From Candidatus Nitrosopumilus sp. (GTDB taxonomy: Archaea; Thermoproteota; Nitrososphaeria; Nitrososphaerales; Nitrosopumilaceae), in NCBI GenBank assembly GCA_013911135.1, contig JACERO010000079.1, positions 1-64,000 on the forward strand: DNA of 64,000 nt, in the 5' to 3' direction. The position numbers and the translations under genes are program-made. This document shows, piece by piece, positions 1 through 64,000 of this stretch. The notes under the pieces were generated by a model that was not told where the DNA came from, searched no databases, and saw nothing but the letters and a program-made list of their open reading frames with translations. The first letter of the stretch is position 1; each line of letters begins with the position of its first letter.

Positions 1-603
1 CAAATTGTTATTAGTTGATAGAGAGTTTTTTACAGCTGGAATAATTTCTGTGATAAAACAAAAACACTTGAAATTTCTAATGCCTGCAAAAAAGACTCCA
101 AGAATTAAAGATGCCATTTTACAATATGTTAATGGAGATAGAAAATCAATTTCAAATTGTATGATACAATCCGCATCAGGGCATGTCGAGTCATTTACTC
201 TAGTCATTTTACCAAACAAGAATGCAAGAAAAAAATCAAATCTTACAGACCAGTACATTACATTTGCAACAAATATTTCACCAAAAGAAATATCACACAA
301 CATACAATCCATTCCAACTGATTACAAGCAACGGTGGGGAATAGAGACAGGTTATGCCTGCATAGGAAGATTCAGACCAAAAACTATAGTTCAAACCAAT
401 CCATAAGGTTGCTATACTTTTACTATTCATTAATTTTGTACAATGCATGGATTATTACAAATTTGATAATATCTGAAGAATCGGATATACAAAATTACAA
501 ACCAATCATATCAATTGAAACTCTCAAATATTTCTTTGTGAAAATGATTGTGTATTATTTTAGAAATAACAAAAATAATTATTTCCTAGAATGTGTAATT
601 TGA
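1..603 (+). pseudogene. IS transposase remnant (DDE type, IS4/ISH3-like), 5'-truncated by window edge and frameshifted
   Basis: Frame 2 ORF '...YKQRWGIETGYACIGRFRPKT' continues in frame 1 as 'SNQSIRLLYFYYSLILYNAWII'; together they read as a typical transposase C-terminus. Confidence 0.75.
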
Positions 604-688
604 TGTACTTTCCCATCTACTGGTGGGTGCTGGTAAAAATTCAGATTAGATAAATGAAAAATATGAAAAAAAGGATTTTTTCCTTTGT

Positions 689-799
689 TTAGTCTAGTGG
701 TTCTGGATGTCCTTTACCACGAAGAGCGAAACACACTACTGCTAGTGCAATTGCGACTCCTGCTGCTGCGCCAAATGCGGCTATACCTGCTTCTGCCAT
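689..799 (-). CDS. 36-aa single-TM small protein (MAEAGIAAFGAAAGVAIALAVVCFALRGKGHPEPLD)
   Basis: Complete short ORF on minus strand, Ala/Val-rich TM segment plus charged tail; not in ORF track because <60 aa. Confidence 0.6.
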   Translation of the reverse strand: MAEAGIAAFGAAAGVAIALAVVCFALRGKGHPEPLD

Positions 800-897
800 T
801 TGATAAAATCTGACTTAACGGGCTTTTATAACTTTGCCAATATTTTTTTGCTAAAAACAAACTATCATAATTTTAAAATTTTATGATACTATTAGGT

Positions 898-1452
898 CTA
901 TTTTGTAAAATCAAAGTGAAGTTCATTTTCTTGGCCACTTGTCATAGAACTTAGATTGTAAAAGACATCACCAGTAACATGCCAACTTGCTGTATTATCT
1001 TTAAGACTAGTCCACAGCTCAGGAGTATTTCCAGAATTTCTCAAATTGATAGTGTCTTTTAGTATGATAGAGTTATCACCAAGAAGAACATAATAGTTTG
1101 AACCAAATTCAACCATTCCTGTAGGTCTACTTCCTATTTCACCACCTGAGATTTGCTCAGATTCAGAATAACCTGTTTCAAATAATTGATAATCCATAGT
1201 TTGAACAATCACAGCACCAGGATTAGGATTAATTATTTTGAATGCAATCTTAATTGTAGCTGTTCGTTCTGAAATTTGGGTAACAGAAATATCATCTAGC
1301 TCAATTTCAAGAGGATTAACCAGTATAACATTTTCAGATTCTGTAGTTTCACCTTGAGGTGCTATAACCATTGTAGGTCCAACCCAAAGAATTCCTCCCA
1401 ATATGGTAATAAGTACTGCAACTGCAACGCCAAGAAAGATTTTACGATTCAT
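898..1452 (-). CDS. membrane-anchored LEA14/WHy-like domain protein
   Basis: N-terminal TM, 'FKIINPNPGAVIVQTMDYQLFETG' resembles WHy/LEA14 pattern. Confidence 0.6.
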   Translation of the reverse strand: MNRKIFLGVAVAVLITILGGILWVGPTMVIAPQGETTESENVILVNPLEIELDDISVTQISERTATIKIAFKIINPNPGAVIVQTMDYQLFETGYSESEQISGGEIGSRPTGMVEFGSNYYVLLGDNSIILKDTINLRNSGNTPELWTSLKDNTASWHVTGDVFYNLSSMTSGQENELHFDFTK

Positions 1453-1521
1453 AATTTTTGCTTTTCTCTAGATATCTTAAATGTTAAGACAGTTATTATA
1501 CCATTGGAGGCGGAAAAAAAT

Positions 1522-1878
1522 ATGCAATATTTTCAAGCAGTACAACAAGGAAAACAAAGAGCAAGTAAATCACAAATGAAGATGTTTGATGCAGCTGGAT
1601 TTGGGATGTTAACTTTGACAACCAAAAAAATTGATGGTGATTTTCAACCAGTTGGAGAGGAGGAATTTACTGCTATAATTAATTCCCCAGATGGAGATAT
1701 AGTAATTATTGTAGATAAAGATGGTTTTACAAAGGCTCAATCAAAGGCAGTAGAAAAAGAAAAAGCTATATCAATTTTTAAAAAACTTCGAGAATCAGGA
1801 ATTCTTGAATATCCAAAAAAGGATATTCAGATCTGGTCTGAAACAAGACCAACAATTCAAAACGAGATTTCTGACTAA
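1522..1878 (+). CDS. conserved hypothetical protein (118 aa)
   Basis: ATG at 1522 preceded by GGAGG; N-terminal part of the longer track ORF overlaps the divergent gene and is probably not translated. Confidence 0.6.
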   Translation: MQYFQAVQQGKQRASKSQMKMFDAAGFGMLTLTTKKIDGDFQPVGEEEFTAIINSPDGDIVIIVDKDGFTKAQSKAVEKEKAISIFKKLRESGILEYPKKDIQIWSETRPTIQNEISD

Positions 1879-2562
1879 TTATTTTGAAGAAAGAATAATT
1901 TCGGTGCCTACATTGCCACCCTTTATGGCCTTTTCAATAATTTTTGGATCAGCCTTTATGATTCTTGTTTTGATTTTGGAACGCTCAATGATTTTTAGAG
2001 CAACAATATCCATCAAGTCATAGCCTCCTGCAATAGAATCTTCATGAACTAACATATTTTTCAAATTTTTTATTTCAATTCGTTTGAATTTTTTTGCTTT
2101 TTTGAATTTGTTTGGATCTCTGTCATAAACTCCATCAACATCAGTAGCGTTAAGGAATTGTTCAGCATGTATTTTTTCAGCAATCAATGCAGCAGTTCCA
2201 TTAGTACTCTGACCAGGATGTAAACCACCTGTGACAACTATTAATCCATCATCTACTGCATGCCTTACTTCCTGTAAAGTAGTTGGAGAATGTGAATAGG
2301 CCTTGTTCTTTAGAGCATAAATCAATAGTTTTGCATTGAGTTTTGAGATTTCAATTCCAAGTTCGTCAAGAGTAGATTCATCTGCACCAGAAGATCTTGC
2401 ATGAGAAATATAATGTCGTGCAATGCTTCCACCACCAGCAACAACAACTGGTTGACAAATTTTACTAATTTTTACTAGAAATTGAGCATAGTCTTTTAGC
2501 GCTTTGACATTATCTGTACCGAAAACTTTTCCGGATAATTTGATAACAATTCTTTTTTTCAC
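1879..2562 (-). CDS. pyrH: UMP kinase (archaeal type)
   Basis: 'KLSGKVFG', '[14 protein letters not shown]', '[14 protein letters not shown]' amino acid kinase motifs. Confidence 0.9.
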
Positions 2563-3794
2563 TTTAGATCACCAAGGATTGATTTTGCAGCAATTTCAAC
2601 TTTTTTTCTATTCTTTTGATGGGTATAAATTCTAAGAATATTCATGAATCCAGAAATTGCTGAAACCACAGGAATATCTGAAATTGGCATCTCCTTTGCA
2701 GAGGATTTTCCATTCTCATTTGTTATCAAAATTATAGATTTTGATTCGTTTTTTGAGGGTGCAAGAGGAATTGATGGAGTAGCAGAACTATCTACAAAAA
2801 TTTTATTCTCATCAACTTTGGATTTTTTAGAAATAGCAGTTCTCAATTCATCAGTTCGTGTTTTTTTCAAGTTAGTTTTACTAGTTAGAATTCTCTCAAA
2901 TACACATTTTAGTAATTTTCTGTTTTGATAATCTTGTGCAAATTGCCGTGCGCGTTTTAATTTTGAAGATTTTGATGACATTAGAGTTGATAAAACGTAT
3001 TCATCTGTGAGTTTAACATATTCATTTAGATTAAAACTGGAAAAACCAAATTCGTCATCAGACAATCTTAACGCTTCAACCAGCATAACTTCTGCTGCTC
3101 TCACTGTTTTATGGAAATAGACTGCCTTGAACATTTGATATCTAGAATGCATCATTGATTCAAAGGAATATAATGCTGAACGTTCCAAAGCTAGTTTTTT
3201 CTGATGTACGTCAAGTGATTGAGTGATTCTTTTATGATCAATTTTTGCATGTTCGGCTCCTGTGAAATAACCATCTCTAAGTAAATAGTCCATCATATCT
3301 GCACTAAGTGTACCTGAAACTATTTCATTCATGTATTGAAATTTGGAATCCCCAAAGGCAATTTTTGTAATTAGCTTTTTGTCAAAACCATTTTTTGATA
3401 AATTATCACCAATCTCAGATTTTAAAATAATTTCTTTACCAAAGTTTTCATGTGAAATTTTTTTTTCCTGAATTATTTCCTCAAAAAGATGAGAAAAGGG
3501 TCCATGTCCTATATCATGTAAGAGACCAGCTAATCTAAGAATTTCAATATCATCTGATTTGAGAATTCCTTTTTCATTTAATGCATAGCCTGCTTGACTA
3601 GTAATGTACATGACTCCCAATGAATGCTCAAATCTTGTATGTTGAGCTGCAGGATATGTCAAATGAGCACCAGAAAGCTGTCTAATTCGTCTTAATCTCT
3701 GAAAAAGTGGATCATCAATTATGGATAACTCATGTTCATAGACTCGAATGAAATCATGAATTGGATCAATTATGTCTAGATGACTTTTTTTCAT
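2559..3794 (-). CDS. HD-domain phosphohydrolase (dNTPase/SAMHD1-like)
   Basis: '[12 protein letters not shown]', '[16 protein letters not shown]' HD motifs. Confidence 0.85.
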
Positions 3795-4372
3795 AATCTT
3801 ATTTTCTTTGAGAATGTTTTCAAAATTTCTTCATGTATTTCTTGTTTAGATTTTGATGCATCAATTATCTTCCAATGTTTTTTCTTGGCAGTTGTCCTAT
3901 AGATTTTAGATATTTTTTGTAAAAATTCTTCATTTTTTTCGAATTTGTCTCTATGGGTTTTCTGTCTATAGAATGATTCTTTTTGTGTAACATCAAGTAA
4001 AATTATAAGATCAGCTTTTGGAAGGCCAGCATCAAGATTCTCAAGCCAGTTTTGCTTCATGCCATTTGCTAGGCCATAGATCAAATTAGAATGATAATAA
4101 CGATTCATAATTAGAACCGAATTTTTTTCTTGAGCTGTTAAAATTTCATTTAGTTTTTCCCATCTATTTGCAGCTAAAAGACAATGAATTACTTGAGGAG
4201 GGAATTTTCTTTTTCCATCCAAATATTTTCTGATTTCTTTTCCTATTGGGGTTTTGTAGTCAGGGAAATGAAATACTTTTGTTTTGATCTTTCTTTTTTT
4301 GAGCGCTTTTTCTAATAGAGTTGATTGTGTTAACTTGCCTGCTTGATCTCCGCCTTCAATTACAATTATCAT
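3791..4372 (-). CDS. tmk: thymidylate kinase
   Basis: 'IVIEGGDQAGKLTQS', 'LAANRWEK', 'LLDV' dTMP kinase pattern. Confidence 0.85.
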   Translation of the reverse strand: MIIVIEGGDQAGKLTQSTLLEKALKKRKIKTKVFHFPDYKTPIGKEIRKYLDGKRKFPPQVIHCLLAANRWEKLNEILTAQEKNSVLIMNRYYHSNLIYGLANGMKQNWLENLDAGLPKADLIILLDVTQKESFYRQKTHRDKFEKNEEFLQKISKIYRTTAKKKHWKIIDASKSKQEIHEEILKTFSKKIRL

Positions 4373-4465
4373 AAGTTACCAAAACAGAGAAATTAATTGA
4401 TTAAAAAATCTATCATGTTTAATTATTGGCAAATTATTTAATACCAACTCTACCAGTTTAATATT

Positions 4466-4591
4466 ATGGCTGATGAAATTTCATGTCCTTACTGTGAATC
4501 AGTTTTTGAGAATAAAGAGGATCTTTCAAAACATATTGATAGAATTCATCATGGTTCAGGTCTTTTAGAGGGCGATTCACGAAAATTCTAA
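4466..4591 (+). CDS. small C2H2 zinc-finger protein (41 aa)
   Basis: MADEISCPYCESVFENKEDLSKHIDRIHHGSGLLEGDSRKF; CxxC...HxxxxH. Confidence 0.75.
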   Translation: MADEISCPYCESVFENKEDLSKHIDRIHHGSGLLEGDSRKF

Positions 4592-4684
4592 ACTTATTTT
4601 TTATTTTACTAAAAATAGTTTCATTATAGAATTTTAGCTGAAATCTATAAGGTTTATAACCAAAAATTGAGCATATAACACAAA

Positions 4685-5059
4685 ATGGGACTTGTTAAAG
4701 AAGTAATCAAAGAGATTGGAAACAAATCAAGAGAATTCTATGAGTTTGTATTGCCACCAGTTGACATGTTTGAAGAAAACGATAATCTAATAATTAAAAT
4801 TGATATTCCAGGATTTGTAAAAAAAGATATCAATCTATCAATTCATGGGAATGTTCTTTCAATTAATGCAAAAAAAGATGAAAAGATTACGGGTACTGTA
4901 ATCTGGAAGCAGCGACCAGACATTATTGATAAAAAAATTAAACTTCCAATGAGAATCCAAGAAGGTGAAGAACAAGTTGATTCTGCCAAATATGCAGAAG
5001 GTGTTCTAACAATTACTATTCCAATTGAGAATACTGAAAAAAATATTCCAATCCAATAA
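4685..5059 (+). CDS. Hsp20/alpha-crystallin family small heat shock protein
   Basis: 'DNLIIKIDIPGFVKKDINLSI...GVLTITIP'. Confidence 0.85.
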   Translation: MGLVKEVIKEIGNKSREFYEFVLPPVDMFEENDNLIIKIDIPGFVKKDINLSIHGNVLSINAKKDEKITGTVIWKQRPDIIDKKIKLPMRIQEGEEQVDSAKYAEGVLTITIPIENTEKNIPIQ

Positions 5060-5061
5060 TT

Positions 5062-6561
5062 CTATTTTCTAAATTTTGCAAATATTGTCATAACAGCTAG
5101 AGCACCAATCATTCCAGCTATACCAGCGGTTTCGTTTGTTGGATAAACTAGTGCACTTCCAATAAAGATTGCAGAAGACAAAATACTACCAGATAAGAGA
5201 ACAGTAGACTTTGGTCTTTGCATTTGCATATACACTCGATTCTCATCCATGAATCGTTTTATCTCAGGAGCTATTGTGATGGTATCTTCAATTGATTTTG
5301 CAAACTTTGTAAAAGAATGTTTTATTTCTTCGATGTATGCATCTTTGATTAAGTGTTCTTCTTCTAGAATCTGTTTTAGAACCTTAACAAACTTGAAGTT
5401 GACTTTGTGTGTGTGATAGATTCCCTCTATAATTGAAGACATCCTCATATATAGTGCCAAATTTTTGGGCAACATAAATGGAAATTTGCTCATTGTTTTA
5501 TTTGCAAGCTCCATTAACGCTTTGACTTCCATCTCTTCTGGTTTTCTTCCATGCATTGCTTGCACTGTCATCTGTACTGCTTTCTCAATTACTGTTTTGT
5601 TATAATCTGGCATTAGCATTCCAAGATCACTCATTGCTTGCACTGTTCTAGATGGATCCTTTTTAACTAGTGCCAAGTATAATCTAATTAATCGCAATCT
5701 TGTTTCATTGTCTATTCTACCAACCATTCCATAGTCATACAAGATTATCTGACCCTCTTTGCCAACTGATATGTTACCTGGGTGTGGGTCGGCATGAAAT
5801 ATTGCGTGCCTGAGTAGCATTGTGAAAAAGACTTTGTGTACATCGATGACTAGTTTTTGCCTATCTAGCCCTAGTTCATCAAGTGCTTCAATATCTGTAA
5901 TTTTGATACCTGGAATATACTCCATTGTGATTACATTTTTTGAGGTATAATCATCATACACTTTGGGTACAATGACGTTTTTGTATTCTTTGACGTTTCT
6001 TGAAATTGTTTTTAGATTTTGGGATTCTTTTGTATAATCCATCTCTTCGTGAATTGTTTCAATAAATTGCGCAAGCATTGCATCAACTGAAAATCGTAAA
6101 TTGGGATCAACAAAGCGCATTCCAATCGGCAAAATCTTTTTTAGAACTTGTATTTCATCATTGACCATCTTTTCAATTCCTGGACGCTTTACTTTGACTA
6201 CTACTTGCTGTCCATTTATTTTACCTCGATATACTATACCTAATGAAGCTCCAGATAGCTCTTTTGTTTCAAGCTCATCAAATTTTTCATTGATATCTCC
6301 AATGTCTTTTTCTATAGTTGGTTTGATTTTATCAAATGGTACTGCTGGAACATCATCCTGTAGCTTTGCAAGCTCTTCCATGTATGGTTGCGGTAAAATA
6401 TCTGCACGAGATGAAAGCCATTGTCCTAGCTTGATGTAAACTGGTCCTAGATCTATACAGGTTTTTAGAACACGTCTAGCATTTTTGCGGAATTTTTCTT
6501 GGTCAATATTTTTTCCTTCTTTTTGTACCCATTCTCTTCGGTGTTTTCTCAGAGCTATCAA
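5062..6561 (-). CDS. ABC1/AarF/UbiB family atypical kinase
   Basis: 'KLGQWLSSRADILPQPYMEELAKLQDDVP', 'HADPHPGNI', 'LYDYGMVG', C-terminal TMs. Confidence 0.9.
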   Translation of the reverse strand: MIALRKHRREWVQKEGKNIDQEKFRKNARRVLKTCIDLGPVYIKLGQWLSSRADILPQPYMEELAKLQDDVPAVPFDKIKPTIEKDIGDINEKFDELETKELSGASLGIVYRGKINGQQVVVKVKRPGIEKMVNDEIQVLKKILPIGMRFVDPNLRFSVDAMLAQFIETIHEEMDYTKESQNLKTISRNVKEYKNVIVPKVYDDYTSKNVITMEYIPGIKITDIEALDELGLDRQKLVIDVHKVFFTMLLRHAIFHADPHPGNISVGKEGQIILYDYGMVGRIDNETRLRLIRLYLALVKKDPSRTVQAMSDLGMLMPDYNKTVIEKAVQMTVQAMHGRKPEEMEVKALMELANKTMSKFPFMLPKNLALYMRMSSIIEGIYHTHKVNFKFVKVLKQILEEEHLIKDAYIEEIKHSFTKFAKSIEDTITIAPEIKRFMDENRVYMQMQRPKSTVLLSGSILSSAIFIGSALVYPTNETAGIAGMIGALAVMTIFAKFRK

Positions 6562-6610
6562 TGATGGTAAAAGCTTGATGATAACATGTATTGTGTGAAT
6601 AGTTAAGATA

Positions 6611-6985
6611 TTACTTCACCTTTGAGGCTTTGAGCTTTTTTGTAATTAGATATCCTGCATAACCTAAAACTAAAGAACCTATAATTTCTGCAATGGGAGA
6701 TTTTTTTTGCTTCACAGCTGAGATTACCTTTGAGCCACCTAGTGCAGCACATGCAAAACCAATTAGAACTTCAGGTGCATCATGAATTAGATGTCTAAGT
6801 GGGTTTTCTCTAGGATCAACTTTGTCTGTATGAACTAGAAATTTATCATCATATTCTCTAATGTGTAAATTACCATAACGATATTGTTTGTTTGCACCAT
6901 TTTTTTGTCCAAGGAGAGTTTCTTCTGCGTTCTCTAACATGAATTCTCGCAATTCTTTTGGGACTTCAATCTCATTTTCTGACAT
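6611..6985 (-). CDS. hypothetical membrane protein
   Basis: 124-aa ORF with C-terminal hydrophobic segments. Confidence 0.6.
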   Translation of the reverse strand: MSENEIEVPKELREFMLENAEETLLGQKNGANKQYRYGNLHIREYDDKFLVHTDKVDPRENPLRHLIHDAPEVLIGFACAALGGSKVISAVKQKKSPIAEIIGSLVLGYAGYLITKKLKASKVK

Positions 6986-7205
6986 GATCGCAAGATCTAG
7001 TAATTGCTTATAATCTTACGGTCTAGAAAATATAGCGTGACTAATACAAATTTAGAAAAATGTTCAAAGAAGGGGTGTTGTGATAAATCCTACAATACTT
7101 CCTACTAGAAAGAGAAATACGCCCTTTGCCATACCCCAACATTACCTCTTTAAGATATGATATAATTATGATGTAAATTTCCCAGAACTGGAAACTAGTA
7201 TTAGA

Positions 7206-7538
7206 TTAGGGTTTAGATTCCATTTGAGACAATTTTTCGATTACCTGTTCAAGTTCTTCTTTGTTTTCATTAACAACTCGTTTTATTACTTCGATCTCTT
7301 CATTTATTGGATCTAAATGAATGTCAGTAGAGTTTTTGATCTGTTCTTCCAGATCTTTTAAGATTTGTTGGTTGTATTGATTTATTTTTTCTAATTCATT
7401 CTTGTATTTCTCTAAATTTTCATATTGATTAGAGATTTCAGGGACCTCTACATATTCTTGATTTGTAAGAAAACCTAGAAGAATAACAATACTTCCAACA
7501 ACTAACACTGAAATTAGAACAACAATACTTAATCTCAT
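7206..7538 (-). CDS. membrane-anchored coiled-coil protein
   Basis: N-terminal TM followed by K/E/N-rich heptads. Confidence 0.6.
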   Translation of the reverse strand: MRLSIVVLISVLVVGSIVILLGFLTNQEYVEVPEISNQYENLEKYKNELEKINQYNQQILKDLEEQIKNSTDIHLDPINEEIEVIKRVVNENKEELEQVIEKLSQMESKP

Positions 7539-7582
7539 TTTGAATTAACCTTACTTTTTTGTATTAGATTTGAAATTTAATT

Positions 7583-8887
7583 CTAACTTGTCTCAATTAC
7601 TGCTTTTTTACGCCTACGCATAATGTAAATTCCTGCTCCTATGGCCAAAATAATTGGAATAATTATCATTGTTGAATCAGGGCCATCGTCATTACCGTTT
7701 GATGGTTCTTTAACAAAGATTGTTGCATCGTGAGTTAGAAAGATCTCATCTCTCACACTATCTTTGTATCTTACAGTAACGGTAATGTCATGTTCCCCAT
7801 ATCTTGTTTCACCATCAAATTCTATTGGTAAATTAAATGGTACAGGTGCATCAACTTCAATTTCATCAATAAATTGAGTATTTGATTTGATATTAGAATC
7901 TCCACGAGGATCAATAGTTACAAAACCAAATAATCCATCATCATTTCCTTCATTAATGATTTCTCCAATTACCATTTGTGTTCCAGATAATTCAATTACA
8001 TCTACATTGAAAACACGAAGATCAATCAACCCCTTAATGTAAAAATCAACAATCTTTGCAACTTCATGTTGATCACCATGTGCATTATAATATGAAATGG
8101 ATAAAGGAATTCGTAAAGTATCACCTTTAAGTCCTTCAGGAACATATATTGTTGCAGTAAGATATCTAGCAGATTTTGGATCAATATTTCCAATATCCCA
8201 GCTTGATTCTAAAATAACAACATTTTCTACATTAGTAGTTGATGATGATGTTGATGCACGTTCTGTTTGTGTGTTACTTGCAACAATATCTACACCAGAA
8301 ATTGGAGCAGTTCCATCATTTGCAATTTCAATTACTACATCATTTGATTTTAAAGATGTAAGAAATGGCTCTAGTGCTCTTACATTTATCACACTATCAC
8401 CTGTTACTTTGAAATCAAAGTCAGCAAAAGCTGTTCGAACTCCAGATTCTCTTAATCTAGAATAATCAACTTTTACAGTTCCAGGATACTGTTGAATTTG
8501 TATATTTTTATCGAGATTCACAAAAAAAGTTAGATGAAAATTTTCTCCAGCTAAAGAATTAGAATCACTGTCAGCATGAATTACTGTACCTGGACCATCA
8601 GATGCAGAGAAACTAAATGGTAATGATAATTGACCTCTAATTCCTGTGATATCTTGGGTTCCTACATTTGCAAATACAACTGTAAATGGAACATTGTTAT
8701 CCCCTCCTTCAATTTCGATTTTTTGATTTAATGTACCAAAGTATGCATCTAAAAATTTGACATCACCAAAGTCTCTCTCAAAAGGAGAATTGCCAAATCC
8801 TCCAGATGTAATTTGAGCAAATGAATTATCAAAAATAAACGGTACAAGTCCAATAACAGACAATGACAACAATAGTTTGAGATTCAT
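7583..8887 (-). CDS. secreted CARDB/S-layer-like protein with C-terminal TM
   Basis: Signal peptide, repeated beta-domain pattern ('EIANDGTAPISGV', 'GEIINEGNDDG'), C-terminal 'MIIIPIILAIGAGIYIMRRRKK'. Confidence 0.75.
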   Translation of the reverse strand: MNLKLLLSLSVIGLVPFIFDNSFAQITSGGFGNSPFERDFGDVKFLDAYFGTLNQKIEIEGGDNNVPFTVVFANVGTQDITGIRGQLSLPFSFSASDGPGTVIHADSDSNSLAGENFHLTFFVNLDKNIQIQQYPGTVKVDYSRLRESGVRTAFADFDFKVTGDSVINVRALEPFLTSLKSNDVVIEIANDGTAPISGVDIVASNTQTERASTSSSTTNVENVVILESSWDIGNIDPKSARYLTATIYVPEGLKGDTLRIPLSISYYNAHGDQHEVAKIVDFYIKGLIDLRVFNVDVIELSGTQMVIGEIINEGNDDGLFGFVTIDPRGDSNIKSNTQFIDEIEVDAPVPFNLPIEFDGETRYGEHDITVTVRYKDSVRDEIFLTHDATIFVKEPSNGNDDGPDSTMIIIPIILAIGAGIYIMRRRKKAVIETS

Positions 8888-9591
8888 TATGCTAAAACCT
8901 CCACTTCTGATGGCTGTTCACCTTCAAATGCTCTACCATCTTTGATTGTAATTATTCTATCAACATTACCAAAACTTTCTCTTTCGTGTGTAACAATAAT
9001 GAATGTTTGATTAAGTTTTTTTGCCATTGATTTCATTAATTGAACAATGGTTTCTGAAGTTACTGAATCAAGATTACCAGTAGGTTCATCAGCTAAAACA
9101 ATTGATGGTTTATTGATTAATCCTCTTGCAATTGCCACTCTTTGAGCTTGTCCACCTGAAATCTTATTTGCACGTTTGTACATTTGATCTTCAAGTCCAA
9201 CTGTTTTTAGTAAATCTCTAGCATCTTTTTCAGCAGTATCATTAATTCCAGAAATTTGTTTTGGTAACAATACATTTTCTAGTACTGAAAGATCACTGAG
9301 CAAATTAGAAAATTGGAAAATGAATCCTAATTTTTTATTTCTAAATGAGGAAATTTTATCATTATTTAATGTTGTAGTATCAATTCCATCAATGAAGATC
9401 TTTCCTTTTGTTGGATGATCTAATAATCCAATCATGTTAAGTAATGTAGATTTACCAGAACCTGAACTTCCAACAATTAAAACAACTTCTCCCTGTTCAA
9501 TTGAAAGTGATACATTATCAAGAGCTTTTACTTTGTTTTCGCCTTCTCCGTAAATCTTACTTACATTTTTGATTTCAAGTACTTTAGACAG
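8887..9591 (-). CDS. ABC transporter ATP-binding protein (MacB/LolD-type), apparent CTG start
   Basis: Frame extends past the track start (9435): LSKVLEIKNVSKIYGEGENKVKALDNVSLSIEQGEVVLIVGSSGSGKSTLLNMIGLL...; LSGGQ-like 'ISGGQAQRVAIARGL', 'LADEPTGNLD'. Confidence 0.85.
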   Translation of the reverse strand: MSKVLEIKNVSKIYGEGENKVKALDNVSLSIEQGEVVLIVGSSGSGKSTLLNMIGLLDHPTKGKIFIDGIDTTTLNNDKISSFRNKKLGFIFQFSNLLSDLSVLENVLLPKQISGINDTAEKDARDLLKTVGLEDQMYKRANKISGGQAQRVAIARGLINKPSIVLADEPTGNLDSVTSETIVQLMKSMAKKLNQTFIIVTHERESFGNVDRIITIKDGRAFEGEQPSEVEVLA

Positions 9592-10780
9592 TTCTCATAG
9601 CCTCCACGGGTAACAGCTTAGTTGCCCTATACGACGGGTATAGTGATGCAATAATTGCCAAGGCAAATGAGGTCAATGCAGTTTGTATGATTTTTTCCCA
9701 GTTATAGGTGACTTCAAGAGGTAAACTGTTGTTAAATGTCATTTTTGATTCCTTTGCATAAAACGTATAGCCTAATCCTGCAGCAGTTCCTACTCCAGCA
9801 CCAATTGCTCCAATTATCATTCCTTGAAAAATAAAAATAATTAGAATATCTTTTCTTTTAGCTCCAATTGATCTCATGACACCAATTTCTCTAGTTTTTC
9901 CATTTACTAGCATCATCTGAATTGTAACAATAGCAAATGCTGATGACATCATTCCAAAATAACCTATTATGTTGATCATTGCAATACCAGATCTAAAACC
10001 AGCAAGTTGTTGTTCTGCTGATTCTTCTATGGTTTCTGCAAGAAAATCATCATTAGGAAAAGAACGTAAAAAGAATTCTTTTACTTCTAATGCTTTGGAT
10101 GGATCATTGAGTTTTACCATCAATGAACCAGTTGCATCAGATCTACTCATCATATCACGTAAAGTATCAATATGTACAACAGCTGTATAATCAAATCCTT
10201 GACCACCAGGTGAATTTGCAATTCCAGAAACAGTAAACCTGCGAATTTGATCTTCTCCGTATCTATCAACTACAAGAACTTTAATACTATCTCCCACTTG
10301 AGCTCCTCCAAGATCTCTTGCTACATTTGCTCCGAGCACAATAGAATTTCTTGAGAAGACATAGCTTCCTTCTGTAACAGTTTCATGTACAGTTGATGCT
10401 CTAATATCACGAAATGGATCAACTCCCACAAGTGGTACTCTAGTTTCTTCAATTCGTTTTCCATTTTTTGTCATATTCATTTCAGCAGTTGATGAAAGCC
10501 GCGGTGTTGCCGCTTCAACATATGGAATTCTTTCAAACCAATTAACAAGTGATAAATCTGATTTGTCTATATAATCAACTTCATCAGTTACAAGAACATC
10601 ACCATTTCTGTAATCGCTGATATCTCTAACTATAGCATCAAACAGTCCTTGAAATATTACAAAATTTACGTGAATTACCAAAATTCCAATAGTTACAGCT
10701 AAAACTGCACCAATCAAACTACCTCTTTTGTTGAAAAGCATTCTTTTTGCTAATCTTAATCTATAATCCAACAGAGTCAA
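9584..10780 (-). CDS. ABC transporter permease (FtsX/MacB-like)
   Basis: N-terminal TM, periplasmic domain, 'GKTREIGVMRSIGAKRKDIL', C-terminal TMs. Confidence 0.85.
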   Translation of the reverse strand: MTLLDYRLRLAKRMLFNKRGSLIGAVLAVTIGILVIHVNFVIFQGLFDAIVRDISDYRNGDVLVTDEVDYIDKSDLSLVNWFERIPYVEAATPRLSSTAEMNMTKNGKRIEETRVPLVGVDPFRDIRASTVHETVTEGSYVFSRNSIVLGANVARDLGGAQVGDSIKVLVVDRYGEDQIRRFTVSGIANSPGGQGFDYTAVVHIDTLRDMMSRSDATGSLMVKLNDPSKALEVKEFFLRSFPNDDFLAETIEESAEQQLAGFRSGIAMINIIGYFGMMSSAFAIVTIQMMLVNGKTREIGVMRSIGAKRKDILIIFIFQGMIIGAIGAGVGTAAGLGYTFYAKESKMTFNNSLPLEVTYNWEKIIQTALTSFALAIIASLYPSYRATKLLPVEAMRTV

Positions 10781-10887
10781 TAAAATAGTCTGATATTTAA
10801 TGTATTTAATGTATACTGATAAGATTATAGACAGTTTTATATCAAATAAGTAATTTCTATATTCTATGGAGTTGTTTAGATGACAAA

Positions 10888-11790
10888 ATGGACAATTTAG
10901 ATATGAAAATTCTAAACAGACTCTTGAATAATTGCAGAGAGTCTGACAGACAAATAGGTATAGAATTAGGAATATCTGGTGGAGCGGTGCACGCTAGAAT
11001 TCAAAAAATGGAAAAAAGAAAGATAATTGAAGAATTTTTCATTAAAGTCGAACCACCTGTCTTGGGTTATGGTGTTTTGTACTTTGTTGTATCAGGTGAA
11101 AACATCAATGAGATTTTAGAACAAGTAAGTCTTGTAGGCGAGCCATATTTTGTAGTACCATGTATAGGTGGAATTACAGTTTGCAGTATTGTTGTAAAAG
11201 AAAATATGAAACAAAAAATTGAGCTTGCAAGTAAATTGATGAAGGGTGTTAGAGTTTTATCAATTTTTGAAGCAAAAAGCCCCGGATATAATTCAAATCT
11301 TACAAAAACAGATTTAGAAATACTAGAAGAATTAATTAAAGATCCTAGACAGAAAATTGAAAATATTGCTAAGAATACAAACTTGTCAACAAAAACAATA
11401 ACAAGATGTATTGAAAAATTACAAGAAAATGATGGGATTCAATTTACCTTAGTTTATGATTCTAGAAAAATTGAAAATTTTATTCCTCATGTAATTCTTA
11501 CTTTGATAGAGGGAGATCTAAAAGAAACATTAGAAAATATGAATAATACTTTTTCTAAATCATATTTACAAATTCCTTTTATTGCAAAAAATCAAATTGT
11601 TTTATTTATGTACAGTGATAGTATCTTCAAGATGGATGAACTGACTCAAAAAGTTAGAACTATTAAAAATGTAAAATCAGCTGATCTGTTCATTCCCAAA
11701 AAAATTTCATTTTACATTAAATGGTTAGAAAAGGCTATTAGTAATTTTAAAAAATCATCTAAATTACATTTAACATATCAAACAAATTAA
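10888..11790 (+). CDS. Lrp/AsnC-type transcriptional regulator with two HTH regions
   Basis: 'MDNLDMKILNRLLNNCRESDRQIGIELGISGGAVHARIQKM' and second 'DLEILEELIKDPRQKIENIAKNTNLSTKTITRCIEKL'. Confidence 0.85.
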   Translation: MDNLDMKILNRLLNNCRESDRQIGIELGISGGAVHARIQKMEKRKIIEEFFIKVEPPVLGYGVLYFVVSGENINEILEQVSLVGEPYFVVPCIGGITVCSIVVKENMKQKIELASKLMKGVRVLSIFEAKSPGYNSNLTKTDLEILEELIKDPRQKIENIAKNTNLSTKTITRCIEKLQENDGIQFTLVYDSRKIENFIPHVILTLIEGDLKETLENMNNTFSKSYLQIPFIAKNQIVLFMYSDSIFKMDELTQKVRTIKNVKSADLFIPKKISFYIKWLEKAISNFKKSSKLHLTYQTN

Positions 11791-11815
11791 ATAATAACAA
11801 TTTCTAAGATCTCTT

Positions 11816-12331
11816 ATGAAGAAAAAGAAAATCTATGAGGGGAAAATTATAGGTCTTAGTGTTTATGAGGGAAAAATAGAGGGAAGAAAAGTTAAACGTG
11901 AAATAATAGAACATCGAGGTGCTGCAGCAATGCTTGCTTTTGATGAAGACAACAAGGTAATTCTTGTTAAACAACATAGATTTCCTCATGGATACGTTTT
12001 AGAAATTCCTGCTGGGACATTAGAAAAAAGAGAAGAACCAATAAAATGTGCATTCAGAGAACTAGAAGAAGAGACTGGATATAGAGCAAAAAAGATGACT
12101 CCATTAATCACCTACTATCCGTCAATTGGCTATAATACTGAGAAAATTCATTGTTTTGTAGCCTCAGGATTAAAGAAAATTACTGATTTGAAACTAGATG
12201 ATGATGAGATATTATCTGTAGTAAAAATAGATATGCAAAAATTACTTAGAATGATAAAATCTGGAAAAATTGAAGACTCGAAAACAATTTGTGCAGTATT
12301 GACTTATGCTACTAAAAAGAAGCTATACTAA
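11816..12331 (+). CDS. NUDIX hydrolase (ADP-ribose pyrophosphatase-like)
   Basis: 'GTLEKREEPIKCAFRELEEETGY' Nudix box. Confidence 0.9.
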   Translation: MKKKKIYEGKIIGLSVYEGKIEGRKVKREIIEHRGAAAMLAFDEDNKVILVKQHRFPHGYVLEIPAGTLEKREEPIKCAFRELEEETGYRAKKMTPLITYYPSIGYNTEKIHCFVASGLKKITDLKLDDDEILSVVKIDMQKLLRMIKSGKIEDSKTICAVLTYATKKKLY

Positions 12332-13312
12332 TTATTTATTGTAGATAGGCTGAACAAGATCTGCTACATCTGCCCAAGATTGTGCTATTTTTTCAAACAT
12401 ATACACTAAATCAAGAAACTCTATTGGAATCTGTTTTTTATTACCCAATGTAGTTCTTAGTTTACTAAGTTTTGCTTCATATTTTTTATGCGATGATATT
12501 GCTTCAATAGCTAAAAGTCTATCTGGTTTTGTAAATGCATTAATAGATTTTTCTGCAAGTTTACTGAAATCTTTGACTACATCAAAGATCTTTTTTGAAT
12601 GTTCTTTTGATAAAGATGAATCATATATGTAATTTGAAAGTTCAACAATTGAGTCACCTACATTTTCAAGAAGATTTGCTGCAACCCTATAATCAAGAAC
12701 ATCAATATTTTCTAAATTAAATATACTAGCTAATATTTTGTCAACAAGTGTACTACGGATTAAACGAACAAGTAAGAAATATTGTCTATTCACCTCAACA
12801 TCACGATTTGCTAATGTTTGTAAATTAGACTTGTCATCTGAAATTAATCCGTTTGCTGCATCAGTATACATACCAAGTGAGATTGAACTCATTCGTTTAA
12901 GAATTTTTTCTGGATTGAGTGTTGTTGCATCCAAAAGAAATTGCATGTTAATGTGAGATGCATCTTCTTCAATGATTTCCATTCCAACTAATCTTCTCAT
13001 AGAATTACGAATCTTTTCTCTATCTTCTCCAGGAACAAATGATTTTGAATTAATTTGAATTATATCATATCCTAAAAGATATGCTCCTGTAATGTCAGCT
13101 ACAATATTTTCTTCTTTTGGCAATGGGTAAGAAATTACAAGTTCTTTTGTTGGACGTTTCTCTTTGTTTGCAGAAATTGAAATACTACCTTGTCCGGTTT
13201 CAATCTCAACTTGATTGCCTTTATCTAGATTATTTGCATCAACCCACTCTTTTGGTAGTGATACTAGGATGCTACTTCCAATTCTTTGTAGGCGTCGAAT
13301 AAATTTAGTCAA
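12332..13312 (-). CDS. AbrB/SpoVT + PhoU domain regulator
   Basis: 'RRLQRIGSSILVSLPKEWVDANNLDKGNQVEIE' followed by helical PhoU-like repeats. Confidence 0.85.
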   Translation of the reverse strand: MTKFIRRLQRIGSSILVSLPKEWVDANNLDKGNQVEIETGQGSISISANKEKRPTKELVISYPLPKEENIVADITGAYLLGYDIIQINSKSFVPGEDREKIRNSMRRLVGMEIIEEDASHINMQFLLDATTLNPEKILKRMSSISLGMYTDAANGLISDDKSNLQTLANRDVEVNRQYFLLVRLIRSTLVDKILASIFNLENIDVLDYRVAANLLENVGDSIVELSNYIYDSSLSKEHSKKIFDVVKDFSKLAEKSINAFTKPDRLLAIEAISSHKKYEAKLSKLRTTLGNKKQIPIEFLDLVYMFEKIAQSWADVADLVQPIYNK

Positions 13313-13377
13313 TTTATACTAGTTTAAGTAATTTAAGCCATATTCTTATATTTTGTGTAAAATTTATACTAAGATCA

Positions 13378-14289
13378 ATGGAGGCTACGGCATTTTGTCC
13401 TGCTCATATTACAGGATTTTTCAAAGCTCATTTAGATGACACTCAGAATTCTTTAGAAAATTTAGGTTCTATGGGAGCTGGATTCTCAATTAAACAAGGA
13501 GTTACAACAAGAGTAAAAATTGATACAAGAGATAATCAAGAATCAAACTTTAGAATCATAACAAAGGGATATCAATCAGATAAAACAGATGTTTCAGAAT
13601 TTGTTTTAAATAAATTTTTAAAGCTTGGAAAATTTTCAAACAAGTTTTTTGATATTGAACATGAGATATCAATTCCAGTTGGGTATGGTTTAGGTTCTAG
13701 TGGTGCTGTTGCATTATCACTATCATTTGCATTAGATCAAGCTCTTGAAACAAAATTAGAAAAAACAATAATTGGACAAATTGCACATAATGCAGAAGTT
13801 AATTGTAAAACTGGATTAGGTGATGTTTTAGCATCATTTCATGGTGGTTTTGAAATTCGTGTGAAACCAGGAGCACCAGGAATTGGTAGTGTAGAAAAAA
13901 TCATGACAGAAAAAATTTCTATAATTATGATATGTTTCTCTCCAATTTCTACAAATAAATTCATCAGAGAATATTTATCTCAAATTAATGGTCTTGGTGG
14001 AAAAATGGTAAACAGATTATTAGAATCAAAAAATTATGAACATTTTCAAGACATGTCATTAGAATTTGCAAAATACGTAGATATTATGACTCCAAGAATG
14101 CAAAAGTTAGTTAATGAATTATTTGAAAATAATATAAAGTGTGGAATTGCATTCTTTGGAGAGACAATCTTTTCAATGATTCCAAAAGAAGATGAAAATA
14201 AAGTTCTAAAGATTTTACAAAAATATCCTGATGGAATAATAATAAAATCAGAGTTAGATGATAATGGGGCAAGAGTTCTTTACAATTAA
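13378..14289 (+). CDS. pantoate kinase (GHMP family)
   Basis: 'CPAHITGFF', 'PVGYGLGSSGAVALSLSFALD'; adjacent to phosphopantothenate synthetase. Confidence 0.85.
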   Translation: MEATAFCPAHITGFFKAHLDDTQNSLENLGSMGAGFSIKQGVTTRVKIDTRDNQESNFRIITKGYQSDKTDVSEFVLNKFLKLGKFSNKFFDIEHEISIPVGYGLGSSGAVALSLSFALDQALETKLEKTIIGQIAHNAEVNCKTGLGDVLASFHGGFEIRVKPGAPGIGSVEKIMTEKISIIMICFSPISTNKFIREYLSQINGLGGKMVNRLLESKNYEHFQDMSLEFAKYVDIMTPRMQKLVNELFENNIKCGIAFFGETIFSMIPKEDENKVLKILQKYPDGIIIKSELDDNGARVLYN

Positions 14290-14299
14290 TTGAAATTAT

Positions 14300-15064
14300 A
14301 TGCCTTTAATTCCTAAATCACATCCAAGAGCCAAATCACTTTTAATTCGTGAAAAACTAGTAAGTGGATTTGATAATGGATTAGTAGCAAAAGAAGGACT
14401 CTTGGCTCAAGGACGAGGAGAGGCTTTTGATTATCTACTAGGAGAAAAAACAGGCAAGGCTGCAAAGCAAGCCATTAAGGCTGCAGCTGCGCAACTTCTT
14501 TTGGCAGATATACCTGTAATCTCAGTTAATGGAAATATAGCAGCACTATGTCCCAAACAAATCGTAAGACTATCAAAGCAGATCAAGGCAAGACTTGAGG
14601 TGAATTTGTTTTATGCTAATAAAAAGAGGAAACAGGCAATAATTAAGACGCTCAAAAAGAATGGTGCAAGAGAGATTTTAGGTACAAGTTTGACTTCATC
14701 TACAAAACTATCAGGGATTGATTCAGCTAGAAGAATTGTAGATAAAAATGGAATTTTTACAGCTGATGTTGTAGTTGTACCTCTAGAAGATGGAGACAGA
14801 ACAATTGCACTCAGAAAAGCAGGAAAAATTATTATTACATTTGATCTAAATCCTCTTTCTAGAACTTCACAAACAGCCAACATTACAATTGTTGATAATG
14901 TCACACGAGCAATTGATTTGTTAATTAATGAATCTAAAAAACTATCTAAAAAGAATCAAAAAATACTTCAGAAAATTGTTGATGATTTTGATAACAAGAA
15001 AAATCTTACAGAAAATGTAATTCAAATAAAAAATAATCTTACAAGGAGAGCCAGAGTTGCATAA
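14300..15064 (+). CDS. 4-phosphopantoate--beta-alanine ligase (archaeal phosphopantothenate synthetase)
   Basis: 'IPKSHPRAKSLLIREKLV...GLLAQGRGEAFDYLLGE'; genomic context. Confidence 0.85.
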   Translation: MPLIPKSHPRAKSLLIREKLVSGFDNGLVAKEGLLAQGRGEAFDYLLGEKTGKAAKQAIKAAAAQLLLADIPVISVNGNIAALCPKQIVRLSKQIKARLEVNLFYANKKRKQAIIKTLKKNGAREILGTSLTSSTKLSGIDSARRIVDKNGIFTADVVVVPLEDGDRTIALRKAGKIIITFDLNPLSRTSQTANITIVDNVTRAIDLLINESKKLSKKNQKILQKIVDDFDNKKNLTENVIQIKNNLTRRARVA

Positions 15065-15896
15065 AACAGTACAAGATATTCTAAATATGAAAAAAGAAAA
15101 GAAGAAAATTTCAGTAATTACAAGTTATGATTACACTTTAGCTTCTCTATGTGATAAATCAGGAATTGATGTATTGTTAGTTGGGGATAGTGCAGGAATG
15201 GTAATGCTTGGTTATGAAAATACAATTCCTGTAACAATGGATCAAATGTGTATGTTTACAGAAGCAGTTAGTAGAGCAAGAAAAAATTCGTTACTAGTAT
15301 CTGATTTACCATTTATGTCATACCAGGCAAGTATAGAAGATGCCATCAATAATTCCGGTAGACTAATCAAAGCAGGAGCTGATGCAGTTAAACTTGAAGG
15401 AGGTTCAATAATGGCTGAGACAATAAGTGCTATAGTTGATGTTGGAATTCCAGTAATGGGGCATATTGGATTACAACCTCAAACAACAATGCTTTCACAA
15501 GGATACAAAGTACAAGGAAGAACAAAAGATACAGCAATGAGATTAATCGAGGATGCAAAAGAGCTTGAAGAAGCAGGTGTGTTTAGTATTGCATTAGAAA
15601 TGGTTAGTCATGAGGTTGCAGAGATAATTTCTGAAAGTGTTAGTGTACCTACAATAGGAATTGGTTCAGGAGTAAATTGTGATGGACAAGTGCTAGTTGT
15701 TCAAGATTTGTTAGGAATGTATGATAAAATAAAACCAAAGTTTGCAAAAAGATACATGAATTTATCAGAAGATATTGTAAAATCTCTCGAGAATTACAAA
15801 AAAGACGTAGAATCAGGCGTGTTTCCTGCGGAAAAAAACTGGTTTTCAATGGATGATGAAGAATTAAAAAAATTACGTGATCAGATTGGTAGCTAA
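15057..15896 (+). CDS. panB: 3-methyl-2-oxobutanoate hydroxymethyltransferase
   Basis: 'VITSYDYTLASLCDKSGIDVLLVGDSAGMVMLGYENTIPVTMDQM'. Confidence 0.92.
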   Translation: MHKTVQDILNMKKEKKKISVITSYDYTLASLCDKSGIDVLLVGDSAGMVMLGYENTIPVTMDQMCMFTEAVSRARKNSLLVSDLPFMSYQASIEDAINNSGRLIKAGADAVKLEGGSIMAETISAIVDVGIPVMGHIGLQPQTTMLSQGYKVQGRTKDTAMRLIEDAKELEEAGVFSIALEMVSHEVAEIISESVSVPTIGIGSGVNCDGQVLVVQDLLGMYDKIKPKFAKRYMNLSEDIVKSLENYKKDVESGVFPAEKNWFSMDDEELKKLRDQIGS

Positions 15897-17139
15897 AAAG
15901 AAGATAAAGAAAAAAGATCATCCGTCTTTAGATATTGTTAGTTCACATGGTGTAGAATTATCTGGAAAAAGAATTGTATTGTGTGTTGCAGGAAGTGTTG
16001 CAGCATACAAAGCAATAGAACTTGCAAGACTACTCATGAGACATGGAGCAGATGTTACCTGTGTCACAAGTAATGCAGCTACAAAATTAATACAGCCTGA
16101 TTATTTCAAATGGGCTACTGGCAATAAAGTAATTACAAAACTTACAGGTGAACTAGAACATATTAGATTAGCAGATTACAATCAATCAGATCTAATAATA
16201 GTATATCCTGCAACTGCAAATACATTAGGAAAATTAGCAAATGGAATTGATGATACACCAATTTCTACTATACTTACTGTTGGATTTGGATCAAAAATTC
16301 CAATCTTGATGTGTTTGGCTATGCATGAATCAATGTATGATAATTCAGCTGTAAAAAAGAACATAGAGTTTTTAAAAAATAAAATTGAATTTCTTGCACC
16401 TCAAATGATTGAAGGAAAAGCAAAAGCTTCAGAACCAGAAGAGGTATTAGAATATATCTTAAAGAAATTTGGATTAAGATCAGCATTAGAAAATAAAAAA
16501 GTGTTAATGACTGCAGGTCCAACAATTGAACATATAGATCCTGTACGAGTGATTACAAATCAAAGTTCAGGAAAAACAGGAGTTAGTTTAGCATCTCAAT
16601 TAATTTCTGCAGGGGCCAAAGTTACTTTTGTTTATGGTCCTGGAGAAGAAAAACCACCAAAGGGTGCAAAAATTATCAATGTTTTATCTAGTAAAGATAT
16701 GCACAATGCAGTTAAAACTGAATTAAAGAAAAAATTTGATATTGTAATTATGGCTGCAGCTGTTGCAGATTATGTTCCAACAAAGCCAAGCAAAAATAAA
16801 ATCAAAAGTTCAAAAAATGAGATAAAAATTAGCCTCAAAAAAGTACCAAAAATTATAGATCAAATTAAAAAATATCAAAAAAATGTACTACTAGTAGGTT
16901 TTAAGGCGGAGACAAATCTCACAAAAAATCAATTAATCAAATCTGCTCAAAAAAAATTAAAAGAATCATCGTCAGATATGATAATAGCAAACGATATAGG
17001 TTCATCTAGATACAAAAAAAATCCTCAAAACAATCAAGTAATCATTGTAGATTCTAGAAAAGTTGTTGTATCAGGATGGATGAAAAAACAAAGAATTGCA
17101 AAGTTCATCAAAAAACAAATTGAACTAAAAATAAAATGA
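15877..17139 (+). CDS. coaBC: bifunctional phosphopantothenoylcysteine decarboxylase/phosphopantothenate-cysteine ligase
   Basis: 'IVLCVAGSVAAYKAIELARLL', 'VLMTAGPTIEHIDPVRVITNQSSGKTG'. Confidence 0.92.
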   Translation: MIRLVAKKKIKKKDHPSLDIVSSHGVELSGKRIVLCVAGSVAAYKAIELARLLMRHGADVTCVTSNAATKLIQPDYFKWATGNKVITKLTGELEHIRLADYNQSDLIIVYPATANTLGKLANGIDDTPISTILTVGFGSKIPILMCLAMHESMYDNSAVKKNIEFLKNKIEFLAPQMIEGKAKASEPEEVLEYILKKFGLRSALENKKVLMTAGPTIEHIDPVRVITNQSSGKTGVSLASQLISAGAKVTFVYGPGEEKPPKGAKIINVLSSKDMHNAVKTELKKKFDIVIMAAAVADYVPTKPSKNKIKSSKNEIKISLKKVPKIIDQIKKYQKNVLLVGFKAETNLTKNQLIKSAQKKLKESSSDMIIANDIGSSRYKKNPQNNQVIIVDSRKVVVSGWMKKQRIAKFIKKQIELKIK

Positions 17140-17303
17140 AAAAATCAGAACTTCGAAAACTAATTGCAGAGTATAAAAAAATTGAACTAAAATTAAAAAA
17201 AATAAAGGATAAAAAATTACAAGAGAAATTGGGTCAAATTGAACATAGATACTATCATGAAACTGGCAAAATGCTAAAATCTGATCTAAAAGAGATTACA
17301 TAA
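17136..17303 (+). CDS. small Lys-rich helical protein (55 aa)
   Basis: ATGA overlap with coaBC stop; MKKSELRKLIAEYKKIELKLKKIKDKKLQEKLGQIEHRYYHETGKMLKSDLKEIT. Confidence 0.6.
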   Translation: MKKSELRKLIAEYKKIELKLKKIKDKKLQEKLGQIEHRYYHETGKMLKSDLKEIT

Positions 17304-17319
17304 AATATGTCATAGATTA

Positions 17320-18174
17320 ATGATTCTACAAATGAAACTCATCCATTCTGAATACAAACAAAGAAACATGAAAATTTGGAACGAAGTTGCTCCACGTTAT
17401 CATAAAAGATGGGCTAGTGAAAGTATAGGATCATTTCAAAGTACTGCAAAATTAATAGAATTAGTAAACATCAACAAAGGTGATACAGTATTGGATCTTG
17501 CTTGCGGTACAGGTGTAGTAACAAAAAAAATTCGAAAAAAGATTGGCAATGTAGGATATGTTATAGGTGCTGATACTTCTATTACTGCAATTAAAATAGC
17601 AAAAAAATGGAATGAAAGAAAAACAAATTTAGATTTTGTGAATGTAGATGCAGAAAAGTTTCATTTTTCAAAAAGATTTGATATTGTTACTTGTCAGTAT
17701 GCACTATTTTTCTTTCCAAATGCCCAAAAAGCATTAAAAAATATTAGAAATAGCCTCAAAAAATCAGGCAAAATAGGAATTTCAGTTCACGGAAGAAAAG
17801 AGAAAGTTCCTTTTTTTAGCAGTATTTTAGATTCAGTAACTCAATACATTCCAGATTATGTCCCTCCAGGTTCACCAAATCTTGATAGATTCGGTACAAA
17901 ATCTGCATTAAGAAAAGAGATCAGTAAAGCAGGATTCTCAAAGATATCTGTAAAGGAATTTGTTTTTCATTATAGTCCTGGAAAATTTGAAGACTATTGG
18001 AGAAATTATATCAAATACATTGCAAAACCTCTAAAAGAAAAGCTAGATGCATTAGAGTATTCAAAAAGAAAAGAATTGAAACAGTTAGTAAAAGAAAAAT
18101 CAACGCAATACACAAAGAAAAATGGAGAAATTGTATTTCCATGGCAAGTTTTAATTTTAACTGCAAAATACTAG
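17320..18174 (+). CDS. class I SAM-dependent methyltransferase (UbiE-like)
   Basis: 'VLDLACGTGVVTKKI', 'FDIVTCQYALFFFPN'. Confidence 0.85.
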   Translation: MILQMKLIHSEYKQRNMKIWNEVAPRYHKRWASESIGSFQSTAKLIELVNINKGDTVLDLACGTGVVTKKIRKKIGNVGYVIGADTSITAIKIAKKWNERKTNLDFVNVDAEKFHFSKRFDIVTCQYALFFFPNAQKALKNIRNSLKKSGKIGISVHGRKEKVPFFSSILDSVTQYIPDYVPPGSPNLDRFGTKSALRKEISKAGFSKISVKEFVFHYSPGKFEDYWRNYIKYIAKPLKEKLDALEYSKRKELKQLVKEKSTQYTKKNGEIVFPWQVLILTAKY

Positions 18175-18192
18175 AGATTCGGAGAAATAGAA

Positions 18193-18675
18193 ATGGGTAA
18201 AGATAGAAAAGAGAAAGAAGAAAAACCAAAAAAATCTGATTTTAAAGCATTTCTTAGAAAAAGAGCACCAATTTATCTTGGTTTGATGGGATTATTCATG
18301 CTCTTCATAGTTCCTGATTTAATGAAAAGTGATTTAGAAAGTACTTTCCCAGAACTTGCAGCGGAAGAACAACAGATTCTTGATATTTTAATGAGATATG
18401 ATGGACCAAATGATTCTGGATTAACTGTAATGGATGCAATTTCAATGAAAATTAGCGAAAAATATCCAGACGAAAAAATTTATGATAATAAAAAAACTAA
18501 CGTTGAACTAACTGTATCAAATATAGATTCAGAAGAATATCAAGTTATTTTAAATTTCAAGTCACATAAAGGAGAAATGAATTATGATTGGAATGTAGAT
18601 ATGGGTTCTGAGAAAATTGTATCAAATAATCAAGAATCAAAATACATCATTGATTTAGTAGACTTTTATGATTAG
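18193..18675 (+). CDS. hypothetical membrane protein
   Basis: 160-aa ORF with one TM. Confidence 0.65.
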   Translation: MGKDRKEKEEKPKKSDFKAFLRKRAPIYLGLMGLFMLFIVPDLMKSDLESTFPELAAEEQQILDILMRYDGPNDSGLTVMDAISMKISEKYPDEKIYDNKKTNVELTVSNIDSEEYQVILNFKSHKGEMNYDWNVDMGSEKIVSNNQESKYIIDLVDFYD

Positions 18676-18677
18676 GC

Positions 18678-19742
18678 TTAAATTGTAACTAAATCTTTAG
18701 TAAATTTGTGCATTACAATAGGTCGATCTCTTACAATTAACGAATCTTCTATTCTAATTCCAAATTTGTTTTCAATATAGATTCCAGGTTCTACAGTAAT
18801 TGCCATGTTTTCTTTTAATTTTGTTTCACTTCTATACGAGATAGTTGGAAGCTCATGTACTTCTAATCCAATTCCATGACCAGTAGAATGAATAAAGTAT
18901 TGACCGTAGTTTTTTTCTTCAATATATTTTCTACACGCAGAATCTACATCTTTACAATCTGCATTTGGTTTAACAGCTTTTAGACCAAGTTTTTGAGATT
19001 CTTTAACAATTTCATATACTTCATTTGCTTGAGTTGAAATATTTCCAAGTGCAAATGTTCTAGTTGCATCAGAAACATATCCCTTGTATCTTAGTGTAAG
19101 ATCAGTTACTACAAGATCACCATTTGTGAATTTTCTCTGAGTAACTTGAGCATGAGGTAAAGCACCGTTAGGACCTCCAGCAATGATAAGAGGATTAAGT
19201 GTAGATTTGTATCCAGTGTCAAACATTTGCTGTTCCATTGCATATATCATCAAAATCGTTTGTAATTCTGATTCTTTTTGACCTACTTTCATCTTTTTTG
19301 AGCAAATATCGAACATTTCATCTATGATTTTAGAAGCTTTTTTGAGTATTTGGATTTCTTTTTCATCTTTAACTATACGAGAATTATAAAATGGTTCTGT
19401 AGATGATTTAATTTTTGGAATGGATTTTTTCAGAGACATCATAGTAGAATAGTTTTGGCAATCAGTACAAACCTGATTTTTCTTAATTTTTTCGATAAGA
19501 GAAGAAATCAAACCAGTTCCACGTTCTGCTGTAATTACATCACAATCTTCAGATTCTCCTTTTGCTCTTCCCACTTCAAGTTCTGGAGCAATGATAGTTG
19601 TTTTTCCATTTTTTTCAAGTAAGCCTATTGCCTCACCCCAAAATCCAGTCATGTAAAACAAATTTTCAGGCTCAAATGTGACTAGTGTATCACAGCCGAT
19701 CTTTTGTGTATGTTTTAAAAGATTTTTTCTACGTTGTTTCAT
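18678..19742 (-). CDS. M24 family Xaa-Pro aminopeptidase
   Basis: 'DLTLRYKGYVSDATRTFALG', 'HSTGHGIGLEVHELP', 'TVEPGIYI'. Confidence 0.9.
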   Translation of the reverse strand: MKQRRKNLLKHTQKIGCDTLVTFEPENLFYMTGFWGEAIGLLEKNGKTTIIAPELEVGRAKGESEDCDVITAERGTGLISSLIEKIKKNQVCTDCQNYSTMMSLKKSIPKIKSSTEPFYNSRIVKDEKEIQILKKASKIIDEMFDICSKKMKVGQKESELQTILMIYAMEQQMFDTGYKSTLNPLIIAGGPNGALPHAQVTQRKFTNGDLVVTDLTLRYKGYVSDATRTFALGNISTQANEVYEIVKESQKLGLKAVKPNADCKDVDSACRKYIEEKNYGQYFIHSTGHGIGLEVHELPTISYRSETKLKENMAITVEPGIYIENKFGIRIEDSLIVRDRPIVMHKFTKDLVTI

Positions 19743-19813
19743 ACGAAAAAACCTCTGTTTCTTAATTTATGTATGATGTAAAGTTTGTATATGGAAATTT
19801 TGATCGGATCTTT

Positions 19814-20821
19814 ATGACAGAAGAAAAGAAGAAAGTAGTTGCATTACTATCAGGAGGGTTAGATAGTCAACTTGCAGTAAGAATGATGCAAGAGCAAGGT
19901 TTTGAAGTTTCAGCTGTTGCAATAAAAACTCCTTTTTGTGATTTTGATTGTGGAAGAGGATGTGGATTTGAAATTAGAGAAAGAGCAGATGATCTTAATG
20001 TAAATTTGAAAACAGTTTATCTTGGTGATGAATACATAGAGATGTTAAAACATCCAAAACATGGAATTGGCGCTGGCTTTAATCCGTGTGTTGATTGTAG
20101 AACAATGATGTTTGATGCTGCAAAAAAACACATGGAAGAAATTGGTGCAGAATTTATTATTTCAGGGGAAGTATTAGGTCAACGTCCAATGAGTCAACAT
20201 GCACCATCATTACATATTATTGAAAAAGAATCAAATTTAACTGGAAAAATTGTTAGACCGTTATCTGCTAGATTATTACCACCAACAGATGCTGAAAAAG
20301 ATGGTTTGATCAAAAGAGAAAATCTTGGAATGATTAAAGGAAGACAAAGAAAAATTCAAATACAAATGGCTAAAGAATATGGAATTGAAAATCCACCAAA
20401 TGCAGGTGGTGGTTGTCTATTAACAGAGCCACAATTTGGAATTAAAGCAAAAGATCTGTTTGATCATATGGAAACTCCAACAATTAATGAAATTGATTTG
20501 TTAAAAATTGGAAGACATTTTAGATTAGATGAAGAAACAAAATTTGTTGTAGGAAGAAATAAAGATGAAAATGAAATGATTAAAGCATTAGCATTACCTG
20601 ATGATATTTTACTTGAAGCTAAAGATTACGTAGGACCAGTTTCAATTTTACGTGGTAAGAATGCAAAAGCCCATGTAGAATTTGCGTCAGCTGTAACTCT
20701 AAGATATTCAGATGCACCAAAAACTGAACACAGTATTGTTTCTGTTAAAAATAGAGATTCAACTTATGAAGTTAGTTCAGAATGTGCAGAAGAGCAATCT
20801 TACATCAAATTCAGAATGTAG
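19814..20821 (+). CDS. ThiI/TrmU-like ATP-pyrophosphatase (tRNA thiolation family)
   Basis: 'LLSGGLDSQLAVRMM' PP-loop, 'NPCVDCRTMMFDAA' and 'GGCLLTEP'. Confidence 0.75.
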   Translation: MTEEKKKVVALLSGGLDSQLAVRMMQEQGFEVSAVAIKTPFCDFDCGRGCGFEIRERADDLNVNLKTVYLGDEYIEMLKHPKHGIGAGFNPCVDCRTMMFDAAKKHMEEIGAEFIISGEVLGQRPMSQHAPSLHIIEKESNLTGKIVRPLSARLLPPTDAEKDGLIKRENLGMIKGRQRKIQIQMAKEYGIENPPNAGGGCLLTEPQFGIKAKDLFDHMETPTINEIDLLKIGRHFRLDEETKFVVGRNKDENEMIKALALPDDILLEAKDYVGPVSILRGKNAKAHVEFASAVTLRYSDAPKTEHSIVSVKNRDSTYEVSSECAEEQSYIKFRM

Positions 20822-20894
20822 GCGTGAAATTTTTAAAGAATTAGTTAGAATTAAGGAAGAGTTTTTGAAGGAGTAGATCGGATTTTCAACAAGG

Positions 20895-21173
20895 ATGCAA
20901 AAACAAGAAACCCCCACATATCTAAAGGCCATAACAATTAGAGACATCAGTGATGTTCATTCCATCAAAGAAGATATCAAAAAAGGAATAATTTTGATTC
21001 TAAGGGTTACACCACTAGCACAAAAGGATGTGGAACAACTTCGTAAAGTAGTTGAAGAATTGTATTCTATTGCAAAAAATTCTGGTGCAGATATTGCAAG
21101 ATTAGGAGAGGAGAGAATTATTGTTGCTCCATCTAGTATAAAGATCTGGAAACCAGAATACGATCTAAAATAA
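20895..21173 (+). CDS. sepF: SepF-like protein (cell division protein SepF family)
   Basis: 'YLKAITIRDISDVHSIKEDIKKGIILILRVTPL...GADIARLGEERIIVAPSSIKI'. Confidence 0.75.
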   Translation: MQKQETPTYLKAITIRDISDVHSIKEDIKKGIILILRVTPLAQKDVEQLRKVVEELYSIAKNSGADIARLGEERIIVAPSSIKIWKPEYDLK

Positions 21174-23141
21174 TTTTATTGCTTCTTGAATTTGAGGATA
21201 ATGAGCAGGTACTCTATACATTCGTCTAATATTCATAGCAAGATTTTCTGATTTTTTACGTTCTCCATGATTAACTAGAACTCTTCGAAGTTTTGGTCTT
21301 AGTCTTTGTACAAATGACATCAACTGATTATAATCACTGTGACCACTGAATCCATCTAGTCTTTCAACACTACTATTGATAGTAACAACTTCAATTTTAC
21401 CTTCTTTTCCCAACATAGATACTTGTTTAGAACCATCAAGAACTCTTCTTCCCATAGTTCCATTAACTTGGTAAGAAACAAACAATACTTTGTTCTTTTT
21501 ATCAGGTGCAATGTTTTTGAAGTATTCTAAAACAGGGCCGCCTTCTAACATTCCTGATGTTGCTAAGATAATACATGGTGAATTTTCTCTCATTGGTTCT
21601 TCTCTGGCATCTGCATGTTCAATATTTGTGAAATATTCAGAATCAAATGGATTATCATCAGTTTCTAAGATCTTTTTCTTAAGTTCTTTTTCCAGATATT
21701 CTGGATAAGATTCATGAATAGCTGATGCCTCAGAAATCATTCCTTCTGTAAAGACTGGTGCTTCAATCATTTCTCCTGATTTCATATAGTGATCAATTAC
21801 CATCATGATTTCTTGAGCACGACCTACTGCCGGAATAGGTATCAAAACTTTTCCTCCATCTGCCAAAGTATTGTTTATTGCATTAATGAAAGCAGATTCT
21901 ACTTCTTGTCTACTTGGTTGAATATCTTCTTTAAGACCGTAAGTACTTTCAATCAACAGTGTTTCTACTCTTGGAAAATTCCAACTAGCAGCTTCAAACA
22001 AAATACTTTTTCCAAATTTTATATCACCTGAATAAACAAAATTATGATTACCATTTCCAATATGAAAATGACATAATGCAGAACCTAAAATGTGACCTGC
22101 ATTTGCAAGAACTAATTTTATGTCAGGCGAAATATCAGTAACAGTTCCATATGGTAAAGTAATTGTTTGTCTCATGACTTGTTTAACATCTCGTTCTGAG
22201 TAAATTGGAGTTCTACCTTGTGCAGTAGCTACTTTGATTGCATCTAACTGAATTAAATTCATCATAGGAAGGGTTGGTTCTGTACAATAGATTGGACCTT
22301 TGTAACCATATTTACACAATGTTGGTAAGAATCCAGTATGATCTAAATGTGCATGTCCTATCACTATTGCATCAAGTTCGTCTAGTGTTAGATTTAGAGA
22401 ATCTAGTCTTGGAAATGCATCCATTGGTGAACGTGCACCAGGATTTAGTCCACAATCAATTAAGATTTTACTTTCAGGAGTGGATAGTAGTAATGAGGAC
22501 CTACCAACTTGGCCAAATCCACCAAGAGTATAAAGAGAAACTTCAGTTCTTTGAGATAATCTAGGTCTGAAAATTTCATCACCTACTTGTTTGAGTTGTT
22601 TACTTCTCTCAGTAGAGTATTGTTTTAGAGTTGCATTGATTGTTTGAATAGTACGTGAAGGTATAGTTGTAGATTTTCTGACACGTAATTTCCATCCTGT
22701 TTTTTCAGTAACTTCAGCATGATTGAATTCCTTTGCATCTCTTTGTAACAACCAAGGTCTTTTTGCTTCGACTGAAACTTCACCAGTGGTTATATCAAAA
22801 ATAGTTCCTTGTAGATTTGCTTCTTTTGGAACACATTCTGCAAGAATTCGTCTAGCTTCATCTTCAGGTTTTCTAATTGATTCGTCTGTTCTTACAACAA
22901 TTCTTTTTTTGATTACATTGACAAGATTTGATATTAATTCATTATTTTCCATTAGATACCGAGGAGTTTTTGTGTAAAGTGCAATTCGTGGTCCTTCATA
23001 TTCAATTTTTGTAACACCGGCCTCTTTGGGAATACTTTGCAGTATGGTGGCCATTATGTTTTGGCTAGAAGGTAATTCTTTTTGTTGTTGTTTTCTTTGC
23101 ATAAAATCACTAAAGTTCGATGATTGCTTTCTTTTGTTCAT
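21165..23141 (-). CDS. KH-domain beta-CASP ribonuclease (aCPSF1/FttA, archaeal termination factor)
   Basis: 'IVIGHAHLDHTGFLPTL', 'GHILGSALCHFHIG', 'FSGHSDYNQL', N-terminal KH-like region. Confidence 0.9.
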   Translation of the reverse strand: MNKRKQSSNFSDFMQRKQQQKELPSSQNIMATILQSIPKEAGVTKIEYEGPRIALYTKTPRYLMENNELISNLVNVIKKRIVVRTDESIRKPEDEARRILAECVPKEANLQGTIFDITTGEVSVEAKRPWLLQRDAKEFNHAEVTEKTGWKLRVRKSTTIPSRTIQTINATLKQYSTERSKQLKQVGDEIFRPRLSQRTEVSLYTLGGFGQVGRSSLLLSTPESKILIDCGLNPGARSPMDAFPRLDSLNLTLDELDAIVIGHAHLDHTGFLPTLCKYGYKGPIYCTEPTLPMMNLIQLDAIKVATAQGRTPIYSERDVKQVMRQTITLPYGTVTDISPDIKLVLANAGHILGSALCHFHIGNGNHNFVYSGDIKFGKSILFEAASWNFPRVETLLIESTYGLKEDIQPSRQEVESAFINAINNTLADGGKVLIPIPAVGRAQEIMMVIDHYMKSGEMIEAPVFTEGMISEASAIHESYPEYLEKELKKKILETDDNPFDSEYFTNIEHADAREEPMRENSPCIILATSGMLEGGPVLEYFKNIAPDKKNKVLFVSYQVNGTMGRRVLDGSKQVSMLGKEGKIEVVTINSSVERLDGFSGHSDYNQLMSFVQRLRPKLRRVLVNHGERKKSENLAMNIRRMYRVPAHYPQIQEAIKLF

Positions 23142-23751
23142 CGGTTAAAAGATGGAATCCATCTTTATCCATTACTGCGATGTTAATTCCATCGCCAGTA
23201 CCAATATTTCTAACTATTGCAGCTTTAACAGCTCGTAGAGCTATTTTTTTTGCTTCTTCAACTGTAAGATCTTTTTGATATTCTTCTTCAAGTAAACCAT
23301 AAGCTACTGGTGAACCGCTACCAGTTGTAACATATGATTTCTCTTCAACTGAACCAAACATATCAATATTAAACAATGCAGGACCGTTTGCATCATAACC
23401 ACCAAGTAAGATATCAGCCATGAATGGATAGCCTCTATTTTGATGGAATATCAATGAGCAGAGTCTTGCAAGTGAATGAATTGAGATTGGATTTGGTTTT
23501 TCAACTCTATGTAAATTAGAATGATAACGTAAAATATCAACAATATTTTGTGCGTCTGCCACGCCACCAGCCAAGGTTAACCCTGCGTGCAAATCAATTT
23601 TTTGAATTTTCATTGTGTTATTGTTTGCAATAAAATAACCTGCACTTGCTCTCATATCAGCACATAATACAACACCATCGGTAGCTTTGATACCTACAGT
23701 GGTAGTCCCATGCAGAATTTTTTCTTCAACGTTGTTTGACATAAAATACAC
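23110..23751 (-). CDS. psmB: proteasome beta subunit
   Basis: 'GTTTVGIKATDGVVLCADMRASAGYFI'. Confidence 0.93.
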   Translation of the reverse strand: MYFMSNNVEEKILHGTTTVGIKATDGVVLCADMRASAGYFIANNNTMKIQKIDLHAGLTLAGGVADAQNIVDILRYHSNLHRVEKPNPISIHSLARLCSLIFHQNRGYPFMADILLGGYDANGPALFNIDMFGSVEEKSYVTTGSGSPVAYGLLEEEYQKDLTVEEAKKIALRAVKAAIVRNIGTGDGINIAVMDKDGFHLLTDEQKKAIIEL

Positions 23752-23839
23752 CTATTAAGATAAAATGGATTGCAGGTTCCCTTTTAAATAACTTTTTGAT
23801 CCCTGAAAATCATAAATAATAACAAAAAATCAAGATCGC

Positions 23840-24883
23840 ATGCAATCGCATACGATGGAACTTCCTAGGCTCATTGAAATTGGTGAGAAAAATATTGGTG
23901 ATTTTGGAAAATTTCTAAATTCATTAAATAAACCAAAAAAAGTTTCTTTGATATCTGGAACAAATGTTCAAAAGGTTTTAAGGAAAAAAATTGAAAAATC
24001 ACTCAAAGTAAAAAAAATTCGATTTATTTGGCATACATCAATAGATAATCAAATAAAATCATTGAATAAAATTCAAAAAGATGTTAAAAAAGACAATTCT
24101 GACATGGTTGTTGGTATTGGTGGAGGTCGTTCTGTAGATACAGCAAAATTAATTTCATATAATTTAGGTAAACCATTTGTAAGCTTACCAACTGCAGCTT
24201 CTCATGATGGAATGGCAAGTCCATTTGTTTCTGTAAAAAGTGACTTGCCACATTCAATTGTAGCATCTGCACCTATGGGTGTTTTTGTAGATATTGATGT
24301 AATTAGAAAAGCTCCTACCAAGTTGTTAGCTAGTGGTTGTGGAGATCTTATTGCAAATATTATAGCAGTAAAAGATTGGCAATTAGGTCACAAAAAGAAG
24401 AAAGAATACTATGGAAGATATGCAGCAGATCTAGCCATGATGAGTGCTAAGATAGTTATGGAAAATTCTTCTAAATTTGCAAAGGAAGGATTGGATGCAA
24501 GGGTGATTGTAGAAGGATTGATCAGTGCAGGAGTAGCATCATGTATTGCAGGAAGTAGCAGACCATGTTCTGGTGCAGAACATCTTTTTTCACATGCACT
24601 TGATAAAATTGCTCCAGGTATTGGACTTCATGGAGAGAAGTGTGGAATTGGTTCTATAATGATGGCAAAATTACAAGGACAGAATTGGAAAAAAATTGTA
24701 AAGACGTTAAAAGATGTCAAAGCTCCAACAACTGCAAAACAAATTGGTCTTAAACCAGATGTAATAATAAAAGCTCTAACTATGGCACAAGAACTAAGAC
24801 CAGAGAGATATACGATTTTAAAAGAAATTAAAATGACTGAAAAAAGAGCACAAAGTCTTGCAAAGAGTACTAAAGTAATTTGA
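23840..24883 (+). CDS. egsA: sn-glycerol-1-phosphate dehydrogenase
   Basis: 'VVGIGGGRSVDTAKLISYNLGKPFVSLPTAASHDGMASPFVSV'. Confidence 0.92.
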   Translation: MQSHTMELPRLIEIGEKNIGDFGKFLNSLNKPKKVSLISGTNVQKVLRKKIEKSLKVKKIRFIWHTSIDNQIKSLNKIQKDVKKDNSDMVVGIGGGRSVDTAKLISYNLGKPFVSLPTAASHDGMASPFVSVKSDLPHSIVASAPMGVFVDIDVIRKAPTKLLASGCGDLIANIIAVKDWQLGHKKKKEYYGRYAADLAMMSAKIVMENSSKFAKEGLDARVIVEGLISAGVASCIAGSSRPCSGAEHLFSHALDKIAPGIGLHGEKCGIGSIMMAKLQGQNWKKIVKTLKDVKAPTTAKQIGLKPDVIIKALTMAQELRPERYTILKEIKMTEKRAQSLAKSTKVI

Positions 24884-24884
24884 T

Positions 24885-25631
24885 TTAAGCAGCTTTTTGT
24901 TCAGGTGCTTTTTCTTTTGTTTCAGGTTTCTTTTCCTGAGTTTGTTTATTGACATGTGTTTCAATAAAACTTGCCTTTTCTAAAGTTGGAACAAATTTGA
25001 AAATATCTAATTGAATAAAGTGTTTCATTATTTGTAAACCATCTGCACGTACAATTTCCTCAGGAATTGTAATGTTTACTTGTTTATCTTTCAAGTCAAA
25101 TGCAATTTTTGAATCCTCTACAGGTAGTCTGTTTTTAAGAATTCCATCTATCTTGTCACTTGGAGAATCAAGTGATTTGATTACATTTACATCATACAAA
25201 ATTGTTTTTCCTGCATATCTGTGATTGTAATCTATTTGGACTCTACCAGATCCCATTAAACGAATAATTCCTCTTTTATTATCAACTTCAATTGTATTAC
25301 CTACTAAAACTTTCTCTGCATCTTCACCTAGTTTTCTAATAGGAATCATTCTAACTTTTTTAGAATCTCTTTCACCAAAACCTTTGTCAGGTGTAACTTC
25401 AATTGTAAGTTTATCTCCAACAGATGTTTTTGCAAGTGCTTCATCTAATCCTTTGAGAACAGGATAAGACACTTCACCAATAGAAACTAGTTTTGGTTGA
25501 TATTTGACATTTTGTTCATGAATGGAATGTTTTTTTGCATCTTCTTCAAGGGTGGTATCAAAGACTTCGTCATTATCTTTTACCTTTGCAGTATAGTCTA
25601 TTAAAATTAATGAGCCTTTATTGAAAGTCAA
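24885..25631 (-). CDS. FKBP-type peptidyl-prolyl cis-trans isomerase (SlyD-like)
   Basis: 'GSLILIDYTAKVKDNDEVFDTT', 'LKGLDEALAKTSVGDKLTIEVTPDKGFG'. Confidence 0.9.
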   Translation of the reverse strand: MTFNKGSLILIDYTAKVKDNDEVFDTTLEEDAKKHSIHEQNVKYQPKLVSIGEVSYPVLKGLDEALAKTSVGDKLTIEVTPDKGFGERDSKKVRMIPIRKLGEDAEKVLVGNTIEVDNKRGIIRLMGSGRVQIDYNHRYAGKTILYDVNVIKSLDSPSDKIDGILKNRLPVEDSKIAFDLKDKQVNITIPEEIVRADGLQIMKHFIQLDIFKFVPTLEKASFIETHVNKQTQEKKPETKEKAPEQKAA

Positions 25632-25672
25632 TGTGATCGGTCTCGAATTTCCTAATATTAAGTTAACATAGT

Positions 25673-26821
25673 TTAGAGAGCTTTTAGTTTTTCTTCTGCA
25701 GTGTCAAGTCCTGCTTTAGCATCTGTATCATACCCCATCATTGCTAAGGTAGATGAAATTGCTGAAATGGTTCGCATTACATGATATGGACTAACTTCGC
25801 CCATACATCCAACTCTGAATACTTTTCCTTTAAGATTTCCAAATCCACCTGCTACTAAGACTTTGAATTTATCTGCTAGTGTGCTTCTGAAAATTTTGTC
25901 TTCTAGTCCATCCAAATAATTTAATGCAACAATTGAAATCGAGCGATCTTCTTCTTTTGTAACATATGGTGTTAAACCAATTGCACTTAATCCAGAGTAT
26001 AATGCATCAGAACAAATCTTATGACGTTTATAGACATTTTGTAGTCCTTCTTCTAACATTATTGTTAGTGCTTCTCTGTATGCATAAAGTAAAGGTAATG
26101 CAGGAGTAAATGGAGTATGTTTTGACTCTTCATAATATTGAAAGTATCTTGCTAAATTGAAGTACATTGTAGATGGTGGATTTTCTATCATGTATTTTTT
26201 GGCTTTAGCACTTACAGATATTGGTGAAATGCCAGGAGGAGCAGCAAGTGCCTTTTGTGCTCCAGTTAGACATACATCAATATTCCATTTATCTACTGGA
26301 AGTTCAACGCCGCCAAGTAAAGAAACAGAATCTACAACATAGAATGCATCGTTTCTAGATGTTAAGTCAGATATTTTATCAAGATAATTTACCATTGTTC
26401 CAGTAGAAGTTTCGTTGTGAATAACATAGAATGCTTTAACATCTTTATTGTTATCAAATGCTTCTTTTATTTGATCAAAAGTTGCATTTTGTCCTGGTGG
26501 AGTTTCGAGTTTAACAACATTAGCTCCTTGACCTTCAATAAGTTGTGATAGTCTGTTACTAAATTCTCCATTTACAGGAATTATGATTTTATCACCTTTT
26601 TTAACTAGATTAATTACTCCTGCTTCTACTGCACCTGTTCCAGATGCAGATAAAGCCACAATATCATTTTGCGTGTCAAATACTTTTTGAGTTTTTTTAA
26701 CAACATCAGTGTATAACTCAACAAAATCATCACTTCGGTGATTAATGATAGGTGCAAGCATTGCCCTCATTACTCTATTAGGTACATTTGTTGGACCTGG
26801 GAGCATTGAAAGATATTCCAT
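25673..26821 (-). CDS. class V aminotransferase (alanine/serine-glyoxylate type)
   Basis: 'LPGPTNVPNRVMRAM', 'HNETSTGTMV', 'DSVSLLGG', 'TGAQKALAAPPG'. Confidence 0.88.
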   Translation of the reverse strand: MEYLSMLPGPTNVPNRVMRAMLAPIINHRSDDFVELYTDVVKKTQKVFDTQNDIVALSASGTGAVEAGVINLVKKGDKIIIPVNGEFSNRLSQLIEGQGANVVKLETPPGQNATFDQIKEAFDNNKDVKAFYVIHNETSTGTMVNYLDKISDLTSRNDAFYVVDSVSLLGGVELPVDKWNIDVCLTGAQKALAAPPGISPISVSAKAKKYMIENPPSTMYFNLARYFQYYEESKHTPFTPALPLLYAYREALTIMLEEGLQNVYKRHKICSDALYSGLSAIGLTPYVTKEEDRSISIVALNYLDGLEDKIFRSTLADKFKVLVAGGFGNLKGKVFRVGCMGEVSPYHVMRTISAISSTLAMMGYDTDAKAGLDTAEEKLKAL

Positions 26822-26863
26822 TTGTAATCTACGATGTCAGTGAGATATTGGGTTTATTTATAA

Positions 26864-27373
26864 TTAGAGATTTTTCAAACGATCTTTTGCACTAACGTTA
26901 ACCAAAAAATTTTTTGTGTCCTCAGGAACAAGATCATCCCATTTTTGATCGCTGGTAATTAATTCCCGAATTTTAGTTCCAGATAATACATCTCTTTTCA
27001 AGAATGGAATAGAAACTATTTGAACAGCCATTTTTGAATACAGATGTTTTGTTAATTCATCGTTTGAAAAAACGATATCAAATTTTGGAACAATTGTATC
27101 TATTTTTTCAATCCATTTGATATGATTATCCAAATCTGGAATAAAGTAAATTGAAATCCTCTCTTTTATTGAATTATCAATTGAAGATAGAATCATCTCT
27201 TTTCGTTCCTCAGCAGAGAAAGGATTGTTTTTTTGTGCGGGTTTGTTAGAGCTGCCTAAACCTACCCATAATTTATCAACTTTTGATAGCGCAAATTGTA
27301 ATGCTTCAAGATGTCCCAAGTGAAAAGGTTGGAATCTTCCAATCAACAAACCGTTCATACAAAATATAGACAA
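26864..27373 (-). CDS. nadM: nicotinamide-nucleotide adenylyltransferase
   Basis: 'GLLIGRFQPFHLGHLEAL', 'SGTKIREL'. Confidence 0.88.
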   Translation of the reverse strand: MSIFCMNGLLIGRFQPFHLGHLEALQFALSKVDKLWVGLGSSNKPAQKNNPFSAEERKEMILSSIDNSIKERISIYFIPDLDNHIKWIEKIDTIVPKFDIVFSNDELTKHLYSKMAVQIVSIPFLKRDVLSGTKIRELITSDQKWDDLVPEDTKNFLVNVSAKDRLKNL

Positions 27374-27420
27374 TTTCTTTTTAAAAAACTATCATAAAGA
27401 GTTCTAATTATAAAAAAACT

Positions 27421-28446
27421 GTGGATTTTCTAAAAATTAATGGAGGGTTTGGTGAAGAAGGAGGACAGATAATACATTCAGCAATTGCACTTTCGTGTAT
27501 TACAAAACAACCAATTCATTTAGAAAATATAAGAAAGAACAGAAAGGTTCCAGGATTAAGACCACAACATCTCACAGCGATAAAAATTCTTCAAAAAATT
27601 GCAAATGCTAAAGTCATTGGAGCAGAGATTGGCTCTACTGAATTAAAATTCATTCCAAGCAATATTGAAAGTTTAGAATTAGTTGAAAATGTAGGAACAG
27701 CTGGAAGTATTTCTTTAATTTTACAAGTTTTAATTCCTGTAGTTGCTATTTCCCAAAAAAAACTCAATTTAACAATTAAAGGAGGTACAGATGTGCTTTG
27801 GAGTCCTTCTATTGATTATACTCAACATGTACTAAGAGAAGCATATTCTAGAATGGGAGTAGAATTTTCAGTTAAATTAAACAAACGAGGATACTATTCA
27901 AAAGGAGGTGGAGAAATTAATTTACAAGTATACCCATCTCATGTAAAACAAGTATCATTTACAGAAAGAAAAACAAATTCAGTTAAACTAATTTGTACAT
28001 TTTCAAAACTTTCAATTGAAAAAATCAAAAATCAAGTTGAAGAAATTAAAGAAATAATTAATTAAAGAAAATTTTATTGTTGAAACAGAAATTAAAAATC
28101 AACAAGCAATAGATTCAAGAGCATCTTTGTTAATTTACAGTATTGATGAATATTCGATTATAGGAGTTGATGCATTGTTTAATAAAAAAACACAAAGATT
28201 TGATTTAGATTTTGATAAATTTGTTAAAAATTATTAGGAGTAGATGAGAATTTAGCAGACATGCTTGTAGTTCCTGCGAGTTTGGGTGAGAAAAAAATAA
28301 CATTTCAGGTTAGAGAGATTACAAAACATTTGGAGACAAATTTGTTTGTAACATCAAAAATTACAGGCTGTAAATATGGAATTGGGAGATTAACTAATGG
28401 ATTTGAAGTAATTATTGAAGGGACCTCAAACTCCAGCATCAAGTAA
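27421..28446 (+). pseudogene. rtcA: RNA 3'-terminal phosphate cyclase, two indels in current sequence
   Basis: Frame 1 to 28065, frame 2 'KENFIVETEIKNQQAIDSRASLLIYSIDEYSIIGVDALFNKKTQRFDLDFDKFVKN' to ~28233, frame 1 again 'LGVDENLADMLVVPASLGEKKITFQVREI...'. Confidence 0.85.
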
Positions 28447-28923
28447 TGATGCAAAAAACAGAATTGCTACTGATAAAAATACTGTCACTTCCCCAAGAAC
28501 AATGATTTTTTTTCTTAATTTTTGAATTTGTGGCTCTGACATTTGATTAGACATAATTTTTTCTTCAACATCTTTACGAATTACTCTAACATGTACTGCA
28601 TATGTAATTACTAGTGCAATGACAAGAATTATCTTAATAATTAAAAATGTTCCATAACTTGTTGAGACAAGAAGTTCAGGTTTACCAAGTAATACATGAG
28701 AACTATACAATCCAGTTACCATTAAAATAATCAATGATGGAACCGCAATCTTGTTAAATCGTTTTCCAACACGAATCATTATTTTCATTCTTTCTTCAAG
28801 AGAATCAGTCATTGTTTTTAGAAGTGGAGAGAATACAAGTCCAATGAAAAGTGAACCACCAACCCATATTGCAGCTGCAATAAGATGAATCCAAGTGAGA
28901 ATTGCTTGCTCTAGGACAGTCAT
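28426..28923 (-). CDS. CopD-like integral membrane protein
   Basis: 'WIHLIAAAIWVGGSLFIGLVFSPLL', four TM segments. Confidence 0.7.
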   Translation of the reverse strand: MTVLEQAILTWIHLIAAAIWVGGSLFIGLVFSPLLKTMTDSLEERMKIMIRVGKRFNKIAVPSLIILMVTGLYSSHVLLGKPELLVSTSYGTFLIIKIILVIALVITYAVHVRVIRKDVEEKIMSNQMSEPQIQKLRKKIIVLGEVTVFLSVAILFFASLLDAGV

Positions 28924-29005
28924 AGAATATCATATTTGGAATCAAATATTATGTATTTGGATCTTAACAACCTTTTTTAGTTATACATAATCTGATAGCA
29001 TTGAA

Positions 29006-29500
29006 ATGGTATTTCAAAGCAAGATGACAATTTATGCTGCATTAGTTGGATGTTTAGCTTTGATGGGAGGAATTTTTTACTATGGTAATCTCGATTCCGT
29101 GCAGATTGAGCAAGTTGAGATTGAATTAATAAATGTAGAACTAAGAGACATTAGCACAATAGATAATCAAGTAAAATTTGATGTTACATTTCTTGTAAAG
29201 AATCCAAGTGAGAAAACATTTACAGTTCCACTAATTGGTTACCAGCTTTACGGTGATGGAATACTACTAGGTTCAGGACAATATTCTACAGAAGATATTT
29301 CAATGCCAGGAAGAGCTGCATTTTTTCCAGGTGTAGAACTTCCTTTGAAAAATGTATTTGTTCTTGAAAAATCTGAAGTTAATTCAGAAATTTATCAAGA
29401 TGCCATAGAAAATAGAATCACTAGTTTTTCAGCAGAAGGAAGTATTACCACTCAATCTTCATGGATGACTATTGAAAAAGAATTCAAAATAGGATTTTAA
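29006..29500 (+). CDS. membrane-anchored LEA14/WHy-like domain protein
   Basis: 'FDVTFLVKNPSEKTFTVPLIGYQLYGDGILLGSG'; paralog of 898-1452. Confidence 0.65.
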   Translation: MVFQSKMTIYAALVGCLALMGGIFYYGNLDSVQIEQVEIELINVELRDISTIDNQVKFDVTFLVKNPSEKTFTVPLIGYQLYGDGILLGSGQYSTEDISMPGRAAFFPGVELPLKNVFVLEKSEVNSEIYQDAIENRITSFSAEGSITTQSSWMTIEKEFKIGF

Positions 29501-29509
29501 CTAAAAAAG

Positions 29510-29583
29510 TGGGCCGAGTGAGATTCGAACTCACGATCACCGCCGTGTCGAGGCGGTATCCTAACCAGCTAGACTACCGGCCC
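29510..29583 (-). tRNA. tRNA-Val(GAC), with C33
   Basis: RC folds as cloverleaf: GGGCCGG TA GTCT..GGAT CCGCC-TCGACAC-GGCGG TGATC GTGAG-TTCGAAT-CTCAC TCGGCCC, discriminator A; T6 tract downstream. Confidence 0.85.
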
Positions 29584-29665
29584 ATTGAAAAACAAGACTA
29601 GATGCTGGCATTATTAACGTTTAACAAAAGAAAGGATGAATAAAAAGGAAAAAAGTGTGAAATAA

Positions 29666-30376
29666 TTGACAGATAATTTTACTGAAGAAGAAAAAAGAGG
29701 CTTCTATAAGGCAATTTATTCAAGAAGAGATGTAAGATCTCATTTTATCTCAAAACCCATAGAAGACGATATTTTATCAAAAATATTACATGCTGCACAT
29801 CATGCCCCATCAGTAGGATTTTCTCAACCATGGAATTTTATCTTGATAAAAGATATTGAAACAAAAAAGAAAATCAAAAAATCTTTTGAGGAAGAAAAAA
29901 ATCGTTCATCAAAATTAGTTGAAGAACCAAAGAAATCAAAATATCTTTCATTCAAGCTAGAGGGAATTTTAGAGTCACCAGTAAATCTTTGTGTTACATA
30001 TGATCCTACAAAATTTGGTCCTTTTGTTATTGGAAGATCAAGCATACCTGAAGCAGGACTATACAGTGTATGTTGTGCAATCCAAAATTTATGGTTATCA
30101 GCAAGAACAGAAGGAGTTGGTCTTGGATGGGTAAGTATTCTTTCAAATGAAACACTAAAAGAAACTCTGGCATTACCAGAACATGTCATTCCTGTTGCAT
30201 ACTTGTGTTTAGGATATGTTGATGAATTTGCAGAAAAACCAGATCTTGAAACTGCAAATTGGTTACCAAGACTTGATCTAAAAGATGTTGTGTATTTTGA
30301 AAAATGGAACGATAAAGAAAATAAAAATTGGAATGGAATTAAAGAAATAATTAAAGATAATCTTGATTACGCTTAA
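29666..30376 (+). CDS. bluB: 5,6-dimethylbenzimidazole synthase-like nitroreductase
   Basis: 'SRRDVRSHFISKPI', 'HHAPSVGFSQPWNFILI', 'EGVGLGWVSIL'; TTG start. Confidence 0.85.
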   Translation: MTDNFTEEEKRGFYKAIYSRRDVRSHFISKPIEDDILSKILHAAHHAPSVGFSQPWNFILIKDIETKKKIKKSFEEEKNRSSKLVEEPKKSKYLSFKLEGILESPVNLCVTYDPTKFGPFVIGRSSIPEAGLYSVCCAIQNLWLSARTEGVGLGWVSILSNETLKETLALPEHVIPVAYLCLGYVDEFAEKPDLETANWLPRLDLKDVVYFEKWNDKENKNWNGIKEIIKDNLDYA

Positions 30377-30401
30377 ATAATTAAGAGTGTTTTTTTTTGC
30401 T

Positions 30402-30493
30402 GGGCTTGTGGCGCAGAGTCATTTGACGCGAAACATGGATAGCGTGGTACTCTCCTAAGGTACAGGTCGAGGGATCGAAGCCCTCCAAGCCCG
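30402..30493 (+). tRNA. tRNA-Arg(CCT) with ~18-nt insertion in D-loop
   Basis: GGGCTTG/CAAGCCC acceptor, GTACT-CTCCTAA-GGTAC anticodon arm, GAGGG-ATCGAAG-CCCTC T arm, D-stem GCGC/GCGT enclosing an oversized loop. Confidence 0.85.
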
Positions 30494-30545
30494 TTAAATT
30501 TTAAAACTCATGGGAATTTATATACAAAGATAGATTGCTGAAGAT

Positions 30546-31076
30546 ATGAAAGTTGTAGTTATTTCTGGTAGTCCAAGAAAAAATGCGGTTACACAAGTTA
30601 TGATGAAGTATGTTTATGATTATGCTAAATCAAAAAACCAAGACACAAAATTGATTAATCTTTCAGATGGTCAAATTGAATGCTATAGAGGATACGGTGA
30701 AGAATACAATGAGGCTACAAACACAGCTGCAAATGACATTACAGATGCTGATGTTTGGATAATAGGAACTCCTATCTACAATTCGTTTTTTAGTGCAGCA
30801 TTGAAAAATTTGTTTGAATATATCAATTATAAAAAAACTGCAGGAAAGGTAGCTGGAATGGCAATTTTAGCTTCTGGAAATATTGGTTTTACCGATGTAC
30901 AGACATTAGTCACACAATTATTATCATACTTTAGAGTAGTAGCAAATCCTAAAGCTGTGTTTCTAACCACAGAAGCTTTTACTGATAATTCTGTTTCAGA
31001 TGTAAATGCACAAAATAGACTAAAAGAAATGGTAGATGAAACTTTGGAACTTGCTTCTAAATTGCATAAAGATTAA
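30546..31076 (+). CDS. NAD(P)H-dependent FMN reductase / flavodoxin-like
   Basis: 'VVISGSPRKNAVTQVMMKYV', 'IIGTPIYNSFFSAALKNLFE'. Confidence 0.85.
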   Translation: MKVVVISGSPRKNAVTQVMMKYVYDYAKSKNQDTKLINLSDGQIECYRGYGEEYNEATNTAANDITDADVWIIGTPIYNSFFSAALKNLFEYINYKKTAGKVAGMAILASGNIGFTDVQTLVTQLLSYFRVVANPKAVFLTTEAFTDNSVSDVNAQNRLKEMVDETLELASKLHKD

Positions 31077-31421
31077 AGTGTAAATATTTTATGAAGAGTT
31101 TGATAGTTTAACTACCATTAAAAATATTTTTGATTTGATCTTAGTGTAAGATTACTATTCTGAATTTGTATTCATAAGAACTATATTTATTTACAATAGT
31201 TTAAGAAAATATGTTCAATAATTATTTTCTGTAACATATTTATCATTATCAAAAATGTGTATTAAAAGATCTTATAATTTACAAATTATCTATAATAATA
31301 CTTGCAAAAATTAGATTTTTAGATTATAGAATAACTCTATATTTAGAATAAAAAATTTATTCTAATTCATTTATTTTCAAACATAAAATATTAACATAAC
31401 ATAGAAATTATACTATTAAGT

Positions 31422-31535
31422 TTGAAAAAAGATCCAACTGAATTGTGTTCATGTAAATGCCATTATGGTGGTGCTGTAAGTTGTCCTAGTTGTAAGAATA
31501 ATCATGATACGGCATGTTGCCATTGTGAAGATTAA
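31422..31535 (+). CDS. Cys/His-rich microprotein (37 aa, TTG start)
   Basis: LKKDPTELCSCKCHYGGAVSCPSCKNNHDTACCHCED; 8 Cys and 3 His. Confidence 0.5.
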   Translation: MKKDPTELCSCKCHYGGAVSCPSCKNNHDTACCHCED

Positions 31536-31537
31536 GA

Positions 31538-31771
31538 TTATTTACTCTTGGTTTTTCTTTCAGAAGCTGGTATTTTTAGATTAGTTAATTCAGTTTTTAA
31601 TGATTCAATCTGAACAAGAGTTTGCAGGTTAGAAATTTCTTGATTTAATCTATCAATTTCGCTATCTTTTAGTTTTACAGAATCTTTAAGATCATTTAGT
31701 TCAGAAGATAATTCATTTTAAATTTGTTTTATTTCAGAAAGATTGATTGGCTGCCGGAAGTTGTAGAACAA
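31538..31771 (-). pseudogene. coiled-coil ORF with in-frame TAA
   Basis: TTG start; LFYNFRQPINLSEIKQI*NELSSELNDLKDSVKLKDSEIDRLNQEISNLQTLVQIESLKTELTNLKIPASERKTKSK. Confidence 0.4.
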
Positions 31772-31782
31772 TGGTTTGTGTA

Positions 31783-32016
31783 TTACTCAAGCTTTTTTTG
31801 GATGTCAGCGTGTGCTGATGATTGTTTATGCATGTAATCAGTACTTTTTTGGGATAACCAACACATCAATGTAAGAAACCATGTAACAGTGACTGATATG
31901 ATGAAAATAGTATTCATATCTGGTGCAAAATCAATAAAATATGGCCAAAGTCCAGTTAGTACTGCAGCAAAAACTCCAGTAACCAGAGTTGCTAAATGAT
32001 TATAGAAATATCCCAT
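31783..32016 (-). CDS. small membrane protein (77 aa)
   Basis: Two TM segments. Confidence 0.6.
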   Translation of the reverse strand: MGYFYNHLATLVTGVFAAVLTGLWPYFIDFAPDMNTIFIISVTVTWFLTLMCWLSQKSTDYMHKQSSAHADIQKKLE

Positions 32017-32101
32017 ATAACTAATTTGAAAAAATCATTGTTTATAACAGTAATGCTAAAAATCATAAAATAATAAAATTAAAAAGAAAAAAGAGCCGAA
32101 T

Positions 32102-32332
32102 TTATTCGTCTTTCTCAGAGGTAGTCGTTACTTTAGGCATATCAGATTGTAAGATTTGGATCTTTTGTAGTAATTCAGTTCTCAGATCTCTTGCAACTCT
32201 CCTTACAGTTGGTCTTGGAACACCAAGTTCATCAACAACTTTGGTATAGATATCCTGTTTGTCAGTTACCCCCTTGTCAAGATAAGAATTAATCGCTTCT
32301 TTAATTATCGTGCTTTGATTTGTACGATTCAA
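32102..32332 (-). CDS. small HTH-like protein
   Basis: 'DIYTKVVDELGVPRPTVRRVARDLRTEL'. Confidence 0.65.
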   Translation of the reverse strand: MNRTNQSTIIKEAINSYLDKGVTDKQDIYTKVVDELGVPRPTVRRVARDLRTELLQKIQILQSDMPKVTTTSEKDE

Positions 32333-32581
32333 CGAATTTTAAATTTTATTTGTTCTATATAAGACTATAACTTCTGAGATTTATAAAATAACATATCTAA
32401 TAAAGTCAGATCTTTTACTTGTTTAAAAAAAAATAAAAATTCTCTAAGTCTTTAACGATAAATTTATCAATGAAATATATATTAATAATTATAAATTTTT
32501 CAACATACTTAAAATATGTATAAAAATTTTAAAAGAGATTTTCACAAAAGACTCTTATGATAAGATAGTAGATAGATTTTA

Positions 32582-33058
32582 GTGACTACAGCAAATATTG
32601 AAACCAGTTTTGGGAAAATTTCATTTAAACTTTTATCTGAATTAGCGCCAGAGACAGTAAGAAATTTTGAAAAATTAACCAGAGACGGATTCTATGATGG
32701 GACTCTTTTCCATAGAGTTATTCCTGGATTTATGATTCAGGGTGGCGACCCAAATACAAAAACCGATAACAAAGGTTCATGGGGAACAGGAGGACCAGGA
32801 TATAATATCAAGGCTGAATTTAGTTCAAGAACTCATTTGCGAGGCATAGTTTCGATGGCTAGATCACAAGATCCAGACAGTGCAGGCTCACAATTTTTCA
32901 TAGTGACAGCTGATAGTACATTTCTTGATAGACAATATACTGTATTTGGGGAAGTGACAGAAGGTATGGATATTGCAGATAAAATTGTAAATCTTGAAAG
33001 AGATGGCAATGATTGTCTTTTAGAAAAAGCACAAATGATTCGTGTAACTGTGGAATAA
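32582..33058 (+). CDS. cyclophilin-type peptidyl-prolyl isomerase
   Basis: 'FHRVIPGFMIQGGDP', 'GSQFFIVTADSTFLD'; GTG start. Confidence 0.92.
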   Translation: MTTANIETSFGKISFKLLSELAPETVRNFEKLTRDGFYDGTLFHRVIPGFMIQGGDPNTKTDNKGSWGTGGPGYNIKAEFSSRTHLRGIVSMARSQDPDSAGSQFFIVTADSTFLDRQYTVFGEVTEGMDIADKIVNLERDGNDCLLEKAQMIRVTVE

Positions 33059-33955
33059 ATGAATACAGCGATTTTCAGATTTTTAGTAATTTTATTGATG
33101 ATATCAGTTATTCCTATAGCTGATGCCCAATTTTCAATTGGTGAAAAAGCTATACAAAAATCCGTAGAAGTTATTATAAATTCCGTAGGTGATGTTCATG
33201 TCAAACATGTTGTTCGTCAGTCAAGTGTTCCAACTCAAATTGAATTGATTAATGGTACAGTTTCAAATCTTTCAATAACAAATGAACAAGGAAAAGAAAA
33301 GCAATTAACAGTTATTGGAGATAATTATGGAGTATTTATTCTACCATCTCAAGGAAATTCCATTATAGAGTATAATCTTGATCATGTACTAAATAAAAAA
33401 GATAACGTATGGACTTGGGATTTCCTATATGTTCAATTAACTGCTTTTCATTTTCCTGAAGAAGTTGATTTAGTCTTTGTAAATACAAATCCTGTTTATT
33501 TTGATAAGAAGAAAGGAATTGCATGTCATGGATGTCAAATGATTTTAGAATATTCTATTAATGAACCAAAAGTTTTTAAAAATATAAAATGGGAGGATAA
33601 AGAATTTGTAGTAGAGATTAGAAGTCATTCTAATATCGATAATTTTATTTTTGATCAACCAACAAAGAGCATTATATTTGATATTTCTGAAGAAAATAGA
33701 TTTGTCACTACAATAATTCCATTAGAATTGTTGTGGGAACCATATATAGTATTTCTTGACGATAAAAAAATTATATCTTATGAATTCAATAAAAATGGAA
33801 CTCATGTTGGAATTAGTATAAAGTCTGATACTACAGGAGAAATTAAAATAGTGGGAACCACAGTAATTCCTGAATTTCCAATAATTGCTCCATTAGCAAT
33901 AGGGTTTTTGATGATTCTTGTTGTACCGTTAATGAGAAAATTTAATCTCCGCTAG
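33059..33955 (+). CDS. secreted protein with C-terminal PEF-type sorting/TM tail
   Basis: Signal peptide; C-terminus 'VIPEFPIIAPLAIGFLMILVVPLMRKFNLR'. Confidence 0.7.
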   Translation: MNTAIFRFLVILLMISVIPIADAQFSIGEKAIQKSVEVIINSVGDVHVKHVVRQSSVPTQIELINGTVSNLSITNEQGKEKQLTVIGDNYGVFILPSQGNSIIEYNLDHVLNKKDNVWTWDFLYVQLTAFHFPEEVDLVFVNTNPVYFDKKKGIACHGCQMILEYSINEPKVFKNIKWEDKEFVVEIRSHSNIDNFIFDQPTKSIIFDISEENRFVTTIIPLELLWEPYIVFLDDKKIISYEFNKNGTHVGISIKSDTTGEIKIVGTTVIPEFPIIAPLAIGFLMILVVPLMRKFNLR

Positions 33956-34097
33956 AACCACACGAACAAAAACCATATTCATCAATTCTAACATTACATA
34001 CTGGGCATTTTTCACCATATTCTACTTCCCATGGTTCCTTTCCATAGAGCTTAAAATGATCATCAATTTCTAGTGGTACTACCCTCTTCTTTTCCAA
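33942..34097 (-). CDS. small zinc-ribbon protein (51 aa, TTG start)
   Basis: ...RVVPLEIDDHFKLYGKEPWEVEYGEKCPVCNVRIDEYGFCSCGSSGD; CxxC...CxC. Confidence 0.55.
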   Translation of the reverse strand: MEKKRVVPLEIDDHFKLYGKEPWEVEYGEKCPVCNVRIDEYGFCSCGSSGD

Positions 34098-34144
34098 TGA
34101 TTTGTATAAGTATTCAAACTATACATACATTATCAGAGAAAATC

Positions 34145-34336
34145 ATGAAAATTGAGTGTGGTTGTCATTGTATAAAGTGCAAAAGTACAGATCTTAAATC
34201 AAATAGAATTGGAGAAGTTGAGAAGGATGGATATTTTGATATGCATCATACATGTAACCAATGTAAGACACATTTTGATCATTTAGCCGGAGAAACTTTT
34301 TCTAATTGTGAAAAGTGTAATTATTCTGTTAGTTAG
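34145..34336 (+). CDS. small Cys-rich (zinc-ribbon-like) protein
   Basis: MKIECGCHCIKCKSTDLKSNRIGEVEKDGYFDMHHTCNQCKTHFDHLAGETFSNCEKCNYSVS. Confidence 0.6.
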   Translation: MKIECGCHCIKCKSTDLKSNRIGEVEKDGYFDMHHTCNQCKTHFDHLAGETFSNCEKCNYSVS

Positions 34337-34435
34337 ATACTAATGATTCTTGAACAAAATAATGCATTATATTCTCATGAGAGTTTTTCATAATTTCTTT
34401 GCTTGATGCCATTTTTGCTAAAGCTTTTGATACGT

Positions 34436-34813
34436 CTAATGGACTTGAAGCCAGCCATATTCTCTGAGTTGTTCAACTGTTTCAGTGACTGTTCTTGGAG
34501 AATCAAAGAATCTACTTGTTTCTAAAATCCGTAATTTTGATTTAATTTCATGAGAAGTAATGTATTTTGGTTCACTAAATTCTGGTTCATATACTTCAGC
34601 ATCATCTAGGTAGTCCAAACCATATTGGGCCGGATGTTCATCTTCAGTTGATTTTTGGGTAGATTCAGTTTCATACACGATTTTTGCATGATTTTCTGGT
34701 AAATGATGCGAAATACTACCTATGACTTCACTTAGCGTTTGATTATCTACATAGAAATCTCTAGAGTCAACTTCGATCTCATTTTCCCCAAGTTTGAGTT
34801 TAATTCTAGCCAA
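34436..34813 (-). CDS. conserved hypothetical protein
   Basis: 125-aa ORF. Confidence 0.6.
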   Translation of the reverse strand: MARIKLKLGENEIEVDSRDFYVDNQTLSEVIGSISHHLPENHAKIVYETESTQKSTEDEHPAQYGLDYLDDAEVYEPEFSEPKYITSHEIKSKLRILETSRFFDSPRTVTETVEQLREYGWLQVH

Positions 34814-34944
34814 TAAGGAACAGTCATCAGATTTTGATTTATTTTGTTAGCTCTAAGGAGATTTAAGATTACATCAAAACTTTTACACAATTTATTGGGA
34901 TTTTTTTCCTTTTGAGTTAAAAGGTAATTTTACAAGACTCAATC

Positions 34945-35395
34945 ATGAAATCTTCTAAAAAAGGAGGTCTAATTGTTCTCTTTGTACTAGGCATGAGTAT
35001 TTTTGGATATTCACAGTATGCATCTGCATCTCAGATAGAAGTAAGCATTACTCAAAGTGAATTATTGAATGAGAATGAAAAAGGTTCAAATTATAATATA
35101 AGTACAATTTGAAAATCCTTCATTATTAATATTAACTGCAGGCGAGACTGAATTCTTTATTATTGCTAACAATGAAATGGTGGGAGAAGGTCAGTTAGAA
35201 CCATTCATACTACAGCCATTAGATAGTAGTTATGTCAAAGGTACTTTTTATACAAATTCTAATGTTGATAAAGAATCTCAATCTATAAAAATTTCTGGAG
35301 TAACAAAATATGATATATTCTTTACATCTATTGATGTTCTATTTGTTTATTATCCAACAGAAGAACAAGCAAGAGAATTTATACATCAAAATTAA
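34945..35395 (+). pseudogene. LEA14/WHy-like protein, frameshifted near 35104
   Basis: Frame 1 'MKSSKKGGLIVLFVLGMSIFGYSQYASASQIEVSITQSELLNENEKGSNYNIS' then frame 2 'QFENPSLLILTAGETEFFIIANNEMVGEGQLEPFILQPLDSSYVKG...'. Confidence 0.65.
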
Positions 35396-35406
35396 TTCCT
35401 TCTCAA

Positions 35407-36300
35407 ATGCTTACTGTTTTTGGTTCTACTGCATTAGATACAATTAGAACCCCAAAAAAAATATTACGAAATGTTCTTGGAGGAGCAGCAACTTTTGCAG
35501 CAATTTCTGCAAGCAATTTTGTGAATACTGGATTAATTGCAGTAGTTGGAAAAGATTTTCCTAAACAGCATCATAATATTTTGTCTAAATATCTGGATTT
35601 ACAAGGATTGACTGTAAAAAATGGTAAAACATTTCGTTATGATGGAAGTTATGACAATACATTAAGTACAAGATCTACTTTGAAAACTGAATTAAACGTA
35701 TTAGCTGATTTTAAACCAACAGTTCCTGAAGCTTACAGAAAATCTCAATTTGTATATCTTGCAAACAATGATCCTGAACAGAATACTTCATTAATCAAAG
35801 AATTTGATAAGGTAAAATTTTCCATGTGTGATACTATAGATTTTTGGATTTCTACTAAACGAGAAGCAGTGATTAAGATGATAAAAGCTGTAGATGCAGT
35901 TGTAATAAATGATGAAGAAGCTAAGCTCCTTACAAAAGAATTCAATTTGATAAAATGTGCAAAAAAAATGATGCAGTGGGGTGCAAAATATGTAATTATC
36001 AAGAAAGGGGAGCATGGTTCCTTGATGTTTTATGATGATGTAATTTTCCCAACAGCAGGTTTTTCGTTAGAAAATATTGTGGATCCTACAGGTGCAGGCG
36101 ACTCTTTTGCAGGTGCAATGATAGGATATTTTGCAAGTAAAAAATCAACTAAAATATCTGAGATCAAAAAAGCAGTAGTTTATGGTAATGTTCTAGGATC
36201 CTTTGCAGTTGAGAGATATGGATTGGATGGATTACTAAAGATCAAAAAAGGAGATATTTCAAAACGAGTCAAGATGTATGAAAAAATGATCCGATTCTAA
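35407..36300 (+). CDS. PfkB-family carbohydrate kinase
   Basis: 'LGGAATFAAISAS', 'DPTGAGDSFAGAMIGYF'. Confidence 0.88.
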   Translation: MLTVFGSTALDTIRTPKKILRNVLGGAATFAAISASNFVNTGLIAVVGKDFPKQHHNILSKYLDLQGLTVKNGKTFRYDGSYDNTLSTRSTLKTELNVLADFKPTVPEAYRKSQFVYLANNDPEQNTSLIKEFDKVKFSMCDTIDFWISTKREAVIKMIKAVDAVVINDEEAKLLTKEFNLIKCAKKMMQWGAKYVIIKKGEHGSLMFYDDVIFPTAGFSLENIVDPTGAGDSFAGAMIGYFASKKSTKISEIKKAVVYGNVLGSFAVERYGLDGLLKIKKGDISKRVKMYEKMIRF

Positions 36301-36339
36301 AAAGACTTAAGTTAAATAATTTCTCAAATTTATTTATCA

Positions 36340-36690
36340 TTGACACAAGAAATATCTGAAAACGATAGACTAGATACAATATTCAAACTTCAAAAAGGTC
36401 TATCAGAAATGATGAATCTGGATAGATACCCAAAAGATTCTGAAGGAAGAGTTTCTGCATTATGTACTGCAATAATGCATGAGGCAGTAGAGCTACAAAG
36501 AACAACAAATTGGAAATGGTGGAAAACACCAACTAAATTTGATGAAGCCGAAGCCAGAGAAGAATTAATTGACATATGGCATTTTGTTGTTCAGGCATCA
36601 CTTGAGCTAAATCTTACGCCAGATGATATTGTAGATGAATACAAAAAGAAAAATGAAATTAATCGAGAAAGACAGAGAAACGGATACTAG
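36340..36690 (+). CDS. MazG-like / dimeric dUTPase-like protein
   Basis: 'IMHEAVELQRTTNWKWWKTPTKFDEAEAREELIDIWHFVVQASLEL'. Confidence 0.75.
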   Translation: MTQEISENDRLDTIFKLQKGLSEMMNLDRYPKDSEGRVSALCTAIMHEAVELQRTTNWKWWKTPTKFDEAEAREELIDIWHFVVQASLELNLTPDDIVDEYKKKNEINRERQRNGY

Positions 36691-37139
36691 GAAATTCTAA
36701 TTTTATCAAAAATTGTTTCAAAATTAGTTTCGTTGATTAAATTTACAAGAGTTATATTATTTTGAAAATATTGTATATGATATTTAGAAACTGTAAGATA
36801 AGGATCTGGACTAGTTGAATTAATTATTCTATTATTTTTATCAACTCCATTTTTGTGTAATTGAAACAATGAATGACCAGCTTTATGACCCCAAACTTCT
36901 TTTCCACAAACTATGATAGTGGTAATTTTTTTATTTTTATTTACATGTTTGATAATTGAATCAATTCCTTTATTTTCAGAAAGCAGTCTTCCTACTATTG
37001 ATATATGATTTAGAAGTTCAGAATTTGCAAACTTTTTGAGTAAATCTATGCTTGAAAGCGTACAAATTGCTATTGATGAATTAAGATTTCCTTGATAAGA
37101 CTCCTCAGGAATGGGTAAGATAATCTTATAGTTCTCCAA
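36687..37139 (-). CDS. MtrA-like protein (tetrahydromethanopterin S-methyltransferase subunit A family)
   Basis: 'TTIIVCGKEVWGHKAGHSLFQLHKNGVDKNNRIINS...ITLVNLI'. Confidence 0.7.
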   Translation of the reverse strand: MENYKIILPIPEESYQGNLNSSIAICTLSSIDLLKKFANSELLNHISIVGRLLSENKGIDSIIKHVNKNKKITTIIVCGKEVWGHKAGHSLFQLHKNGVDKNNRIINSTSPDPYLTVSKYHIQYFQNNITLVNLINETNFETIFDKIRIS

Positions 37140-37157
37140 TTTGCTCGCCTAGAATAT

Positions 37158-38240
37158 TCACAGTATATCACGCATAGTCTTTGCAATGAATTCAATATTT
37201 TTTTGAGTTACTTTTGGATGTATCGGTAAAGAAACTACATGTGATGCAGCCCAAATAGTAACAGGAAGTTTTGTATTTAATTTGTAATATGGAGTCTTAT
37301 GAACTGGTGTAGGATAGTAAGATGCAGCACCAATTCCTTTTTCGTTAAGTTTTTTCAAAAGTTTATCACGTTTTTGAGTTGCAATAGTATAGAGATACCA
37401 ATTAACATTTTCATTTTTTCGTTGATAAGGAAGTTTAATTTTAAGATCAGAAATTAATTTTGATAAAAGTGTTGCATTTTTTTTCCTAGACTTTAGAAAG
37501 TTTGGAAGTTTTTTCATTTGAATAGTTGCAATTGCAGCATTGATTTCAGGCAATCGTAAGTTTAAGCCAAATACTTTTGTATCATATCCATGAATCATTC
37601 CATGATTTCTAATCATTAATAATTTGTCTCTGAGTTTTTTATTGTTAGTTACAATAAAACCACCTTCTCCGGAAGTCATTACCTTTGCAGGATACATACT
37701 ATAACATCCCATTTCAAAGAAAGTACCAGTATGTTTTCCTTTGTAGGTAGAACCTAAAGACTGTGCAGAATCTTCAATAATAGGAAGATTATATTTTTTA
37801 GTGATTTCAGATAGTCTTTCTATATTTGCTACATTTCCATAAAGATGAACAGGTATTATGGCACGAGTTTTTTTTGTTATCTTTTTTTGTAGATCATCTG
37901 AATCTATGGTATAGTTTTCTTTTAGAATATCAACAAAAACAGGTTTTGCTCCTGTTGATACAATGGTATTTGCTGTAGCAACAAAAGTAAATGATGGAAC
38001 TAGAACTTCATCGCCTTTTTTAATATCCAATGCATAAAGAGCCGCCTGTAAGGCAGCAGTACCAGAATTGACAGCAATTGCATATTTGGATTTTACAAAA
38101 GAAGCTACTGATTTTTCAAAAGCTTGAACATGTTTACCTCCTTGATTAGCAGCTGATGTTAAGGCACCATTTCTAAGTATAGAAGTTACTGCAGAAATCT
38201 CTTCTTTGCCCACTATAGGAATGTTAATTGCGATTTTCAA
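37158..38240 (-). CDS. DegT/DnrJ/EryC1/StrS aminotransferase
   Basis: 'AVNSGTAALQAALYALDIKKGDEVLVPSFTFVATAN', 'EDSAQSLGSTYKG'. Confidence 0.92.
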   Translation of the reverse strand: MKIAINIPIVGKEEISAVTSILRNGALTSAANQGGKHVQAFEKSVASFVKSKYAIAVNSGTAALQAALYALDIKKGDEVLVPSFTFVATANTIVSTGAKPVFVDILKENYTIDSDDLQKKITKKTRAIIPVHLYGNVANIERLSEITKKYNLPIIEDSAQSLGSTYKGKHTGTFFEMGCYSMYPAKVMTSGEGGFIVTNNKKLRDKLLMIRNHGMIHGYDTKVFGLNLRLPEINAAIATIQMKKLPNFLKSRKKNATLLSKLISDLKIKLPYQRKNENVNWYLYTIATQKRDKLLKKLNEKGIGAASYYPTPVHKTPYYKLNTKLPVTIWAASHVVSLPIHPKVTQKNIEFIAKTMRDIL

Positions 38241-38285
38241 TAGTAATTCTGTAAATAACTAGTCTATAAATCTCGTCGCATATGC

Positions 38286-38894
38286 ATGAATTTTTATATT
38301 TCAAAATTTGGAAATCGCATTATGAAGCCACGATATCTTGAAAAAACTGATGCAGGTTACAAAGTTTATCTGTACATATTCTATGTTTGTGGATTTATCA
38401 TGGTATCATCTTTAGTTTTTGGTGTGTATGTAACAATGATAGAATGGATTGAAAATGGTACTTATGTAATGGGAGAAGCAATTCACAATGCAACTATTCC
38501 ATTTGAAAATTTTGCAAGAGTAACAACTTGGATATTTTTTTCTACAACAATTGGATGGTATTGTGTCACTAGAATTGGTTGGAGAAGAACTGCTGGAAAC
38601 AAAATAGTTGGTACAAGAATGGCATTACTTCAGTTAATGTTGCTAGGATTTTCAATTATTGCGCTCTATGAAGTATTATACAATTTTACAGTGTTAAATG
38701 CACAAATTACTGCAGGAGTTATTGATGGACAAGTTCCAGATATTGATAGATTATCAGTTGCCTATCCAGATCCAGATAGACCATGGAATTTAGTTTTTGC
38801 AACAAAAATATTCCTTGCAGGTTTTATCATTAGTACTCATGCATTTTATCTTAGCATAAAACCTAGAAAAAGCCTAGATGAACCAGAAATATAG
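38286..38894 (+). CDS. integral membrane protein
   Basis: 202-aa, several TM segments; ATG at 38322 is an alternative start. Confidence 0.7.
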   Translation: MNFYISKFGNRIMKPRYLEKTDAGYKVYLYIFYVCGFIMVSSLVFGVYVTMIEWIENGTYVMGEAIHNATIPFENFARVTTWIFFSTTIGWYCVTRIGWRRTAGNKIVGTRMALLQLMLLGFSIIALYEVLYNFTVLNAQITAGVIDGQVPDIDRLSVAYPDPDRPWNLVFATKIFLAGFIISTHAFYLSIKPRKSLDEPEI

Positions 38895-38962
38895 ATCGAT
38901 CAGATATTTTGTATTAATATACGTAAAAACTATTTTTCATAGTATGTAGAAATACTTTTGAT

Positions 38963-39150
38963 ATGGGATTATTTGGATCCAGCAAAAATGAATTAAAATG
39001 CAAAAAATGTGGGACAGTTCTATCAGATCCTGAAAGATTAGAGAGACATCAGGAAAAAGCACATAGTAAAAAAAAGTGAAATGTCGAAATTGTGGGATTG
39101 AATTTATGAGTGAAGATAATTTAAGAAAACACAAGAAAAAATGTAAATAA
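38963..39150 (+). pseudogene. double C2H2/zinc-finger protein, frameshifted at an A8 tract
   Basis: MGLFGSSKNELKCKKCGTVLSDPERLERHQEKAHSKKK* ; other frame continues VKCRNCGIEFMSEDNLRKHKKKCK*. Confidence 0.65.
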
Positions 39151-39207
39151 AAATTCAGAATTGTTTAGAATAACTTTATAGGCTTAGATCTCAAAAGTTG
39201 TTTTGAT

Positions 39208-40254
39208 TTGGATATTTTAGAAAAAGTAGATTTGATTGAAAGGCCACCAACTGAAGAAGTAGTAACACGTGACGAATTAATTGAATTATTCAAGACAAAT
39301 TCTTCACCAAAACATTACATTGGTTTAGAAATTTCTGGTTTCTTGCATCTTGGTAGTTTGATTAGCACTGGTTTCAAAATTAATGATTTTATGAAAGCTG
39401 GAGTAAAGTGTACTGTATTTCTTGCAGATTGGCACACTCTAATTAATGATAAACTTGGTGGTGATTGGGATGTTATTACAAAAGTCTCAAAATATTATGC
39501 TGAGGCTTTCAAACTTGTATGTCCAGGAGTAAATATTGTTCTTGGTTCTGAACTTTATGATTCAAGAAAAGAGTACTGGAGGGAGTTTATTGAATTCACT
39601 AAACATATGTCCCTGAAACGCACAATGCGTACTCTAACTATTATGGGTAGAACTGAAGATGAAACAAAGATTGATCTTGCAAAATTACTTTATCCTCCTA
39701 TGCAAGCAGTTGATATTCATTCACTTGATTTAGATATTGTTCATTCAGGAATGGATCAGAGAAAGATCCACATGTTAGTAAGGGAGATTTTTCCTAAAAT
39801 GAAATGGAAAGTACCTGTTGCTGTTCACCATAAACTATTACCAGGACTTTCAAAACCTGCAGACACCAGTGATTCTCAAATATTAGGAAAGATGAGCAAG
39901 TCAGACCCAAATTCAGGTGTCTTTATCCATAATACAGATGATGAAATAAAGAAAAAGATTAGCAAAGCATGGTGTGAAGAAGCAAATACTCAGAACAATC
40001 CACTATTAGAGATTGCAAGAACAATAATCTTTCATAAGTTTAATAAAATGAATGTTGAAAGGCCTGAAAAATTTGGTGGGAATGTATCATATACAAATTA
40101 TAATCAATTAGAAACAGACTTTGCTGAAAAGAAATTGCATCCAGGGGATTTGAAACAAACTGTTGGAAGTTATTTAGTAAAAATAATTTCTCCAATTAGA
40201 GAAAAGCTAAATCTAAGTGAAGAACTATACGAGATAATAAAGAAAAGCTATTAG
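39208..40254 (+). CDS. tyrS: tyrosyl-tRNA synthetase
   Basis: 'YIGLEISGFLHLGSL', 'LADWHTLIND', 'KMSKSDPNSGVFI'. Confidence 0.92.
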   Translation: MDILEKVDLIERPPTEEVVTRDELIELFKTNSSPKHYIGLEISGFLHLGSLISTGFKINDFMKAGVKCTVFLADWHTLINDKLGGDWDVITKVSKYYAEAFKLVCPGVNIVLGSELYDSRKEYWREFIEFTKHMSLKRTMRTLTIMGRTEDETKIDLAKLLYPPMQAVDIHSLDLDIVHSGMDQRKIHMLVREIFPKMKWKVPVAVHHKLLPGLSKPADTSDSQILGKMSKSDPNSGVFIHNTDDEIKKKISKAWCEEANTQNNPLLEIARTIIFHKFNKMNVERPEKFGGNVSYTNYNQLETDFAEKKLHPGDLKQTVGSYLVKIISPIREKLNLSEELYEIIKKSY

Positions 40255-41045
40255 ACTTTTAGATCTGGATTGGTTTGTTCTTCTAAGTTATATTTTGATT
40301 TGTATCCTCGTGGATTTATCATCAAATCTTTGTAATTATATGTGGATGAATTTCCAATAATTACAGTACTAATCATGCCTAATTTATCAGAATGATTAGG
40401 TAAATTTTCCAAATCAGTCATAACAATTGTTTCAGATTCTCTGAACGCTCCTTTGATAATTGCAACAGGGGTTGTAGGTTTTCTATATTTTAAAAGAATT
40501 TTTCTAGTGTCTTGTAATTGATGAATTCTTTTCTTACTAGCTGGATTGTAAATAACAATTACAAAATCACCTTGTGCTGCAGCTTCAACTCTTTTTTGAA
40601 TAATTTCCCATGGAACTAACAAGTCACTCATACTAACAACTGCAAAATCAGTCATCAAGGGTGAACCAACTATTGATGCACAGGAATTTAGTGCAGACAC
40701 ACCTGGAATGATCTCAACTTGTAGACCATCTTTAGGATTCCAACCACTTTCAGCAAGTGTTTCATAAATTAATCCAGCCATTCCATAAATTCCAGGATCT
40801 CCACTTGATACAAGTGAAACAATTTTTCCTGATTTTGCAAGATCAATACATTGATGAGCTCTTTCAACTTCTTGTGTCATTGCATAACGATAAACTGTTT
40901 TACCTTCAATTAGATCTTGAACTAAATTTACATAAGTTTCATATCCAACAATTGTATCACTTTCAATAATTACTTCTTTTGCACGAAATGTCATGTGGTT
41001 ATGGTCACCAGGACCAACACCAACAATGTAGAGTTTACCAGTCAA
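40251..41045 (-). CDS. cobJ: precorrin-3B/cobalt-factor III C17-methyltransferase
   Basis: 'LYIVGVGPGDHNHMTFRA', 'VSSGDPGIYGMAGLI', 'EIIPGVSALNSCAS'. Confidence 0.9.
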   Translation of the reverse strand: MTGKLYIVGVGPGDHNHMTFRAKEVIIESDTIVGYETYVNLVQDLIEGKTVYRYAMTQEVERAHQCIDLAKSGKIVSLVSSGDPGIYGMAGLIYETLAESGWNPKDGLQVEIIPGVSALNSCASIVGSPLMTDFAVVSMSDLLVPWEIIQKRVEAAAQGDFVIVIYNPASKKRIHQLQDTRKILLKYRKPTTPVAIIKGAFRESETIVMTDLENLPNHSDKLGMISTVIIGNSSTYNYKDLMINPRGYKSKYNLEEQTNPDLKV

Positions 41046-41093
41046 TTTTAAAACAAATTATTTGTTAAGTAATTTATCCGTTTAGTGAAATTC

Positions 41094-42566
41094 CTATTGG
41101 AATGGATCTATGAATGGGCAATTAACTATATGATCACTATTAGTTGGTCGTGCAATGCTTACAGATATCAAATCATCTGCACGAAACGAATCAATATCTG
41201 ATTTTGTCTCTAGAATTTTTGCGGATTTTGCATCATTCCATTCAACTAGATAAATTCTCCACATTGGGCTGTAATTTGTATCACCAAGAGCAGCACCAGC
41301 AATTCCTGGTTGGAATCCTAGTGGACCAGAGCCTTTAATTCCATTTTTAAATTGGAAAAGATCAACTGCTCCAGAATGAGCTATTAGATTTGCAGAAGTA
41401 GGAGATGAAACAACTCCCATTGTTTCTGCAGGTTTTGAGGGGGTAGCATCAGTAACAATATAGTAGATTGTTCTTCCGTCAGGCCCCCAGCCTCTATGAG
41501 CCACAAAAGTTACAGTCAATTCTTCCTCATTGATTTCAATTATCTGACCACCACCGTATGACATTTCATCTGTAATTTCTTTATCAGAACGTACCATCAT
41601 CTGTCCATCAGACCAAACAATTTGAGGAGTATTAAGAACAATTCCTGTTTCATTAAATTCAATTCTACCACCTTCTTCAGCAGCAATTACATCAGCTGCA
41701 GATTCAAACATTATTGTTTTTTGACCTATTTTCCATGTAACTTCAATTACAGAACTCAATGCACTGTATTGTGATTCTTGTGATCGGATACTAGAAAATA
41801 CTTCATCTTGGAATCCATAAATTCCATCACCTTTAATTCCATTTTTAAAAACAAATAATTTTTGAAGAGCATCTTCGGGTACATTTGTAATGGCTGGAGC
41901 AAGTTCAACATTCCATCCTTGTTTTTCAGAAAGTGTTTTTGCATAATCTTCATCACTACTATCAGTTATAATGTAAAGAATTTGATTTCCTCCATGAATT
42001 CCTTTATGCATTGGAATTGTAGCTGGAATATTTGTTTTTGAAAGTAACAATGAAGGATCTTCTTTTTCTAATTCAATTTTTTGTATTATAACTTCAGTAG
42101 GTTGTCCTCGTATCCAACCATCAACACTAACAGTTACAGTGAATTCTTTTGAATTAGATGAATGTAATGCAAGTGCAGCTCCTGTAAACTCAAAAGAACC
42201 TGAATTTTCCTCTAAATCAATGAGAGATAATCCATAAACAGTATTTCCATCAACAGTCCATGTAGGTTAACCTTTTGCCTCTTGAGAGTTAATTTCGTGT
42301 AAAACTATTATCTGAACAGGTTTACTTGAGGTAAATGTCATTGAACCATCATAAAGAGTTCCTTCGTTAGGTGATAGAATAAGTGCTAATTGGTGATTTT
42401 GATGTCCTTGTCCTGGATCTTGAGAAGAGGTAACAGTTTGAGTAAAGTGAATTTTTTTTCTAGAACCTGCATCTACAAATTGATCAGATATTAAAGAAAC
42501 AGAAATAATACTAGCTACAAAAATTACAAAAATTACAATAACTAAAATACTAATTTGTTTGTTCAA
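41094..42566 (-). pseudogene. secreted protein with two repeated domains, interrupted by in-frame TAA at 42267-42269
   Basis: ORFs 42566..42267 and 42050..41094 share one frame; the 72 intervening codons are open (PTWTVDGNTVYGLSLIDLEENSGSFEFTGAALALHSSNSKEFTVTVSVDGWIRGQPTEVIIQKIELEKEDPSL). Confidence 0.75.
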
Positions 42567-42604
42567 TGAATCTAATTAAATTTATTCCCTTAAATGATTT
42601 TGTC

Positions 42605-44008
42605 TTAGTTAATTTTATCAAGTACAAATTCATTATGTAGAGCTTTTACTGCTGCATTTGCATCAGAATTTTTTACAATAAATGCAAGATTAAGCTCAGA
42701 TGAACCTTGAGTAATCATTGATACGTTAACTTTGTTTTTCTCAATTGCTCCAAAAACTTTTGAGGCTACTCCAACAGTTCCTCGCATACCTGAACCAATT
42801 AATGCAATAATAGCTACATTTGTAGTGACTTCTAATTTTTTGATAATTTTTCCTAATAATTCCATTTCTAATGCACTAACTGCTTTGTCAAGATCTGTAT
42901 TCTTTACTACAATTGTAATGCTTGATTCTGAAGGATTTTGTGAGATCATCATTACATTTATTCCGGATTTTGCCAATGTTGCAAATATCTTGGCTGCAGT
43001 TCCTGGTGTTCCAACCATACTACCACCCTGAATATCGATTAACCCATTATTTCGAACATTACTTACACATTTTACAGTATTTTTAGCAGATGAAGAAGTA
43101 GATGCAGTTACTAGAGTTCCTTCATTTTTTACATTGAAAGAATTTCTAATCTTCATTGGGATTTTCTTTGTTAATAGAGGTTCAAACGTTCGTGGATGTA
43201 TCTGCTTTGCACCAAACATAGCCATTTCAATTGCTTCTATGTATGATACTTCTTTTAGTAATTTTGCATTTTTAACAATTTTAGGATCTGCTGTCATAAG
43301 TCCATCTACATCACTCATCAACCAAATCTCGTCTGCTTTAATACAAGAACCAATAGTTGTTGCAGTGTAGTCAGAACCGCCTCTACCAAATGTAGTTACA
43401 TGTCCATGTTGATCTGCACCTGCAAATCCTCCTACAACAGGAATTGTTTTCTTTGAGAACAATGTATCTACTGTCTTTGATACTCTCAGTCTTGTTGTAT
43501 CAAAAAGTGGTCTGGATTCACCGAAGTTAGAATCAGTTACAATTCCTACTTCTTTGCCAGTAAGGGAAATTGATTTTTTACCTGAATCATTAATTGCTGA
43601 TGACACTAATTGTATTGATGATCTTTCACCAAATGAAATTAGATAGTCCATTGATCTGGGTGTAACTTCACCCAGTAACACCATTCCATCAATTAATGCA
43701 AGAAGTTCTGTAAAGTCTAGATCTAGTTTTATTAGTAATTTTTTTTGTGTATCAGATTTTTTGATTGTTTGTTTTGCTAATTGTTTATGTCTATTGACAA
43801 TTTTTGCTGCAAGTTGTTCAGCTTTTGATTTATTTTCTTTTTTTATTAACTCAGATATTTCTATGAGATCATCAGTAGTTCCACTTATTGCAGAACAAAC
43901 AACTAGAATTTGATGTTTTTTTGATAATGAGCTAATGTGTTGAGCTACAGCTTGGATATCTTTTGTAGTAGAAATTGATGTTCCACCATATTTTATTACA
44001 AGTCTCAT
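42605..44008 (-). CDS. lysC: aspartate kinase
   Basis: 'VIKYGGTSI', 'FGRGGSDYTATTIGSCIKADEIWLMSDVDG', C-terminal ACT domains. Confidence 0.92.
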   Translation of the reverse strand: MRLVIKYGGTSISTTKDIQAVAQHISSLSKKHQILVVCSAISGTTDDLIEISELIKKENKSKAEQLAAKIVNRHKQLAKQTIKKSDTQKKLLIKLDLDFTELLALIDGMVLLGEVTPRSMDYLISFGERSSIQLVSSAINDSGKKSISLTGKEVGIVTDSNFGESRPLFDTTRLRVSKTVDTLFSKKTIPVVGGFAGADQHGHVTTFGRGGSDYTATTIGSCIKADEIWLMSDVDGLMTADPKIVKNAKLLKEVSYIEAIEMAMFGAKQIHPRTFEPLLTKKIPMKIRNSFNVKNEGTLVTASTSSSAKNTVKCVSNVRNNGLIDIQGGSMVGTPGTAAKIFATLAKSGINVMMISQNPSESSITIVVKNTDLDKAVSALEMELLGKIIKKLEVTTNVAIIALIGSGMRGTVGVASKVFGAIEKNKVNVSMITQGSSELNLAFIVKNSDANAAVKALHNEFVLDKIN

Positions 44009-44043
44009 TTCAAAATACCTGAATTAGTTAATCTTTAAATGCT

Positions 44044-44790
44044 TTAACTTTCCACGCGTGGAGCCAAGTAAAAGTGAATTCTACCAATATTTGCGACTTT
44101 GAATTCAATTCTAAGAGGCTTTGCGCTCGAAAACTCACATGTAATCAAGCCTGCAGTACTTCCTACGGCTTTTATCACTGGATTAAGATATTCAAGACTG
44201 TAAGTACCAATACTATCTGCTTTTGAAAAAATTTCTTCAATATCTTCATCATCTTTGTCAAGATCAATTACTACTTCACCAGAGTCACTTTTGCCTGAAA
44301 AATCTGCTTTTGAATCAGATGTCTGAATTGTTAAATAATCAGATACAACTTGTACATCACCAAGAATCTTATCAAATTTTGAAGAAGACAAAGTAATTTT
44401 TGAATCATAAGGAATTTTTGGTAATGGAGTATCAGTTGCTGAACTTTCAATTAAACGCATTTTATATTTTTTATTTTTTCCAACTGTTACAAGTAACATA
44501 TTTTGCTCAGAGATACTAATCTCTATACTGTCTTTTTTGTCTGCTCTTTTGATAAGTTTTGAAAATTCATCTATTCGTACTCCAAATTTTATATCACTAT
44601 CGCATTCATATTTTTCAAATGCAGAATTAGGCCACGATATATCAATAAGTGCAACATGTGATGGATCCATTCCTCGAAAAGTAATTCCTTCTGCTGTTGC
44701 AACAAAAGTTGCTTCTTCAACAAGTGTTGATATTGCAGAAATTATTGCCTTTAGATCGTCTGAACCACTTGTTTTTGCTCCAAAAGTCAA
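44044..44790 (-). CDS. pcn: PCNA sliding clamp
   Basis: 'ITFRGMDPSHVALIDISW', C-terminal 'PLRIEFKVANIGRIHFYLAPRVES'. Confidence 0.9.
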   Translation of the reverse strand: MTFGAKTSGSDDLKAIISAISTLVEEATFVATAEGITFRGMDPSHVALIDISWPNSAFEKYECDSDIKFGVRIDEFSKLIKRADKKDSIEISISEQNMLLVTVGKNKKYKMRLIESSATDTPLPKIPYDSKITLSSSKFDKILGDVQVVSDYLTIQTSDSKADFSGKSDSGEVVIDLDKDDEDIEEIFSKADSIGTYSLEYLNPVIKAVGSTAGLITCEFSSAKPLRIEFKVANIGRIHFYLAPRVES

Positions 44791-44824
44791 ATCAACTTTG
44801 TTGACTTTACGTTCAAGTTAAACG

Positions 44825-45142
44825 TTATGTGTAATCACGCCAAGTGTATTTGCATTTTGAACAACAATAAAATCGAGTTGTAGGTTCATCAGCACTTCTA
44901 GTTTGAAACATCCACCAAACTGCTTCATCATGTCCACATTTTTTACAATCCATTTTGATTGTTGAATATGATTCTTCTCCTTCATTTCCTTCAAAAGCAA
45001 GAAGTGAAAAATCTGGTTCTTCTTCGTTAGTAATTTTTTTTGTTTCCTTTACTTTTTGTCCTTCAGTATAACCACATTTTGAACATTGAAGGCCAGAAAT
45101 ACTCTTTTTTAATTTGACCTCACATTTGGGGCAAAATTTCAA
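44825..45142 (-). CDS. transcription factor S (TFIIS/RPB9-like)
   Basis: 'MKFCPKCEVKLKK...LQCSKCGY', 'CKKCGHDEAVWWMFQTRSADEPTTRFYCCSKCKYTWRDY'. Confidence 0.93.
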   Translation of the reverse strand: MKFCPKCEVKLKKSISGLQCSKCGYTEGQKVKETKKITNEEEPDFSLLAFEGNEGEESYSTIKMDCKKCGHDEAVWWMFQTRSADEPTTRFYCCSKCKYTWRDYT

Positions 45143-45143
45143 T

Positions 45144-45422
45144 CTAATTTACCTTAATTTTAGAATTAAATAATTTTTTGTATTCTTCTGATGTTTTTAT
45201 TGCAGAATCTGTAGCTTTTTTGATCTCTCCTAGTGGTTTTGTGCTAGTATTGATTTTCATCCATATTTCATCGGTAAGGGGATGTTTTACAATAACTCCT
45301 GCAAAATCGACTTTTGATTCCTTTAGAAGCTCATGTTGAATAACATATAAAATTCCTATATCAGCCTCTTTTATTGAAATACTAAGTTCTTTTGGTTCTA
45401 AAGTAAGTACTTGAGCATCCAT
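45144..45422 (-). CDS. rpoL: DNA-directed RNA polymerase subunit L (RPB11-like)
   Basis: 'IQHELLKESKVDFAGVIVKHPLTDEIWMKI'. Confidence 0.85.
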   Translation of the reverse strand: MDAQVLTLEPKELSISIKEADIGILYVIQHELLKESKVDFAGVIVKHPLTDEIWMKINTSTKPLGEIKKATDSAIKTSEEYKKLFNSKIKVN

Positions 45423-45473
45423 GTAATCGGAAAAAGAACTTATTGTGGATATAAATCATTATGAGCGATTAAC

Positions 45474-46010
45474 ATGGGAGAAAGCAAGATTTTAGAGATT
45501 CATCTAGTAAAATCCAATGATGAGTACTCATCAGATGATAATATTGAGATTAATGTCCAGTTTTTAGTTGAAGGAGACATTAGAGATGCGTTTAACGAGG
45601 CAAATTGGACAAAAGCATACAACAACAATGATGTTGGATTCAAATTGAAATATGGTGTGAAATTGACGTCAGGTGGAATTAGAAAGAAGGAATTAGGTAG
45701 GACTGTTAACACCTATAGAAAGGCATCAATCTTTTGGACTAGAAATCCAAAACTGGTAAATCCAAACAAAGACAAAAGAATCTGGGTTCAGGTAGCCAAA
45801 AACTTTGAGCCATTTATTAGACTTTCAGAAGAAGAGGTAAGACAGGAATTATTTGACTTTAATGAAAAATTTGTATTCAAAGCATCAGATTTGGGAAAAG
45901 GTAAACACACGATTAGGTCTGAAGCATTTGCATCATGGCAAAAGCATGACTATACAGAGCCAGGAAGTGCCAAAAACAATTCCAGCAAAATTGAGATTAC
46001 AATCAATTAG
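45474..46010 (+). CDS. conserved hypothetical protein
   Basis: 178-aa ORF. Confidence 0.65.
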   Translation: MGESKILEIHLVKSNDEYSSDDNIEINVQFLVEGDIRDAFNEANWTKAYNNNDVGFKLKYGVKLTSGGIRKKELGRTVNTYRKASIFWTRNPKLVNPNKDKRIWVQVAKNFEPFIRLSEEEVRQELFDFNEKFVFKASDLGKGKHTIRSEAFASWQKHDYTEPGSAKNNSSKIEITIN

Positions 46011-46609
46011 GGATCCCAAACATCTCCGTAATAGTTATTCTCTACAATATCAAAATTAATATCAATACTATGAATGATCATCTCAGGAAACTTGCAATCT
46101 ATTGAATCAGAAATATATCCTGCCTCATGGATAAATCCAAAATAGTCAGTACCGTTATTTTCTGTAACTCCAATATACTTTAGAATATGAATTTGTTTTG
46201 CAGGAGTTCTATCATCCATACTTGGGATATAAAAAAAGTTACATCTTGCAACAAAGGTTTGATTGTTGCTAATCACTGCAACAAACTTCTCAGAAATTAG
46301 TTCAGTCTTGTTGCCAAACTGGAAATAGTTTGCATCAAATGTAACTCTTATTGTATCATCGTCTGCTTTAAGATCCTCAGTAGCATTATAAAGTTGGATG
46401 TCAGACATTGAACCATAGTATTTTCTCTCTCTGTCTACTCTTTCATAATGTGTATCACTGTCTCTATACTGATTATATTGTATGTTGCTCAAAGCATCAA
46501 TAATCACAATATCTTCAAATGTCTTTTCTGATTCAATTACAAGATAAATTATCCCAATTCCCACAGTTACAATCACTACAACAAAAATGATTAATAATCT
46601 AGTTTTCAT
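46007..46609 (-). CDS. hypothetical membrane-anchored protein
   Basis: N-terminal TM. Confidence 0.65.
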   Translation of the reverse strand: MKTRLLIIFVVVIVTVGIGIIYLVIESEKTFEDIVIIDALSNIQYNQYRDSDTHYERVDRERKYYGSMSDIQLYNATEDLKADDDTIRVTFDANYFQFGNKTELISEKFVAVISNNQTFVARCNFFYIPSMDDRTPAKQIHILKYIGVTENNGTDYFGFIHEAGYISDSIDCKFPEMIIHSIDINFDIVENNYYGDVWDP

Positions 46610-46944
46610 TTTCTTTTGTCTATATAATAAATTCCAAGAATGATCATTATGGGCATTACAAAGTAAATTGAAATTGCATTTACATTATCTTCAGGCATAA
46701 AGGGAAATGATGCTATTTCAATTCCCTCTGCTGTCCCACTCCAAGCCCCGATACCGTCACCTGTATCCCATGCATGAGTATAGCTCATAACAGGAGCTGT
46801 TTTAGAAAATAATATTAGAAATGGTTTACAAGTTTCAATGTCATCAGTTAATGCAAAACATGCTTCTTCAAGTGGCATTCTAATAAAGAAAAATATTACA
46901 AAAATTGTAATTACAATTAATATTTTGTATCTAGTTTTCATCAT
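46606..46944 (-). CDS. hypothetical membrane protein
   Basis: Two TM segments; 4-nt overlap with downstream gene. Confidence 0.6.
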   Translation of the reverse strand: MMKTRYKILIVITIFVIFFFIRMPLEEACFALTDDIETCKPFLILFSKTAPVMSYTHAWDTGDGIGAWSGTAEGIEIASFPFMPEDNVNAISIYFVMPIMIILGIYYIDKRK

Positions 46945-47305
46945 CTAATTTTTAGAATTTAGACACCATTTAATCAATACTCATCATATACTACTCCTAA
47001 GAGGCTTGAACCATGTTGGAAAGAAATAATGTTCAGTTCCAGATCATAAAGATTCACCAAGGTACCTTCAAAATTAATCCGTCCTGATCAGAGAGTACTT
47101 GGATTAATTTGGGACTCCTACACAAATTAACAATCCTTTTTTTAAAGGGGGTAGGGGAGGTATAATCTTGTTTCATTCTGGTGATACGTCCAGTTTTCTA
47201 GCAATTGTTATTATCAAATGAATTCAGTTGTGAGTAAAAAATTGGTTATCATACAAAAATACTCTGGTCAATTAGTGATATAAGGAACTTTTTGATTGAA
47301 TCAAC

Positions 47306-47458
47306 ATGGCAAAATACGATGGACTACTAGGACAACCAATACTTGAAGTAGAAGAACCTGATAAGGAAGGCGGAATTACCTTCATTATTAAAGACAATAG
47401 ATTTTTGTTCATAAAAGTAGTTGATGGGAAAATCGATACGATATCGATACCAGAATAG
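47306..47458 (+). CDS. small acidic protein A (50 aa) of a tandem paralog pair
   Basis: MAKYDGLLGQPILEVEEPDKEGGITFIIKDNRFLFIKVVDGKIDTISIPE. Confidence 0.65.
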   Translation: MAKYDGLLGQPILEVEEPDKEGGITFIIKDNRFLFIKVVDGKIDTISIPE

Positions 47459-47468
47459 GTGAATATGA

Positions 47469-47615
47469 ATGGAAAAATATGATTCAATCAAAATGGTAGA
47501 ACTTGTAAAGGTAGAAGATCCTGATTCAGAAGGCGGATTAACTTTGATCTTTGAAGATAACAAAACCTTGAAGATTAAGGTTGTTGATGGAAAACTAGTT
47601 TCAGAATTCGTCTAA
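47469..47615 (+). CDS. small acidic protein B (48 aa) of a tandem paralog pair
   Basis: MEKYDSIKMVELVKVEDPDSEGGLTLIFEDNKTLKIKVVDGKLVSEFV. Confidence 0.65.
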   Translation: MEKYDSIKMVELVKVEDPDSEGGLTLIFEDNKTLKIKVVDGKLVSEFV

Positions 47616-47616
47616 A

Positions 47617-48111
47617 CTAATTTTTTATGTGTTTTTCATAAAAACCGATAGCTAACTCTTGTACTTCAGATTGAATAGAACCAGGTCTTTCATCTCTAAT
47701 TTTTTTAATTGCTTCATCTGCTGAAAATTTTTTGTGTTTTATAAAGTAGCATGCAAGAATTGTTCCTGCTCTTCCCATTCCAGCAGCACAATGAACCATT
47801 ACTGCTTGATCATTTTTGATTTGTTCATGGATAAAATTTACTGCTGAATCTATTTTATCCATATCAGGTGCAGTAAGATCAGGAGTTGGCACATGAAGAT
47901 AATTAACATTTTTTATCCAGTTATCAGGTAAAGCGTTCTCAGTCATAGTTACAATTGATTTTACTCCTTGATTTAGAAGCCAACTAAATTCATCAAAACT
48001 TGTTGGCATTCCAGAACCAGCTAATTTTTCTTCAATTAACCAAGAAAAGTTAGTTGGTTTTTTTGTAATTTTACCATGAACCTTTCTCCAGATATTTCCG
48101 GGCTTACTCAT
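47617..48111 (-). CDS. dual-specificity/tyrosine protein phosphatase
   Basis: 'VMVHCAAGMGRAGTILACYFI' HCX5R signature. Confidence 0.88.
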   Translation of the reverse strand: MSKPGNIWRKVHGKITKKPTNFSWLIEEKLAGSGMPTSFDEFSWLLNQGVKSIVTMTENALPDNWIKNVNYLHVPTPDLTAPDMDKIDSAVNFIHEQIKNDQAVMVHCAAGMGRAGTILACYFIKHKKFSADEAIKKIRDERPGSIQSEVQELAIGFYEKHIKN

Positions 48112-48166
48112 GTAAGATGGTGATATTTTCTATATTTTTAACATTACGGAATTTTGTGTGAGTAAA

Positions 48167-48808
48167 TTATGATGCTACTGCTCTTACTGGTGAACCTGTA
48201 GCATCTTTAAGCTTTAGTGGAAGAATTGTAAAATTAAATTCCTTTGATGAAATTTTATTCAAGTTTGCCAAGTTTTCTACAATCAAAACATTGTTTTTTG
48301 ATAAAATATGATGAACACTAAATGATTCATCTTTTCCAAGATCTATGCTTGGAGAGTCTATTCCAACTAGATTGATCTTTTTTGATACAAGATATTTAGC
48401 GGCAGATATGTCCAATCCTGGATTTTCTGTGAAATAATTATCTTTTTTCAAATTTTTTTGCCATCCAGTAAAAAAGAAGACAGATAAGTGGTTGGAAATC
48501 TTTCCATTCTTTTTTTCAAATAAAGTAATGTCTAATTTAGTAATGGTAGTATTCCTAGTTTTTTGGAGTTTGATTATTGTAGCGTTTCCAATGAGTCTAT
48601 CAAGTGGAATTTGGTCTATTTTGAGACCATTTTTAACAAAATGATATGGTGCATCAATATGAGTTCCAGTGTGAGAGCTTAAGAATAATAGTTCAAGGTT
48701 ATACCCATCATTCTTTAGATCAGACCAAGAAATGAATTGCGGGTTTGGAGAACCAGGAAAGCTTGGAATGGATTCTGATATTGTCAGTGTTAGATCTATT
48801 GGTTTCAC
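48167..48808 (-). CDS. cyclase/kynurenine formamidase-like metal-dependent hydrolase
   Basis: 'SSHTGTHIDAPYHFVKNG'. Confidence 0.85.
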   Translation of the reverse strand: MKPIDLTLTISESIPSFPGSPNPQFISWSDLKNDGYNLELLFLSSHTGTHIDAPYHFVKNGLKIDQIPLDRLIGNATIIKLQKTRNTTITKLDITLFEKKNGKISNHLSVFFFTGWQKNLKKDNYFTENPGLDISAAKYLVSKKINLVGIDSPSIDLGKDESFSVHHILSKNNVLIVENLANLNKISSKEFNFTILPLKLKDATGSPVRAVAS

Positions 48809-48883
48809 ACCAACAAATCTTGATGGTGATTAATCAGTTTTTGAATTATGAAAGGTTAAATACTGTTTGATAAAAAATTTCGT

Positions 48884-49141
48884 GTGCCTACTGCATATGT
48901 TCTATTAAATTCAGATTTAGGATCAGATGAGTCAATCATTAATGAAGTAAAACAGATTCTTGCTGAAGAAGATGTTACATCTGAGGTTCAAGGAGTTTAT
49001 GAAGTATATGACATTGTCTTAAAGTTATCATCTGATGATGCTGAAAAATTACGTGCAATTATCACTAACAAAATCAGAAAAATTAGTAAAGTTCAATCAA
49101 CGTTAACTATGATGGTAATAGAAGAGCAAGAAGGTCTATAG
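48884..49141 (+). CDS. stand-alone Lrp/AsnC ligand-binding (RAM) domain protein
   Basis: 'PTAYVLLNSDLGSDESIINEVKQI...VYEVYDIVLKLSSDDAEKLRAIITNKIRKISKVQSTLTMMVIE'; no HTH. Confidence 0.8.
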   Translation: MPTAYVLLNSDLGSDESIINEVKQILAEEDVTSEVQGVYEVYDIVLKLSSDDAEKLRAIITNKIRKISKVQSTLTMMVIEEQEGL

Positions 49142-50287
49142 TTTCTTTATTGCATCAATTACTTGAAGCATTTCAGATTCAGTGTTAAAAAAGTGAGGAG
49201 ATACTCGTACAATCTTTTTTTCCATAATTTCTCTTACTGCTAAAACAATACCTTGTTTTTCAAGTTTATCTACTATTTCTTGTGAATCAAAACCATCAAT
49301 ATTAAAAGATACAATACTGATTCTGTCATTTGGATCTTCTGGTCCATACAAAATAACATTTTTTATTTTTAATAATTCTTCTCTGAAAAGATTTGACAAG
49401 TATTGATTTTTCTCACGAATATTGTCCATACCAAAATTTAGCAGATATCTTACAGATGATTCTAATCCAACTATTCCAACATAATTTCTAAAACCAGTTT
49501 GAAATTTGTCAGGTAGTTCTTTGAAAGCAAGATCTGTGTCATCATAAATAATTGCAGATTCACCACCAATTGTCATTGGTTCTAATAATTCACTTGATTT
49601 TCTATTACAGTAAAACAAGCCAGTACCCATTGGACCGCAAAGCCATTTAGAGCCGTTAAATGACATGAAATCACATTTAATTTTCGATACATCAATGTCA
49701 CCTATACATCCTATAGTTTGTGCACTATCAATAAAGAATGGAACTCTATTTTGAAGAATATTTCCGATTTCTTCTACAGGTAATATTGAACCAGTATTAT
49801 ACAAAGCATGACTTAGAGTTACTAGTTTTGTGTTAACATCAATGTAAGATTTTAGATCATCTAATTTGAAAAAACCATTTTTATCTATAGGGAGGTTTTT
49901 TATTGAAATTTTTTCTTTTAATTTAATCCAAGGATAAAAGTTTGCATGATGTTCATGTGCCATTCCACGAATTATTATATTTGATCTAGAATCAAAAGGG
50001 AGTCCATTTGCTACGATATTGATTCCATCAGTTGTACTTTGAGTAAGAACAACTTCATCAGGTTGACAGGAAATAATTTTTGCGATTATTTTTCTTACAT
50101 TTTGTAGTTTTTCAGTAATAAATGGTTCTGAATCCTTAGAATCAGGACCAATTGAATTGTATGATATTAGAAACTCGTTTATGGCTTCAATACTTTGAGA
50201 AGGCATCAAAGATACTGATGCATTGTTTAGATAGATTTTATCTGAATTAGGAAAATCATCTGAAATATCTTTTGATGCTAAATTCAT
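49136..50287 (-). CDS. class V aminotransferase / cysteine desulfurase-like
   Basis: 'YLNNASVSLMP', 'LTQSTTDGINIVANGL', 'FNGSKWLCGPMGTGLFY'. Confidence 0.85.
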   Translation of the reverse strand: MNLASKDISDDFPNSDKIYLNNASVSLMPSQSIEAINEFLISYNSIGPDSKDSEPFITEKLQNVRKIIAKIISCQPDEVVLTQSTTDGINIVANGLPFDSRSNIIIRGMAHEHHANFYPWIKLKEKISIKNLPIDKNGFFKLDDLKSYIDVNTKLVTLSHALYNTGSILPVEEIGNILQNRVPFFIDSAQTIGCIGDIDVSKIKCDFMSFNGSKWLCGPMGTGLFYCNRKSSELLEPMTIGGESAIIYDDTDLAFKELPDKFQTGFRNYVGIVGLESSVRYLLNFGMDNIREKNQYLSNLFREELLKIKNVILYGPEDPNDRISIVSFNIDGFDSQEIVDKLEKQGIVLAVREIMEKKIVRVSPHFFNTESEMLQVIDAIKKL

Positions 50288-50310
50288 TATTATATCTGTA
50301 AAATGCTAAA

Positions 50311-50928
50311 GTGGTGTTGGATAAAAATCCTAAGAATGTTTTAGATAATAATTTAACACATATTCAAAATGAATTTAGACAAAACATACCAAGTATAGTG
50401 TTATGTTCAGAACCTTTCCATAAAGCAGAGTTTCTTAACAGACTAATCAATTCTGTCGAAAATCCAATTATTTTTGTAGATATGGATTTGCTTTACACAG
50501 GATATGTTGAATCTGGAATGATTCAGAAAAAAAACAATGTAACAATTTTTCATCCTGATAAAGTAAGTTGGAAAAAGAAATTATTAGAAATCATAACTAA
50601 AGTATCAAAAGAAAAACTCCTAGTTGTAATTGACTCATTTAATGGAGTTTACAATATGTTTGATGATCTTGAATCTGCTAGATTCATCAATTCATGTATT
50701 ATGTTACTCTCATCTGTTGGAAAACAAACAAGTTCATCTGTTGTTATAATTGCAATGGCAAGAAAAAAAGAAAACAATGAATGGGTATTATCACCAGGAG
50801 GGAAACAGATCATAAAATCAGGAAAAACAGGGGTTTTTTTCTTAAAAAAAATTGAAAGTAATTTAGTAGTTAGCACTTTTGAAGATGTAAATTCAAAGAT
50901 ATTCAAAATTGAACAAGAAAATGGTTGA
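50311..50928 (+). CDS. RecA-superfamily-like protein, degenerate P-loop
   Basis: Walker B-like 'LLVVIDSFNGVYN', C-terminal fold reminiscent of KaiC/RadA family. Confidence 0.45.
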   Translation: MVLDKNPKNVLDNNLTHIQNEFRQNIPSIVLCSEPFHKAEFLNRLINSVENPIIFVDMDLLYTGYVESGMIQKKNNVTIFHPDKVSWKKKLLEIITKVSKEKLLVVIDSFNGVYNMFDDLESARFINSCIMLLSSVGKQTSSSVVIIAMARKKENNEWVLSPGGKQIIKSGKTGVFFLKKIESNLVVSTFEDVNSKIFKIEQENG

Positions 50929-51021
50929 TTTGGGTTTTTGTGCGATCAAATTTGAAACACCGTTATAACTCGATATTTTTAGGCAAATTATATAAAGACC
51001 AAATTAAGAAATAATTTCGTT

Positions 51022-51321
51022 ATGCCAGTAGGAATTATTCCCGACATCAGCGAACAGATGTGTATCGGATGCGCACTATGTGTAGAAATCTGTACAACTC
51101 TTGGTCCAGATGTCCTTAGAGTAAAACCAGTTGAAGGCTGGAAGAGAGGTAAAGCATTTGTATTTTATCCAGAAAGATGTATTTCTGATGGTGCATGCAT
51201 CGGTGTATGCCCAACAAAAGCAATCTTTTGGATGAGACCAATGGACTTTACTGTTGGACAACCAGTTCCACTCTACAAGAACTCAGTCTTCGTCAAAGGT
51301 TGGACTGAATTAATCGATTAG
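51022..51321 (+). CDS. 4Fe-4S ferredoxin
   Basis: 'CIGCALCVEIC', 'CISDGACIGVCPTKAI'. Confidence 0.9.
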   Translation: MPVGIIPDISEQMCIGCALCVEICTTLGPDVLRVKPVEGWKRGKAFVFYPERCISDGACIGVCPTKAIFWMRPMDFTVGQPVPLYKNSVFVKGWTELID

Positions 51322-51431
51322 ATTAGTTCAATTTAATTTCTTTTTATTATTTTTAGTCTAAATCAACATATGCCATAGACGTTGATGCTAAAATAACTAA
51401 TATTGAAAACCAAAAAAATCATGAAGATTGA

Positions 51432-52583
51432 TTAATTTTTAGAAAAGCCAAATTTTAATGCCCAACTACTTTTTTGGTTTTTAGTTGATTTCTTTGAAAG
51501 ATTATCTAACATATCATATGTAATTGTAAATCCATATCCAACCATAGTAGCATCTTTTCCATAGTTCTCTTTGTTAGGTACAAACTCATCAGCTAAATCT
51601 TTGATTTTTTTGGTTTTTAGATCAAACAATCGAATTTTTTTGCCATTTTCAAGTTTGATTATTGCATCTCCACTTAATCCTTGAATTGAAAAGCTTTCAA
51701 AAAATCGTATTAAACCATCCTGTTTTAATTCAATTACAGAATCATGGGTGAATTTTCCTCCATAAAATAAAATTTCACGTCCAGATAGTATAACATCATC
51801 TTCTACATTAAGAACAATAATTGTATCAGCATCAAGTGAAACTGTATTTACAACATTTTCAGCAATAATTTTTCCATTTAGGGCTGAAATGTGTGTTCTG
51901 TGTTCTTGAATTTGAAACACACCAACTTTTATCTTGTCTGCAACCTTGTATTTTCTGCCGAAGATATTTCCTACTATAATATTTCCATTATCTGCAATAA
52001 GTCTAGCACCATTCTCAATTTTGTATTTAGTTTCTAAAGGATTAATAAATTTGAAATCTCCTTTAGTGAGATGTATGTCTGTTTTAAATTCTTGTGTCCA
52101 TGATGGACTAGTTATACTTCCCTGCATAACTATTGGACCATCATATGTTAGACTTCCTGCCATAAAATTTCCTTTAATTGATAATGCACCTGTTGCTTTT
52201 CTTTCTAGTTCAATTTCGCCAAGAGTTTTTGATCCAAATAATCTTGTTGCAGTTGAGTTTGATCTATTCAGGGCTGATGCCCATTCTTCAGCAGTTTTCA
52301 TTTCTTTGGATAGTTGTTGACCTAGAATCTGATTCTTTCTTCTAACATCAGCTTCAGTATCACCAGAAAATACTCTTGAGTTTCTTAATTTTTCAATGTC
52401 TGTATCAGGATACTTTTTACCAATTTTGAGATCATCGTATGCTTGTTTAATTTTGATGAATTGTTCATTTTCTCCTCCTCGATCTGAATGATATTGAAGA
52501 GCCAATCGTCTAAACGCGTCACGAATTTCTTTCTCAGTTGAACCTTCCACAATTCCTAGAATATCATAATTGCTCTCTACCAT
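51432..52583 (-). CDS. J-domain protein with long beta-strand-rich C-terminal region
   Basis: 'YDILGIVEGSTEKEIRDAFRRLALQYHSDRGGENEQFIKIKQAYDDL'. Confidence 0.8.
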   Translation of the reverse strand: MVESNYDILGIVEGSTEKEIRDAFRRLALQYHSDRGGENEQFIKIKQAYDDLKIGKKYPDTDIEKLRNSRVFSGDTEADVRRKNQILGQQLSKEMKTAEEWASALNRSNSTATRLFGSKTLGEIELERKATGALSIKGNFMAGSLTYDGPIVMQGSITSPSWTQEFKTDIHLTKGDFKFINPLETKYKIENGARLIADNGNIIVGNIFGRKYKVADKIKVGVFQIQEHRTHISALNGKIIAENVVNTVSLDADTIIVLNVEDDVILSGREILFYGGKFTHDSVIELKQDGLIRFFESFSIQGLSGDAIIKLENGKKIRLFDLKTKKIKDLADEFVPNKENYGKDATMVGYGFTITYDMLDNLSKKSTKNQKSSWALKFGFSKN

Positions 52584-52651
52584 ATCTTACACCAACTAGG
52601 TTAATTTTTCATGATTCCTATACTTGTAGGTTATTACACAATTGATAAATT

Positions 52652-53998
52652 CTAATTCATTTTTGATGTTTTAATATTATTTAATTCATCTTCAAAGAAG
52701 AATTTTTCAGTAAATGCGGGTTTTAAATCATCCAACCAAATTGCATTTTCATCATATTTTGCAAAGAATGGAGTTTCTACCCAATTAGAATTTCTACCCT
52801 GTAAAAATCTCAAAACAATTACCTTCTGATCATTTACAGTTGTGGTTCCAATTACGTGTACTTTTCCTGGAGTTGCAGACATGCTAGGCCCACGAACAGT
52901 TCTTGCTAATCCACTTACTGTGGAATAGGCCTTTTTGAAAATATCATGCGCCTTAATGAGAGAAATTCCGAAGTAGTGTTGAGCCCCAGTATCTCTAACT
53001 ACAAACATGTAGTACGGAATACATCCTAGTTGAACTTGTTTTGTCCACATTTTTGCCCACATTTCTGCATCGTCATTGATGTGTGCTAAAAGTGGAGATT
53101 GTGTTCTAATTTGTGCACCTGTTGCTCTCACTTGTTCAATTGCACTTTTTACAGAATCTGTTGATAATTCATTCAGATGATTAAAGTGAGCCATAAATGC
53201 AAGATGTAATCCGTTATCAGTAATCTTTCTAAAAATGCCTAACATTTCTTGTGAGTCAGAATCTGTTAAAAATTTGTAAGGCCAGTAAGATAGAGCTTTT
53301 GTTCCAATTCTAATTGTTTTAAGATTGGGAAGTTTTGCATTAATTAAAGTATCAATGTATTTAGAAAACATTTTTGCATTCATAATCATTGGATCACCAC
53401 CTGTAAAGAGTACATCACTAATTTCTGGATGTTCTATAAGATATTGAACTAGTTGTTCACCCTCTCGCATTGCAAATTTCATTTCATCCATTCCAACAAA
53501 TTGTGGCCATCTAAAACAAAAGCTACAATATGCATGACAAGTTTGACTTTGACTTGGAAAGAAGAGACAGGTTTCCTTGTATTTGTGTTGCATACCATAT
53601 AATTTGGTTCCATCTTTTAGTGTTGGAACATTAAGTTCCATTTGTCCTGCTGGATGTGGATTTAGTTGTAAACGAATTTCATTTGCAAGTGATGCAATTT
53701 CTTTTTTATCAGAATTATTTTTTAAAGCAGTTACCATTTTTTCATAGTGTTCTGGTTTTAACATTCCTTTTTGAGGAAAAGTCAAAACATACATTGGATC
53801 ATTTGGTATATTGTTCCAATCAATTAATTGTTCAATAACGTAGTTGTTTACTTTGAAAGGTAAAACATTTCCTACAACTTCCATCTCAAATTGAGTTTCT
53901 TCAGAAAGATTTTGAATGTGTGGAAGTTCACGAAAATTTGATAATGTATATGATTTTAGTGGTGGTGAATCATCCCAAATTGATTCTTGATAAGTCAT
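52652..53998 (-). CDS. KamA-family radical SAM protein (lysine 2,3-aminomutase-like)
   Basis: 'TCHAYCSFCFRWPQFVG', 'ISDVLFTGGDPMIM'. Confidence 0.85.
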   Translation of the reverse strand: MTYQESIWDDSPPLKSYTLSNFRELPHIQNLSEETQFEMEVVGNVLPFKVNNYVIEQLIDWNNIPNDPMYVLTFPQKGMLKPEHYEKMVTALKNNSDKKEIASLANEIRLQLNPHPAGQMELNVPTLKDGTKLYGMQHKYKETCLFFPSQSQTCHAYCSFCFRWPQFVGMDEMKFAMREGEQLVQYLIEHPEISDVLFTGGDPMIMNAKMFSKYIDTLINAKLPNLKTIRIGTKALSYWPYKFLTDSDSQEMLGIFRKITDNGLHLAFMAHFNHLNELSTDSVKSAIEQVRATGAQIRTQSPLLAHINDDAEMWAKMWTKQVQLGCIPYYMFVVRDTGAQHYFGISLIKAHDIFKKAYSTVSGLARTVRGPSMSATPGKVHVIGTTTVNDQKVIVLRFLQGRNSNWVETPFFAKYDENAIWLDDLKPAFTEKFFFEDELNNIKTSKMN

Positions 53999-54153
53999 TC
54001 CGTAAATAGTGTATTAACCCTTGATAAAAGTTGCAGGCTTTTTACGCACAAAAATTTTTGAATTTAACAAAAATTTGATAAAAATTTCAATCAATAATGA
54101 TAATAGAAGTTAACTTTGTATTCTATATTAAACTGTGATTTAATTGAGTAGAT

Positions 54154-55878
54154 ATGACTGAGCATGAAGTTACAGGAATTTCTGTAGGCGAATTTGAAAC
54201 AATACCTCAGATTCTAGCTTCTTCAGAGTCTCTTCAAGTGGCCTTTGTTCTTTTAATCATTGGTTTAGTAATTATTGGAATAGTTTACCGTAAATTTTCA
54301 TATTGGGTTTCTTCTCAAAAATTTAACTATGCACGACCACATTCTTCTCGATTTGTTCGCAAGGCAGTACTGCCATTTTTTGCAATAGCTTTAGTGTCAT
54401 CTATTAATGTATACATACAAACCGCTGAACTATTCGAGGTAGAGATTGAAGATGGATTAGGTGGTGCTGAAAAATTTGCAAAAATTCTTAATTCAATTAA
54501 CATACTAGTAATTGGCTGGACAATATCACACCTAATTCCAATTGCTTTAACAAAACGTGACAAATCAATTCTGGAAAGAGAAGATTATGAACAGTGGAAT
54601 AACATGCGAGGATTTACAGATGATGATAATTTATTCTACAAATGCTTCAAATGGATTCCACCCAAGACAACTCCTTACGACATGAAAGATGATGAATTTC
54701 AAAAACATGTTCAAACCGAAGATGGTCTAAAATTTCTTGAAAAATATCATACTTCAAGAGGTTTACCTATTGGTAGTTATGATAAACTAGTAGATGAACC
54801 ATTTGAAGAGTGGAAAAAATCAGAGAGAGTAAAATATGAAAAATATTATAAAAATTGTATAGATGGAACAAACCAGACAGGGCAAAAGCTAAAACCTGGT
54901 ACTACACCAGACGAAATTTATCCTATAGATGTATGGCGAGAGCAAAAGAGACAAAATAACTATGAACCATTAATTCCAAATTCAAGACCACCAGGATATG
55001 CAAGAAAACAAAAAGAAGGAGTTCCAAAATCTGCAAAACAAGTTCTTCCAATAGGAATTTTTGTTGCTACAGTACTTGGTGTAGTTACATGGTGGGGAGT
55101 AGATTTGGTAGTTTTGGCAACTGCAACTGGAGGACTTGCACTGGGTATAGGACTTGCACTAAAAGAAACAATGGAAAATTACTTTGCATATATCATGATC
55201 AAGAAAGACAAAGTTATCAAAGAAGGAGATAGGGTTACGTTGCCAAGTGGATATACAGGTCTAGTATTCAAAATTACACCTAGAATAACCTATGTCAGAC
55301 ATGGTCTCAACGAATCTTTGGCAATAATTCCTACAAAACAAATCGTCTCAGAAGAAATAATCAACTTTACTAAGGAATTCAAGCTTGTTCCATCAATTAT
55401 TGAGGTTGGAGTTTCATATCTAAACGATCCTGTGCAAGTAGAAGCAATTCTAATGAAGATAGGTAAACGGGCCATGAAAGAAGTTAAGGATGGACAAGGT
55501 AATCACCTAGCTAGACAGAAAAGATGTCCATACCTTGATGAACACAAACCAAGTTGTGGATGTGATAAAGAAATACACGTAGAAGTAGGTGATCCTGTTG
55601 TAAGGTTTAACAATTTTAATGACTCATCACTTGATTTTGCACTTAGAGTGTTTGTACGAGATTACGGTTCTCAGTTTAAGATGAAAAGTGAAATGAGGAC
55701 AATCATGTACCAAGAATTCAAAGATTATGATATTAGAATTCCATGGCCTATCAGAACAGTATACCAAGGAGATGAGAAAAGAGAAGCAGAAGAGATTGGG
55801 AAATTCGATAAAATTCGTGACCAAGTGGTTAAGGAGTATGGTAGTAAAGATACTGAGGGTTCTGCAGAAGAAGGATAA
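54154..55878 (+). CDS. MscS-family mechanosensitive channel
   Basis: 'GLALGIGLALKETMENYFAYIMIKKDKVIKEGDRVTLPSGYTGLVFKITPRITYVR'. Confidence 0.85.
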   Translation: MTEHEVTGISVGEFETIPQILASSESLQVAFVLLIIGLVIIGIVYRKFSYWVSSQKFNYARPHSSRFVRKAVLPFFAIALVSSINVYIQTAELFEVEIEDGLGGAEKFAKILNSINILVIGWTISHLIPIALTKRDKSILEREDYEQWNNMRGFTDDDNLFYKCFKWIPPKTTPYDMKDDEFQKHVQTEDGLKFLEKYHTSRGLPIGSYDKLVDEPFEEWKKSERVKYEKYYKNCIDGTNQTGQKLKPGTTPDEIYPIDVWREQKRQNNYEPLIPNSRPPGYARKQKEGVPKSAKQVLPIGIFVATVLGVVTWWGVDLVVLATATGGLALGIGLALKETMENYFAYIMIKKDKVIKEGDRVTLPSGYTGLVFKITPRITYVRHGLNESLAIIPTKQIVSEEIINFTKEFKLVPSIIEVGVSYLNDPVQVEAILMKIGKRAMKEVKDGQGNHLARQKRCPYLDEHKPSCGCDKEIHVEVGDPVVRFNNFNDSSLDFALRVFVRDYGSQFKMKSEMRTIMYQEFKDYDIRIPWPIRTVYQGDEKREAEEIGKFDKIRDQVVKEYGSKDTEGSAEEG

Positions 55879-55917
55879 TCTTCTCAAAACTTAAGAATCC
55901 CATTAAATCACATTTTC

Positions 55918-56799
55918 TTGTTGAGCAAGATATCAATAATTTCAGGAAAATCTTCAGAAGATCTAGCCAAAAGATTATCAAAAAAACTAAAAGCAAATCT
56001 TGTAAAATCAGAAGTTAGGGTTTTTCCTGATGGGGAAAGCAAAATTACTCTTAGAGGAAATTTATCTAAAAGAAAATCTGTTGTTGTACAGTCAATTTAC
56101 CCACCTGTTGACACAAATCTAGTTCAAGCATTATCATTAATTTCAAAAGCTAAAGAAACATCATCGGAAGTGATTGCTGTAATTCCATATATGGGATATG
56201 CAAGACAAGACAGAGAATTTTTGCCAGGTGAAATTATCACAATGAAAGTTCTTGCAAAATTGTTTAAAGGAGTTGGCGCATCAAAAATAATTGCTGTTGA
56301 TATTCACAGTGTAATAGGTCTCAAGCATTTTACTATAAAATCAAAGAACGTTACTGCAATTCCAGATCTGGTGAAATATTTCAAGAAATTGAGCCTAAAA
56401 AATCCTTTAGTTGTCTCTCCTGATCAAGGTGGGAAAAATAGAGCAAAAGAATTTGCGAAAAAATTTGAATCGGAGTATATTGTTCTAGAGAAAAAAAGAG
56501 ATAAAAAAACAGGCAAAGTAAAAATCAAAACAAAAAATTCAGACAAAGTTACTAACAGAGATCTTATTTTAGTTGATGATATGATAAGTACAGGAGAAAG
56601 TATCATCAAGGCTACACAATTTCTTAAAAAACAAAAATGTAAAAAAGTGTATGTTGCATGTACACATGCTCTTTTAATGAATGGTGCAGAAAAGAAGATA
56701 AGAAAAGCAGGAGTTACAAGTATTGTTAGTACAAATACAATTCCAGGAAAAACATCAGTAGTTGATGTTTCCAATACAATTGCAAAGGCAATAATGTAA
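55918..56799 (+). CDS. prs: ribose-phosphate pyrophosphokinase
   Basis: 'RVFPDGESKITL', 'IPYMGYARQDREFLPGE', 'LVDDMISTGESIIKA'. Confidence 0.92.
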   Translation: MLSKISIISGKSSEDLAKRLSKKLKANLVKSEVRVFPDGESKITLRGNLSKRKSVVVQSIYPPVDTNLVQALSLISKAKETSSEVIAVIPYMGYARQDREFLPGEIITMKVLAKLFKGVGASKIIAVDIHSVIGLKHFTIKSKNVTAIPDLVKYFKKLSLKNPLVVSPDQGGKNRAKEFAKKFESEYIVLEKKRDKKTGKVKIKTKNSDKVTNRDLILVDDMISTGESIIKATQFLKKQKCKKVYVACTHALLMNGAEKKIRKAGVTSIVSTNTIPGKTSVVDVSNTIAKAIM

Positions 56800-57746
56800 T
56801 GCCAGAAAGTTTTTTTATTTTATCTAAAGATTATCTAGAGCTTGCAAGTGATGAAATAATTGCATTATCAAAAATGTATGATAGATTTTCTAAAGTTAAA
56901 ATAATTTCTAATTTAGTAATTATTCAATCAAAAACAAGTTGGAATAAAATTGCAAAACGTGCTTCATTTGTTAAAGTTTCTGGACAGATATTACGAAAGA
57001 TGTCGGGATTATTTTTAAATGAAGATAATTTAGAAGTGCTAAAAAATGCAAAGACCTTTGTTTGCAGAATAATTAATTTATCATCAAAACAATTCAATAT
57101 TCCAGAATTAGAAAGCTCTATGGGAGATATGATATCAAAATTCTCTCATGCAAAAGTAGAATTGGAAGATCCTGATATTACAATATATTTAATTTTTACA
57201 GATAATGAGAATTTTTTTGGATTCTCAAAGCGAATTAAAGAAAAAACTAGACCAAAAAAAATTAAAAAATATCCTCATGAATTGGATTGGAAGCTGACAA
57301 GAGTTATAATAAACTTGATTGGGTTAAAAGAAGGAGAAACTGTTTGTGATCCATTTTGCGGTACTGGTACGACACTTTTAGAGGCTGAATCTATGGGCAT
57401 CCATGCAATTGGATTAGATTTTGACGAAAAAATGTATGAGATTTCAAAAGAAAACCTCAAGGTAAATGGGTATAAATCAAAGGTTTTCAAGTCAGACTTT
57501 CAAGAATTGTCAAAACTTTCTGGAAAGTTTGATGGAATTGTTACTGACTTACCATATGGAAGAGCATCAAAAGCATCAGAAAAACCCGAAGAGATCCTGA
57601 AGAAATTTTTCTCAATTATGCCCAGACGTAAGAGAATGGCAATTATGTACAAAAAAGAATTAGATAGAAATTTGAAGTTAAATGGATTAAAAAAATATGA
57701 AATCTATAGGCATAAAAGCTTGACAAGGACAATTTTAATTAAATGA
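56799..57746 (+). CDS. THUMP/Trm11-like tRNA guanine-N2 methyltransferase
   Basis: '[31 protein letters not shown]', 'GIVTDLPYG'. Confidence 0.85.
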
Positions 57747-58642
57747 AACTTGTATTTTTAGGAACATCAGCATCTCAACCCACTGAAAACAGAGGACTAT
57801 CTTGTATTTGTTTAGAAAGAGAAGGAGAGATCTTAATGTTTGATGCAGGAGAAGCTGCACAAATTTCCTATATGAAATCAGGTTTAGGATGGAATAAAAA
57901 AATGAAAATGTTTGTTACACATCTACATGGAGATCATTGTGTAGGGATTCTAGGATTATTACAAACAATGTCTATGCAAAACAGAACTGAAACTTTGGAG
58001 ATTTTTGGTCCAAGTGGAATTGATGAATTTATTGCAGCAAACATCAAAATATTAAATTTTGGATTATCATTTTCTGTTTTAATTACTGTTGTCAAAGAAG
58101 GAAAAATTTTTGAGAATGAGAAATTTTTAATGTATGCATGCAAAGCAAATCACTCAGTTACTGCATTTTCATATCTATTTGAAGAAAAAGATAAGCCTGG
58201 AAGATTCAATGTTGAAAAAGCTAAAGAATTAGGTATACCTGAAGGTGAATTGTGGAATAAATTACAAAATGGAAATGAAATTACTGTAAATGAAAAAATA
58301 ATAAGGCCAGATCAAGTGTTAGGAGAAAAACGTCCAGGTAAAAAAATAGGAATTTCAGGTGATACAATGCCCACTAAAGAGTTAGGAAAATTTTTTGAGG
58401 AATGTGATTATCTAGTATTTGATTCTACATTTCTTGATGAAGAAAAACAAAGAGCAAAAGATATATGTCATTCTACTGCAAAACAAGCAGCAATTTTAGG
58501 AAAAAACGCAAAAGTGAAAAATTTAGTTTTAACACATTTTTCAGCTAGATACAAAGATGAAGTTGGACATTTGAAAGAAGCAGAAGAGATTCATAATTCT
58601 GTAATAACTGCAAGAGATCTTTTAGAAATAGAAATTAAATGA
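57743..58642 (+). CDS. rnz: ribonuclease Z
   Basis: '[17 protein letters not shown]', '[15 protein letters not shown]', '[10 protein letters not shown]'. Confidence 0.9.
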
Positions 58643-59367
58643 AAATGTTTGAGCTAATTAGAGATCACATTAAAGATATTAAAAAAATTGTATTTGTAAC
58701 AGGGGCCGGAATATCACAAGAAAGTGGAATTCCTACATTTAGAGGAAAAGATGGATTATGGAGAAACTATAATGCAATGAAATTAACGACAATTGATGCG
58801 TTTTATGATAATCCAAAATTGGTTTGGGAGTGGTTATAATGAAAGAAGAAGCAATATCTTTGCTGCACAACCAAATCTTGGTCACAAAGCAATTGCTGAA
58901 CTTGAAAAATATGTGCAAGTTGTGGTGTTAACACAGAATATTGATGGACTTCATCAAAAGGCTGGTAGCTCAGAAGTGTTGGAATTACATGGAAGTATTG
59001 TAAAAATAAGTGTACAGTTTGTGATTATAAAGATAAAATAATAACTGAATTTTCTGAAACTCCACCCTTATGCAAATGTGGGAATATACTCAGACCTGAT
59101 GTTGTCTGGTTTGGAGAATCTCTGCCACAAAAAATATGGCAAAAAGCTATGATTTTTGCAAGTCAATGTGATTTGATGGTAATTGCTGGTACATCTCTTG
59201 TTGTGTCACCTGCAAATACACTACCAATCTATGCAAAACAAAATAAAGCAATATTGATAGAAGTCAATCCAGAAAATACTGAGATGTCATCAGAGATGGA
59301 TTTAGCTATAAGAGATACAAGTGCAATTACACTACCTAAATTTGTATCAATGTTTAAAGAAAATTAA
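58639..59367 (+). pseudogene. Sir2-family NAD-dependent deacylase, two indels in current sequence
   Basis: '[25 protein letters not shown]' (frame 1), 'LTQNIDGLHQKAGSSEVLELHGS' (frame 2), 'CTVCDYKDK..CKCGNILRPDVVWFGESLP..DLMVIAGTSLVVSPA' (frame 1). Confidence 0.88.
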
Positions 59368-59368
59368 A

Positions 59369-60055
59369 TTATGATTGTGAAAATATGCCATTAATTTTTG
59401 TATCAGAATCATCCCCAGGATTAAATACTGATGAGGTAATTGTACCATGATCTTCATGTTCAACAATCATATCTACATAGTAAGAAATCCCAGTAGCATC
59501 ATTTACAGTAGTTTCAAACATTGAAGTAAAAAATGTGCCTGAAAAAATTTCTTTTTGTTCAGTTCTAATTACAACAGTAACACTTTGTGTTTTCCCACTT
59601 GAATCAGAATATTGAAGAAGAATATTGTTATCTGGTTGTTGTGTAGTAGATAAGGACAGTGTATCATATACTATTAATGAACTTGTAGTTGATGAACTTG
59701 AACCACCCGTGAAAATATCTGTAATGGCTTCAATAGGATTAAAATTTGAAATCTCTTCACTAATGGTTTTTTGAGATGATTCTTTTACTTCAGATATTTC
59801 ATTAGTAATCTTATCTCCAGCGTTACTAATTCCATTAGTTATAGAATTACTTGTTTTATCCATTATTTGATCAATTGATTCGTCAATTCTTTGGTCTGCA
59901 GAATCTGAAGCTTTTGAACCAAAGTTGGTTACATCATCCATTAAAGAATCAAATACGGTGGCAGAAGTAGTTGGAAAAATATTATCAATTTCTGTGGAGA
60001 ATATCATACCTCCCAAGATTACAATTCCAGCTATTATGCCTAATTTTATGAGCAT
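59369..60055 (-). CDS. hypothetical membrane-anchored protein
   Basis: N-terminal TM, helical S/D/E-rich middle, beta C-terminal part. Confidence 0.65.
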   Translation of the reverse strand: MLIKLGIIAGIVILGGMIFSTEIDNIFPTTSATVFDSLMDDVTNFGSKASDSADQRIDESIDQIMDKTSNSITNGISNAGDKITNEISEVKESSQKTISEEISNFNPIEAITDIFTGGSSSSTTSSLIVYDTLSLSTTQQPDNNILLQYSDSSGKTQSVTVVIRTEQKEIFSGTFFTSMFETTVNDATGISYYVDMIVEHEDHGTITSSVFNPGDDSDTKINGIFSQS

Positions 60056-60128
60056 TTGATATTAATTTAAAAAAAAGGATTTTAGATTCAAACTAAAAAA
60101 ATATTTAACAATGATTGAATTTTCTTAG

Positions 60129-60545
60129 CTAAATTTCATCATCCCTAGAAACAATCCAATCAATAATTCTATCAATATATGATGAAGTCAAAATTACTTT
60201 AATTGGTCCTAAAGGAGATTCATTTGCTTCTTCACAAATTGCTATTTTTTCAACAAAAGCTGCTTGTTTATTTAGATAAAACCAAGTAGTATCATTTTCT
60301 AAATTTTTTTCAAGATTACGTCTATAGATTTTTTGAGATTGTTTAGTGTGAACTGTTTCGTAAATCTTTTCTAAAGACTTGAGATCTTTGGATTGGGCAC
60401 TAATTGAAAAAATTTCAGTTTTTATATTTGAGTTTGTAAAAATATTTGAAATTGCTTTTTTAATTTTTTTTGGATCCTCAGAAGGATTTACTGAACAAAA
60501 CATCTCTATTTTGCAACTAATATTTGGAATTCTCATTCTATCCAA
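60129..60545 (-). CDS. COG1325-like archaeal RNA-binding/exosome-associated protein
   Basis: Context next to UPF0200-type kinase and pattern 'FCSVNPSEDPKKIKKAISNIF...SPLGPIKVILTS'. Confidence 0.6.
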   Translation of the reverse strand: MDRMRIPNISCKIEMFCSVNPSEDPKKIKKAISNIFTNSNIKTEIFSISAQSKDLKSLEKIYETVHTKQSQKIYRRNLEKNLENDTTWFYLNKQAAFVEKIAICEEANESPLGPIKVILTSSYIDRIIDWIVSRDDEI

Positions 60546-61081
60546 CTTTGAATAATTTTAAAGGTGGTTTCTATTAACTTGTCTTTTGTTAAACCAATAT
60601 TTGATATGGCATAATCAGATAGTGCAATTGGACTACTAATTCCAACTCCTAATTCGCGATTATCTCGTTCTTCAAAGTGATCTTTTGTTTGAGGATCATC
60701 TGATCTTCCTCTTTTTTGTAAAAAATCAAATCTAGTATCAGTTAATGCATGAATTGCTAATAGTTTTACACTACCAAGTTTTCTAAGTACTTCTATTTCA
60801 TCAGTAGATCTAATTCCATCAATTAGTATCACATTAGCAGTAGACGATTCTATTTGTGGTTTCACTAATTCTGCTATTGCACCAAGACCATTTTTTTCTC
60901 TAAGCTCAAGCATTAGTTTTCCAAGATTCGTTCTAGTTGATTCTAAGTTTCTTTTTTTTGCTTCTTCTCTAACAGCATTTCCCATATTGATAATGTCATA
61001 TCCTTTTGGTTTCAATCCTTCAGCAATAGTAGATTTGCCAGCACCAGGCATGCCTGTTAGACATACAATTAGTTTTGTCAA
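60533..61081 (-). CDS. UPF0200-type P-loop kinase (dephospho-CoA kinase-like)
   Basis: 'CLTGMPGAGKSTIAEGLKPKGYDIINMGNAVREEAKKR', 'DGIRSTDEIEVLRK'. Confidence 0.8.
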   Translation of the reverse strand: MTKLIVCLTGMPGAGKSTIAEGLKPKGYDIINMGNAVREEAKKRNLESTRTNLGKLMLELREKNGLGAIAELVKPQIESSTANVILIDGIRSTDEIEVLRKLGSVKLLAIHALTDTRFDFLQKRGRSDDPQTKDHFEERDNRELGVGISSPIALSDYAISNIGLTKDKLIETTFKIIQSWIE

Positions 61082-61153
61082 TACATATCAAAAAAGAGTC
61101 TCGTCTATGAAGCTACCGGAAATTATTATAAAGATACTTCAAAAAATGTTATA

Positions 61154-61697
61154 ATGCGAACTTTTGTAGCAATTGAAATCTCAAATGGGGATATTATCAA
61201 TTCCATAAAAAAATTTCAAACTAAAATTAACATTGATGCTAAATCCGTAGAATCAAAAAATTTTCATTTTACATTACAATTTTTAGGTGAAATTTCAGAG
61301 GAGATCTTACAAAAAGTTATCCAAGCCCTTCGTAAGATTGAATTTTCAAGTTTTAGTGTAAACTTGAAAGGAACAGGTGCATTTCTTAAACCTAAATTTC
61401 CAAGAGTGATTTGGATTGGAACAGATGAAAATGGAGGAAACATGCTAATTCAGTTATCAAAAAAAGTTGAAAAAGTGTTAGAACCATTAGGATTTTTTTT
61501 TAGATAAGCCGTTCAAACCTCATATCACAGTATTTAGAATTAAAAAGAAGGTAGGAGATATAACAAAAGAATTGGATAGTCAAAAAATGATAGATTTTGG
61601 AATACAAAAAGTAACTAGTATCAAATTGAAAAAAAGTGAACTTACATCAAATGGACCAATCTATTCTAATTTAGAGGAGATTAGTGCAATAAAATGA
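61154..61697 (+). pseudogene. thpR: RNA 2',3'-cyclic phosphodiesterase (2'-5' RNA ligase), frameshifted at a T9 run
   Basis: 'MRTFVAIEI', 'FHFTLQFLGE'; after T9 (61493-61501) the other frame continues LDKPFKPHITVFRIKKKVGDITKELDSQKMIDFGIQKVTSIKLKKSELTSNGPIYSNLEEISAIK* to 61697. Confidence 0.88.
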
Positions 61698-63025
61698 AAC
61701 AAATTATTTCTAAAATTTCCAAGTCTGTTATTCCATCAAAAACAATAGAAAACTCAAAAAAACAAATTGCTGAATTAGCATTTAACTTAGTTAAAAAAGA
61801 AATTGAGAAATTTACAGAAGTTATAGGATTAGAATTTGGTGGTTCATTTGCAAAAGGTACTTGGTTATCAAAAGATGCAGATGTAGATATTTTTATCAAA
61901 TTTAAGAAATCTACATCAGAAGAAAAATTTGAAAAGATCTCAAAAAAAATTGGTTTTGAATCATTGAAAAAATATTCTCCATATATTAGATGTTCTGAGC
62001 ATCCATATGTTGAGGCAAAAATTAAAAATACAAAGATCAATGTTGTACCATTTTATGATGTAAAAATTGGAGAGTGGAAAAGTGCTGCTGATAGATCTCC
62101 ATTTCATACAAAATTCATGGAAAAATCACTAACATCTAAAATGAGAAACGATGTTAGAATTCTAAAAACATTTTTTAAATCAAATAAAATTTACGGAGCT
62201 GAAATTGCAAAACAAGGATTTAGTGGTTATGTTTCAGAAGTTTTAATCTTAAATTTTGGAAGTTTTGAAAATGTAATTAAATCAATATCAGGAATTAAAG
62301 AAAATCAAATTATTGGAAAGACTTCAAAGAAATTTGGAACATCAATAGTGATTATAGATCCAATTGATAATAATAGGAATTTAGCTGCTGCAATTTCTGA
62401 TGAAAATCTTGGAAAATTTATTCTTGTTTCTAGAGCTTTTAAAGAAAAACCTACAATAGGATTCTTCAAGGACAAAAAATCACTAGTTTCAAAGAAACAT
62501 TGGGAAAATTTGTTGGTAATAAAATTTAACTTTAAAATTAGAAGCCCAGATATAATATGGGGGCAAATTAAAAGAGCCACTTCATCATTGTCTACTCAAT
62601 TAGAATTAGGTGGATTTGAAGTACTAAGAAGTAAGCCCCATACAGATCAACAAAAAGAAGTCTATCTCTTTTTCTTGTTAGAATCTACAAAAATTTCAAG
62701 ACTATATCCAAAAAATGGACCAGAATATTTTAGAGAAGATAGTTCCAAGAGTTTTATTTCTAAAAATATTGTAAATACGGAATTAATGTGGATTGGAAAG
62801 AATAAAAAAATAACTTCATTAGAAAAAAGAAAACATACTGAAGCAGTCAAATTCATGATAGAATTTTTGAAAAAGAATCTTAGAACAGACATACCAAAAG
62901 GTCTTCAAAGTGATTTCAAACAAGGTTTCAAGGTTTCAGTAGGAAACAAAAATTTAAGCAAATCAATTAAAGAGGCTGCAAGTGAGTTGATTTCAACAGA
63001 TGGCACACTCCTTCATTTCAATTAA
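61694..63025 (+). CDS. cca: CCA-adding enzyme (class I archaeal)
   Basis: 'FGGSFAKGTWLSKDADVDIFIKF', long archaeal architecture. Confidence 0.92.
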   Translation: MKQIISKISKSVIPSKTIENSKKQIAELAFNLVKKEIEKFTEVIGLEFGGSFAKGTWLSKDADVDIFIKFKKSTSEEKFEKISKKIGFESLKKYSPYIRCSEHPYVEAKIKNTKINVVPFYDVKIGEWKSAADRSPFHTKFMEKSLTSKMRNDVRILKTFFKSNKIYGAEIAKQGFSGYVSEVLILNFGSFENVIKSISGIKENQIIGKTSKKFGTSIVIIDPIDNNRNLAAAISDENLGKFILVSRAFKEKPTIGFFKDKKSLVSKKHWENLLVIKFNFKIRSPDIIWGQIKRATSSLSTQLELGGFEVLRSKPHTDQQKEVYLFFLLESTKISRLYPKNGPEYFREDSSKSFISKNIVNTELMWIGKNKKITSLEKRKHTEAVKFMIEFLKKNLRTDIPKGLQSDFKQGFKVSVGNKNLSKSIKEAASELISTDGTLLHFN

Positions 63026-63761
63026 GAAATTTGCGGATGAGCCATACTCAAATATTCTTGGATATCCAAAAGCTACCAGTAGACAAATTAGATCAAGAAT
63101 TAATGAATTAGAGAAATTAAAAATAAAATCAGTTTCATTTACAGGTTCTACTACACTTGGAAATTTAGCAATTTTAGGAAAAGGATACGTTGGAGTTGTA
63201 GTTCTAGTAAAAAAAGGAAGCAAGCAGGTTGCACTAAAAATTAGACGAACAGATTCGCAAAGAAATGAAATGAAAAATGAAGTAATATTACTAAAATTAG
63301 CAAATTCAGTAAATGTTGGACCAAAAATGTATGTTGCAAGTAAAAATTTCTTAGTAATGGAATATCTTGAAGGAATTGATATTAGTAAATGGGTAAATAC
63401 GTTAAAAGGAATAGGTAGTGCAAAGAAATTAAAATCTACAATCAGAAATGTTTTAGAAGACTGTTATAGACTAGATCAGATTAGTCTTGATCATGGCGAA
63501 TTAAGTAATGTTTCAAAACATGTCATTGTAGGAAAAACAAAATCTACCTTAATTGATTTTGAAAGTTCTAGCACTAAAAGAAGATCATCAAATGTTACAT
63601 CAATTACTCAAGCAATTTTTATTGGATCAGGAATTGCAAAAAAAACTCAAAAAATCTACAAAAACCCGCCTAAAGAGAAAATTATTGATATCTTAAAACA
63701 ATACAAACAAGAAAAGACACGAGTAAATTTTGAAAAACTATTAAAAATTCTAAAATTGTAA
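63000..63761 (+). CDS. COG2112-like putative protein kinase
   Basis: 'LGKGYVGVVVLVKKGSKQVALKIRR', 'LVMEYLEGIDISKWV', 'LDHGELSNVSKHVIV', 'LIDFESSS'. Confidence 0.8.
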   Translation: MAHSFISIKKFADEPYSNILGYPKATSRQIRSRINELEKLKIKSVSFTGSTTLGNLAILGKGYVGVVVLVKKGSKQVALKIRRTDSQRNEMKNEVILLKLANSVNVGPKMYVASKNFLVMEYLEGIDISKWVNTLKGIGSAKKLKSTIRNVLEDCYRLDQISLDHGELSNVSKHVIVGKTKSTLIDFESSSTKRRSSNVTSITQAIFIGSGIAKKTQKIYKNPPKEKIIDILKQYKQEKTRVNFEKLLKILKL

Positions 63762-63814
63762 AGAATCAGTAAGATTTACTATATTTTTATAGGATATATT
63801 CACAGGATCCTAAA

Positions 63815-64000
63815 ATGACTAGTACAAATGCCGTTACTAAACTTCCAACAAGAATAAACTACAAAGTCATTGCCATAATTGCATCTCTATCTGTAGTTGA
63901 TATTGTATATAATTTGTATTTTTTTGATGGCTCATACTTTGATATTAAAGATGGGATCTATTTAGCAGGAATTGCAGGTTGTGGAATATCTTCCATTTTG
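63815..64000 (+). CDS. membrane protein, truncated by window end
   Basis: MTSTNAVTKLPTRINYKVIAIIASLSVVDIVYNLYFFDGSYFDIKDGIYLAGIAGCGISSIL... open to the window end. Confidence 0.6.
   Translation, partial: MTSTNAVTKLPTRINYKVIAIIASLSVVDIVYNLYFFDGSYFDIKDGIYLAGIAGCGISSIL

Follow-up and report, generated by a model that had tools for sequence, protein, structure and literature searches.

A Putative Non-Canonical Intron of 17 Nucleotides in the D-Loop of tRNA-Arg(CCU) from a Candidatus Nitrosopumilus Genome

The window, a 64,000-nt stretch of DNA from Candidatus Nitrosopumilus sp., carries a tRNA-Arg(CCT) gene at positions 30402-30493 (+ strand) in which every arm is intact and the D-loop is enlarged. 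The gene comprises the acceptor stem GGGCTTG/CAAGCCC, the D-stem GCGC/GCGT, the anticodon loop CTCCTAA, a 5-nt variable loop (AGGTC), the T-loop ATCGAAG, and the discriminator base G73; the CCA end is not gene-encoded. An original prediction, made from the letters of the window, had correctly located this gene, its normal arms, and its D-loop insertion, which it put at 18-20 nt. The insertion stands, but its length does not, as the insert spans 17 nt (30417-30433) and the CAT at 30434-30436 is exon. Because this CAT is retained in the mature D-loop of intronless orthologs, the 20 nt originally counted are three too many. The elements of the gene, all on the + strand, are as follows.

30402-30416 (+): 5' exon of tRNA-Arg(CCT), positions 1-15, GGGCTTGTGGCGCAG, read from the sequence; intronless orthologs share the exon end GCGCAG.
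30411-30414 (+): GCGC, positions 10-13, of which C11-C13 would pair with the intron GCG at 30428-30430 in the precursor and all four with positions 22-25 in the mature D-stem; pairing at 11, 12, and 13 in 81 of 81 variants, with a compensatory C13-G to T-A change in locus L073.
30415-30417 (+): 5' bulge A-G^A, three bases between two conserved helices, with the predicted 5' splice site (30416/30417) placed by intronless orthologs.
30417-30433 (+): putative intron AGTCATTTGACGCGAAA, 17 nt, separating positions 15 and 16; exact gap relative to the syntenic intronless locus L335 and to intronless orthologs of other genera and families.
30418-30420 (+): 5' strand of the intron inner helix, GTC, pairing with GAC at 30425-30427 in 81 of 81 variants; double changes at all three pairs.
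30425-30427 (+): 3' strand of the intron inner helix, GAC, partner of GTC at 30418-30420.
30428-30430 (+): 3' strand of the central helix, GCG, within the intron; partner of C11-G12-C13.
30431-30434 (+): 3' splice region AAA^C, with the predicted 3' splice site (30433/30434) placed by intronless orthologs; no conserved outer helix lies beyond it.
30434-30493 (+): 3' exon of tRNA-Arg(CCT), position 16 to G73, from the sequence and from ARAGORN on the spliced form.

On the intact gene ARAGORN, run in default mode, makes no call, and after deletion of the 17 nt it reports a tRNA-Arg(cct) of 75 nt. Rfam, applied to the window at its gathering score, does not call the gene either; with a loose threshold, RF00005 matches the intact gene at 23.8 bits (30423-30488; cut-off 29), compared with 55-57 bits for five intronless orthologs. 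The recurrence of the full-length, insert-bearing gene across the genus rules out chance, and since the same insert is found in many separate assemblies it is not a sequencing error, an explanation that the original prediction had asked to be checked. The same genome encodes tRNA-Arg genes with the anticodons TCT, GCG, and TCG; a second intact tRNA-Arg(CCT) was also sought, as the original prediction had proposed, and none was found in this assembly, which is 98.6% complete.

The limits of the insert are set by genes that lack it. In genome G087, a member of the same genus, the syntenic tRNA-Arg(CCT) gene (L335) is missing exactly AGTCATTTGACGCGAAA (window 30417-30433), and both of its flanks match the window, the T-run that precedes the tRNA and the last part of the upstream reading frame among them. 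Genera g7 and g9 and the outgroup families f2, f10, f14, and f15 have intronless orthologs that read GCGCAG/YATGG across the junction, and genus g13 has GCGCAG/CTTGG; the empty sites, the same-genus one included, read GCGCAGCATGG. The tRNA-Arg(TCT) gene of the genome itself carries the same D-arm uninterrupted, reading CGCAGCATGGATAGCG. These assignments are based on fetched sequence and not on pattern matches alone. Apparent intronless matches in G028, G046, and G299 were rejected, as the match there starts at the intron's own GCGCAG, and L293 was excluded from the intron-bearing set as a false parse. Together, the intronless orthologs and the same-genus empty site place an intron of 17 nt between positions 15 and 16; alignment with tRNA-Arg(CCT) of relatives, a check suggested at the outset, thus fixes both the site and the length.

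The insert and its 5' flank share a conserved pairing pattern. Six pairs form in each of 81 distinct precursor variants, three between C11-G12-C13 and GCG of the insert and three between GTC and GAC within it. Position 13 is C, except for T13 in L073, and the partner of 11-13 is a triplet near the intron 3' end, usually GCG; the inner helix joins intron bases 2-4 to the three bases preceding this GCG-type triplet in all 81 variants. Compensatory changes are seen at four of the six pairs, namely all three inner pairs (GTC/GAC, GCC/GGC, and ATC/GAT are examples) and the pair at position 13, where C13-G becomes T-A in L073. In that locus the change of C13 to T is matched by a G to A change in the intron and position 22 is still G, so the precursor helix, not the mature D-stem, accounts for it. 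In a set of 20 diverse sequences, 99.2% of cells are paired, the one unpaired cell being due to gap placement in the alignment, and double-change cells number 17, compared with 4.0 in shuffles that leave relatedness in, none of 500 of which reaches 17. The covariation score in the same set is 0.453 versus 0.170 in shuffles, which likewise retain relatedness, and pairing falls to 12-53% when the structure is slid. Taken alone, the inner helix forms 243 of 243 pairs versus 213.6 in shuffles, which again leave relatedness in, with 0 of 2000 reaching the observed value. Double changes of several kinds, spread across genera and families, would be hard to explain without pairing.

Beyond these six pairs, conservation is limited. 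No outer helix is conserved at the 3' splice site (NAR^Y): G7:T17a and T8:A17 are common, but 27 of 112 sequences have A-C at 9:16, and we do not claim a 7-9/16-17a helix because these bases are conserved in tRNA on other grounds. Only 31 of the 81 variants can form a fourth central pair, G10:N, and the window is not among them. The insert is accordingly not a strict hBHBh' element, with its 4-bp central helix, two 3-nt bulges, and outer and inner helices. The predicted fold instead resembles the relaxed HBh' form, in which the 3-nt bulge AG^A lies between the C11-C13/GCG and GTC/GAC helices and the cut, as placed by the orthologs, would follow its second base. The original prediction had paired TCAT at the insert start with ATGG at the 3' junction as a minimal central helix; this finds no support, as the conserved, covarying pairs are those given above. 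Folding of the window precursor, which had been recommended as a check for a bulge-helix-bulge (BHB), gives -31.3 kcal/mol for the conserved splice structure, better than the -27.8 kcal/mol of the D-stem form with the insert kept; the unconstrained fold, at -33.6 kcal/mol, has a shifted hairpin.

The genome also encodes the enzymes that such an intron would need. Two genes carry PF01974, and their products are homologous to crenarchaeal EndA. The 178-aa protein aligns nearly end to end with the endonucleases 2cv8 and 3p1z, including conserved Tyr, His, and Lys residues, which we take to be the catalytic positions of the family. The 199-aa protein is a more divergent relative that aligns with 1a79 and lacks the histidine, presumably as expected of a structural subunit. 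A gene for the ligase RtcB is present as well. Two-subunit splicing endonucleases, a type linked to lenient site choice, are described for Thaumarchaeota (PMC4090602), and the heteromeric enzyme of a thaumarchaeal host that the original prediction had invoked is borne out by the two subunit genes.

We therefore consider it very probable (roughly 0.95) that the insert is a non-canonical pre-tRNA intron of 17 nt, which separates positions 15 and 16 of the sole tRNA-Arg(CCU) gene found and is spliced out. The features of a BHB-type intron occur together here, in that removal yields a normal tRNA, a covarying helix and bulge lie at the junction, and endonuclease and ligase genes are present. The D-loop intron originally suggested is thus upheld by the exact empty site, the covarying helices, and the tRNA-Arg(cct) restored without the 17 nt. 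In the proposed precursor, C11-G12-C13, the future 5' strand of the D-stem, would pair with GCG near the intron 3' end and GTC/GAC would close a small hairpin within the intron, so that the 5' site would lie in an AG^A bulge and the 3' site in an NAR^Y stretch. The two-subunit endonuclease would cut both sites, RtcB would ligate the exons, and the released C11-C13 would refold with positions 22-24 to give a normal D-arm, GCGC AG CAT GG ATA GCGT. We infer the cuts, ligation, and refolding from conservation and enzyme content. Other intron and gene architectures were considered and rejected: a group I or II self-splicing intron is incompatible with an insert of only 17 nt and with the lack of any match to an Rfam intron family in the window, and a split or permuted tRNA with exons that are contiguous and in order.

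An insert that stays in the mature molecule, enlarging the D-loop of a functional tRNA and forming a small hairpin there, would account for the conserved insert sequence and for its having a hairpin of its own. Orthologs and a paralog nevertheless exist without the insert, the change at C13 in L073 is compensated within the insert, and, of the three computed folds, the D-stem form has the poorest energy. Pairing with the insert, which is conserved, would take C11-C13 away from the D-stem and so makes sense in the precursor only; retention is accordingly very unlikely. Least credible of all is a pseudogene or assembly artefact, with another tRNA-Arg(CCT) doing the work, for although automatic tools make no call, the insert is present in many separate assemblies, single-contig genomes included, the tRNA body is intact, and the search of the 98.6% complete genome returned no other CCT gene.

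Splicing could also use other boundaries, such that an upstream unit containing GCGCAG is excised and the mature D-arm is drawn from the intron's GCGAAACATGG. This would yield a mature AAACATGG, where cutting at 15/16 would yield AGCATGG. The insert end, GCGNAR, does resemble the exon GCGCAG, and in L141 and L133 the two ends are equal, so that either cut gives the same mature sequence. In the window, however, A13 would then oppose G22 and an A would stand at position 15, and the empty sites, including that of the same genus, carry GCGCAGCATGG; we regard shifted boundaries as even less probable than retention.

As judged from these gene sequences, the 15/16 intron is near-universal in the genus and also occurs in other families, with a precise absence here and there. 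When the DNA of 95 genus members was searched, 94 gave some match, mostly to a full-length gene; a stricter pattern found no match in ten members, all of which except G067 are less than 90% complete. Within family f1, an intron-bearing tRNA-Arg(CCT) is found in most sampled genera, and the named records include Nitrosopumilus, Nitrosarchaeum, Nitrosotenuis, Nitrosotalea, Cenarchaeum, and Nitrosopelagicus. Inserts of similar architecture occupy the same site in f8 (L133, L141, and L338-L340), f12 (L336), and f35 (L341). The overall tally is about 250 loci with the insert and about 29 without, drawn from overlapping collections and hence not a count of independent genomes. The tRNA-Arg(CCT) genes L336 (f12) and L341 (f35) apparently combine a 15/16 insert with a canonical 37/38 intron, and L337 (f17) has a canonical 37/38 intron only. 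In L141 and L133 (f8), the insert may close with exactly the same GCGCAG as the 5' exon, in which case the splice point can slide and the mature tRNA is unchanged.

The inserts of the different families may descend from one ancient intron or from repeated gains. A local duplication of the D-stem strand is a speculative and rather unlikely origin. GCGC is self-complementary, so a GCGCAG repeat around a small hairpin would make a spliceable bulge-helix-bulge in one step. If true, the mature tRNA would always be the same, and this origin would explain both the similar 15/16 inserts in at least four families (f1, f8, f12, and f35) and the recurring precise absences, perhaps via exchange with the intronless tRNA-Arg(TCT).

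Other tRNA genes of this genome are also unusual. In a tRNA-Val(CAC) gene (L030, G000:C82:2724-2815), AAGG repeats flank about 16 extra nt of the variable loop, and in a tRNA-Met(CAT) gene (L081, G000:C41:81838-81952) about 40 nt are inserted 5' of the anticodon; each is probably a further non-canonical intron. The gene L083 (G000:C21:162-244), with anticodon GAA, combines a long variable region with an apparent G73, unusual for tRNA-Phe. A weak RF00005 match (24.3 bits; L091, G000:C74:56900-57080) is tRNA-like with its 5' part interrupted or missing, possibly an intron-bearing tRNA-Trp.

For annotation, the consequence is a correction, as the only tRNA-Arg(CCU) gene found in this genome escapes both ARAGORN in default mode and the Rfam cut-off. 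The presence, exact absence, and covariation of the insert within one gene family provide a well-sampled case for the gain and loss of archaeal tRNA introns, and the 15/16 intron leaves the view of archaeal tRNA splicing unchanged. Our literature search found no text that names a 15/16 intron of tRNA-Arg(CCU). The portion of the tRNAscan-SE 2.0 paper considered here describes 107 non-canonical tRNA introns in Thaumarchaeota and a clade-specific model (PMC8450103); these are of the same clade and class, short and BHB-related outside 37/38, and the 15/16 intron may well be in the underlying data. Caldiarchaeum subterraneum has intron-rich tRNAs with D-, V-, and T-arm introns according to the available part of its description (PMC3293823), which shares the D-arm location and, in that part, does not name tRNA-Arg(CCU) 15/16. 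D-arm introns have also been studied in Aeropyrum pernix, and those of Sulfolobus tokodaii are cleaved in vitro at BHB-like sites by its own EndA (PMC4307357); the tRNA-Thr and tRNA-Glu introns of these respective organisms share the D-arm with ours but belong to other tRNAs and other archaeal orders. As in the relaxed HBh' and hBH forms (Marck and Grosjean 2003, per PMC4090602), a splice site lies between two short helices, here at the 5' site, whereas here no outer helix is conserved at the 3' site and the central helix often has only 3 bp. D-arm introns and thaumarchaeal non-canonical introns are thus already documented, and the 15/16 intron is a well-resolved case of a known kind.
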